In this document: positions 1 to 35,535 of the stretch, piece after piece
Position numbering within the stretch: position 1 is the first letter of the stretch
Layout: each line of letters begins with the position of its first letter
Source: an uncultured Clostridia bacterium
Lineage (GTDB): Bacteria > Bacillota > Clostridia > Oscillospirales > Ruminococcaceae
Reading direction: 5' to 3'
Assembly (NCBI GenBank): GCA_947628405.1
Contig: CANQZR010000008.1
Location: 1-35,535 of the forward strand
DNA length: 35,535 bases
Notes under the pieces: generated by a model
Told to the model about the DNA's origin: nothing
The model's database searches: none
What the model saw: only the letters and a program-made list of their open reading frames with translations
Translations under genes and position numbers: made by a program

Positions 1-642
1 CCGACGATCTCTACAATCATGAACCGTTTTTATGTTGAGCGCGACGGCAAACAGCTTCGCCCCACGGGCCTTGGGGAAGTTACTACGGACCTTATGAGAC
101 AGCATTTCAAACACATAGTTGATTACAAGTTCACTGCCGCAATGGAGAGCAGTCTTGACAAAATAGAAGTCGGGGAAAAAGACTGGGTGGAAACGCTGGA
201 AGATTTCTACGGCGATTTTGCGGATACCCTTGCAAAAGCAGAAACGGCTATGGACGGAAAACGCGTAAAAGTTCCCGATGAGGAAACGAACGAAGTGTGC
301 GAAGTCTGCGGAAAACCTATGGTAATAAAAATAGGACGTTTCGGAAAGTTCCTTGCTTGCAGCGGTTTTCCGGATTGTACGAATACAAAAAGGATAGTAA
401 AGGACACAGGCGGGGTCTGCCCGAAATGCCATAAGAAGGTTTTGCAGAAAAAGTCCAAAAAGGGCAAGAAATATTTCGGCTGTGAGGACAATCCGACCTG
501 CGATTTTATGACATGGGATACTCCCGTTTCGGATAAATGTCCTAAGTGCAATGACGGTACGACGCTTTTCAAAAAAGGCGGAAAAATGTTCTGCCTGAAA
601 GAGGGCTGCGGCTATGAAGTGGCTGTCAAAAAGGAGAAGTAA
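1..642 (+). CDS. topA: DNA topoisomerase I, C-terminal part (5' end outside window)
   Basis: The reading frame is open from base 1, so the ORF-track methionine at 19 is internal and the gene begins upstream. The visible part starts in the last part of the type IA topoisomerase core (TGLGEVTTDLM, then a DWVETLEDFY helix). Three zinc-ribbon repeats follow: CEVCGKPM...CSGFPDC, CPKCHKK...CEDNPTC and CPKCNDG...CLKEGC. These C-terminal Topo_Zn_ribbon modules bind single-stranded DNA and help relax negative supercoils. The catalytic tyrosine and TOPRIM domain lie outside the window. The stop overlaps the trmFO start by one base (TAATG), which implies co-transcription and translational coupling. topA followed by trmFO is a classic Firmicutes order. 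Confidence 0.95.
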   Translation, partial: PTISTIMNRFYVERDGKQLRPTGLGEVTTDLMRQHFKHIVDYKFTAAMESSLDKIEVGEKDWVETLEDFYGDFADTLAKAETAMDGKRVKVPDEETNEVCEVCGKPMVIKIGRFGKFLACSGFPDCTNTKRIVKDTGGVCPKCHKKVLQKKSKKGKKYFGCEDNPTCDFMTWDTPVSDKCPKCNDGTTLFKKGGKMFCLKEGCGYEVAVKKEK

Positions 643-1970
643 TGGATAAAAAAGTATCCGTAATAGGCGCTGGTCTGGCAGGGTGTGAAGCGGCTTGGCA
701 GCTTTCAAAGGCAGGGATCGCAGTTGAATTGTTTGAAATGAAACCTAAAAAATTTACACCTGCCCACAAATACAAAGGTTTTGCGGAACTTGTGTGTTCT
801 AATTCGTTAAAAGCTGAAAGGATAAATTCCGCAGCCGGACTGCTGAAAGAGGAAATGCGCCGATTGGGCTCTCTTACAGTCGAATGTGCGGAGGCGACAA
901 AAGTTCCGGCAGGTGGTGCGCTTGCCGTTGACAGGGAGAAATTTTCCGATATGGTGACGGAAAAGATCCTTTCCTGCGAAAATATAACCGTTCGCTGTGA
1001 GGAGGTCACGGAAATTCCCGACGGGAACGTTATAATCGCAACCGGACCGCTTACTTCGGGAAAATTGGCTGAAAATATCGGAAAAGTATGCGGAGGATAC
1101 CTGAGCTTTTATGATGCCGCCGCTCCTATAGTTACTTATAATTCGCTTGAAAAGGATAAAATTTTCTTTGCCGCAAGATACGGCAGAGGAGATGACGATT
1201 ATATAAATTGTCCGTTCACGAAAGAGGAATATATTTCTTTTTGGAATGAACTTAAAAATGCTGAAAGCGCACCCGTGCATGATTTTGACAAGCCTAAAGG
1301 CAGGGACGATTTTACGGTCTATGAGGGCTGCATGCCTATCGAAGTCCTTGCAAAACGCGGCGAGGATACAATGCGTTACGGGGCTATGAAGCCTGTGGGA
1401 CTGAATGATCCCAAAACGGGGAAACGTCCGTATGCGGTGGTCCAGCTGCGCAAGGAAAACAGTGAGGGAACACTTTATAATATTGTGGGCTTTCAGACAA
1501 ATTTAAAATTCGGGGAGCAGAAAAGGGTATTTTCCATGATACCGGGGCTTGCAAATGCGGAATTTGTGCGCTATGGCGTAATGCACAGAAATTCATTTAT
1601 TAATTCTCCAAAACTGCTGAATGCGGATCTTTCGTTCAGAAGCAGGGAAGATCTTTTCTTTGTGGGACAGATGACCGGCACCGAGGGTTATATGGAATCC
1701 GCTGCCGGAGGGATCATGGCAGGAATTAATATGGCACGATATTTGCAGGGAAAAGAAAAAATAATTCTTCCCGAAGAAACAATGATCGGTGCGCTTTTGC
1801 GTTATATCTCCAATGAAAATATCGCTGATTTCCAGCCAATGGGAGCAAATATGGGTATACTCCCGGATATCAGCGAACGTCTAAAGGACAAGCAGGAACG
1901 TTACCGTAAGATCGCGGACAGGGCTCTTGCGGCGTTTGAAAATTACATGGAAAGAATAAACAATGGCTGA
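642..1970 (+). CDS. trmFO: Methylenetetrahydrofolate--tRNA-(uracil-5-)-methyltransferase TrmFO
   Basis: TrmFO makes ribothymidine at position 54 of the tRNA T-loop, using methylenetetrahydrofolate as carbon donor and reduced FAD as reductant; it acts in the cytosol. The 442-residue length fits the family. The N-terminal FAD Rossmann motif GAGLAG is at residues 9-14. Cys52 (in VCSNSLKAE) and Cys230 (in YEGCMPIEVLAKRG) match the two functionally important cysteines of the family. A second glycine-rich segment (TGTEGYMESAAGGIMAG) near residue 350 also contacts FAD. The start is fixed by the one-base overlap with the topA stop and an AAGGAG in the topA end. Very confident family call. Confidence 0.96.
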   Translation: MDKKVSVIGAGLAGCEAAWQLSKAGIAVELFEMKPKKFTPAHKYKGFAELVCSNSLKAERINSAAGLLKEEMRRLGSLTVECAEATKVPAGGALAVDREKFSDMVTEKILSCENITVRCEEVTEIPDGNVIIATGPLTSGKLAENIGKVCGGYLSFYDAAAPIVTYNSLEKDKIFFAARYGRGDDDYINCPFTKEEYISFWNELKNAESAPVHDFDKPKGRDDFTVYEGCMPIEVLAKRGEDTMRYGAMKPVGLNDPKTGKRPYAVVQLRKENSEGTLYNIVGFQTNLKFGEQKRVFSMIPGLANAEFVRYGVMHRNSFINSPKLLNADLSFRSREDLFFVGQMTGTEGYMESAAGGIMAGINMARYLQGKEKIILPEETMIGALLRYISNENIADFQPMGANMGILPDISERLKDKQERYRKIADRALAAFENYMERINNG

Positions 1971-2020
1971 TATTTCTGATAAATTCAAGATGATAAACCG
2001 TAAGAAAGGAAGTATTTTTT

Positions 2021-3025
2021 ATGAAAATAATAGTTGACGCATTCGGTGGGGATAACGCTCCGCTGGAAGTTATAAAAGGCGCGGCGGAGGCTGTTGAAAA
2101 ACTTGATGTTGAAATAATTCTTACCGGAAATGAAAAAATTATCAAGGAAACAGCCGAGAAAAACGGAATATCTCTCGATAAAATATCAATAATACATACC
2201 GAGTCGGTAATTGACATTCATGAAGAGCCTACAATGGTGATCAAGGAAAAATCGGATTGCTCCATGGCGGTGGGACTTAAATCGCTCAGCGAGGGCAAGG
2301 GCGATGCTTTTGTTTCCGCAGGAAGCACCGGCGCGCTGGTAGTCGGAGCAACTTTCCTTGCAAAGCGCATCAAGGGCGTTAAACGTGCCGCTCTTGCGCC
2401 GATAATGCCTACGGCAAAAGGTCACATGATACTTGTTGACGGCGGCGCTAACGTGGATTGCCGTCCGGAAATGCTTGTACAGTTCGGCGTTATGGGAAGC
2501 TGTTACATGAATAAAGTAATGGGGATCTCAAAGCCAAAGGTCGGTCTTGTGAACGTCGGTTCGGAGGACACAAAGGGACGTGAGCTTGAAATTGAAGCGT
2601 ACAAGCAATTCCAGAGTGCGCCCGTTGATTTTTACGGAAACATTGAGGCAAGAGAAGTGCCTTTCGGAGCGTGCGAAGTAGTCGTTTCAGACGGATTTAC
2701 AGGAAATGTTCTCCTCAAACTTTATGAGGGAATGGGATCATATTTCAGCCATACATTAAAGGATATGCTTACGTCAAATCTTGGCGGAAAGATCGCTGCA
2801 CTGATGATAATGCCGAAAATCAAAGAATTTCGCAAAAAAATGGATTATAAAGAAGTGGGCGGCGCAGTTCTTCTGGGAATTTCAAAGCCTGTAATAAAGG
2901 CGCATGGTTCATCTGACGGAAAAGCATTTTTCAATGCGATACGTCAGGCTAAAAACTGTGTTGACGGAAAAATTATCGAGGAAATAACTTCTTCTCTTGC
3001 AAATATCGAAAAAGCAGAAAAATAA
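2021..3025 (+). CDS. plsX: Phosphate acyltransferase PlsX
   Basis: PlsX converts acyl-ACP to acyl-phosphate, the donor used by PlsY in phosphatidic acid synthesis; it is a peripheral membrane enzyme. The 334-residue length is typical. The N-terminus IIVDAFGGDNAPLEVIKGA and the central SAGSTGALVVGATFLAKRI and VSDGFTGNVLLK segments are family hallmarks. The start follows GAAAGGAAG about ten bases upstream. It is followed within 31 bases by rnc. In many Firmicutes acpP lies between plsX and rnc; it is absent here, so the acyl carrier protein must be encoded elsewhere. No fapR-like regulator gene lies immediately upstream. Confidence 0.96.
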   Translation: MKIIVDAFGGDNAPLEVIKGAAEAVEKLDVEIILTGNEKIIKETAEKNGISLDKISIIHTESVIDIHEEPTMVIKEKSDCSMAVGLKSLSEGKGDAFVSAGSTGALVVGATFLAKRIKGVKRAALAPIMPTAKGHMILVDGGANVDCRPEMLVQFGVMGSCYMNKVMGISKPKVGLVNVGSEDTKGRELEIEAYKQFQSAPVDFYGNIEAREVPFGACEVVVSDGFTGNVLLKLYEGMGSYFSHTLKDMLTSNLGGKIAALMIMPKIKEFRKKMDYKEVGGAVLLGISKPVIKAHGSSDGKAFFNAIRQAKNCVDGKIIEEITSSLANIEKAEK

Positions 3026-3055
3026 TAAACATAAAATTTCCGCCGGAGGAAAGGA

Positions 3056-3757
3056 GTGTTAAAAATAAAAATGGATTTTTCAGAATTTGAAAAAAAGATA
3101 GGATATACTTTTAAAAATAAGGAACTTCTGCATGAAGCTCTTTCACATTCTTCTTATTCCAACGAGGCAAAACGCGGATCAAATTCAAATGAACGTCTGG
3201 AATTTTTAGGAGACAGCGTGCTGTCGATAGTTGTTTCGGAACATCTTTTCCGGCATTTCAAACATCTTCCGGAGGGCGAGCTTACTAAGATAAGAGCGTC
3301 GCTGGTCTGCGAAAAAGCACTGTTTGAATTTTCAAAGAAAATTGACCTTGGAAATTATATTCTTCTTGGAAAAGGGGAAGAAAACAGCGGCGGCAGGGAA
3401 CGTCCGTCAATTGTTTCGGACGCGTTTGAAGCGGTGATAGCAGCTATCTTTCTTGACGGCGGAATGGAAGCCGCGGAAAAATACGTTCTTTCATTTATTC
3501 CCAAAGACCTTGCGGCTGACAGTTCAAAAGCGCTTCATGATTACAAGACTGCGCTTCAGGAAATTATACAGAAAAATCCGGAGGAGCGCGTTGAATATGT
3601 TCTTGCGGATCAGATCGGTCCCGATCACGACAGAAAATTTATTGTAAATGTTCTGTTGAACAGCAATATTATCGGAACGGGAGAGGGACACAGCAAAAAA
3701 CAGGCTGAACAGGCTGCCGCAAGAGAAGCGCTTCGCTTAATGGGTTATAAAGAATAA
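3056..3757 (+). CDS. rnc: Ribonuclease III
   Basis: RNase III is a Mg-dependent endonuclease that cleaves double-stranded RNA in rRNA and mRNA processing. The signature NERLEFLGDSV is at residues 45-55, and the second acidic cluster SDAFEAVIAAIFLDGG is at about 121-136. A C-terminal double-stranded-RNA-binding domain (DYKTALQEIIQKNP to KKQAEQAAAREALRLM) fills about residues 160-230. The ORF begins with GTG at 3056, 6 bases after GGAGG. An ATG at 3071 is a possible alternative, but its AAGGAG lies 14 bases away, so the GTG is preferred. The stop overlaps the next start (TAATG). Confidence 0.95.
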   Translation: MLKIKMDFSEFEKKIGYTFKNKELLHEALSHSSYSNEAKRGSNSNERLEFLGDSVLSIVVSEHLFRHFKHLPEGELTKIRASLVCEKALFEFSKKIDLGNYILLGKGEENSGGRERPSIVSDAFEAVIAAIFLDGGMEAAEKYVLSFIPKDLAADSSKALHDYKTALQEIIQKNPEERVEYVLADQIGPDHDRKFIVNVLLNSNIIGTGEGHSKKQAEQAAAREALRLMGYKE

Positions 3758-4755
3758 TGGAAAGATCAAGACATAATAATATTTCAATATTTATTCCGCA
3801 TATGGGGTGCCCGAATACCTGTTCTTTCTGCAATCAACGGGCGATAAGCCATACTTCCGCAGCGCCGACAGCGGAACAGGTCGGTGAGACGCTGAAAAAT
3901 GCTTTTGAAAATATTCCGTGCGGAGATACTGAAATCGCTTTTTTCGGCGGAAGTTTTACAGCTATAGACAGGAATTACATGATCTCTTTGCTTGAGGCCG
4001 CACAGCCTTATATTGAATGTGGGAAAGCAAGCGGAATAAGGATATCCACACGTCCCGATAAAATTGATGATAAAATACTTGAAATTCTTAAAGAATATAA
4101 TGTTACTTCTGTCGAACTCGGAGCGCAGTCCATGGACGACGAGGTACTGTACGCAAACGAGCGCGGACATTCAGCGGAAGATGTAAGAAATGCTTCGGAA
4201 ATGATAAGAAATTACGGTTTTGAGCTCGGACTTCAGATGATGACCGGATTGTACCGTTCTACCGTTGAAAAAGACAGGAACACTGCTTATGAAATATTGA
4301 AACTGCGTCCCGACACGGTGCGGATATATCCCACCGTCATACTTAAAAATACAAAATTGGGAGAGCTTTTTCAAAGCGGCATATATATTCCTTATTCTTT
4401 TGATGAAGCAGCGGAACTTTGCGCTGATCTTCTTGAATTATTCGAGAAAAATAATATCAGGGTAATTAAACTCGGTCTCCATGCTTCCGAAACTGTTGAG
4501 GCAGACATTCTTGGCGGTTTTTATCATCAGGCTTTTCGTGAAATATGCGAGGGGATATTATTCCGCAGAAAAATCGAAATGGAGATCCCGGAGAGAAATG
4601 ATTTTACGGTCTTTGTTTCGCCTTGCTCGGTAAGCAGGGCGGCAGGACATAAAAAATGCAATAAAAAATATTTTGCGGATAAGGGTATCAATATAAAAAT
4701 AAAGCCGGATAAAAATATTTCCGGGAGAAATATAATTATTAAAAAGGACGAATGA
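3757..4755 (+). CDS. Radical SAM protein, Elp3-like/COG1243-related, function unknown
   Basis: The protein carries a radical SAM cluster motif CPNTCSFC (Cys18, Cys22, Cys25), which binds a 4Fe-4S cluster that cleaves S-adenosylmethionine. AFFGGSFTA follows at about residue 67, then RISTRPD and VELGAQSMDD strand motifs typical of the Elp3/MiaB-type radical SAM barrel. No acetyltransferase domain is seen, so it is not full-length Elp3. A gene of this kind between rnc and smc recurs in Clostridia, but its substrate is not known to me; RNA modification is only a guess. The C-terminus is lysine-rich. It starts within the rnc stop codon (TAATG), indicating coupling. Confidence 0.85.
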   Translation: MERSRHNNISIFIPHMGCPNTCSFCNQRAISHTSAAPTAEQVGETLKNAFENIPCGDTEIAFFGGSFTAIDRNYMISLLEAAQPYIECGKASGIRISTRPDKIDDKILEILKEYNVTSVELGAQSMDDEVLYANERGHSAEDVRNASEMIRNYGFELGLQMMTGLYRSTVEKDRNTAYEILKLRPDTVRIYPTVILKNTKLGELFQSGIYIPYSFDEAAELCADLLELFEKNNIRVIKLGLHASETVEADILGGFYHQAFREICEGILFRRKIEMEIPERNDFTVFVSPCSVSRAAGHKKCNKKYFADKGINIKIKPDKNISGRNIIIKKDE

Positions 4756-4756
4756 A

Positions 4757-7700
4757 ATGTATCTGGAATCACTTGAAATGCAGGGGTTCAAATCCTTCCC
4801 CGATAAAATAAAATTAGAATTTCACAAAGGTCTGACCGCAGTTGTAGGACCTAACGGAAGCGGCAAATCAAACATAGGTGACGCAGTGCGCTGGGTGCTT
4901 GGCGAACAGTCAACAAAAAATCTTCGCGGTTCAAAAATGGAAGATGTTATTTTTTCGGGAACTACCCAGAGAAAAGCTGTAGGATTTGCTTCGGTCACCC
5001 TTAATATAGTAAATAACAAAGGGATCCTGCAAATACCTTCCGACAGAGTTGCTGTAACAAGAAAACTTTACAGAAGCGGAGAAAGCGAATATCTTATAAA
5101 CGGTTCACAGGTCCGTCTGAAAGATGTTTATGAACTTTTTATGGACACCGGACTGGGACGTGACGGATATTCTATAATCGGTCAGGGACGTGTTGCGGAG
5201 ATCGTTTCGGCAAAATCGGGAGAGCGCCGTGAAATTTTTGAAGAAGCAGCCGGAATATCAAAATTCAGATATAAAAAAGCTGAGGCTGAAAGACGTCTTG
5301 CGGCAGCTCAGGAAAATATTTTTCGTCTGACGGATATTATGGGAGAATTGGAAAGCAGAGTAGAGCCGCTTCGTATACAATCGGAAAAAGCTGCAAAATT
5401 TCTTGAACTGTCTGAAATGAAAAAAGAAATGGAGATCTCGGTGTGGGTAAAGCAGCTTGATGATCTTAAATCAAAATTATCCGAATTATCCGATAAAATA
5501 CTTATAAATAAAAACGAATATGATGCCGTGGAAGCAGATATTTCACGAATTGAAGAAAAAGCCGAAAATATCCAGAACAAAATGGAAGAATCAGCGCTGA
5601 AAATAGAAAAACTCCGCGCGGAAATTCTGGAAACAGAAAAAGCAAATACCGGTCTGCATTCGGATATCGCCGTTTTTGAAAATGATATCCTGCACTGTAA
5701 TGAAGCAATTGCGGATATTGAAAAGCAGCAGAAAGCGGCGGCAAATTCAAGCGATGAAAACCGCAGGATAATCGACGAAAAACTTGAACTTATCAAGCAG
5801 GCAGACAAAGATATTGAAGATACCGAAAAAAAATATCTGGCTGCGGCGGAAAAACTTAACGGACTGATCTCAGAACAGGACAGCTTTGACAGCAAATATT
5901 CCGATGTCAGTGAAAGACTTGGAAAGCTGTACATAAAGCAGTCCGAGTTCAATATTATAATATCATCTGCCGACACGGTAAAATCAGATATTGACGAGCA
6001 GCTCCGGAAAAGGCGCGAACAGGAGGAGCAGCTTCGCGAATATGCCGAAGAACTCGAAAAGGAAAAACGGGATTCTGATGATGGCCTTAAACTTCTTGAC
6101 GAAAAAACAAGCGAGACGGAAAACCGTATAAACGGTCTTACAAAACTTTATTCAGGCAGAGCGGAAAAACTTTCTCTTGCAAAAAAAGAATTTGAAGATA
6201 TAGGTTTTTCCGTTCGTGAAAAAGAACAGAAAATTCGCCTGCTTACCGATCTTGAAAAAAGCATGGAGGGTTTTGCAAATTCGGTAAAACAGGTGCTTAA
6301 AGCGTCACAGTCGGGACAGCTCCGCGGCGTTTATGGATCGGTGGCCCAGCTTATAAATGTTGAAAGCAGGTATAGTCTTGCAATTGAAACATCTCTCGGA
6401 GCTGCGCTGCAGAATATTGTTGTTGATAATGAAGAAACAGCAAAACGCGGAATAAAGCTCCTGCAGGAATTAAAAGCCGGACGCGCAACATTTCTTCCTA
6501 CAACTTCGGTAAAGGGCACACGCCTGAATGAAAAAGGTCTTGACGATTGCGACGGATTTGTAGCGTTGGCGGTAGACATCGTTGGATTTGATACAAAATT
6601 TGAAGGAGTTTTTACTTCGCTTTTGGGACGTACAGCGGTTGCGGAAAATATAGACACGGCTGCGGTCATCGCCCAAAAATACGGGTATAAATTCAGGGTA
6701 GTTACTCTTGACGGACAGGTAGTAAATGCCGGCGGTTCTTTTACCGGAGGTTCAGCGTCAAGATCAAGCGGTGTGCTTACAAGAAAAAATGAAATTGAAA
6801 AACTGGCTGCTGAAAAGGAAAAACTTTCGGAACGTCTTTCGGCTGTAAAGCAGAATGTGGAAAAAATGCAGGCAGAGACCGATAAACTTGGTTTTGATAT
6901 CGAAGGCGCAAAAGACGATCTGCGCATTATCGGCGAAGATAAGATCCGTTTTGAAGCCGAGATCAAACGAATAGATGCAATTCTGGAACAGACCCGTCAG
7001 CAGATATCTGCGGCGGAGGAAAATATAAAATTATTCGCGCAGAAAATTGCAGATACGGATAAAAATGTTTCTGATGCCAAGAAAAATTTAAATGAATGTG
7101 AAAAAGAAATAACTGAACTGGAAAAACTTGCTTCGGACAGCGAAGAAAAACGTACTGATATCCGTGAAAAACGTGAGAAATTGTCTGCGGAAATGTCAGA
7201 TATGAAACTTTACGAAATGGAGCGCAGCAAGGACAGAGATGTACTTAACTCCGAAATAAAACAGCTTGAGGAACAATTTTCCGATATCGGAGATAATTCC
7301 GCTCGCCTTGTGCTGGCTCTTGAAGAACAGAAAAATATCATTGCTGAAAAGGAGCGTTTGATAGAGGAACGCAAAGCGGCTCTTGAAAATTCAAAGGGAG
7401 CGGTCGAAGAAATAAATCTTAAAATTTCCGAAGAACAGTCCGCACGCAGAACTCTCGAACAGACTCTCAATGAAGACAGGGTACGGGTACGCAGTCTTAA
7501 TGATGAAAAAGAAAAATATTCCCGTGAAATGACTCGTCTTGAAGAACGCAATATTTCATTCCAGAATAATTATGATGCAATAATTTCAGATATGCAGGAG
7601 CAGTATGGGATATATCTTTCCGAGGCTTCGGAAATTGCAAAGCCTGTTGACGATCTCCCTGCTGTAATGCGTCAGCTCAACAGCACAAAACAGAAGATCC

Positions 7701-8323
7701 GCGATCTGGGAAATGTAAATGTTGCTGCGATAGAGGAATATAAAGAAGTTTCCGGACGTTATAATTTTATGAAAGAACAGCTTGATGATGTGGAAAATTC
7801 AAAGCGTGAATTGGAACGTCTGATAGATGAATTAACGGATAATATGCGCCGGCAGTTCAGCGAAAGTTTCAATGCAATAAACGAAAATTTCAAGCAGATA
7901 TTTGTTGATCTTTTTGGCGGAGGAAAGGCGGAACTTACTCTTACCGATCCGTCGGACGTTCTTGAATCGGGAATAGAAATAAATGTTGCGCCTCCGGGAA
8001 AGGTCATTAAAAATCTTTCGCTGCTTTCGGGCGGAGAACAGGCGTTTGTGGCAATTGCGATTTATTTTGCAATTTTAAAAATAAAGCCGGCGCCGTTCTG
8101 TATTCTTGACGAAATTGAAGCGGCTCTTGATGATGTGAATGTTATAAAATATGCGCAGTATCTGCGGCATTTTACCGATACAACGCAGTTTATTCTTGTT
8201 ACACACCGTCGTGGAACAATGGAAGAAGCGGACGTTATGTACGGCGTTACAATGCAGGAAAAAGGAATTTCCAAGGTCTTGCGCCTTGATCAGCCGCCTG
8301 TGGATATTGAAAATGCAAATTAA
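4757..8323 (+). CDS. smc: Chromosome segregation protein SMC
   Basis: SMC is the ATPase of bacterial condensin, which compacts and segregates the chromosome together with ScpA and ScpB. The length of 1188 residues is normal. Walker A GPNGSGKS is at residues 31-38 in the N-terminal head. Two long coiled-coil arms rich in Glu and Lys flank a hinge (about residues 510-660, with GLPT-like VYGSVAQLINV and glycine-rich GGSFTGGSASR). The C-terminal head has the signature LSGGEQ (about 1089) and Walker B CILDEIEAALDD (about 1115). The start has AAGGACG upstream and lies one base after the preceding stop. scpA and scpB are not in the window. Confidence 0.97.
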   Translation: MYLESLEMQGFKSFPDKIKLEFHKGLTAVVGPNGSGKSNIGDAVRWVLGEQSTKNLRGSKMEDVIFSGTTQRKAVGFASVTLNIVNNKGILQIPSDRVAVTRKLYRSGESEYLINGSQVRLKDVYELFMDTGLGRDGYSIIGQGRVAEIVSAKSGERREIFEEAAGISKFRYKKAEAERRLAAAQENIFRLTDIMGELESRVEPLRIQSEKAAKFLELSEMKKEMEISVWVKQLDDLKSKLSELSDKILINKNEYDAVEADISRIEEKAENIQNKMEESALKIEKLRAEILETEKANTGLHSDIAVFENDILHCNEAIADIEKQQKAAANSSDENRRIIDEKLELIKQADKDIEDTEKKYLAAAEKLNGLISEQDSFDSKYSDVSERLGKLYIKQSEFNIIISSADTVKSDIDEQLRKRREQEEQLREYAEELEKEKRDSDDGLKLLDEKTSETENRINGLTKLYSGRAEKLSLAKKEFEDIGFSVREKEQKIRLLTDLEKSMEGFANSVKQVLKASQSGQLRGVYGSVAQLINVESRYSLAIETSLGAALQNIVVDNEETAKRGIKLLQELKAGRATFLPTTSVKGTRLNEKGLDDCDGFVALAVDIVGFDTKFEGVFTSLLGRTAVAENIDTAAVIAQKYGYKFRVVTLDGQVVNAGGSFTGGSASRSSGVLTRKNEIEKLAAEKEKLSERLSAVKQNVEKMQAETDKLGFDIEGAKDDLRIIGEDKIRFEAEIKRIDAILEQTRQQISAAEENIKLFAQKIADTDKNVSDAKKNLNECEKEITELEKLASDSEEKRTDIREKREKLSAEMSDMKLYEMERSKDRDVLNSEIKQLEEQFSDIGDNSARLVLALEEQKNIIAEKERLIEERKAALENSKGAVEEINLKISEEQSARRTLEQTLNEDRVRVRSLNDEKEKYSREMTRLEERNISFQNNYDAIISDMQEQYGIYLSEASEIAKPVDDLPAVMRQLNSTKQKIRDLGNVNVAAIEEYKEVSGRYNFMKEQLDDVENSKRELERLIDELTDNMRRQFSESFNAINENFKQIFVDLFGGGKAELTLTDPSDVLESGIEINVAPPGKVIKNLSLLSGGEQAFVAIAIYFAILKIKPAPFCILDEIEAALDDVNVIKYAQYLRHFTDTTQFILVTHRRGTMEEADVMYGVTMQEKGISKVLRLDQPPVDIENAN

Positions 8324-8335
8324 AAGGTGGATAAA

Positions 8336-8848
8336 ATGCTTGGTAAAGACGAATTGCAAAAATTATCAAGAGAACAATTGGAAGAATTGCTTTTCATTGA
8401 TTCAAAAAATTTAATTGCAATGGACGGCGTGTGGTTCCAGTCAATTGAAAAAGAGATTGGAATGGACGCTGCTATGCATCATGATGAAGAAGTGTGGAGA
8501 TCATATACTCGTTCCGAAGCAAGAAGAATAAAAAAATTCCTTGGACTTCCCGAAAATGCAGGGCTTGAAGGACTTGCAGAGGCTTTGAAATATCGCATGG
8601 TAGATAGGGCAAATCCGAGTGAAACATTTTTCAAAGACGGAAAACTTATACATAAAATTTTGACCTGCCGCGTTCAGGATGCGCGCACAAGAAAAAATAT
8701 GCCTCTGCACCCGTGCAAAAGCGCTGCAATTTACGAATACGGAGGTTTTGCAGAGGTTATTGATGAACGTATAAAATGCCGCTGTATAAGCTGTTATCCG
8801 GATGTTACCGATAATTCATGTTCGTGCGCATGGGAATTTTGGATATAA
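8336..8848 (+). CDS. Small cysteine-rich protein, resembles DUF6125 family
   Basis: This 170-residue protein of unknown function follows smc closely. I chose the ATG at 8336 because AGGTGG lies 5 bases before it; the GTG at 8327 given by the ORF track has no Shine-Dalgarno site of its own. The N-terminal half is helical (LSREQLEELLFIDSKN, then a WFQSIEKEIGMDAA stretch). The C-terminal half is rich in Cys and His (Cys residues in HPCKS and in the CRCISCYPD...CSCAWEF region), which could bind a metal or catalyse thiol chemistry. From memory the pattern fits DUF6125-type proteins, distantly like the ATC hydrolase family; I cannot confirm this. No signal peptide or membrane segment is seen. Confidence 0.6.
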   Translation: MLGKDELQKLSREQLEELLFIDSKNLIAMDGVWFQSIEKEIGMDAAMHHDEEVWRSYTRSEARRIKKFLGLPENAGLEGLAEALKYRMVDRANPSETFFKDGKLIHKILTCRVQDARTRKNMPLHPCKSAAIYEYGGFAEVIDERIKCRCISCYPDVTDNSCSCAWEFWI

Positions 8849-8884
8849 AAAATTATTGCAATTAAATTATGTTGGGGTGAAACA

Positions 8885-9754
8885 GTGAAAATTTTAGTAA
8901 TAGGCGGTACAAGATTTTTTGGAATACACGCGGTAAATGAACTTCTGAAAACGGGACATAATGTTACAATTGCAACAAGAGGAAGAACGTCGGATAATTT
9001 CGGAGACAGAGTAGAAAGGATAATCGTTGAAAGGACTAATGCAGAAAACATGAAAAATGTTTTTGCCGGCAGACATTATGATGTTGTTATAGATAATATA
9101 GCCTATTGCTCAAATGATATAAAATACGCTCTTGAAAATATAGATCATGATAAATACATTTTTACGTCCAGCACTGCTGTTTATGAACCAAAGCATTTGA
9201 ATACGCTCGAAGTTGATTTTGACGGATCATCAAAAGATGTGATATGGTGTGACAGATATAAATTCCCTTACGACGAATCAAAACGTCAGGCAGAACGTGC
9301 TTTATGACAGAAATATTCGGCAAAAAATTGGGCAGCCGTAAGGTATCCGTTTGTTATCGGAAAAGACGATTACACAAAAAGATTGTTATTTTATGTGGAA
9401 CATACAATTAAAGAAATTCCTATGAATATTGATAATTTAAATTGCCAGATGGGATTTGTATTTTCCGACGAAGCAGGAAAATTTCTTGCTTTTCTGGCTG
9501 ATAAAAAATTTAACGGAGCAATAAACGGCGGTTCAAGAGGAACAATTTCTATAAATGAAATAATTAATTATGTTGAAAATAAAACCGGTAAAAAAGCCGT
9601 TATTGACATATCAGGTGAAAACGCTCCATACAACGGCGAACCGGAATACAGCATAAATGCCGATAAAGCAAATTCTATCGGATTTGAATTTTCATCTCTT
9701 CATGACAGAATTTATGAACTGCTGGATAATTATATAAAATTGCTCTGTAATTGA
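8885..9754 (+). pseudogene. NAD-dependent epimerase/dehydratase (SDR), interrupted by in-frame TGA
   Basis: The two ORF-track entries 8885-9307 and 9383-9754 lie in the same reading frame. They are one SDR-family gene of about 289 codons with a TGA at 9305-9307. The N-terminal part has the nucleotide-binding motif GGTRFFG (residues 7-13), FTSSTAVYE and the YxxxK pair in YDESKRQAE. Directly after the TGA the same frame continues with KNWAAVRYPFVIGKDDYTKRL and FYVEHTIKEIPMNIDN, segments usual for this family. GTG start at 8885 after GGGGTG. Other genes here end in TGA, so TGA is a real stop. Recent nonsense mutation or a base error is most likely; a shortened N-terminal product is possible. The substrate is unknown. 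Confidence 0.8.
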
Positions 9755-9803
9755 TGTTCAGATCAGGCCATAAAATAATTTATTAATAATGGAGGAGTTT
9801 CAT

Positions 9804-9968
9804 ATGGACGCACTTGAATTTATCCGCGATAAATTTTCACAGGATTGTTCTATAGATACGGTTTTTCATCTTGTTATGTCGGAATATAATTTGTCGGAAG
9901 ATGAAGCCAGAAAAAAAATAAACGAGTATTTTGAAATAATTGATTCGATCGACAGATCGCGCAGTTGA
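9804..9968 (+). CDS. 54-residue hypothetical protein upstream of ftsY
   Basis: This ORF is too short for the track. It reads MDALEFIRDKFSQDC... to ...DSIDRSRS and ends in TGA. A strong GGAGGAG lies 6-7 bases before the ATG, and codon use looks like the neighbours, so it is probably translated. The product is acidic and predicted helical (EDEARKKINEYFEII), with one cysteine, no membrane segment and no motif I recognise. It sits 36 bases before ftsY and 49 bases after the broken epimerase. Its function cannot be stated; it could be a small soluble helical protein co-transcribed with ftsY. Confidence 0.6.
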   Translation: MDALEFIRDKFSQDCSIDTVFHLVMSEYNLSEDEARKKINEYFEIIDSIDRSRS

Positions 9969-10004
9969 ATTAAATTATTTACGAATGTCAAGGAGGTATT
10001 TTAA

Positions 10005-11279
10005 ATGAATATTTTCAGTAAGATCGCCGCAGGTCTGAAAAAGACTAAAGATTCAATGATAGGCAGACTGGAAGCATTGATGAATTCCTTTACAAAAATC
10101 GACGAGGAATTTTTTGAAGAACTTGAAGAACTGCTTATCACCTGTGATATAGGCGTTGAAACTTCACTTGATATTTGTGAAAAATTGCGTGAAAAAGTCA
10201 AGGAAAAAGGTATAACCGATCCTGCTTTGATAAAAAATGAATTAAAAGATATCATTACCGAAATGCTCGGCGAGGATAAGGAGATAGATATTTCCAACAA
10301 ACCTGCCGTAATTCTTGTGATAGGCGTTAACGGTGCCGGAAAAACCACTACTATCGGTAAACTTGCGGCGCGATATAAAAATGAAGGCAAAAATGTTCTT
10401 GTCGCGGCTGCGGATACTTTCCGTGCTGCTGCAATTGACCAGCTGCAGGTTTGGACAGAACGTGCAGGCGTTGATATCATCAAACATGATGAAGGCTCGG
10501 ATCCGGCTTCTGTTGTATTTGACGCTGTTACTGCCGCAAAAGCGAGAGGTACAGACGTGCTTATTTGCGATACCGCGGGACGTCTTCACAACAAAAAAAA
10601 TCTTATGGACGAACTGAAAAAAATAAGCCGTATCGTTCATCAGCAGGCGGAAAATTGTTCTCTTGAAACATTGCTCGTTCTTGATGCGACAACGGGACAA
10701 AACGCCGTAAATCAGGCTAAACTTTTCGGTGAAGCGGCAGAGCTTACCGGTATAGTTCTGACAAAACTGGACGGAACCGCAAAAGGCGGAATAATAATAT
10801 CTATTCACAGGGAACTCGGTATCCCGGTAAAACTTATAGGCGTCGGCGAAAAAATTGATGATTTGCAGGATTTTCATGCAAAAGATTTTGCTGATGCTTT
10901 ATTCGAGACGGAAACGGATTTTGATTATAATTATGAACGCCTCACAGATGAAGAAAATGCTGAAATTTCTGATGATATCGTTGCAGGTGATTCAGACGAA
11001 AAAATAATTTCCGGTGAAATTACGGAAGAAATTGCTGCCAACGAGATAATTGATGAAGATGTTCCCGATATTACAGAAAATATTGAAGATGTAATTCAGA
11101 CAACCGAAGAAAATATTCCCGATAATGAAGAATCCGTCACAGAAGATGAAATTTCCGAAACACCGAAGAAAAAAGACCATGGTAAATTTGAATTTTTATT
11201 TAAAGAAATAACTTTCGGAAAAAAGAAAAAATCAGATGAAGATCCGGAGAATGAAAGCAATTCGGAGGGATCGGAATGA
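10005..11279 (+). CDS. ftsY: Signal recognition particle receptor FtsY with C-terminal acidic tail
   Basis: FtsY is the SRP receptor GTPase that docks ribosome-nascent chains at the membrane. The NG domain starts almost at residue 1 ([15 protein letters not shown]), with G1 GVNGAGKTT at about 107, [13 protein letters not shown]3 [12 protein letters not shown] and G4 [10 protein letters not shown]. The NG core ends near residue 298. Some 125 further residues follow: a long stretch rich in Glu and Asp, then [16 protein letters not shown] and an acidic end. In most FtsY proteins the acidic A region is N-terminal, so this layout is inverted. The start follows AAGGAGG. It overlaps the next gene by 4 bases (ATGA). 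Confidence 0.94.
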
Positions 11280-11842
11280 AAATTATCCTTGCGTCAAATA
11301 ATAAGAATAAATTGCGTGAGGTCAGGGAGATACTTGAACCTATCGGAATTGACGTGATCTCCCAATCGGAAGCTGGAGTTGACATTGAAGCAGAGGAAAC
11401 CGGAAAAACCTTTGAGGAAAACGCATATATAAAGGCAAAAGCGGTCTATGATATAAAAAAGCTCCCGGTAATTGCTGACGACAGCGGACTTGAGATCGAT
11501 GCTTTGAACGGCGCACCGGGGATATATTCCGCAAGATACGCCGAGCCGGGACACAGACGGGAAAAAGTTCTTAATGAAATGATAAATATTCCCGATGAAA
11601 AGCGTACTGCAAATTTTACCTGCTGTATTTGTTATATTGATAATGACGGCAATGCTCATTATTTTACCGGAAAAGTTTTCGGAAAAATAGGCTATGAAAG
11701 CCGCGGAACGAACGGCTTTGGATATGATCCGATATTTATGTACGGAGATAAAACATTTGCGGAACTTACTGCGGAAGAAAAAAATTCGGTAAGTCACAGA
11801 GCCGACGCTTTGAAAAAGTTAAAAGAATTTTTTGAAATGTGA
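11276..11842 (+). CDS. rdgB: Non-canonical purine NTP pyrophosphatase (RdgB/HAM1 family)
   Basis: This enzyme hydrolyses ITP, dITP and XTP to monophosphates and so keeps deaminated purines out of DNA and RNA. The length of 188 residues fits. The substrate-binding start LASNNKNKLREVREIL (residues 4-19), the metal-binding ADDSGLEIDALNGAPGIYSARYA and the C-terminal GTNGFGYDPIF and SHRADAL motifs are all present and intact. The ATG overlaps the ftsY stop by four bases, and polA follows after 9 bases. With polA next door, a genome-maintenance role in one transcript is reasonable. Confidence 0.95.
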   Translation: MKIILASNNKNKLREVREILEPIGIDVISQSEAGVDIEAEETGKTFEENAYIKAKAVYDIKKLPVIADDSGLEIDALNGAPGIYSARYAEPGHRREKVLNEMINIPDEKRTANFTCCICYIDNDGNAHYFTGKVFGKIGYESRGTNGFGYDPIFMYGDKTFAELTAEEKNSVSHRADALKKLKEFFEM

Positions 11843-11851
11843 GGAATTTTT

Positions 11852-14389
11852 ATGAAACTTCTTGCAATTGACGGCAACAGCATAATGAACCGTGCTTTTT
11901 ACGGTATAAAAATGCTTTCAAATAGATCCGGAATGTACACAAATGCAATAACCGGCTTTATGAATATTTATCTTGCGACGGTAAATGATATTTCACCTGA
12001 CGGAATTGCCGTTGCTTTTGATATGCGTGCGCCTACATTCCGCCACAAAGCGGTAAGCTCATATAAAGCAAATCGTCATGGAATGCCGGACGAGCTTGCA
12101 CAGCAAATGCCTGAAATAAAAAAGATACTTTCTTACCTTGGAGTAAATGTTATTGAATGTGAGGGCTTTGAGGCAGATGATATTCTCGGAACGCTTGCAA
12201 AAATTTGCAGTGATTCTGACGGTGAATGTTATATTCTTACCGGCGACAGGGATTCGCTGCAATTGATAGATGATAAAGTCACTGTTTTGCTTCATACGAT
12301 GAAAGGCACAATTAAATATAATGAAGAAAAATTTACTGAAGAATACGGAATTTCTCCGATAGAATTGATCGACCTTAAAGCTCTTATGGGAGACAGTTCG
12401 GATAATATAAGCGGCGTTAAGGGAATAGGTGAAAAAACTGCAAAGCAGCTTATTCATGATCATCATACGATCGAACAGCTTTATGCGGATATTGATGCAG
12501 GAAACATTGAAGCCACAAAGTCGGTAATTGCAAAACTTGAAGCAGGAAAAGCTGATGCCGAACAGAGCAAATGGCTTGCTACGATAGTTAAGAATGTACC
12601 TATTGAAAATAATTTGTATGATTACAAATTAGGCGAGATCAATAAGGAAAAAATTTCGGAGATACTTACAAAACTTGAAATGTTCAGACTTCTTGACAGG
12701 CTTGAAATATTGCCTTCTGAAATTTCATCAGATCCTTCCGAAACTGTTTTTGAAAAAATCAATTATGAAATTTCAGGAGAATTTGGTGAAGATATTTCTA
12801 AAATAAATAAAGCTGCTTTTATTTTTAATGATGGAATAGTTCAACTTATTTACGATAAAAAAATTTATATAATTTCTGACAAAAGCAAGCAGCTTGATTT
12901 TTTTGCATCAGATTGTGAAAAAATTACTTTTGGAGCAAAGCCTGCATACCGTTTCTGCTTTGAAAACGGAAGAGAAATGAAAAATATCATTTCCGACGCA
13001 GATATCCTCGGATATATTTTAAATACAAATTCCAGTGAATATGCCATTGAAAGATTATGTAAGGAATATGGCGCTCCCGTTTATCCTGAACTTGGAGAAT
13101 TTGCGGATATTGCCGAACTTCCTGCACTTACAGAGATCATGCTTGCAGAAATTGAAAAACAAGGTATGATGAAAATTCTTAAAGAGATCGAACTGCCGCT
13201 TACCGAAGTTCTTGCGTCTATGGAATACTATGGCGTGCGCATTGATAAAGACGGTATAAAAAATTTCGGAGAAAAATTGACTGAAGATATTTCCGCAGTT
13301 GAAAAACAAATTTATTTTATGGCAGGACATGAATTTAATATTTCGTCACCTAAACAATTAGGAACGGTTTTATTTGAAGAAATGGGGCTCCCGGCAGGCA
13401 AAAAGACAAAAACCGGTTATTCTACCAATGCAGATGTCCTTGAAAATCTTCGGGATAAACACGAAATCGTCGATCTGATATTGCAATATCGACAGCTTAC
13501 AAAATTAAATTCAACATATGTTGAGGGATTTTTAAAAGTCGTATCTGATGATGGACGGGTACGTTCACTTTTTAAGCAGACCGAAACAAGAACAGGCAGA
13601 ATTTCTTCGGCAGAACCTAATGTTCAGAATATTCCTGTCCGTACCGAACTTGGCAGAAATATGCGTAAATTTTTTATTGCAGACGAAGGTTATGTACTTT
13701 TGGACGCGGATTACAGCCAGATCGAACTGCGTATCCTCGCACATATGAGCGGAGATAAAAATATGCAGGACGGTTTTATAAAAGGCATGGATATTCATAC
13801 AGCAACGGCGGCTCAGGTCTTTGATATGCCTGCGGAAATGGTCACTTCCGAAATGCGACGTGCCGCAAAAGCTGTAAATTTTGGTATTGTTTATGGAATT
13901 GGCGCTTTTTCACTTTCAAAGGATATTGATGTATCCGTAGCAGAAGCCGATCGTTATATAAAAAATTATCTTGCGCGTTATCCAAGAGTACATGATTTTA
14001 TGGAAAAAGTCGTTGAAGACGCAAAGAAAAACGGTTATGCATCAACAATGTTCGGACGGCGCAGACCTATTCCGGAGCTTAAAAATTCCAATAAAAATAT
14101 TCAGGCTTTCGGTAAAAGAGCAGCAATGAACGCACCTATCCAAGGTACTGCGGCAGATATTATAAAAATTGCAATGATAAAAGTTTATGAACGCCTAAAA
14201 GCCGAAAAATTAGATGCAAAACTGATATTGCAAGTACATGACGAACTTATAATTGAAGTCAGAGAAAGTGATGCTGAACGTGCGTCAGCAGTATTGGGCG
14301 AGGAAATGCGCAACGCTGTAAAACTTGATATTCCGCTTACTGCTGATGTTTCAAAAGGCAAAACATGGTATGACGCAAAACAAGGCTGA
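11852..14389 (+). CDS. polA: DNA polymerase I
   Basis: Pol I fills repair gaps and removes RNA primers. The N-terminal 5'-3' exonuclease domain is intact (LLAIDGNSIMNRAFYG, CEGFEADDILG, GDSSDNISGVKGIGEKTA). The middle domain (about residues 295-400) keeps the exonuclease-like fold but lacks the DxE motif of proofreading enzymes (the segment reads AAFIFNDGIVQ), so 3'-5' proofreading is probably lost, as in many Firmicutes. Polymerase motifs are complete: A DYSQIELRILAHMSGD, B RRAAKAVNFGIVYG, C QVHDEL. At 845 residues it is slightly short for the family. The start follows GAGGAATTTTT. Confidence 0.96.
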   Translation: MKLLAIDGNSIMNRAFYGIKMLSNRSGMYTNAITGFMNIYLATVNDISPDGIAVAFDMRAPTFRHKAVSSYKANRHGMPDELAQQMPEIKKILSYLGVNVIECEGFEADDILGTLAKICSDSDGECYILTGDRDSLQLIDDKVTVLLHTMKGTIKYNEEKFTEEYGISPIELIDLKALMGDSSDNISGVKGIGEKTAKQLIHDHHTIEQLYADIDAGNIEATKSVIAKLEAGKADAEQSKWLATIVKNVPIENNLYDYKLGEINKEKISEILTKLEMFRLLDRLEILPSEISSDPSETVFEKINYEISGEFGEDISKINKAAFIFNDGIVQLIYDKKIYIISDKSKQLDFFASDCEKITFGAKPAYRFCFENGREMKNIISDADILGYILNTNSSEYAIERLCKEYGAPVYPELGEFADIAELPALTEIMLAEIEKQGMMKILKEIELPLTEVLASMEYYGVRIDKDGIKNFGEKLTEDISAVEKQIYFMAGHEFNISSPKQLGTVLFEEMGLPAGKKTKTGYSTNADVLENLRDKHEIVDLILQYRQLTKLNSTYVEGFLKVVSDDGRVRSLFKQTETRTGRISSAEPNVQNIPVRTELGRNMRKFFIADEGYVLLDADYSQIELRILAHMSGDKNMQDGFIKGMDIHTATAAQVFDMPAEMVTSEMRRAAKAVNFGIVYGIGAFSLSKDIDVSVAEADRYIKNYLARYPRVHDFMEKVVEDAKKNGYASTMFGRRRPIPELKNSNKNIQAFGKRAAMNAPIQGTAADIIKIAMIKVYERLKAEKLDAKLILQVHDELIIEVRESDAERASAVLGEEMRNAVKLDIPLTADVSKGKTWYDAKQG

Positions 14390-14435
14390 GCCTTTTCAAA
14401 TATATTTTTTGTGGCTGTACAATTCCGGTGATTAT

Positions 14436-14942
14436 ATGTTAAAAAATAATATTGAAAAAATTTCAGCATTGGCAATTGAATTTGTTTTTTACAGTTTTAT
14501 TGGCTGGCTTTATGAAACGATTCTTACAACGGCTGTATGGGGACATTTTGCAGACAGGGGAATGTTGCATCTTCCTATTTGTCCTATATACGGATTTTGC
14601 GCACTTATCCTGATTTTTATTTTCAGCAAATTAAAAAATGTTCCATTGATTTTTATTCTGGGAACTCTTCTGACGACTGCTGCGGAACTTTTAGCTTCAT
14701 ATGTTCTTGAATTTTTCACAGATAAACGTTTGTGGGATTATGATAATTGGCATTTCAATTTTCAAGGCAGGATAGCTCTTGGAAGCAGTCTGATATTCGG
14801 AACATTGTGCGTTATTCTGATAAAGTTATTACATCCGTTTGCTGTGAAAATTTGCGAAAAAATACGCGGAAAAGTGCTTGAAATTATTGCTTTTGTCCTA
14901 TTGTTTTTGATTATAGGAGATTTTTTATGGGTAATTTTATGA
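14436..14942 (+). CDS. Small multi-pass membrane protein, putative ABC-transporter type IV permease-like (PF06541-like)
   Basis: I start this at the ATG at 14436 (MLKNNIEKISALAIEF), because the track's start at 14325 lies inside polA and the extra residues are a shadow of it. The Shine-Dalgarno signal (CCGGTGATT) is weak. The 168-residue product has about five hydrophobic segments (LAIEFVFYSFIGWLYE, YGFCALILIFIF, PLIFILGTLLTTAAELLAS, LGSSLIFGTLCVILI, IIAFVLLFLIIGDFLW). The FYSFIGWLYET and YELL-like LWDYDNWHFNFQGR parts match what I recall of the family annotated as CmpB-like ABC transporter permease; transport activity is unproven. No ATPase gene is adjacent. Confidence 0.65.
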   Translation: MLKNNIEKISALAIEFVFYSFIGWLYETILTTAVWGHFADRGMLHLPICPIYGFCALILIFIFSKLKNVPLIFILGTLLTTAAELLASYVLEFFTDKRLWDYDNWHFNFQGRIALGSSLIFGTLCVILIKLLHPFAVKICEKIRGKVLEIIAFVLLFLIIGDFLWVIL

Positions 14943-15334
14943 AACATTTAAAAAAGACATTTATTATAATTCTTTTATTGCCGTTGATATTGATATTTGC
15001 ATACATATTTTTTGAAATTTTCGGAATGTGCGTAAATCACATTGCTACCGCTCGTCAGACCGATAAATTACAGAACATTCTTGAAAATAAAATTGATGAT
15101 ATTAATTTTATAGATGTTTATTCGGAAACGGGCAACACGTCGGGAACAGGAAATCACGTTGATTGTTTATCAGAAATTTCTTTTTCTACGGAAATGCAGA
15201 TCGGTGAGATCAATAATATTTTTTCTGAAATTTACGATAATGATGTTTTCATTCTGAATAAAGATGATAGCGGAAATTATAAGCTTAAATTATGTACATT
15301 TGCACCATTTTGGGACAATATTGAGGGACATTAA
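14927..15334 (+). CDS. Membrane-anchored hypothetical protein, 135 aa
   Basis: The gene overlaps the preceding one by 16 bases. The start at 14927 has AGGAGA 7 bases upstream; a second ATG at 14939 (MKHLKK) is possible. Residues 9-33 form one transmembrane or uncleaved signal segment (TFIIILLLPLILIFAYIFFEIF) after a short basic head. The rest (about 100 residues) is soluble, acidic and probably outside the cell, with three cysteines and a GNTSGTGNHVDCL loop. I recognise no family. The overlap suggests translational coupling with the upstream membrane protein, so the two may work together; this is inference. Confidence 0.6.
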   Translation: MGNFMKHLKKTFIIILLLPLILIFAYIFFEIFGMCVNHIATARQTDKLQNILENKIDDINFIDVYSETGNTSGTGNHVDCLSEISFSTEMQIGEINNIFSEIYDNDVFILNKDDSGNYKLKLCTFAPFWDNIEGH

Positions 15335-15336
15335 AG

Positions 15337-15363
15337 ATAAAGATTCAAAAGGGAGATCTTTAT
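15337..15363 (+). other. Hairpin around the GNAT ribosome-binding site
   Basis: ATAAAGAT and ATCTTTAT form an 8-bp perfect stem. The 11-base loop holds GGGAG, and the right arm takes in the first two bases of the ATG at 15362. It could modulate translation, though A/T pairs make it weak and chance pairing is possible. Confidence 0.35.
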
Positions 15364-15778
15364 GAGGTTTTTGATTAGTAAAACACTTACTGACGATGCA
15401 AAAAAGATCCGTGAAGATGTTTTTGTCAAAGAACAGGGATTTCAGAATGAATTTGATGAACTTGACAAAAAGTCTTTGCATATTGTTTTATATGATGAAA
15501 ATATTCCTGTTGCTGTTTGCAGGCTTTATTGCGAAAATTTCGTTTACGTTCTTGGACGTCTTGCGGTCATAAAAAATTATCGTGGGAAAAATATCGGCTC
15601 ATTGATGCTTGAAGAAGCGGAAAAATATGTGAGAGAAAAGGGCGGTAATGAAATAATTTTACACGCTCAATGCCGTGCAGTCAGATTTTATAAAAAATCA
15701 GGATATTCAGAATACGGTGAAATTGATTATGACGAATTTTGTCCGCATATCCACATGAGAAAATTATTGCATAATTAA
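15362..15778 (+). CDS. GNAT N-acetyltransferase, ElaA-like
   Basis: The 138-residue protein has the GNAT fold order: an N-terminal VFVKEQGF segment (typical of the ElaA/YjcF-like branch), a central strand VLGRLAVIKNYRGKNIGSLML with the acetyl-CoA-binding RxxxxG, and a C-terminal RAVRFYKKSGYSEYG followed by HIHMRK. The substrate is not predictable. The start has GGGAG 6 bases upstream. Its ribosome site lies in the loop of an 8-bp inverted repeat whose right arm includes the first two bases of the ATG (see the hairpin entry). The histidine phosphatase gene follows after 29 bases. Confidence 0.85.
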   Translation: MRFLISKTLTDDAKKIREDVFVKEQGFQNEFDELDKKSLHIVLYDENIPVAVCRLYCENFVYVLGRLAVIKNYRGKNIGSLMLEEAEKYVREKGGNEIILHAQCRAVRFYKKSGYSEYGEIDYDEFCPHIHMRKLLHN

Positions 15779-15807
15779 CAGTGCTCCACAAAAAAAGGAG
15801 AAATTTT

Positions 15808-16383
15808 ATGACGCATATTTATTTTGTACGTCATGCAGAACCAAATTATAATAATCATGATGATCTGTCTCGTGAATTATCACCAAAAGGCTTGCAGGAC
15901 AGAAAATTAGTTACCGAATTTTTATCTGATAAACAAATTGATGTTGTCATTTCAAGTCCTTATAAAAGAGCAGTTGATACCGTAAAGGACTTCGCAGATA
16001 ATTATGGATTTGAAATCGAGATAATGGATCATTTCCGTGAAAGAAAGATAACAGATGATTGGATAAATACATTTGCAGGATTTACTCAAAAGCAATGGGA
16101 GAATTTTTCTTTTAAATTACCGGGAGGAGAGTCTCTGAACGAAGTCCAGAAGCGAAATATTTCAGGGCTTGAATTAGTTTTGAAAAAATATTGCGGTAAA
16201 AATGTTGTTATAGGAAGTCATGGAACGGCATTAAGCACGGTAATTAATTATTACGATAATTCTTTTGAATATAAAGATTTTGAAAAAATAAAATTTATAA
16301 TGCCTTTTATTGTTGAATTTATCTTTGATGATGATCTGATATACACTAAAATTGAAAAATATTTTTTTGATATGACAAGTTAA
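15808..16383 (+). CDS. Histidine phosphatase family protein
   Basis: The start is moved from the track's GTG at 15781 to the ATG at 15808, because AAAGGAG lies 7 bases before that ATG and inside the longer reading. The 191-residue product begins THIYFVRHAEPNY, carrying the RHxE-type RHAE catalytic motif, with the second catalytic histidine in VIGSHGTALS near residue 140. SSPYKRAVDT is the usual third motif. This is the phosphoglycerate-mutase-like superfamily (2H-phosphatase); members range from metabolic phosphatases to cobalamin enzymes. No cobalamin genes are nearby, so the substrate is unknown. Confidence 0.85.
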   Translation: MTHIYFVRHAEPNYNNHDDLSRELSPKGLQDRKLVTEFLSDKQIDVVISSPYKRAVDTVKDFADNYGFEIEIMDHFRERKITDDWINTFAGFTQKQWENFSFKLPGGESLNEVQKRNISGLELVLKKYCGKNVVIGSHGTALSTVINYYDNSFEYKDFEKIKFIMPFIVEFIFDDDLIYTKIEKYFFDMTS

Positions 16384-16401
16384 TTTAAGGAGAATTTCAA
16401 T

Positions 16402-17376
16402 TTGGAATATATTTATATCGGTAATGTGAAAATTGAAAAAACTGCCGCTCTTGCGCCTATGGCTTCTGTTGCTGACAGAGCGTATCGCGCTATTTGCAAG
16501 GAAAACGGCGCAGCTTATATGGTGTCCGAAATGATCTCCGCAAAGGGACTTTGCTATTCCGACAGAAAAACGGAAGAACTGTGTACAGTCATGGAAAACG
16601 AACGCCCGTATGCACTCCAGCTTTTTGGAGATGATCCCTATTTTATGGCTGAAGCTGCAAAAAAATTAATGAAATATTCTCCCGATATAATTGATGTAAA
16701 TATGGGCTGCCCAGTCCCTAAAATTGCCGGAAACGGCGCAGGTTCTGCATTAATGAAAGAACCATTATTGGCAGCAAAAATTATTTCTGCAATGGTTAAG
16801 GCAGTCTCTGTCCCAATAACGATAAAAATACGCAAAGGCTGGGATGAAGAGCATATAAATGCAGTTGAATTTTCAAAAATTCTTGAAGAAGCCGGCGCGT
16901 CGGCAATTACAATTCACGGACGTACAAAAAATCAGATGTATCATGGGAAAGCCGATTGGGAAATTATTCGTAAAGTTAAGGAAAATGTAAAAATTCCCGT
17001 TATCGGGAACGGAGATGTGGTTTCCCCCGAAAGTGCAGAAAAAATGTACAATGAAACAGGCTGCGATCTTGTTATGATAGGACGTGGGAGCTATGGTAAA
17101 CCGTGGATCTTTAAAAATATTCGTCATTATTTTGAAACAGGAGAAATTCTTTCCGAGCCAACGCTTGACCAACGCCTTGAAATTATGTGCAGACAGGTAG
17201 AATTATCGGTAAAATATAAAGGTGAACGAATTGGAATAAGTGAAGCGCGGCGACAGTGCGCATATTATCTGAAAGGACTTCCAAATGCGGCGGCATTCAG
17301 GAACAAGTGTGGAAGTTTAAATTCTTTGAACGATCTTCGGGAGCTTTGCAATGAGGTGAAAACAGTCTGTGAATGA
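16402..17376 (+). CDS. dusB: tRNA-dihydrouridine synthase (DusB type)
   Basis: Dus enzymes reduce uridine to dihydrouridine in the tRNA D-loop with NADPH and FMN. The N-terminus LAPMASVADRAYR and the motifs YALQLFGDDP, DVNMGCPVPKIAGNGAGSAL (with the catalytic-loop cysteine), ITIHGRTKNQMY, IGNGDV and MIGRGSYGKPWIF are typical, and the helical C-terminal RNA-binding domain is complete at 324 residues. The start is TTG at 16402, with AAGGAG 9 bases upstream and no better ATG. The subfamily DusB is assigned from length and motif spacing. The 3' end overlaps the rimI-like gene by 8 bases. Confidence 0.92.
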   Translation: MEYIYIGNVKIEKTAALAPMASVADRAYRAICKENGAAYMVSEMISAKGLCYSDRKTEELCTVMENERPYALQLFGDDPYFMAEAAKKLMKYSPDIIDVNMGCPVPKIAGNGAGSALMKEPLLAAKIISAMVKAVSVPITIKIRKGWDEEHINAVEFSKILEEAGASAITIHGRTKNQMYHGKADWEIIRKVKENVKIPVIGNGDVVSPESAEKMYNETGCDLVMIGRGSYGKPWIFKNIRHYFETGEILSEPTLDQRLEIMCRQVELSVKYKGERIGISEARRQCAYYLKGLPNAAAFRNKCGSLNSLNDLRELCNEVKTVCE

Positions 17377-17812
17377 AATAATTATCCGTGATGTTTGCAA
17401 AAATGATATTCCGCAAATTGCGGAAATTGAAAAAATTTCTTTTACCGATCCATGGACGGAAAATGCACTGATGTCACAAATTCCTGAAAAATACGGGATT
17501 TTTTTAACAGCGGAAAAATGTAATAAAATTGTTGGCTATATTATCGGTTCGTGCGATGGCGAAAATGCATTTATTGAAAAAATTGCTGTTGAAAGATCCG
17601 CAAGAAAACAAGGCATAGGAACAGCTTTATTAAATAAATTTATGTCGGAAATTTCAAATTCTGCAAAACAGATTTCACTTGAAGTCAGAGAGTCAAATTC
17701 CGAAGCAAAAGCATTATATTTTTCTGTAGGATTTGAAACCGCAGGCATAAGAAAAGATCTTTATGAATTTCCAAAGGAAAATGGGATCGTTATGATCAAA
17801 AGAATAAGATAA
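17369..17812 (+). CDS. rimI: GNAT acetyltransferase, RimI-like
   Basis: RimI acetylates the N-terminal alanine of ribosomal protein bS18. The 147-residue length, IAEIEKISFTDPWTENAL at the start, the AcCoA loop RSARKQGIGTALL (about residues 72-85) and the end SLEVRESNSEAKALYFSVGFE are typical of RimI. GTG start at 17369 with GAGGTG 10 bases upstream, inside the dusB end. In many Firmicutes rimI lies with tsaB and tsaD; it does not here, so the substrate assignment is by motif only and another protein substrate is possible. It ends at a strong terminator. Confidence 0.8.
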   Translation: MNEIIIRDVCKNDIPQIAEIEKISFTDPWTENALMSQIPEKYGIFLTAEKCNKIVGYIIGSCDGENAFIEKIAVERSARKQGIGTALLNKFMSEISNSAKQISLEVRESNSEAKALYFSVGFETAGIRKDLYEFPKENGIVMIKRIR

Positions 17813-17850
17813 AAAAGCGGCGCTCCATTTAATTTGAAGCGCCGCTTTTT
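17812..17850. terminator. Bidirectional intrinsic terminator between rimI-like gene and Bce permease
   Basis: AAAAAGCGGCGCT and AGCGCCGCTTTTT form a perfect 13-bp inverted repeat with a 13-base loop. The flanking A and T runs supply a U tract on either strand. It lies between the stops of two convergent genes, so it can end both transcripts. Confidence 0.93.
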
Positions 17851-17873
17851 GCAGGCAATTTATCGCGGTAATT

Positions 17874-19937
17874 TTATTTGTGCCTGCTTCCAATGATAGA
17901 AAGACTGCAAAAATAAGTTATTAAAAAATATCCGCCGTATATTATCAATACAACTAAAGAAGTAAAAATAACAGATTCAACTATTTTTTCTGTTCCGAAA
18001 ACTTCAAGAATAAACATAGCAAATTTCATTCCAAAAATTGAATGTACTGCTGCAAGCAGCATTGGCAGAAGAAAAAATATTCCTGTTTGCCTGAAAAGTG
18101 AGCGTGAAATTTCTTTTTCTTCTGTTCCTATTTTCCTTAAAATTTCGTATCTTCGCACACTGTCAACGCTTTCAGAAAGTTCCTTTAACGCAAGCACCGC
18201 GCCGCATGAGATAAGAAATACCAGCCCTATATAAAGTCCAAGAAGTGCAGCCATTGCGCCAAGACCTATTGTAGCTTCAGCAATATCAATGCGAGTATTT
18301 GAGGAAAAATACCAGTTCGTTTCAGCAGGATCGGCAAGCTTCCCAGCATAAACGCTGTCAAACACTTTTTCGTAATTTTCTTTAAATCTTTCTTCCGCAG
18401 CATATTTTTCATCCTTGCCCTCCGCAGCATAATTTCCGATAAAATAATCTCTTCCGAGATCGTAATTTCCGATAATTTCATCGGGAACGATAAAAATTCC
18501 TGAGTTAATATGCTGTGAGCCGATCTCAACAAAACCGTCCTGACATTCCATAAATTTCGGTTTCAATTTTTGCCCGAATAGTGTAATTCCTCCGCCGCTT
18601 GCAAGAATATTATCGCGTATTTCTTTCATTGACTTAAAATCACAGATCAAAACATACTCATCTTTTCCAAGGGTAAATTTTTCATTTCCGTAAAGTTCTG
18701 CAAGTTTGTTATAATCGCTTAATTTTACAATATCCTCCGGGTAATCAGTTCCAAGAAACGGTGAAGTTTTTTGCAATTGTTTTAAAATTTCTTCGCCTGC
18801 ATAATCCGCAAGCGTAAATTCGTCGGTTTGGTAACATTTTAAATGAACATATTCAGAAACATTTTCAAGTGGGTCAATTCCTGCATTTTCATATTCTTCA
18901 AAAATATCCGTGTGCAAAATTTCTCCATTATATTTTTCAGAGTAATCCATTTCAAAATCTACAGGAGCAAGCTCGTTCAGATTTGCATTCATAGAATTTC
19001 TAACCGAAAACGCAGAGGAAAGAGTGCAAATTGTCACAAAAAGCATTAAACAAATTACCGTCATTGAAATTACCGTTGTATTTATTTTGCTGCTTATCTG
19101 CCTGAATGTAAAGCAGTTAAGACTTCGGAAATATACGCTTTTTGACGATTGAACGATATGCAGAAGAAGTCCGGAAACCGACCAGAAAATAAGAAATGTT
19201 GAAATTATTCCAACGATTATCATTCCAACAAGAATTTTATTTGAAAGATATTCTGATCTTGTTGTGACCCTATAATAAGCATATCCGAGAGCAATTGCTG
19301 AAATTATAAAAATGGTCGTGCAAAAAGCAGGATTTTTTAATTTCATTTTTTCTGATCTTTTATCCGACTGCATTAGATCTATCAGCTTGCATCTGCTTAT
19401 CATAATGCTGTTGAATATCATTACAACAACATACATTACCCCAAAATAAATTATTGTTTTTATAATTGCTTCAGAGGAAATATTAAAACGGTATGACGTC
19501 ATATCCGCTTCAAAAAGATTTGCCACAAGAACGCTCATCAATTGGGATAATCCCGTTCCCAAAACAAGTCCTACTGCAAGTGAACCAATTCCAATAATAA
19601 TTGTTTCTGTAAGGAGAATTGCGGAAATTTTTCCTTTCCCCATACCGAGAATAAGGTACAGCGCAAATTCTTTGTTACGGCGCTTCATTAAAAATCTGCT
19701 TGCGTAAACAATTAAAAGTCCAAGCACCGCGGAAACAAAATAACTTACTCCCGAAAGCATGGTATTTAAAAGTTCAATGATTTCTTTTGTGTTTTGCGAA
19801 ACCATCAAAAACGCTGTCTGTGAATTGATCGCATTAAAAACATAAAATACCGAGACACCTATTGCCAGCGTGAAAAAATATACCGCATAGTCGCGGATAC
19901 TTTTACGGATATTATTTATTGAAATTTTAAAGAGCAT
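17874..19937 (-). CDS. Bce-type ABC transporter permease (FtsX family)
   Basis: This 687-residue protein has the BceB layout. The N-terminus LFKISINNIRKSIRDYAVYFFTL is typical. Several transmembrane segments follow, then a large extracytoplasmic region of about 200 residues (from NMNANLNELAPVDFE to TNWYFSSNTRID), then three final segments. BceB-type permeases bind cell-wall-active peptides or their lipid II cycle targets through this domain and signal to the kinase. I start at 19937 (ATG CTC TTT) because GGAGG lies 11 bases upstream; the track start at 19970 is further back inside the ATPase gene. It overlaps the ATPase gene end by 11 bases, showing coupling. The peptide substrate is unknown. 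Confidence 0.92.
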   Translation of the reverse strand: MLFKISINNIRKSIRDYAVYFFTLAIGVSVFYVFNAINSQTAFLMVSQNTKEIIELLNTMLSGVSYFVSAVLGLLIVYASRFLMKRRNKEFALYLILGMGKGKISAILLTETIIIGIGSLAVGLVLGTGLSQLMSVLVANLFEADMTSYRFNISSEAIIKTIIYFGVMYVVVMIFNSIMISRCKLIDLMQSDKRSEKMKLKNPAFCTTIFIISAIALGYAYYRVTTRSEYLSNKILVGMIIVGIISTFLIFWSVSGLLLHIVQSSKSVYFRSLNCFTFRQISSKINTTVISMTVICLMLFVTICTLSSAFSVRNSMNANLNELAPVDFEMDYSEKYNGEILHTDIFEEYENAGIDPLENVSEYVHLKCYQTDEFTLADYAGEEILKQLQKTSPFLGTDYPEDIVKLSDYNKLAELYGNEKFTLGKDEYVLICDFKSMKEIRDNILASGGGITLFGQKLKPKFMECQDGFVEIGSQHINSGIFIVPDEIIGNYDLGRDYFIGNYAAEGKDEKYAAEERFKENYEKVFDSVYAGKLADPAETNWYFSSNTRIDIAEATIGLGAMAALLGLYIGLVFLISCGAVLALKELSESVDSVRRYEILRKIGTEEKEISRSLFRQTGIFFLLPMLLAAVHSIFGMKFAMFILEVFGTEKIVESVIFTSLVVLIIYGGYFLITYFCSLSIIGSRHK

Positions 19938-20691
19938 CGCCTGCGTCACCTCCAAGGAGAGTAATAACATCGATGATCTTATTGAAAAATTGTTTTCTTG
20001 TGTCAGAACCCTTGCTGATCTCGTTAAATATTCTGCCGTCTTTGATAAAAATTACTCTTGAAGCGTAGCTTGCTGTAAATGAATCGTGAGTTACCATCAT
20101 GATCGTTGCGCTATATTCCGTATTTAAAAAATTAAACCGCTCCAGAAGCATTTTTGCTGATCTTGAATCAAGGGCGCCGGTAGGTTCATCAGCAAGGATC
20201 ATTTTAGGATTTGTAACGATCGCTCTTGCGGAAGCAACGCGCTGTTTCTGCCCTCCGGACAGCTGATACGGATATTTTTTAAGTATGTCCAAAATATCGA
20301 GCTGCTTTGCGACCTCTTTGACCGATTTGTCAATCTGCCCGGCATTCAGTTTCTGGATTGAAAGCGCAAGGGAAATATTTTCATATGCGGTAAGCGTATC
20401 AAGCAAGCTGAAATCCTGAAAAATAAATCCTAATTTTTCACGGCGGAATTTGTTTAGTTCTTTGCCTTTTAAAGCCGTTATATCGACATCTTCAAGATAA
20501 ATATGACCGGCAGTTACTCTGTCGATAGTTGAAATGCAGTTGAGAAGCGTAGTTTTTCCGCTTCCTGACGCTCCCATTATTGCGGTAAATTCGCCGCTTT
20601 CAACGGTAAATGAAATATCGTCTATGGCTTTTGTAAGACTGGATCTGTTTCCGTAATATTTTTCAATATGTTCAATTCTTAAAAGTGACAT
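19927..20691 (-). CDS. Bce-type ABC transporter ATP-binding protein
   Basis: The 254-residue ATPase has Walker A GASGSGKTTLLNCIS (about residues 40-54), Q-loop FIFQDFSLLDTL, signature [15 protein letters not shown], Walker B MILADEPTGALD and switch His in MVTHDSF. The MacB/LolD-like sequence and the pairing with an FtsX-type permease place it in the BceA group, which powers removal of antimicrobial peptides from their targets. RBS: AGAAAGGAGAG about 8 bases before the ATG. Just upstream lie a TATAAT element and a TNACA-N4-TGTAA operator, so the transporter genes probably have their own inducible promoter. Confidence 0.93.
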   Translation of the reverse strand: MSLLRIEHIEKYYGNRSSLTKAIDDISFTVESGEFTAIMGASGSGKTTLLNCISTIDRVTAGHIYLEDVDITALKGKELNKFRREKLGFIFQDFSLLDTLTAYENISLALSIQKLNAGQIDKSVKEVAKQLDILDILKKYPYQLSGGQKQRVASARAIVTNPKMILADEPTGALDSRSAKMLLERFNFLNTEYSATIMMVTHDSFTASYASRVIFIKDGRIFNEISKGSDTRKQFFNKIIDVITLLGGDAGDAL

Positions 20692-20716
20692 ATGAACTCT
20701 CCTTTCTTTTTATTTA

Positions 20717-20745
20717 ATTATATTACGGAAATTTTTCATTGTCCT
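20717..20745 (-). promoter_or_regulatory. Candidate promoter of the Bce-type transporter operon
   Basis: On the minus strand, AGGACA (weak -35), a 17-base spacer and a perfect TATAAT (-10, 20717-20722) precede the ATPase start by about 25 bases. A weak -35 behind an activator site is what a response-regulator-driven promoter would show. Confidence 0.55.
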
Positions 20746-20762
20746 GCGTTTAATATTGTTTT

Positions 20763-20782
20763 ATATTACAATTTTGTAATAT
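20763..20782. promoter_or_regulatory. BceR-like operator (TTACA-N4-TGTAA)
   Basis: ATATTACAATTTTGTAATAT is a 9-2-9 inverted repeat. Its core TTACAATTTTGTAA matches the published Bce-type regulator consensus TNACA-N4-TGTAA. It overlaps the kinase stop codon and ends about 20 bases upstream of the weak -35 of the transporter promoter, suitable for activation by the adjacent response regulator. Confidence 0.75.
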
Positions 20783-21798
20783 TAGCTGAATTTGTAAAAA
20801 TCATTTTTTTGAAAAATTATTTCAAATTCGGTAAATTTATTCCTTTCGGAAATTACTTTTACCGAATGTCCTAATCTGCCGCAAAGATTTTTGACGATAT
20901 ATAATCCCATTCCGGTGGATCTGGCACCGTTTCTTCCGTTTTCACCGGTGAATGATTTATTGAAAATATACGGAATGTCATTCTCCGGAATACCGATCCC
21001 GTTGTCCTTGTAGTGAAGAATTACTTTATCGGAAAATTCTTCTGCCGAAATAGTTATTTCCGGCTCACGTTCAGGGGAAAAGAATTTTATGCTGTTTGCC
21101 ATAAACTGTTCTAAAATAAATTCGAGCCATTTGCCGTCGGTAAGAACATTTATATCCAGCCCTGATGTGCAGATAGATACATTGTGAAGCAGCAGCGTTT
21201 CACGGTGTTTTAATGCAATGTTGGATACTGTTCTTTTCAGAGATGTTTCCTTTATCAGATAATCTTTTTCCGCATTTTCCGAGCGCGCATAATAAAGTAC
21301 GGTGTCAATGTAACTATCTATCTTCATAAGCTGCTCAATAAATTTTTCATTTATTTCTGATCTGTTGTTGTGCGCCATAAGCTGCAAACTTGACACAGGA
21401 AGTTTTATTTCATGCACCCAAAGTTCGATAAATTCACGAAATTCGGCAGAATTGTTCCTGTATACGGCAACATTTTCACACATTGATTTTACTGCTTCAC
21501 GAATTACTTCAAAGAATAATTTTCCTTCTGCAAAAGAGGGAATTTCTATCATTTCGGAGATCAAAAATTTCTGATCGAGATTTTCCAGCTTGCTTTTCAG
21601 ACTGTCATAAAAATATTTTTTTCGGAAAAATTCCCATGATTCATTTATAGCGACCATAAGCAAAAAGATAATTCCTGTAATTAATTTTAATTGATTTTCT
21701 GCATGGAAAGCCTGCATAAATATAAAAATCATTCCGTATGTCACTATGTATGAAATATATAAAAATATCCTGTCTTTAAAAAATTCAGTTATTTTCAT
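20782..21798 (-). CDS. Intramembrane-sensing histidine kinase, BceS-like
   Basis: The 338-residue kinase has two transmembrane segments near the N-terminus (IFLYISYIVTYGMIFIFMQ and ITGIIFLLMVAI) separated by only about ten residues, with no extracellular sensor. That is the hallmark of BceS-type kinases, which take their signal from the partner permease. The phosphoacceptor is in LWVHEIKLPVSS (about residue 128), the N box is QFMANSIKF, G1 is DNGIGIP and G2 is TGMGLYIVKN. It overlaps the response-regulator gene by 4 bases (ATGA) and is followed by the operator and ABC genes. Confidence 0.92.
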   Translation of the reverse strand: MKITEFFKDRIFLYISYIVTYGMIFIFMQAFHAENQLKLITGIIFLLMVAINESWEFFRKKYFYDSLKSKLENLDQKFLISEMIEIPSFAEGKLFFEVIREAVKSMCENVAVYRNNSAEFREFIELWVHEIKLPVSSLQLMAHNNRSEINEKFIEQLMKIDSYIDTVLYYARSENAEKDYLIKETSLKRTVSNIALKHRETLLLHNVSICTSGLDINVLTDGKWLEFILEQFMANSIKFFSPEREPEITISAEEFSDKVILHYKDNGIGIPENDIPYIFNKSFTGENGRNGARSTGMGLYIVKNLCGRLGHSVKVISERNKFTEFEIIFQKNDFYKFS

Positions 21799-22457
21799 TT
21801 TAAAATATACCCCTGTTTCTTTCGTGTTTCTACGGCATCACAGCAGCCGGCGTCTGAAAGTTTGGCGCGAAGCCTGCTGACATTTACCGTAAGAGCATTG
21901 TCATTTATAAATTCATCATTATCCCATAGTGCGGTCATAAGCGCGTCACGGGTAACTATCTCGCCTTGTCTGTCCAGCAAAAGCTGAAAAATTATCATTT
22001 CATTTTTAGTCAGGATAATTTCATTATTTTCCGAAATTAGTGAGCCTTTTGCAGGATTTACGCTCCAGCCGCGGTAAGTTTGATTTGACGTGTATTTAGA
22101 ATAACGCTTCAGTACGGCTGAAATCCTCAATAAAAGAATTGTGGGATCATACGGCTTTGTAATATAATCGTCAGCGCCGTAACTCAAGGAAAGCACCTCG
22201 TCGGTTTCAGACGTCCTGCTTGTGACCATTATAACGGGAATATCAGAGCTGCGGCGTATTTCTTTAAGGATCATTTCTCCGTTTAATTCCGGCAGATTTA
22301 TATCCAAAAGAAGCAGATCCGCATCTGACGAAATAATTTTTTCTGCCGGAGATTTGAAGTCCGTAAGTTCTTCCGTCAGATATCCTGCATTTTCCAGAAG
22401 TTTGGAAAGTTCATCGCGAATTGACCGATCGTCCTCAACAATATATATCTTTTTCAT
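21795..22457 (-). CDS. Response regulator, OmpR/BceR-like
   Basis: The 220-residue regulator has a receiver domain with the acidic pair EDD (residues 8-10), phosphoacceptor Asp in DLLLLDINLP (about residue 52), T/S in MVTSRTSE and Lys in DYITKPYDP. A C-terminal winged-helix DNA-binding domain (about residues 125-220, ending ALTVNVSRLRAKL...ETRKKQGYILK) follows. GGAGG lies 5 bases before the ATG. The regulator starts the operon and probably activates the transporter promoter through the TTACA-N4-TGTAA site. The operon order regulator-kinase-ATPase-permease is the standard Bce arrangement. Confidence 0.93.
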   Translation of the reverse strand: MKKIYIVEDDRSIRDELSKLLENAGYLTEELTDFKSPAEKIISSDADLLLLDINLPELNGEMILKEIRRSSDIPVIMVTSRTSETDEVLSLSYGADDYITKPYDPTILLLRISAVLKRYSKYTSNQTYRGWSVNPAKGSLISENNEIILTKNEMIIFQLLLDRQGEIVTRDALMTALWDNDEFINDNALTVNVSRLRAKLSDAGCCDAVETRKKQGYILK

Positions 22458-22511
22458 ATTTTCCTCCGGATCATTTATTAAATTTCAGAACAGCAATTAT
22501 TATGATTATAG

Positions 22512-22540
22512 ATTATAACATACTGTTTTAAAAATTGCAA
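22512..22540 (-). promoter_or_regulatory. SigA-type promoter of the two-component operon
   Basis: On the minus strand TTGCAA (22535-22540), a 17-base spacer and a perfect TATAAT (22512-22517) lie about 55 bases upstream of the response-regulator start. No other gene lies in this interval. Confidence 0.75.
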
Positions 22541-22544
22541 GCAT

Positions 22545-22590
22545 AAAATAAAAGTTCTGCGTACAGTGAAGTACACAGAACTTTTATTTT
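22545..22590. terminator. Intrinsic terminator after the Feo operon
   Basis: AAAATAAAAGTTCTGCGTAC and GTACACAGAACTTTTATTTT pair along 20 positions with one mismatch and a 6-base loop. It lies 65 bases after the last gene of the Feo operon and directly upstream of the two-component promoter. A/T-rich ends give a U-rich tail on both strands. Confidence 0.85.
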
Positions 22591-22654
22591 AATTCTTATT
22601 TATAAAATTTTTATTCAGAGAAAAAAGTACAAGCAGAATTTAAAATTATCATTT

Positions 22655-22843
22655 TTATTTTATTGCTTTCTTTTTTTCGCTGTGGCAAATTGCCGAATTT
22701 GGACAACAGCCGCAGCTTCCTCCGCAGGAGGATCTGCCGTTCCTTTTGTCTTTTTTCATGCCCGAAATTATAAGAGCAATAACAAGTATCAGAATTATTG
22801 CGGCAATTATTGTACCGAAATTTACAGTTAAAAATTCTGCCAT
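22655..22843 (-). CDS. FeoB-associated Cys-rich membrane protein
   Basis: A 62-residue protein with an N-terminal transmembrane helix (GTIIAAIILILVIALIISGM, about residues 10-29), a basic stretch KKDKRNG and then a cysteine cluster SSCGGSCGCCPNSAIC holding five cysteines. This fits the FeoB-associated cysteine-rich family (PF12669-like), small proteins coded next to feoB that may handle or sense iron near the pore; the mechanism is not established. It follows feoB after 33 bases with AAGGAGGAAA just upstream. It is the last gene of the operon. Confidence 0.88.
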   Translation of the reverse strand: MAEFLTVNFGTIIAAIILILVIALIISGMKKDKRNGRSSCGGSCGCCPNSAICHSEKKKAIK

Positions 22844-22876
22844 GGTAATTTCCTCCTTCGGATAATTTTGAATATA

Positions 22877-25075
22877 TCAGGCTTTTGCTTTTATGCGGAC
22901 TTTGGTCGTCAGACGGCTGCTTTCCTTGTAAGGTCTTGCAAGCATATAGATCATGAAAGCAAGTATCGCTATTGCAAATATAAGACCTATAACATTTACA
23001 TTTCCCGTGAAAAGAAGTCCGAACTGATAAACAATAAGTGAAATTGCGTATGCGAACAAGCATTGATATGCAATTGCAAAAGCAGTCCATTTTGCACTGT
23101 TCATTTCACGTCTGATAGCGCCTATTGCTGCAAAACATGGAGCGCAGAGAAGATTGAATATAAGGAATGAATATCCTGCCAGTGCGGAAAATTCTGCTGC
23201 AAGGCTGCCCCAGATCTCATCGCCGTTTTCGGAAACTTCTTCTGCAAAGTGATAAAGCGAACCATATGTGGCAACGACGTTTTCCTTGGCAATAAGTCCT
23301 GTAACAGCTGCAACAGCAGCTTTCCAGTCGCCCCAGCCGAGAGGCGCAAATATCCATGCTATTGCTCCGCCGATCTTTGAAAGTATAGAGTTATCTATTT
23401 CTTCGACCATGCCGAAGCTGCCGTTTTCAACGCCGAATCCCATTAAGAACCAGAGCACGATAGTCGAAAGAAGTATTATCGTTCCCGCTTTTTTGATGAA
23501 TGACCAGCCGCGCTCCCACATTGAGCGGAGAACATTTCCAACGGTAGGAAGATGATATGCCGGAAGCTCCATTACAAACGGTGCAGGATCGCCTGCGAAC
23601 ATTTTTGTTTTTTTCAGGATAATTCCCGAAATTATTATCGCCGCAACACCTATGAAATATGCCGAGACTGCTACCCAGCCTGCGTTGTTGAAAAGTGCGC
23701 CTGCAATAAGTCCGATTATGGGGAGCTTTGCACCGCAGGGGATAAATGTGGTAGTCATTATCGTCATGCGCCTGTCGCGTTCGTTTTCAATTGTCCTTGA
23801 AGCCATTATTCCCGGAACGCCGCAGCCTGTGCCTATAAGCATAGGAATGAATGATTTTCCTGAAAGACCGAACTTGCGGAAGATCCTGTCCATTACGAAC
23901 GCGATACGCGCCATATATCCGCAGGATTCCAGAAATGCAAGGAATATGAACAGTACAAGCATCTGCGGAACGAATCCAAGGACCGCACCTACGCCGCCGA
24001 TTATTCCGTCAAGAATAAGACTTTGCAGCCAGTCTGCGCAGCCGATACTGTTAAGAAGATTTTCAACAATTACGGGAATACCAGGTATCCAGATGCTTTC
24101 TATACCGAATAAATGCCAGCCGTCACCGAAAACGCCGTCATTTGCCCAGTCTGTCGCCCATGTTCCCACAGTGGTTACCGAAACATAATAAACAATAAAC
24201 ATTACTACTGCGAAGATCGGCAGGGCAAGTATTCGGTTTGTGACTATCTTGTCTATTTTATCGGAAATTGTCAGGCTGCCTTTGCTTTTCTTGGTATAAC
24301 AGCCTTTGATAATGGAAGCGATATAAATGTAGCGTTCATTGGTGATTATGCTTTCGGAATCGTCGTCCATTTCTTTTTCCGCAGCAGTAATGTCAGTTTC
24401 GATATGTGCCTTTTTATCTTCGGGGATATTGAGCATTTCAAGCACTTTGTCGTCACGCTCGAAGATCTTTATTGCATACCATCTTTGCTGTTCTTCCGGA
24501 ATGTCATGCAGTACAGCTTCTTCGATGTGGGCGATAGCGTGTTCAACGCAGCCGCAGAAGCTGTGCTGGGGGATAGAGGGGGACATGGCTTTTGCAGCTT
24601 CAACAGCAGCTTCGGCGGCTTTTGTTATGCCCTCGTTTTTAAGGGCGGAAATTTCCATGACCTTGCAGCCAAGTTCTTTTGCAAGCTGTTCGGTGTTTAT
24701 TTTGTCACCGTTTTTGCGGACAACGTCCATCATATTTATAGCAACTACAACAGGTATGCCCAGTTCTACAAGCTGGGTGGTAAGATAAAGATTGCGTTCA
24801 AGATTGGTACCGTCAATGATGTTAAGTATGGCGTCGGGACGTTCACTGATAAGGTAATTCCTTGCAACTACTTCTTCAAGCGTATAGGGCGAAAGTGAAT
24901 AAATTCCCGGAAGGTCTGTGATGATAACATCTTTCTGACCTTTCAGACGTCCCTCCTTTTTTTCTACTGTAACGCCGGGCCAGTTTCCAACAAATTGATT
25001 TGAACCTGTCAGGGCGTTGAAAAGCGTTGTCTTGCCGCAGTTTGGATTGCCGGCAAGAGCGATTCTGATCTCCAT
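22877..25075 (-). CDS. feoB: Ferrous iron transport protein B
   Basis: FeoB is the GTP-dependent Fe(II) permease of the cytoplasmic membrane. The N-terminal G domain has G1 GNPNCGKTTLFNALTG, the switch region VGNWPGVTVEKKEG, G3 DLPGIYSLSPYT, G4 NMMDVV and G5-like SALKNEG. A helical GDP-dissociation-inhibitor-like domain follows, then two Gate regions with about ten membrane segments (for example LGFVPQMLVLFIFLAFLESCGYMAR and GTGCGVPGIMASR). I start at 25075, because AAGGA is 7 bases before it and only 1 base before the ATG at 25081; the length is then 732 residues. Two operator-like palindromes lie just upstream, suggesting iron-controlled internal initiation. Confidence 0.96.
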   Translation of the reverse strand: MEIRIALAGNPNCGKTTLFNALTGSNQFVGNWPGVTVEKKEGRLKGQKDVIITDLPGIYSLSPYTLEEVVARNYLISERPDAILNIIDGTNLERNLYLTTQLVELGIPVVVAINMMDVVRKNGDKINTEQLAKELGCKVMEISALKNEGITKAAEAAVEAAKAMSPSIPQHSFCGCVEHAIAHIEEAVLHDIPEEQQRWYAIKIFERDDKVLEMLNIPEDKKAHIETDITAAEKEMDDDSESIITNERYIYIASIIKGCYTKKSKGSLTISDKIDKIVTNRILALPIFAVVMFIVYYVSVTTVGTWATDWANDGVFGDGWHLFGIESIWIPGIPVIVENLLNSIGCADWLQSLILDGIIGGVGAVLGFVPQMLVLFIFLAFLESCGYMARIAFVMDRIFRKFGLSGKSFIPMLIGTGCGVPGIMASRTIENERDRRMTIMTTTFIPCGAKLPIIGLIAGALFNNAGWVAVSAYFIGVAAIIISGIILKKTKMFAGDPAPFVMELPAYHLPTVGNVLRSMWERGWSFIKKAGTIILLSTIVLWFLMGFGVENGSFGMVEEIDNSILSKIGGAIAWIFAPLGWGDWKAAVAAVTGLIAKENVVATYGSLYHFAEEVSENGDEIWGSLAAEFSALAGYSFLIFNLLCAPCFAAIGAIRREMNSAKWTAFAIAYQCLFAYAISLIVYQFGLLFTGNVNVIGLIFAIAILAFMIYMLARPYKESSRLTTKVRIKAKA

Positions 25076-25088
25076 AAACATTTCCTTT

Positions 25089-25104
25089 CTTAGCGTTTGC
25101 TAAC
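25089..25104. promoter_or_regulatory. Feo palindrome 1 (GTTA-N8-TAAC type), upstream of feoB
   Basis: CTTAGCGTTTGCTAAC lies 13 bases before the feoB ATG. It matches the other four boxes except for the first base. The inner TTAGC/GCTAA arms are perfectly complementary. Confidence 0.65.
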
Positions 25105-25130
25105 TAAAATTTACTATTTTGCAAAAATCT

Positions 25131-25146
25131 GTTATATATGTCTAAC
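25131..25146. promoter_or_regulatory. Feo palindrome 2, between feoA and feoB
   Basis: GTTATATATGTCTAAC has the same 16-base GTTA-N8-TAAC form. It lies 15 bases after the feoA stop and overlaps a weak possible -35 (TAGACA on the minus strand). It is the poorest inner match of the five. Confidence 0.5.
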
Positions 25147-25161
25147 TCTTGTGCAAAAAAA

Positions 25162-25383
25162 TCAAGCTGTCTCAATGTTTTCGGCATCTGCTTTTCTCAA
25201 AGAAAGTTCATATCCGCGGACTGTGATCTCTATAGGATCGCCGAGAGGAGCGACTTTACGGATATAGACTTCTGTCCCTTTGGTTATGCCCATATCCATT
25301 ATCCGGCGTTTGACGGCACCTTCGCCGCAAAGTTTTTTTACGGTCACGGTCTGTCCCACCTTTGCTTCTTTAAGTGTTGACAT
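25162..25383 (-). CDS. feoA: FeoA family protein, second copy
   Basis: A 73-residue SH3-like FeoA protein, which binds and supports FeoB at the inner membrane face. Typical segments are LKEAKVGQTVTVKKLCGEGAVKRRIMDMGITKGTEV and the end GDPIEITVRGYELSLRKADAENI. This copy keeps the RRIMDMGI pattern of classical FeoA and is the one closest to feoB. GGAGG lies 7 bases before the ATG. It is 30 bases downstream of the other feoA gene, so both are probably read from one transcript. Confidence 0.93.
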   Translation of the reverse strand: MSTLKEAKVGQTVTVKKLCGEGAVKRRIMDMGITKGTEVYIRKVAPLGDPIEITVRGYELSLRKADAENIETA

Positions 25384-25413
25384 TTCAATACCTCCATTAT
25401 ATGTAAAATTTTA

Positions 25414-25623
25414 TCATACCATTATCTTGTTTGCCATTTCTTTTGAAACGGCAACACGGGAATCCTTTACATTAACGATAACATTTCCGCTGATCTCGTT
25501 GATTATCGTAACTGTTCCGCCGACAACAAATCCGAGATTTTCGAGAAATTTTTTTGTTTCAGGATTTCCGCCTATCTTTTTGATAATGTTTTCTTCGCCT
25601 GCATTAGCCAGACTCAAAGGCAT
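25414..25623 (-). CDS. feoA: FeoA family protein, first copy
   Basis: A 69-residue FeoA-like protein (LSLANAGEENIIKKIGGNPETKKFLENLGFVVGGTVTIINEISGNVIVNVKDSRVAVSKEMANKIMV). It differs clearly from the second copy: the KKFLENLGF part replaces RRIMDMGI. The pair is therefore an old duplication rather than a recent copy. Two tandem feoA genes ahead of feoB are common in Clostridia. GGAGGAATAT precedes the ATG. Its promoter carries two palindromic boxes. Whether the two FeoA forms act together as a complex on FeoB is not known from sequence. Confidence 0.9.
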   Translation of the reverse strand: MPLSLANAGEENIIKKIGGNPETKKFLENLGFVVGGTVTIINEISGNVIVNVKDSRVAVSKEMANKIMV

Positions 25624-25656
25624 AATATATTCCTCCGTATTAAAAGTGAAATAATA

Positions 25657-25672
25657 GTTAGTTTTAACTAAC
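25657..25672. promoter_or_regulatory. Feo palindrome 3, in the feoA leader
   Basis: GTTAGTTTTAACTAAC is a near-perfect palindrome (TAGTTAGTT-TT-AACTAACTA when extended). It lies about 43 bases downstream of the promoter -10, in the transcribed leader, 33 bases before the feoA start. Confidence 0.75.
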
Positions 25673-25690
25673 TAAAATCCCTTAAAATAA

Positions 25691-25706
25691 GTTAACTTTC
25701 GCTAAC
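25691..25706. promoter_or_regulatory. Feo palindrome 4, at the feoA transcription start
   Basis: GTTAACTTTCGCTAAC lies 8 bases downstream of the -10 element, so it should cover the transcription start. A bound repressor would block initiation. Confidence 0.75.
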
Positions 25707-25714
25707 CAAATAAT

Positions 25715-25743
25715 ATGATACTCTTTTTAAATTAAAATGTCAA
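25715..25743 (-). promoter_or_regulatory. SigA-type promoter of feoA-feoA-feoB
   Basis: On the minus strand a perfect TTGACA (25738-25743), a 17-base spacer and TATCAT (25715-25720). Palindromes 3 and 4 lie just downstream. Confidence 0.8.
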
Positions 25744-25820
25744 TAGGGTATATAAAATTCCGTGAATTTTATAACTAAAATTTACTTGCCGGGGAATGAT
25801 TTTGTGCATTTAGCATAAAA

Positions 25821-26105
25821 TTATTGCCTGCAATACTGTTCCAGAACGGATCTAAGAGCATTAACACTTGCATTATGTATTCTTGCTACAGGAATATTGC
25901 GCTTTGACGATCTCTGATTTACGCTCGTTACCATTTTATGAGAGCAAGTATTTGTAAATACTACCATAAGATCCGGATCGCCGAGTTTGTTTTCAAAATC
26001 CGATGGTATATGCGTAAACACTTTTGCCTTGCAGTTATAAGAGCGGCAGATATCCTTATAACGCGACGCCATACGATCGTTGCCTCCGATCACAACAACG
26101 CTCAT
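25821..26105 (-). CDS. DUF2325 domain protein
   Basis: The 94-residue product matches what I recall of DUF2325: VVVIGGNDRMASRYKDICRSYNCKAKVFTH at the N-terminus, a nucleotide-binding-like start, then LMVVFTNTCSHKMV and a VARIHNASVNALRSVLEQ end. Conserved polar residues (Asp9, the Cys-Ser-His cluster near residue 54) could bind a metal or ligand, but the function is not known to me. The gene lies directly upstream of the feo cluster, on the same strand, with its own promoter and a palindrome of the same type. It is therefore probably part of the same metal response. AAGGAGG lies 7 bases before the ATG. Confidence 0.85.
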   Translation of the reverse strand: MSVVVIGGNDRMASRYKDICRSYNCKAKVFTHIPSDFENKLGDPDLMVVFTNTCSHKMVTSVNQRSSKRNIPVARIHNASVNALRSVLEQYCRQ

Positions 26106-26122
26106 ATTTTCACCTCCTTGCA

Positions 26123-26138
26123 GTTAGAATAGGCTAAC
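26123..26138. promoter_or_regulatory. Feo palindrome 5, at the DUF2325 transcription start
   Basis: GTTAGAATAGGCTAAC lies 3 bases downstream of the -10 element of the DUF2325 promoter. It has arms GTTAG/CTAAC and the same 16-base length as the other boxes. Confidence 0.75.
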
Positions 26139-26141
26139 TAT

Positions 26142-26170
26142 ATTTTAACACAGCAGAAAAATATTGTCAA
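26142..26170 (-). promoter_or_regulatory. SigA-type promoter of the DUF2325 gene
   Basis: On the minus strand a perfect TTGACA (26165-26170), a 17-base spacer and TAAAAT (26142-26147). Palindrome 5 follows at once. Confidence 0.8.
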
Positions 26171-26264
26171 TAGGTGAAATAAAAAATTCGGATAAAATTT
26201 TTTATATAGAAATTATAAGGCTGTGTCGGCGTGATCTATCATATATGGCGTTTAACAATAAAAT

Positions 26265-26358
26265 GCCGATTTGTTAAAAAAGCGCCGCACAAAGACGGTT
26301 TAAGAACTTTGTGCGGCGCTGCCGTTAACAATATTTTTTAGCAAAATCGGCTTTTTTT
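26265..26358. terminator. Nested hairpin terminator downstream of the amino-acid importer
   Basis: An inner perfect stem AGCGCCGCACAAAG/CTTTGTGCGGCGCT (26281-26294, 26307-26320) has a 12-base loop. On the minus strand it is followed by a U run, so it ends the importer transcript. Outer arms TGTTAA/TTAACA and GCCGATTT/AAATCGGC surround it, and T7 follows on the plus strand, so it could also stop plus-strand reads. It fills most of the 26171-26418 gene-free stretch. Confidence 0.88.
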
Positions 26359-26418
26359 AACATAGTCATATTTTATATTATCCCTGCCGTAAAATACAGC
26401 TTGCCGGCAGGAAATACT

Positions 26419-27174
26419 TTAAAGCACTTTATTTAAGAAAGCGTTGAGCCTTGGGCTTTGCGGCGAACCGAAAAAGCTGGCAGGATCGTTTTCTTCAAGT
26501 ATTTTTCCGTTTTCCATAAAAACAACTCTTGTGGCGACTTCTCTTGCAAAACCCATTTCGTGGGTAACTACAGCCATGGTCATATTTTCCTCGGCAAGAC
26601 CTTTCATTACCTCCAGAACTTCTCCTACCATTTCCGGATCAAGCGCAGAAGTAGGCTCGTCAAACAGCATTACGTCAGGCTTCATACAAAGCGCCCTGAC
26701 TATGGCGATACGCTGTTTTTGTCCGCCGGAAAGCTGGTTCGGATATGCGTCTGCCTTTTCTGCAAGTCCTACTCTTTTAAGCAGAGCCATGGCTTCCTCT
26801 TTAGCCTGTTCGGCAGGCTTTTTCTGAAGTTTCATGGGAGCAAGAGTAAGATTTTTTAACACTGTCATGTGTGGGAAAAGGTTGAACTGCTGAAACACCA
26901 TGCCCATTTTCTGACGAAGAAGATTTATATTCTGCTTCGGATCGGTGATGTCCTTACCTTCAAAATATATATTTCCCGACGTGGGTACTTCCAGAAGGTT
27001 GAGACAGCGGAGAAATGTACTTTTTCCCGAACCTGATGGTCCTATTACAGCCACTACTTCGCCCTTGCGTATATCGTTGCTTACATTGTCCAGCGCTTTT
27101 ACGTTCTTAAATTCTTTGGTGACGTTTTTCACGCTGATGATGATATCGCTTTCGTTGATAGTTTTATCGTTCAC
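26419..27174 (-). CDS. Polar amino-acid ABC transporter ATP-binding protein
   Basis: A 251-residue GlnQ/HisP-type ATPase. Walker [19 protein letters not shown], the family motif [20 protein letters not shown], signature [15 protein letters not shown], Walker [17 protein letters not shown] and switch [11 protein letters not shown] are all intact. These motifs are typical of polar amino-acid importers. It overlaps the permease gene by 11 bases. The substrate cannot be told apart among glutamine, arginine, cystine or others. It is the last gene of the operon, ahead of the terminator. Confidence 0.94.
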
Positions 27175-27904
27175 TTTGTCTCAGCCTCCTTTCGAGTTTG
27201 TTTACACCAAGGCTCAGAAGAGATACTATCAGCAGATATATCAGAGCCGCTCCGAGAAGCGGAAAATACGGGTCATATGTACGGCTCCTGATGATATCCG
27301 CGCCTTTGGTAAGATCCTCAAGTGCAATATATCCGGAAATGGAAGTTTCCTTTAATAGCACGATAAACTCGTTGCCAAGAGCCGGAAGAACGTTCTTGAA
27401 AGCCTGCGGCATGATAATGTAAATCATGGTGCGGATATAACCGAATCCGAGACTTCTTCCCGCTTCAAACTGACCGTTGTCAACGCTCATTATTCCGCCG
27501 CGGACTATTTCGGAAATATATGCGCCGGTGTTTATGCTAAAGGCGATTATCGCAGCAAAAGTCTTGTCAACTGCGACCGATGCAAACACAACGAAGTAAA
27601 TTATAAGCAGCTGTATTACCGTAGGAGTTCCTCTTATAACGGTGATATAAACGTGAGAAATAAAATTTAGCAGCGAAAGTACATACTGATATATCCTCTG
27701 TCCTAAGCTGCCGTATTTTGTCGTGTGTTCCTTTGCATATGTAGCGCGGATAACGGCGGTGGTTATACCTATCACAAGACCTATAAGTATTGCTACAACG
27801 GTTATTTTTATCGTTGTGCCAAGACCGTTCGCAATGTATTTCCAACGGTCGTCCTTGATAAAATTAAGGTAAAAGTCTTTTTTGAACTCTTCAAGCCATT
27901 CCAT
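27164..27904 (-). CDS. Polar amino-acid ABC transporter permease
   Basis: A 246-residue HisM/GlnP-type permease. It has an N-terminal soluble-like head ([35 protein letters not shown]), about five membrane segments ([54 protein letters not shown]), and the EAA coupling loop [24 protein letters not shown] that contacts the ATPase. The ATG is 11-13 bases from AAGGAAGTGAG. One permease gene suggests a homodimeric pore. The gene lies 161 bases after the binding-protein gene, beyond a hairpin. Confidence 0.93.
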
Positions 27905-28018
27905 ATGAACACGCTCACTTCCTTTTTATCAATAAGAACTTGTTCTCATAGAAGCCGTGTACGGATCTTTGTGAGGACAAATTCCGAATAATGGGCTTTA
28001 AGTCTCTTATTAAAACAG

Positions 28019-28041
28019 TACCGCGCAGGAACTGCGCGGTA
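28019..28041 (-). terminator. Hairpin between binding-protein and permease genes
   Basis: TACCGCGCAG and CTGCGCGGTA form a perfect 10-bp stem with a 3-base loop, 25 bases after the binding-protein stop. On the minus strand CTGTTTTAATA follows, only a short U run. It is probably a partial terminator or mRNA-stabilising stem that keeps the binding protein more abundant than the membrane parts. Confidence 0.7.
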
Positions 28042-28065
28042 TTTGTCTGCGAGTTTGCTTTGGCA

Positions 28066-28881
28066 TTATTCGGCTGTTTCGGAAAGGTCTTCATTTCCGC
28101 CAAGGTATTTAGCCATTATTTCAGCCATTTTGCCGTTTTCCTCCATCTCGGCAAGTATCCTGTTTATTTCGTTGAGTAGCTCGGTATTGCCTTTTTTCAC
28201 AGCAATGGCGTACTGTTCAACGGTAAGAGGTTCGTCAAGGATAATAAGTCCGGGATTCTTTTCAACGTAAGCGTTTGCAGGTCTGTTGTCGATAATTACG
28301 GCGTCAGCCTTGTTCTGAAGAACAGCCATTACAGCTTCTGCGCCCTTGGAATATCTGTCTACCGTTGCGCCGTCTACATTATCGGTGGCATAAGTATCGC
28401 CGGTAGTTCCGCTCTGGACTGCGATCGTCTTTCCTGCAAGATCGGCAGGCGCCTTTATCGGAGAATCTTCCTTGACGATTATTACCTGACCCGCGTCGGT
28501 ATAAGGCGTGGAGAAATCAACATTTTCCAGACGGTCCTCGTCGATAGTCATTCCGGCAATGCCCATATCGGCCTTTCCGGACTGTACCGCTGCGATTATG
28601 GAATCGAATGCCATATCTTCGCACTGAGCTTCAAGACCGAGCTGCTCGGCTATGTAAGCGGAAATATCTGCGTCGATGCCGACTACCTGATCGCCTTCAC
28701 GGTATTCGTAAGGTTCAAATTCAGCGTTTGTCGCCCAGATGAGCTTGCCATCTGAGACGGTGGAAACAGATGCGCTTCCCGTATCGTCAGTTCCGCTTTC
28801 GGATTTGTTTCCGCAGCCTGCCATTGACATGAGCACAGCGGCTGCTGCTGACAATGCAAGTAATTTTTTTAAACTTTTCAT
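28066..28881 (-). CDS. Amino-acid ABC transporter substrate-binding lipoprotein
   Basis: The 271-residue protein begins with a lipoprotein signal peptide (MKSLKKLLALSAAAAVLMSMAGC); Cys23 in the lipobox MAGC would be lipidated. A linker rich in Ser, Gly and Thr follows, then an SBP_bac_3 domain: LIWATNAEFEPYEYREGDQVVGIDADISAYIAEQLG, AGMTIDEDRLENVDFSTPYTDAGQ, GKTIAVQSGTTGDTYA and an end typical of cystine, glutamine or arginine binders. The Glu-Phe-x-Pro-Tyr and Asp in DISAYI fit ligand contact. It delivers the amino acid to the permease encoded downstream. Its own promoter lies just upstream. Confidence 0.94.
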   Translation of the reverse strand: MKSLKKLLALSAAAAVLMSMAGCGNKSESGTDDTGSASVSTVSDGKLIWATNAEFEPYEYREGDQVVGIDADISAYIAEQLGLEAQCEDMAFDSIIAAVQSGKADMGIAGMTIDEDRLENVDFSTPYTDAGQVIIVKEDSPIKAPADLAGKTIAVQSGTTGDTYATDNVDGATVDRYSKGAEAVMAVLQNKADAVIIDNRPANAYVEKNPGLIILDEPLTVEQYAIAVKKGNTELLNEINRILAEMEENGKMAEIMAKYLGGNEDLSETAE

Positions 28882-28923
28882 TTTAAAAATTCCCCTATTC
28901 TTTTATGGATTAAATAATATAGA

Positions 28924-28943
28924 CCGGTGTAACATTGCGCCGG
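28924..28943. repeat. Imperfect palindrome in the binding-protein 5' leader
   Basis: CCGGTGTAACATTGCGCCGG has CCGG arms with G-U-type pairs inside. It lies just downstream of the binding-protein -10 element, so it could be an operator or leader stem. This is weak evidence. Confidence 0.35.
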
Positions 28944-28951
28944 ATATTAAT

Positions 28952-28980
28952 ATTCTAACACAATATGCCGCTTACGTCAA
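28952..28980 (-). promoter_or_regulatory. SigA-type promoter of the amino-acid importer
   Basis: On the minus strand TTGACG (28975-28980), a 17-base spacer and TAGAAT (28952-28957) lie about 70 bases before the binding-protein start. The leader contains the imperfect palindrome at 28924-28943. Confidence 0.8.
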
Positions 28981-29104
28981 GATTTTATTGGATAAAAACC
29001 TCGAATATTTTTCATCTTACCGGTGGGGAAACGGGAAATTCCGGAACACTTTTGTGTTGAAAATGTGTAATTGTGTAATTCAGGTGAAATTTTCCGTCCC
29101 TATA

Positions 29105-29133
29105 TTGACATTGGAGGCGCAGTGAAGTAAAAT
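29105..29133 (+). promoter_or_regulatory. SigA-type promoter of the MarR-exporter operon
   Basis: Perfect TTGACA (29105-29110), 17-base spacer, TAAAAT (29128-29133). A 16-base palindrome starts 2 bases later and the MarR start is 38 bases after the -10. Confidence 0.85.
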
Positions 29134-29134
29134 G

Positions 29135-29150
29135 TCTAATAGGGGTTAGA
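29135..29150. promoter_or_regulatory. Probable MarR operator
   Basis: TCTAATAGGGGTTAGA is an inverted repeat (TCTAA-N6-TTAGA) that covers the predicted transcription start. Its place next to a marR gene suggests self-repression. The orientation of its arms differs from the Feo boxes. Confidence 0.65.
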
Positions 29151-29170
29151 TATTTTCCGGGAGGTGCTTT

Positions 29171-29590
29171 ATGGACGTTAAAAGCGACGCGGAAGAATTA
29201 ATGGAAAAATTCCGGTCCTGCGCCCCTAAGAAATTTTTCAGCAGCGTTGAGGAGGCTGAAAGAGGCATAGGCTTTATACTTGTGTTCCTCTATAAGTCCG
29301 ACGGGGAAGTCATTGCCGGAGATATTGCCAGAGAAATGAACGTTACCACCGCAAGAGTAGCGGCGCTCCTCAAAAAAATGGAAAAAAACGGCTTGATAAC
29401 AAGAGAATGTTCCTTAAATGACGGCAGACGAACGGTCGTTAAAATTACCGGAAAGGGTACGGCTGCTGTGCTCCGCAAAAGAGAGGAACTCCTGAAAAGG
29501 ACCGAGCTGCTTATTGAAAAAGTAGGGAAAAAGGATCTGGAGGATTTTATCCGCATTTCACAAAAAATACGGGACGCCTTGGGCGAATGA
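29171..29590 (+). CDS. MarR-family transcriptional regulator
   Basis: The 139-residue protein has a winged helix in the middle (GDIAREMNVTTARVAALLKKMEKNGLITRECSLNDGRRTVVKIT, about residues 54-98), with the recognition helix TTARVAALLKKM and the wing DGRRTVV. Helices at both ends form the dimer. MarR proteins usually repress drug-exporter genes and are released by small ligands. GGGAGGTG lies 6 bases before the ATG. It heads an operon with a heterodimeric exporter 24 bases downstream (measured to the preferred start of that gene) and carries an operator-like palindrome at its own promoter. Confidence 0.92.
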   Translation: MDVKSDAEELMEKFRSCAPKKFFSSVEEAERGIGFILVFLYKSDGEVIAGDIAREMNVTTARVAALLKKMEKNGLITRECSLNDGRRTVVKITGKGTAAVLRKREELLKRTELLIEKVGKKDLEDFIRISQKIRDALGE

Positions 29591-29614
29591 TATTTCTGAA
29601 AGGAGATAATGACA

Positions 29615-31855
29615 ATGGGGAATATATTCCGCAATCTGAAAAAGTACTGGTATCTGGTGCTTATGATAGTATTGCTTCTGTTTATTCAGGCGTACTGTGA
29701 CCTGTCTTTGCCGGATTATACTTCCGAGCTTATTGATGTGGGCATATCAAATTCCGGCATTGAACATTCTGTTCCGCAGTATATTTCGGAGCAGGGCTAT
29801 ATGGGAACTGCCGCATTTATGACGGAAGAGGAAAAGACCGACTGGCAGGATATTTACAGTTATGATGAAGATCTTGGATATTATGTGCTGTCCGGAGAAA
29901 AGACTTCCGAAGAAGAATGGAACGCACTGGACAGTGAATTTTCGGACGTTATCGCAATAGCATATATGATCAATTCACAAGCATCTGAAGAATTGTCAGG
30001 CATGGATATGTCTGCGCTTCAGGGCGCCGATATTTCTCAGGTCGATACTTCCGGCATGAGCGATGAGGAGCTTGCAATATTCATGCAGATGCAGCAGTCG
30101 CAGAGCGGCAATGTCATGCTGGATATGAGAAACGCGCTTGAGGAACAGCTTTCCTCACTGGGAGACAGTATGATAGGTTCAATGGCAAAATATTTTGTCA
30201 GAGAGCAGTATGAGATATGCGGCATAGACCTTGAAAAGCTCCAGAGCAGCTACCTGTGGCGCACCGGAGGAAAAATGCTGATAATGGCTCTGGTCGTAGC
30301 GGCGGCAGCAATACTTGTGGGATTTCTTGCGTCGCTGGTGGCGGCAGGAGTCGGACGGGATCTTAGGAACAGTATCTTCCGCAAGGTAATGAGTTTTTCA
30401 AATGCCGAACTGGACAGATTTTCAACGGCTTCATTGATAACAAGGAGCACCAATGATGTTCAGCAAATACAGTTCGTTACGGTAATGCTTCTAAGAATGG
30501 TGCTGTATTCGCCGATCCTTGCTATAGGCGGAATAATAAACATCAGCCGATACAGATCGGGAATGAGCTGGATAATCGTTCTTGCGGTGGCTGTTGTACT
30601 CAGCCTTGTACTGGCGCTTATGATGATAGCAATGCCGAAATTCAGGATAATGCAGGATCTTGTGGATAAGGTCAACCTTGTTGCAAGGGAAATGCTGACC
30701 GGTATACCTGTAATAAGGGCATTCGGCAGGGAAAAACATGAGGAAAAGCGTTTTGACGCCGCAAATACCGACCTTATGAAAGTAATGCTTTTCACAAATA
30801 AAGTAATGTCATTCATGATGCCTGCGCTTATGCTGGTAATGAACGGCGTTTCTGCATTGATAATATGGGTAGCCGCAAAGAAGATAGACGAAGGAGTTAT
30901 CGAAGTCGGAGCAATGACTGCATTTGTAACATATTCCATGCAGATAATAATGTCGTTCCTGATGATAACAATGATATCGGTAATGCTGCCGAGAGCCGGA
31001 GTTGCGGCAAACCGCATAAAGGAAGTCCTTGATACCGAGCCTGTTATCACTGATAAAGAAGATCCCATAACGGATATGCCGGCAGAGACTTCGGTAAGAT
31101 TTGACCATGTGAGCTTCAGGTATCCCGACGGCGGAGAGAATGTTCTGACGGATATAGATTTTACCGCCGAAGCCGGAAAAACAACGGCCGTGATAGGAAG
31201 CACCGGCTGCGGAAAATCCACGCTTGTAAATCTTATACCGAGATTTTTTGACGTTACGGAGGGAAGCGTTTCCGTAGGAGGGATAAATGTAAAAGATCTG
31301 TCGATAGAAACGCTCCGCAGGCAGATAGGTTATGTTCCGCAGAAAGCGGTGCTGTTCTCGGGAGATATCTTTTCAAATATTTCATACGGAGCGGATAATG
31401 CTTCGGAGCAGGACGTTATCGAAGCGGCGGAGATCGCTCAGGCTTCGGAATTTATAAACGAAAAACCGGACGGATACAGAAGTCCTATTGCGCAGGGCGG
31501 CACAAACGTATCAGGCGGTCAGAAGCAGAGACTTTCAATAGCAAGAGCTATAGCGCGCGATCCTAAAATATACATTTTTGACGACAGCTTCTCTGCGCTT
31601 GATTTCAAGACGGATACGGCTCTGAGAAACGCTCTTTCCAAAAAGACAAAGGAGGCTGCGGTTATAATCGTTGCTCAGCGCGTCAGCACAATACTTAATG
31701 CAGATCAGATAATCGTTCTTGAGGACGGCAGAATGGTCGGCAAGGGAACTCATAAGGAGCTTGTAAAGAACTGCGAGGAATATGAACAGATCGCGCGTTC
31801 GCAGCTTTCCGAAACGGAATTTCTCAGAAGTATCGAAGCAAAGGAGGAATGCTGA
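29615..31855 (+). CDS. ABC exporter half-transporter 1, degenerate ATP site, large extracellular insert
   Basis: A 746-residue fusion of six-helix membrane domain and ATPase. I prefer the ATG at 29615 (AGGAG 9 bases upstream) over 29609 (3 bases). Between helix 1 (YWYLVLMIVLLLFIQAY) and helix 2 (MLIMALVVAAAAILVGFLASL) lies an acidic insert of about 160 residues, presumably outside the cell. The ATPase has Walker A GSTGCGKSTLVN (about 527) and signature VSGGQ, but Walker B is IFDDSFSALD (catalytic Glu replaced by Asp) and the switch His is Gln (VAQRVSTI). This is the degenerate half of a TM287/288-like heterodimer. Substrate unknown, drug or lipid export likely. Confidence 0.93.
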   Translation: MGNIFRNLKKYWYLVLMIVLLLFIQAYCDLSLPDYTSELIDVGISNSGIEHSVPQYISEQGYMGTAAFMTEEEKTDWQDIYSYDEDLGYYVLSGEKTSEEEWNALDSEFSDVIAIAYMINSQASEELSGMDMSALQGADISQVDTSGMSDEELAIFMQMQQSQSGNVMLDMRNALEEQLSSLGDSMIGSMAKYFVREQYEICGIDLEKLQSSYLWRTGGKMLIMALVVAAAAILVGFLASLVAAGVGRDLRNSIFRKVMSFSNAELDRFSTASLITRSTNDVQQIQFVTVMLLRMVLYSPILAIGGIINISRYRSGMSWIIVLAVAVVLSLVLALMMIAMPKFRIMQDLVDKVNLVAREMLTGIPVIRAFGREKHEEKRFDAANTDLMKVMLFTNKVMSFMMPALMLVMNGVSALIIWVAAKKIDEGVIEVGAMTAFVTYSMQIIMSFLMITMISVMLPRAGVAANRIKEVLDTEPVITDKEDPITDMPAETSVRFDHVSFRYPDGGENVLTDIDFTAEAGKTTAVIGSTGCGKSTLVNLIPRFFDVTEGSVSVGGINVKDLSIETLRRQIGYVPQKAVLFSGDIFSNISYGADNASEQDVIEAAEIAQASEFINEKPDGYRSPIAQGGTNVSGGQKQRLSIARAIARDPKIYIFDDSFSALDFKTDTALRNALSKKTKEAAVIIVAQRVSTILNADQIIVLEDGRMVGKGTHKELVKNCEEYEQIARSQLSETEFLRSIEAKEEC

Positions 31856-33652
31856 ATGCCGCCGAGAGGAAGAGGTCCTGCGGTAGAAAAAGCAAAAGAT
31901 TTCAAAGGTACCGTCCGCAGGGTAATAGGTTATACCGGAAGATACAAAGCAGGCGTTGCTGCCGTTATGCTTTGTGCCGCCGCAAGCGCGGTATTCCATA
32001 TCGTAAGTCCGAAAATACTCGGAAAAGCCACAACGTCTCTTTCCGAGGGATTGATGAAAAAGATCACCGGCACAGGAGGGATAGATTTTTCCTATATCGG
32101 AAAGATCCTTCTTATAGTGCTTGCACTGTATGCTGCGAGCTTTCTTTTCAGCCTGATACAGGGGCTTACCATGTCGTCCATAACCCAGAGGCTTTGCTAC
32201 AAGCTGAGGAAAGATATCACCGAAAAAATGGACCGTATGCCGCTTAAATATTTTGAAAGCAAGACATACGGAGAAGTCCTTTCAAGGATAACGAATGATG
32301 TGGATACATTCGGAAACGGCTTCAATCAGAGCGTTACACAGCTTATAACCTCCGTAACGACAATGATAGGCGTTGTGATAATGATGCTGACTATCAGTCC
32401 GCTTATGACCCTTATAACGCTGCTGATACTTCCTGTCAGCCTTGTATTCATAGGAGCGGTGATGAAAAAGTCACAGAAATATTTCAAGCAGCAGCAGGAA
32501 TACCTTGGACATATCAACGGTCAGGTAGAAGAAAATTATTCCGGACATCTTGTCGTAAAAGCCTTCGGAAAGGAAAACGACGTGATAGATAGATTCAGCA
32601 GCACGAATAACGTTCTTTATGAATCTGCATGGAAGTCACAATTCCTGTCCGGACTTATGATGCCGGTAATGCAGTTCGTAGGCAATCTCGGATATGTGGG
32701 AGTGGCTATATCCGGCGCTTTCCTTGCGGTGCGCGGAACTATCGAGATAGGCGATATACTTGCTTTTATCACTTATGTAAGGAACTTCACCCAGCCCATG
32801 CAGCAGATCGCTCAGGTTACAAATATGATGCAGTCAATGGCTGCGGCGGCAGAACGTGTTTTTGAATTTCTTGATGAAGAGGAAGAGGATCAGACCACAG
32901 AGAATGCGGTATCTGTCGGAAATATAAGCGGAGTTGTGGATTTTACACACGTCAGCTTCGGATATGATCCGGAAAAGATAATAATAAAGGATTTCAACGC
33001 TCACGTCGATAAAGGAAAGCAGATAGCCATTGTAGGACCTACCGGAGCGGGCAAGACCACCATGGTAAAGCTGCTTATGAGGTTCTATGATGTCAACGGA
33101 GGAGAAATAAGGCTTGACGGTCACGGACTCAGGGAATATAACCGGAACGAGCTGCGCAGCGCTTTCGGAATGGTTTTGCAGGATACATGGCTTTTCAAGG
33201 GAAGCATAATGGAAAATATCCGTTACGGAAGACTTGAGGCGTCTGATGAAGAAGTTATCGCAGCGGCAAAGTCCGCTCATGCGGATCATTTTATCAGGAC
33301 TCTTCCGGGAGGATATGATTTCGAGCTGAACGAGGACGCTACCAATGTTTCTGCCGGACAGAGACAGCTTCTGACAATTGCAAGAGCGATCCTTGCCGAC
33401 AGACCGGTACTTATACTTGACGAGGCGACTTCATCGGTAGATACCAGAACGGAGCACCGCATACAGCGCGCAATGGATAATCTTATGCGCGGCAGGACCA
33501 GCTTTGTTATCGCTCACAGACTTAGCACTATACGGAATGCGGATATGATACTTGTTATGAAGGACGGAGATATAATCGAACAGGGCAGCCATGATGAACT
33601 TATGGACAAAAACGGCTTCTATGCGGAGCTGTACAATGCCCAGTTCGCATAA
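31856..33652 (+). CDS. ABC exporter half-transporter 2, catalytic half
   Basis: The 598-residue partner begins MPPRGRGPAVEKAKDFKGTVRRVIGYT, directly after the upstream stop, with GGAGG 9 bases ahead. Six membrane helices (ALYAASFLFSLIQGL, MTLITLLILPVSLVFIGAV, GYVGVAISGAFLAV and others) precede an ATPase with Walker A GPTGAGKTTMV, consensus Walker B LILDEATSSVD and switch His in FVIAHRLSTI. Its signature is NVSAGQ rather than SGGQ. So the active site (its own Walker motifs plus the partner's SGGQ) is intact and the other site is degenerate, as expected for a heterodimer. The MarR gene in front probably controls it. Confidence 0.94.
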   Translation: MPPRGRGPAVEKAKDFKGTVRRVIGYTGRYKAGVAAVMLCAAASAVFHIVSPKILGKATTSLSEGLMKKITGTGGIDFSYIGKILLIVLALYAASFLFSLIQGLTMSSITQRLCYKLRKDITEKMDRMPLKYFESKTYGEVLSRITNDVDTFGNGFNQSVTQLITSVTTMIGVVIMMLTISPLMTLITLLILPVSLVFIGAVMKKSQKYFKQQQEYLGHINGQVEENYSGHLVVKAFGKENDVIDRFSSTNNVLYESAWKSQFLSGLMMPVMQFVGNLGYVGVAISGAFLAVRGTIEIGDILAFITYVRNFTQPMQQIAQVTNMMQSMAAAAERVFEFLDEEEEDQTTENAVSVGNISGVVDFTHVSFGYDPEKIIIKDFNAHVDKGKQIAIVGPTGAGKTTMVKLLMRFYDVNGGEIRLDGHGLREYNRNELRSAFGMVLQDTWLFKGSIMENIRYGRLEASDEEVIAAAKSAHADHFIRTLPGGYDFELNEDATNVSAGQRQLLTIARAILADRPVLILDEATSSVDTRTEHRIQRAMDNLMRGRTSFVIAHRLSTIRNADMILVMKDGDIIEQGSHDELMDKNGFYAELYNAQFA

Positions 33653-33667
33653 AAACGGAGGTATTAT

Positions 33668-34267
33668 ATGAAATACAGATATGTTGTGATCGAGCGTGAA
33701 TATGGCAGCGGCGGAACGGAAATAGGCAGGCTGCTTTCCGAAAAAACAGGCATACCCTGCTATGGCAGCGAGATACAGAAAGAAGTCTCCGAAAAAATGA
33801 ACATTCCCGTATCCGAAATTGAAAAATATGAGGAAAGCGTTACGAACAGTCTGCTTTATTCTCTTTACGCAATAAGCAGGATGAACAGCGATACTGACAA
33901 TATACTTTCCCGTGAGGACAGGATATTCGTTGAGCAGCAAAGGATCATAAAGGAATATGCTATGAGAGGTCCTGCGATCTTTGTCGGCAGATGTGCCGAA
34001 AGCGCATTGCCTTCGGAAGATGTTCTTTCGGTATTTATCCATGCCGACAAGGAGTTCAGGGTGGAGCGTGCGGTAAATGAATACGGCATAGATCAGAATT
34101 CCGCAGCATATATAATGGTCAGGTTTGATAAAAAGCGGCGCAGTTATTATTCTGCAAATACCGGAAAAAAGTGGACGGATATGAGCAATTATCACATTGT
34201 TCTTGACAGCGGAAAGCTCGGACTTGATGCTTGCGCGGAGGTAATACGTTCGGCTTTTGGAAAATAG
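33668..34267 (+). CDS. Cytidylate kinase-like family protein
   Basis: A 199-residue P-loop kinase-like protein. The N-terminus VVIEREYGSGGTEIGRLLSEKTGIPCYG is the modified P-loop of the cytidylate-kinase-like family (PF13189-like), followed by IFVGRCAESAL and a lid-like part (DKKRRSYYSANTGKKWTDMSNYHIVLDSGKLG). These proteins are distinct from Cmk, and their substrate is unknown to me. ACGGAGG lies 8 bases before the ATG, and the start is 15 bases after the exporter stop, so it is probably in the MarR-exporter operon. The 34268-34376 stretch after it shows only a short degenerate repeat (GAGTTGA/GAGTTAA-like). Confidence 0.85.
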   Translation: MKYRYVVIEREYGSGGTEIGRLLSEKTGIPCYGSEIQKEVSEKMNIPVSEIEKYEESVTNSLLYSLYAISRMNSDTDNILSREDRIFVEQQRIIKEYAMRGPAIFVGRCAESALPSEDVLSVFIHADKEFRVERAVNEYGIDQNSAAYIMVRFDKKRRSYYSANTGKKWTDMSNYHIVLDSGKLGLDACAEVIRSAFGK

Positions 34268-34376
34268 GATAAGGCAATGCCGCAGCAAAAGGTTTATCAT
34301 TCAGTGTTGAGATTTGAGAGTTAAGAGTTGATATATTATAAAAATGCAAAAAATCACCCTATTGTTATGACATAGC

Positions 34377-34418
34377 CTAAAAATAAAAATCCTGCAAACG
34401 CATTGATACGTTTGCAGG
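34377..34418 (-). terminator. Intrinsic terminator of tRNA-Thr
   Basis: CCTGCAAACG/CGTTTGCAGG form a perfect 10-bp stem with an 8-base loop, followed on the minus strand by ATTTTTATTTTTAG. It begins 6 bases after the tRNA CCA end. Confidence 0.92.
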
Positions 34419-34423
34419 ATATA

Positions 34424-34499
34424 TGGAGCTATCTATCGGATTTGAACCGACGACCTCATCCTTACCAAGGATGTGCTCTACCAACTGAGCTAAGATAGC
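34424..34499 (-). tRNA. tRNA-Thr (anticodon GGT)
   Basis: The minus strand gives a full cloverleaf: acceptor GCTATCT/AGATAGC, D arm GCTCAGTTGGTAGAGC, anticodon stem CATCC/GGATG with loop TTGGTAA (anticodon GGT, reading ACC and ACT), variable AGGTC, T arm GTCGG-TTCAAAT-CCGAT, discriminator T and an encoded CCA. Length is 76 bases. It has its own consensus promoter and terminator. Confidence 0.97.
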
Positions 34500-34514
34500 A
34501 CCCAACAATTTAAT

Positions 34515-34543
34515 ATTATATATTATTTTATTCTCCTTGTCAA
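34515..34543 (-). promoter_or_regulatory. Consensus SigA promoter of tRNA-Thr
   Basis: On the minus strand both elements are perfect: TTGACA (34538-34543), 17-base spacer, TATAAT (34515-34520), 15 bases before the tRNA. Confidence 0.93.
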
Positions 34544-34560
34544 GACTTTTTTGAAATTTT

Positions 34561-34588
34561 TTATAAAAATGAATAAATCGGCACAAAT
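34561..34588 (+). promoter_or_regulatory. Weak candidate SigF promoter of spoIIR
   Basis: TTATA, 14 bases, then GGCACAAAT resembles the forespore SigF pattern (GTATA, spacer, GGnnAnAAT). In Bacillus spoIIR is a SigF gene. The match is partial, so this is only a candidate. Confidence 0.3.
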
Positions 34589-34633
34589 CATTCCATAATT
34601 TTCCTAAGAAAATTGAAAGGAATGGCATTGTGT

Positions 34634-35266
34634 ATGAAAAATAAAAGCCGTATAACAGAACTTTCTCTTATCATCGGAATGGCTGCAGCCGTGTTCTGTG
34701 CAGGATTTTGCGATTTTGCAGATGAATACCGCAATATCACCGAAACTGTTTTCAGACTGCATATACCGGCAAATTCGGACAGTCCGGAGGATCAGGAACT
34801 TAAACTAAAGGTCCGTGATGCGGTCCTGAATGAAACTGCGGATATTTTTAAGGACAGCCGATCTGCCGAGGACGCAGCCGCAGCCGCTGAAGAAAACCTT
34901 GCCCGTATACAGGAGATCGCCGAAAGAACGCTCCGTGAGAACAACTGCTTCCTGCCGGTAAAATGCGAAGTTACCGAAATGATCTTTGACGACAGGGTGT
35001 ATGATTCCATAACCATGCCGGCAGGAAGATATTCTGCCTTGAGGATATCTATAGGCAGCGGAAAAGGAAAAAACTGGTGGTGCGTTATGTTTCCGCCGCT
35101 TTGCCTTCCTGCCGTTGCGGATATAGACGACGCCCTTAACGAGTGTGACGGCGTTTTTACCGAAGAAGAGCTTGATATCCTGCACGATCCGGGGAATTAT
35201 GAATGCAAATTTTACTTTCTTGAGCTTTTCCGCAGGCTGAAAAACGGCAGCAGTGAAGCCGAATAG
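34634..35266 (+). CDS. spoIIR: Stage II sporulation protein R
   Basis: SpoIIR is made in the forespore, secreted into the space between the two membranes and triggers SpoIIGA to process pro-SigE in the mother cell. The 210-residue protein has an N-terminal signal/anchor (ELSLIIGMAAAVFCAGFCDFA) and then the family core RLHIPANSDSPEDQELKLKVRDAVL. KGKNWWCVMFPPLCLPA is the conserved C-terminal part. Start choice is uncertain: AAAGGA is 12 bases before the ATG at 34634 and 6 bases before an in-frame TTG at 34628; the track's TTG at 34613 lies before it. The gene diverges from tRNA-Thr. Confidence 0.93.
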   Translation: MKNKSRITELSLIIGMAAAVFCAGFCDFADEYRNITETVFRLHIPANSDSPEDQELKLKVRDAVLNETADIFKDSRSAEDAAAAAEENLARIQEIAERTLRENNCFLPVKCEVTEMIFDDRVYDSITMPAGRYSALRISIGSGKGKNWWCVMFPPLCLPAVADIDDALNECDGVFTEEELDILHDPGNYECKFYFLELFRRLKNGSSEAE

Positions 35267-35364
35267 TGATATTATAAAAATAATAGGGCTTTTGCTGCAA
35301 CGAAATTATTATAATTCACTAAAAAAATATGCGTTTTTTTGTGTACTAATTTTTTAAAATTCCC

Positions 35365-35393
35365 TTGTGAATTGCTGAAATTTGTGATATAAT
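35365..35393 (+). promoter_or_regulatory. SigA-type promoter before the last, partial gene
   Basis: TTGTGA (35365-35370), 17-base spacer and a perfect TATAAT (35388-35393), leaving a leader of about 80 bases. Before it, from 35317 to 35343, CAC-A7/T7-GTG could form a weak A/T hairpin after spoIIR; it is a poor terminator. Confidence 0.7.
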
Positions 35394-35481
35394 TTTTATG
35401 TATCCGAAGTGTATAGGCGATAATTGACATATTTTGTCCTTTCACACGGAGAAGATTTTCTGATAGTTGGAGGTATTCACA

Positions 35482-35535
35482 ATGGAAGGAACCGGATTTC
35501 TTAAAACGGTAAGAGTCGGAGGATTTGACAAAAAA
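35482..35535 (+). CDS. Partial gene, N-terminus only; possible DivIVA-like coiled-coil protein
   Basis: Eighteen codons are visible, MEGTGFLKTVRVGGFDKK, and the gene runs off the window. TTGGAGG lies about 8 bases before the ATG, and a promoter stands about 90 bases upstream, so it is a real start. The pattern K-T/V-V-x-x-GGFDK is one I associate with DivIVA-domain-like cell-division proteins of this group of Clostridia. With so few residues the family is only a guess. Confidence 0.55.
   Translation, partial: MEGTGFLKTVRVGGFDKK

Follow-up and report, generated by a model that had tools for sequence, protein, structure and literature searches.

The DUF2325 gene that we analysed in an uncultured Clostridia bacterium probably, at about 80% by our estimate, belongs to a small iron-starvation regulon, in which it is transcribed as a unit of its own. 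At the level of sequence, its membership of the regulon and the architecture of its promoter are established by conservation. The proposal of an earlier note, that the gene shares its control with feo, turned out to be real and conserved in relatives, and of the two metals it had left open, iron is preferred over manganese. In the window, which is the whole stretch of 35,535 nucleotides that was analysed, the gene is found in the ORF list at 25821–26105 on the minus strand; all promoter, operator and feo features given below are on that strand too. It encodes a small Rossmann-like protein of 94 residues (AlphaFold2 pLDDT 95), which belongs to DUF2325 by a full-domain match to the PF10087 profile (E=4e-32, 110.6 bits against a curated cut-off of 33.6, profile positions 1–94 of 94 covered).

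The promoter scan placed a -35 hexamer TTGACA at 26165–26170 and a -10 hexamer TAAAAT at 26142–26147, separated by 17 nt, with 11 of 12 consensus matches and an extended TG. The operator box GTTAGCCTATTCTAAC (26123–26138) begins 3 nt past the -10 and lies over the expected transcription start, and inspection of the sequence showed a ribosome-binding site AGGAGG at 26113–26118. The feoA-feoA-feoB-FeoB-associated cluster begins about 200 nt downstream of DUF2325 and has its own promoter, again found by the scan, with TTGACA at 25738–25743, a spacer of 17 and TATCAT at 25715–25720. The first feoA box, GTTAGCGAAAGTTAAC at 25691–25706, has one mismatch to GTTAG-N6-CTAAC and lies 8 nt past the -10. 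Both geometries, 3 nt after the -10 for DUF2325 and 8 nt for feoA, had been claimed from the sequence beforehand, and the coordinates and spacings are correct.

Pattern searches revealed three boxes in addition to those named in the earlier note: GTTAGTTAAAACTAAC in the feoA leader (25657–25672), GTTAGACATATATAAC between feoA and feoB (25131–25146, one mismatch), and GTTAGCAAACGCTAAG directly before feoB (25089–25104, one mismatch). The cluster itself consists of two feoA copies with FeoA domains (25414–25623, PF04023 E=3e-15; 25162–25383, PF04023 E=6e-22), feoB for the ferrous iron transporter (22877–25081, TIGR00437 E=1e-168), and a gene for a FeoB-associated Cys-rich membrane protein (22655–22843, PF12669 E=2e-11). 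Feo is the main iron importer in many anaerobic gut bacteria. A MarR-family gene at 29171–29590, upstream of two ABC exporter genes (29609–33652), is a separate unit, and this context led us to set it aside as regulator of the boxes.

The looser pattern GTTA-N8-TAAC occurs four times in the window, all within 1.05 kb, as compared to 0.46 expected, and 1 of 100 shuffles was as high. Pattern searches of the 2.04-Mb genome bin (86% complete) gave two exact copies of GTTAG-N6-CTAAC, both at the DUF2325-feo locus, and eight when one mismatch was allowed, of which five are at this locus (3 of the 6 one-mismatch sites). The palindrome overlaps the promoters of its putative target genes, DUF2325 and feoA. 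It is conceivable that the box is shared by accident, owing to promoter composition or a recent duplication, and has no function. A single promoter-like match is not unusual in this AT-rich region (6 found against 5.4 expected, not significant), and the control counts give a chance expectation of about 1–2 exact boxes per genome. The promoter match becomes significant because the box is conserved in relatives. We compared 80 loci from species genomes whose DUF2325 proteins are 63–98% identical, and the survey of DUF2325 neighbours that had been suggested for this box found it, with at most one mismatch, within 160 nt upstream of the gene in 64 of the 80, a count taken over related sequences, many with recent common ancestry, and not over independent events. 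Dinucleotide shuffles of the same loci gave a mean of 0.25 and a maximum of 1. The box also keeps a fixed place after the -10 in the DUF2325 and feoA promoters, and 149 genomes of the family hold 672 boxes against 234 for a control pattern. The chance reading is refuted by this conservation across relatives, and we give it practically no weight.

In the 59 recognisable DUF2325 promoters the box starts 3–12 nt past the -10, mostly at 3 or 7–9 nt, and the spacer is 17 or 18 nt, so that it would cover the start site that we infer for them. The feoA promoters of relatives are even more uniform, with the box 7–9 nt past the -10 and a spacer of 17 in 25 of 27. In thirteen of the 16 remaining loci the box is at a mis-called DUF2325 start (L039, L053) or farther upstream. 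The latter are eleven. In ten of them a flavodoxin gene, as a rule preceded by DUF3793, comes before DUF2325, and a box or pair of boxes stands ahead of the first gene of the operon; in L078 the box is about 220 nt upstream of DUF2325. Locus L079 ends at a contig edge, and an upstream box is absent only in L058 and L063 among the 80 loci; these two have a box at FMN-binding-like genes. Further family loci (L082–L110) all have the box somewhere in the locus (29 of 29).

Many feoA promoters have, besides the boxes at the start site and in the leader, an extra upstream box-like site, GTTAC/GTTAT-N6-CTAAC (L016, L018, L024, L026, L027, L030, L034, L039, L042, L049), which suggests that several repressor dimers are involved. 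Larger regulons were seen in L138–L171 (G141, for instance, has 20 exact copies), where the box is also found ahead of ABC-transporter-like genes, Trep_Strep membrane proteins and an AMP-binding enzyme.

Among the 80 relatives DUF2325 is found in one of two operon contexts, feoAAB or DUF3793-flavodoxin, the latter being a classic iron-shortage module. Genes for feo are beside DUF2325 in 29 of the 80 loci, and DUF3793, usually together with flavodoxin, in 40, some loci having both. Conserved linkage to feo, the absence of which would have spoken against the iron connection, is also present in 9 of 18 loci of the phylum-wide subfamily, and in 11 of these 18 either feo or DUF3793 is within about 4 kb. 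Three of the linked loci (L226, L227, L234) do not have this box; therefore the functional link appears to outlive the operator. The flavodoxin genes inside the operons provide an internal control: 2 of 56 have a box of their own, as compared to 60 of 68 DUF3793 starts. The two uncharacterised families also tend to occur together in the 149 genomes (35 with both, 10 with DUF2325 only, 42 with DUF3793 only, 62 with neither; Fisher p=2e-5), and they are at most 1.3 kb apart in 27 of the 35 genomes that have both. DUF3793 was not found in the source genome, so DUF2325 can work without it, and one 99% complete congener has the box and lacks DUF2325.

DUF3793 (L004:6353-6922 and other loci) is a second uncharacterised family that belongs to this regulon. 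Some of its Cys residues are conserved, and its model (pLDDT 85) had no fold match in the PDB at E<0.1. A complete iron island with the same boxes was observed on a Roseburia plasmid (L175, NZ_CP135163.1, 111250–127525), in the order feoA-feoA-feoB-Cys-rich protein-Fur family gene-DUF3793-flavodoxin-DUF2325; both feoA and DUF3793 are preceded by boxes there.

These neighbourhoods bear on the possibility that DUF2325 acts directly on Feo, for instance as a FeoA-like modulator of the FeoB GTPase, and not on intracellular iron. The adjacency to feo in many loci, the operon-like order DUF2325-FeoA-FeoB in L226, L227 and L234, and the source genome itself, which has DUF2325 and feo without DUF3793, would all fit such a role. 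However, about half of the close relatives have DUF2325 with DUF3793-flavodoxin instead, often with no feo near, and only about one third of the family genomes have DUF2325 at all. With DUF2325 above the cut-off in 45 of the 149 genomes, and feo at 29 of the 80 close loci, the protein is not consistently feo-linked as a Feo component should be, and we regard a direct action on Feo as rather unlikely.

The operator is most likely bound by a short DtxR-family repressor, judging from gene adjacency, co-occurrence and residues. The source genome encodes a single DtxR-family regulator (PF02742 match at G000:C10:17118-17300). Box number follows the presence of DtxR across the 149 genomes, and boxes are retained in those without Fur. 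Among genomes of 90% completeness or more, those with DtxR have a box count of 5.5 and those lacking it 0.8 (p=2e-5), as compared to 1.7 and 1.1 for the reversed control pattern, although one genome (G084, 97% complete) has no DtxR match and yet 5 boxes. The box is within about 250 nt upstream of 10 of the 22 DtxR-like genes of the loci, which links operator and regulator; the DtxR gene of the source genome has no box. In L154 (G013) and L160 (G146) DtxR and feoA are transcribed divergently and boxes lie between them, L230 has the order feoA-feoB-Cys-rich protein-box-DtxR-DUF2325, in L228 DtxR and DUF2325 are neighbours with a box each, and in L067 a boxed DtxR gene adjoins a DUF3793-flavodoxin-DUF2325 operon.

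Some feo operons end with degenerate DtxR-like genes (L018:4831-5220, L024:10677-11051, L026, L029, L030, L036, L039:4039-4410, L043). Their C-x-x-E-H metal site is lost (for example DAVKIV), and the proteins may be metal-independent partners or anti-repressors.

The best alignment of the regulator is to the diphtheria DtxR, with the stretch ACRxEH retained, in which DtxR has Cys102, Glu105 and His106. If the regulator instead sensed Mn(II), DUF2325 would belong to manganese handling. The regulator does resemble MntR in that it is short, has no SH3 domain, and has an Asp at the position of Met10 in DtxR, but it keeps the Cys-x-x-Glu-His site of the DtxR type, the regulon consists of feo and flavodoxin, and no manganese transporter was recognised among the inspected box-bearing genes. 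Iron is favoured as the metal of the predicted repressor because of this site and the co-regulated genes, and a manganese regulon seems very improbable to us.

A Fur-family repressor could also be imagined to bind the box in place of DtxR, in which case DUF2325 would still be an iron-starvation gene. In Clostridium acetobutylicum and C. difficile, feo and fldX are under the control of Fur (PMC6311696), a Fur-family gene is part of the Roseburia island, where there is no DtxR, and is also near DUF2325 in L233 and L212, and Fur-positive genomes have more boxes overall. On the other hand, there is no PF01475 match in the source genome (86% complete), nor in the congener G093 (99% complete), which has one DtxR and 2 boxes; other genomes without Fur have up to 10. 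Moreover, the box is unlike the Fur site given for Clostridium in PMC6311696 and flanks DtxR genes in several relatives. With no homologue detected, we reject Fur as regulator in the source genome, and as a general explanation it is improbable; a short DtxR-type repressor remains our preferred reading.

The AlphaFold2 model of the DUF2325 protein shows four beta-alpha units in a Rossmann-like sheet. Foldseek searches with it returned generic Rossmann-like, receiver and IIB folds only; a further hit, to a viral model, is itself annotated as DUF2325 with no function attached. PHROGs gave a weak methyltransferase match only, and no sequence relative was found in the PDB. Throughout the phylum-wide subfamily, the conserved residues are Gly7-Gly8, Asn/His9, mostly Asp/Glu10, Met12, Tyr16, Lys28, Phe/Tyr30, Thr31, Gly42, Pro44, Thr51, Thr53, Ser55-His56, Met58, His77 and Ser80. 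A Cys-Ser-His cluster near residue 54 had been proposed as a ligand site. Its Ser55 and His56 are indeed conserved, but Cys54 is confined to the close clade (78 of 78 close relatives) and is replaced by Val in 18 of 23 family and 18 of 19 phylum members, which rules it out as a general ligand of the family. From the topology, the conserved polar residues would lie at the C-terminal ends of strands 1–4, where folds of this type usually bind their ligands. As regards a metal site, the conserved His56, His77 and Asp/Glu10 are suggestive only.

Taken together, the regulation could work as follows. When iron is sufficient, the short DtxR repressor (G000:C10:17118), loaded with Fe(II), would bind the palindrome GTTAG-N6-CTAAC, and with the box lying over the start site just past the -10, binding would silence both DUF2325 and feoAAB. 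When iron drops the repressor would be released, and both would be produced. Our guess, and a tentative one, is that the Rossmann-like DUF2325 protein is a cytosolic accessory in iron scarcity. Its Gly-Gly, Asp/Glu10, Thr51/53, Ser55-His56 and His77 at the C-terminal edges of the strands might form a site for Fe(II) or for a small ligand, and the protein would aid the delivery of scarce iron or the switch to iron-sparing electron carriers. It is possible, though we would not call it likely, that in gut Clostridia without Fur a short DtxR with a new operator spacing took over the iron-starvation regulon, and that DUF2325 and DUF3793 are dedicated iron-economy proteins, one of them an intracellular Rossmann protein binding Fe(II) or another ligand and the other a flavodoxin partner. 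The analysis yields a well-defined operator, a candidate for its repressor, and two conserved proteins that are apparently expressed at iron scarcity, and the function of DUF2325 and DUF3793 is now directly testable.

The literature covered, in which few subscription papers were included, holds no description of the Clostridia operator, of feo or flavodoxin modules with DUF2325, or of the DtxR assignment. Searches of it on DUF3793, on DtxR with feo and on the GTTAG motif gave no account of this operator either, and none of the literature covered deals with Feo regulation in these Oscillospiraceae. The nearest known systems are the DtxR/IdeR regulons of Corynebacterium and Mycobacterium, which also have a DtxR-family repressor with a C-x-x-E-H site, GTTAG/CTAAC half-sites, and iron uptake genes under promoter repression, as predicted here. 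In the classical 19-bp DtxR box, TTAGGTTAGCCTAACCTAA, the half-sites are 1 nt apart. In the boxes searched for and counted here they are 6 nt apart, and therefore the operator is a variant. The regulator here also differs in having no SH3 domain, and its targets would be feo, flavodoxin, DUF3793 and DUF2325 in anaerobic Clostridia. The Feo system is represented by the neighbouring operon, which is a standard feoA-feoA-feoB-FeoB-associated cluster, whereas DUF2325 is not counted among the Feo components and occurs in only about one third of the family genomes.

In Clostridium acetobutylicum and C. difficile, feo and flavodoxin are likewise co-regulated targets, there of Fur (PMC6311696), but with an AT-rich Fur site, whereas here the palindrome is another and no Fur is detectable. 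That a DUF2325 gene can be under iron control is already published for Campylobacter, and hence not new: in Campylobacter jejuni cj1384c, beside katA, responds strongly to iron limitation and is up in a fur mutant (PMC3815106, PMC4491227). It was also the top induced gene in a study of light and oxidative stress, in which purification of the protein failed (PMC9426514). The two genes can be likened via the DUF2325 family label, but cj1384c is under Fur and PerR control in a katA neighbourhood, and its protein is reported to have 7 cysteines (PMC9426514) as compared to 4 in the DUF2325 protein here.
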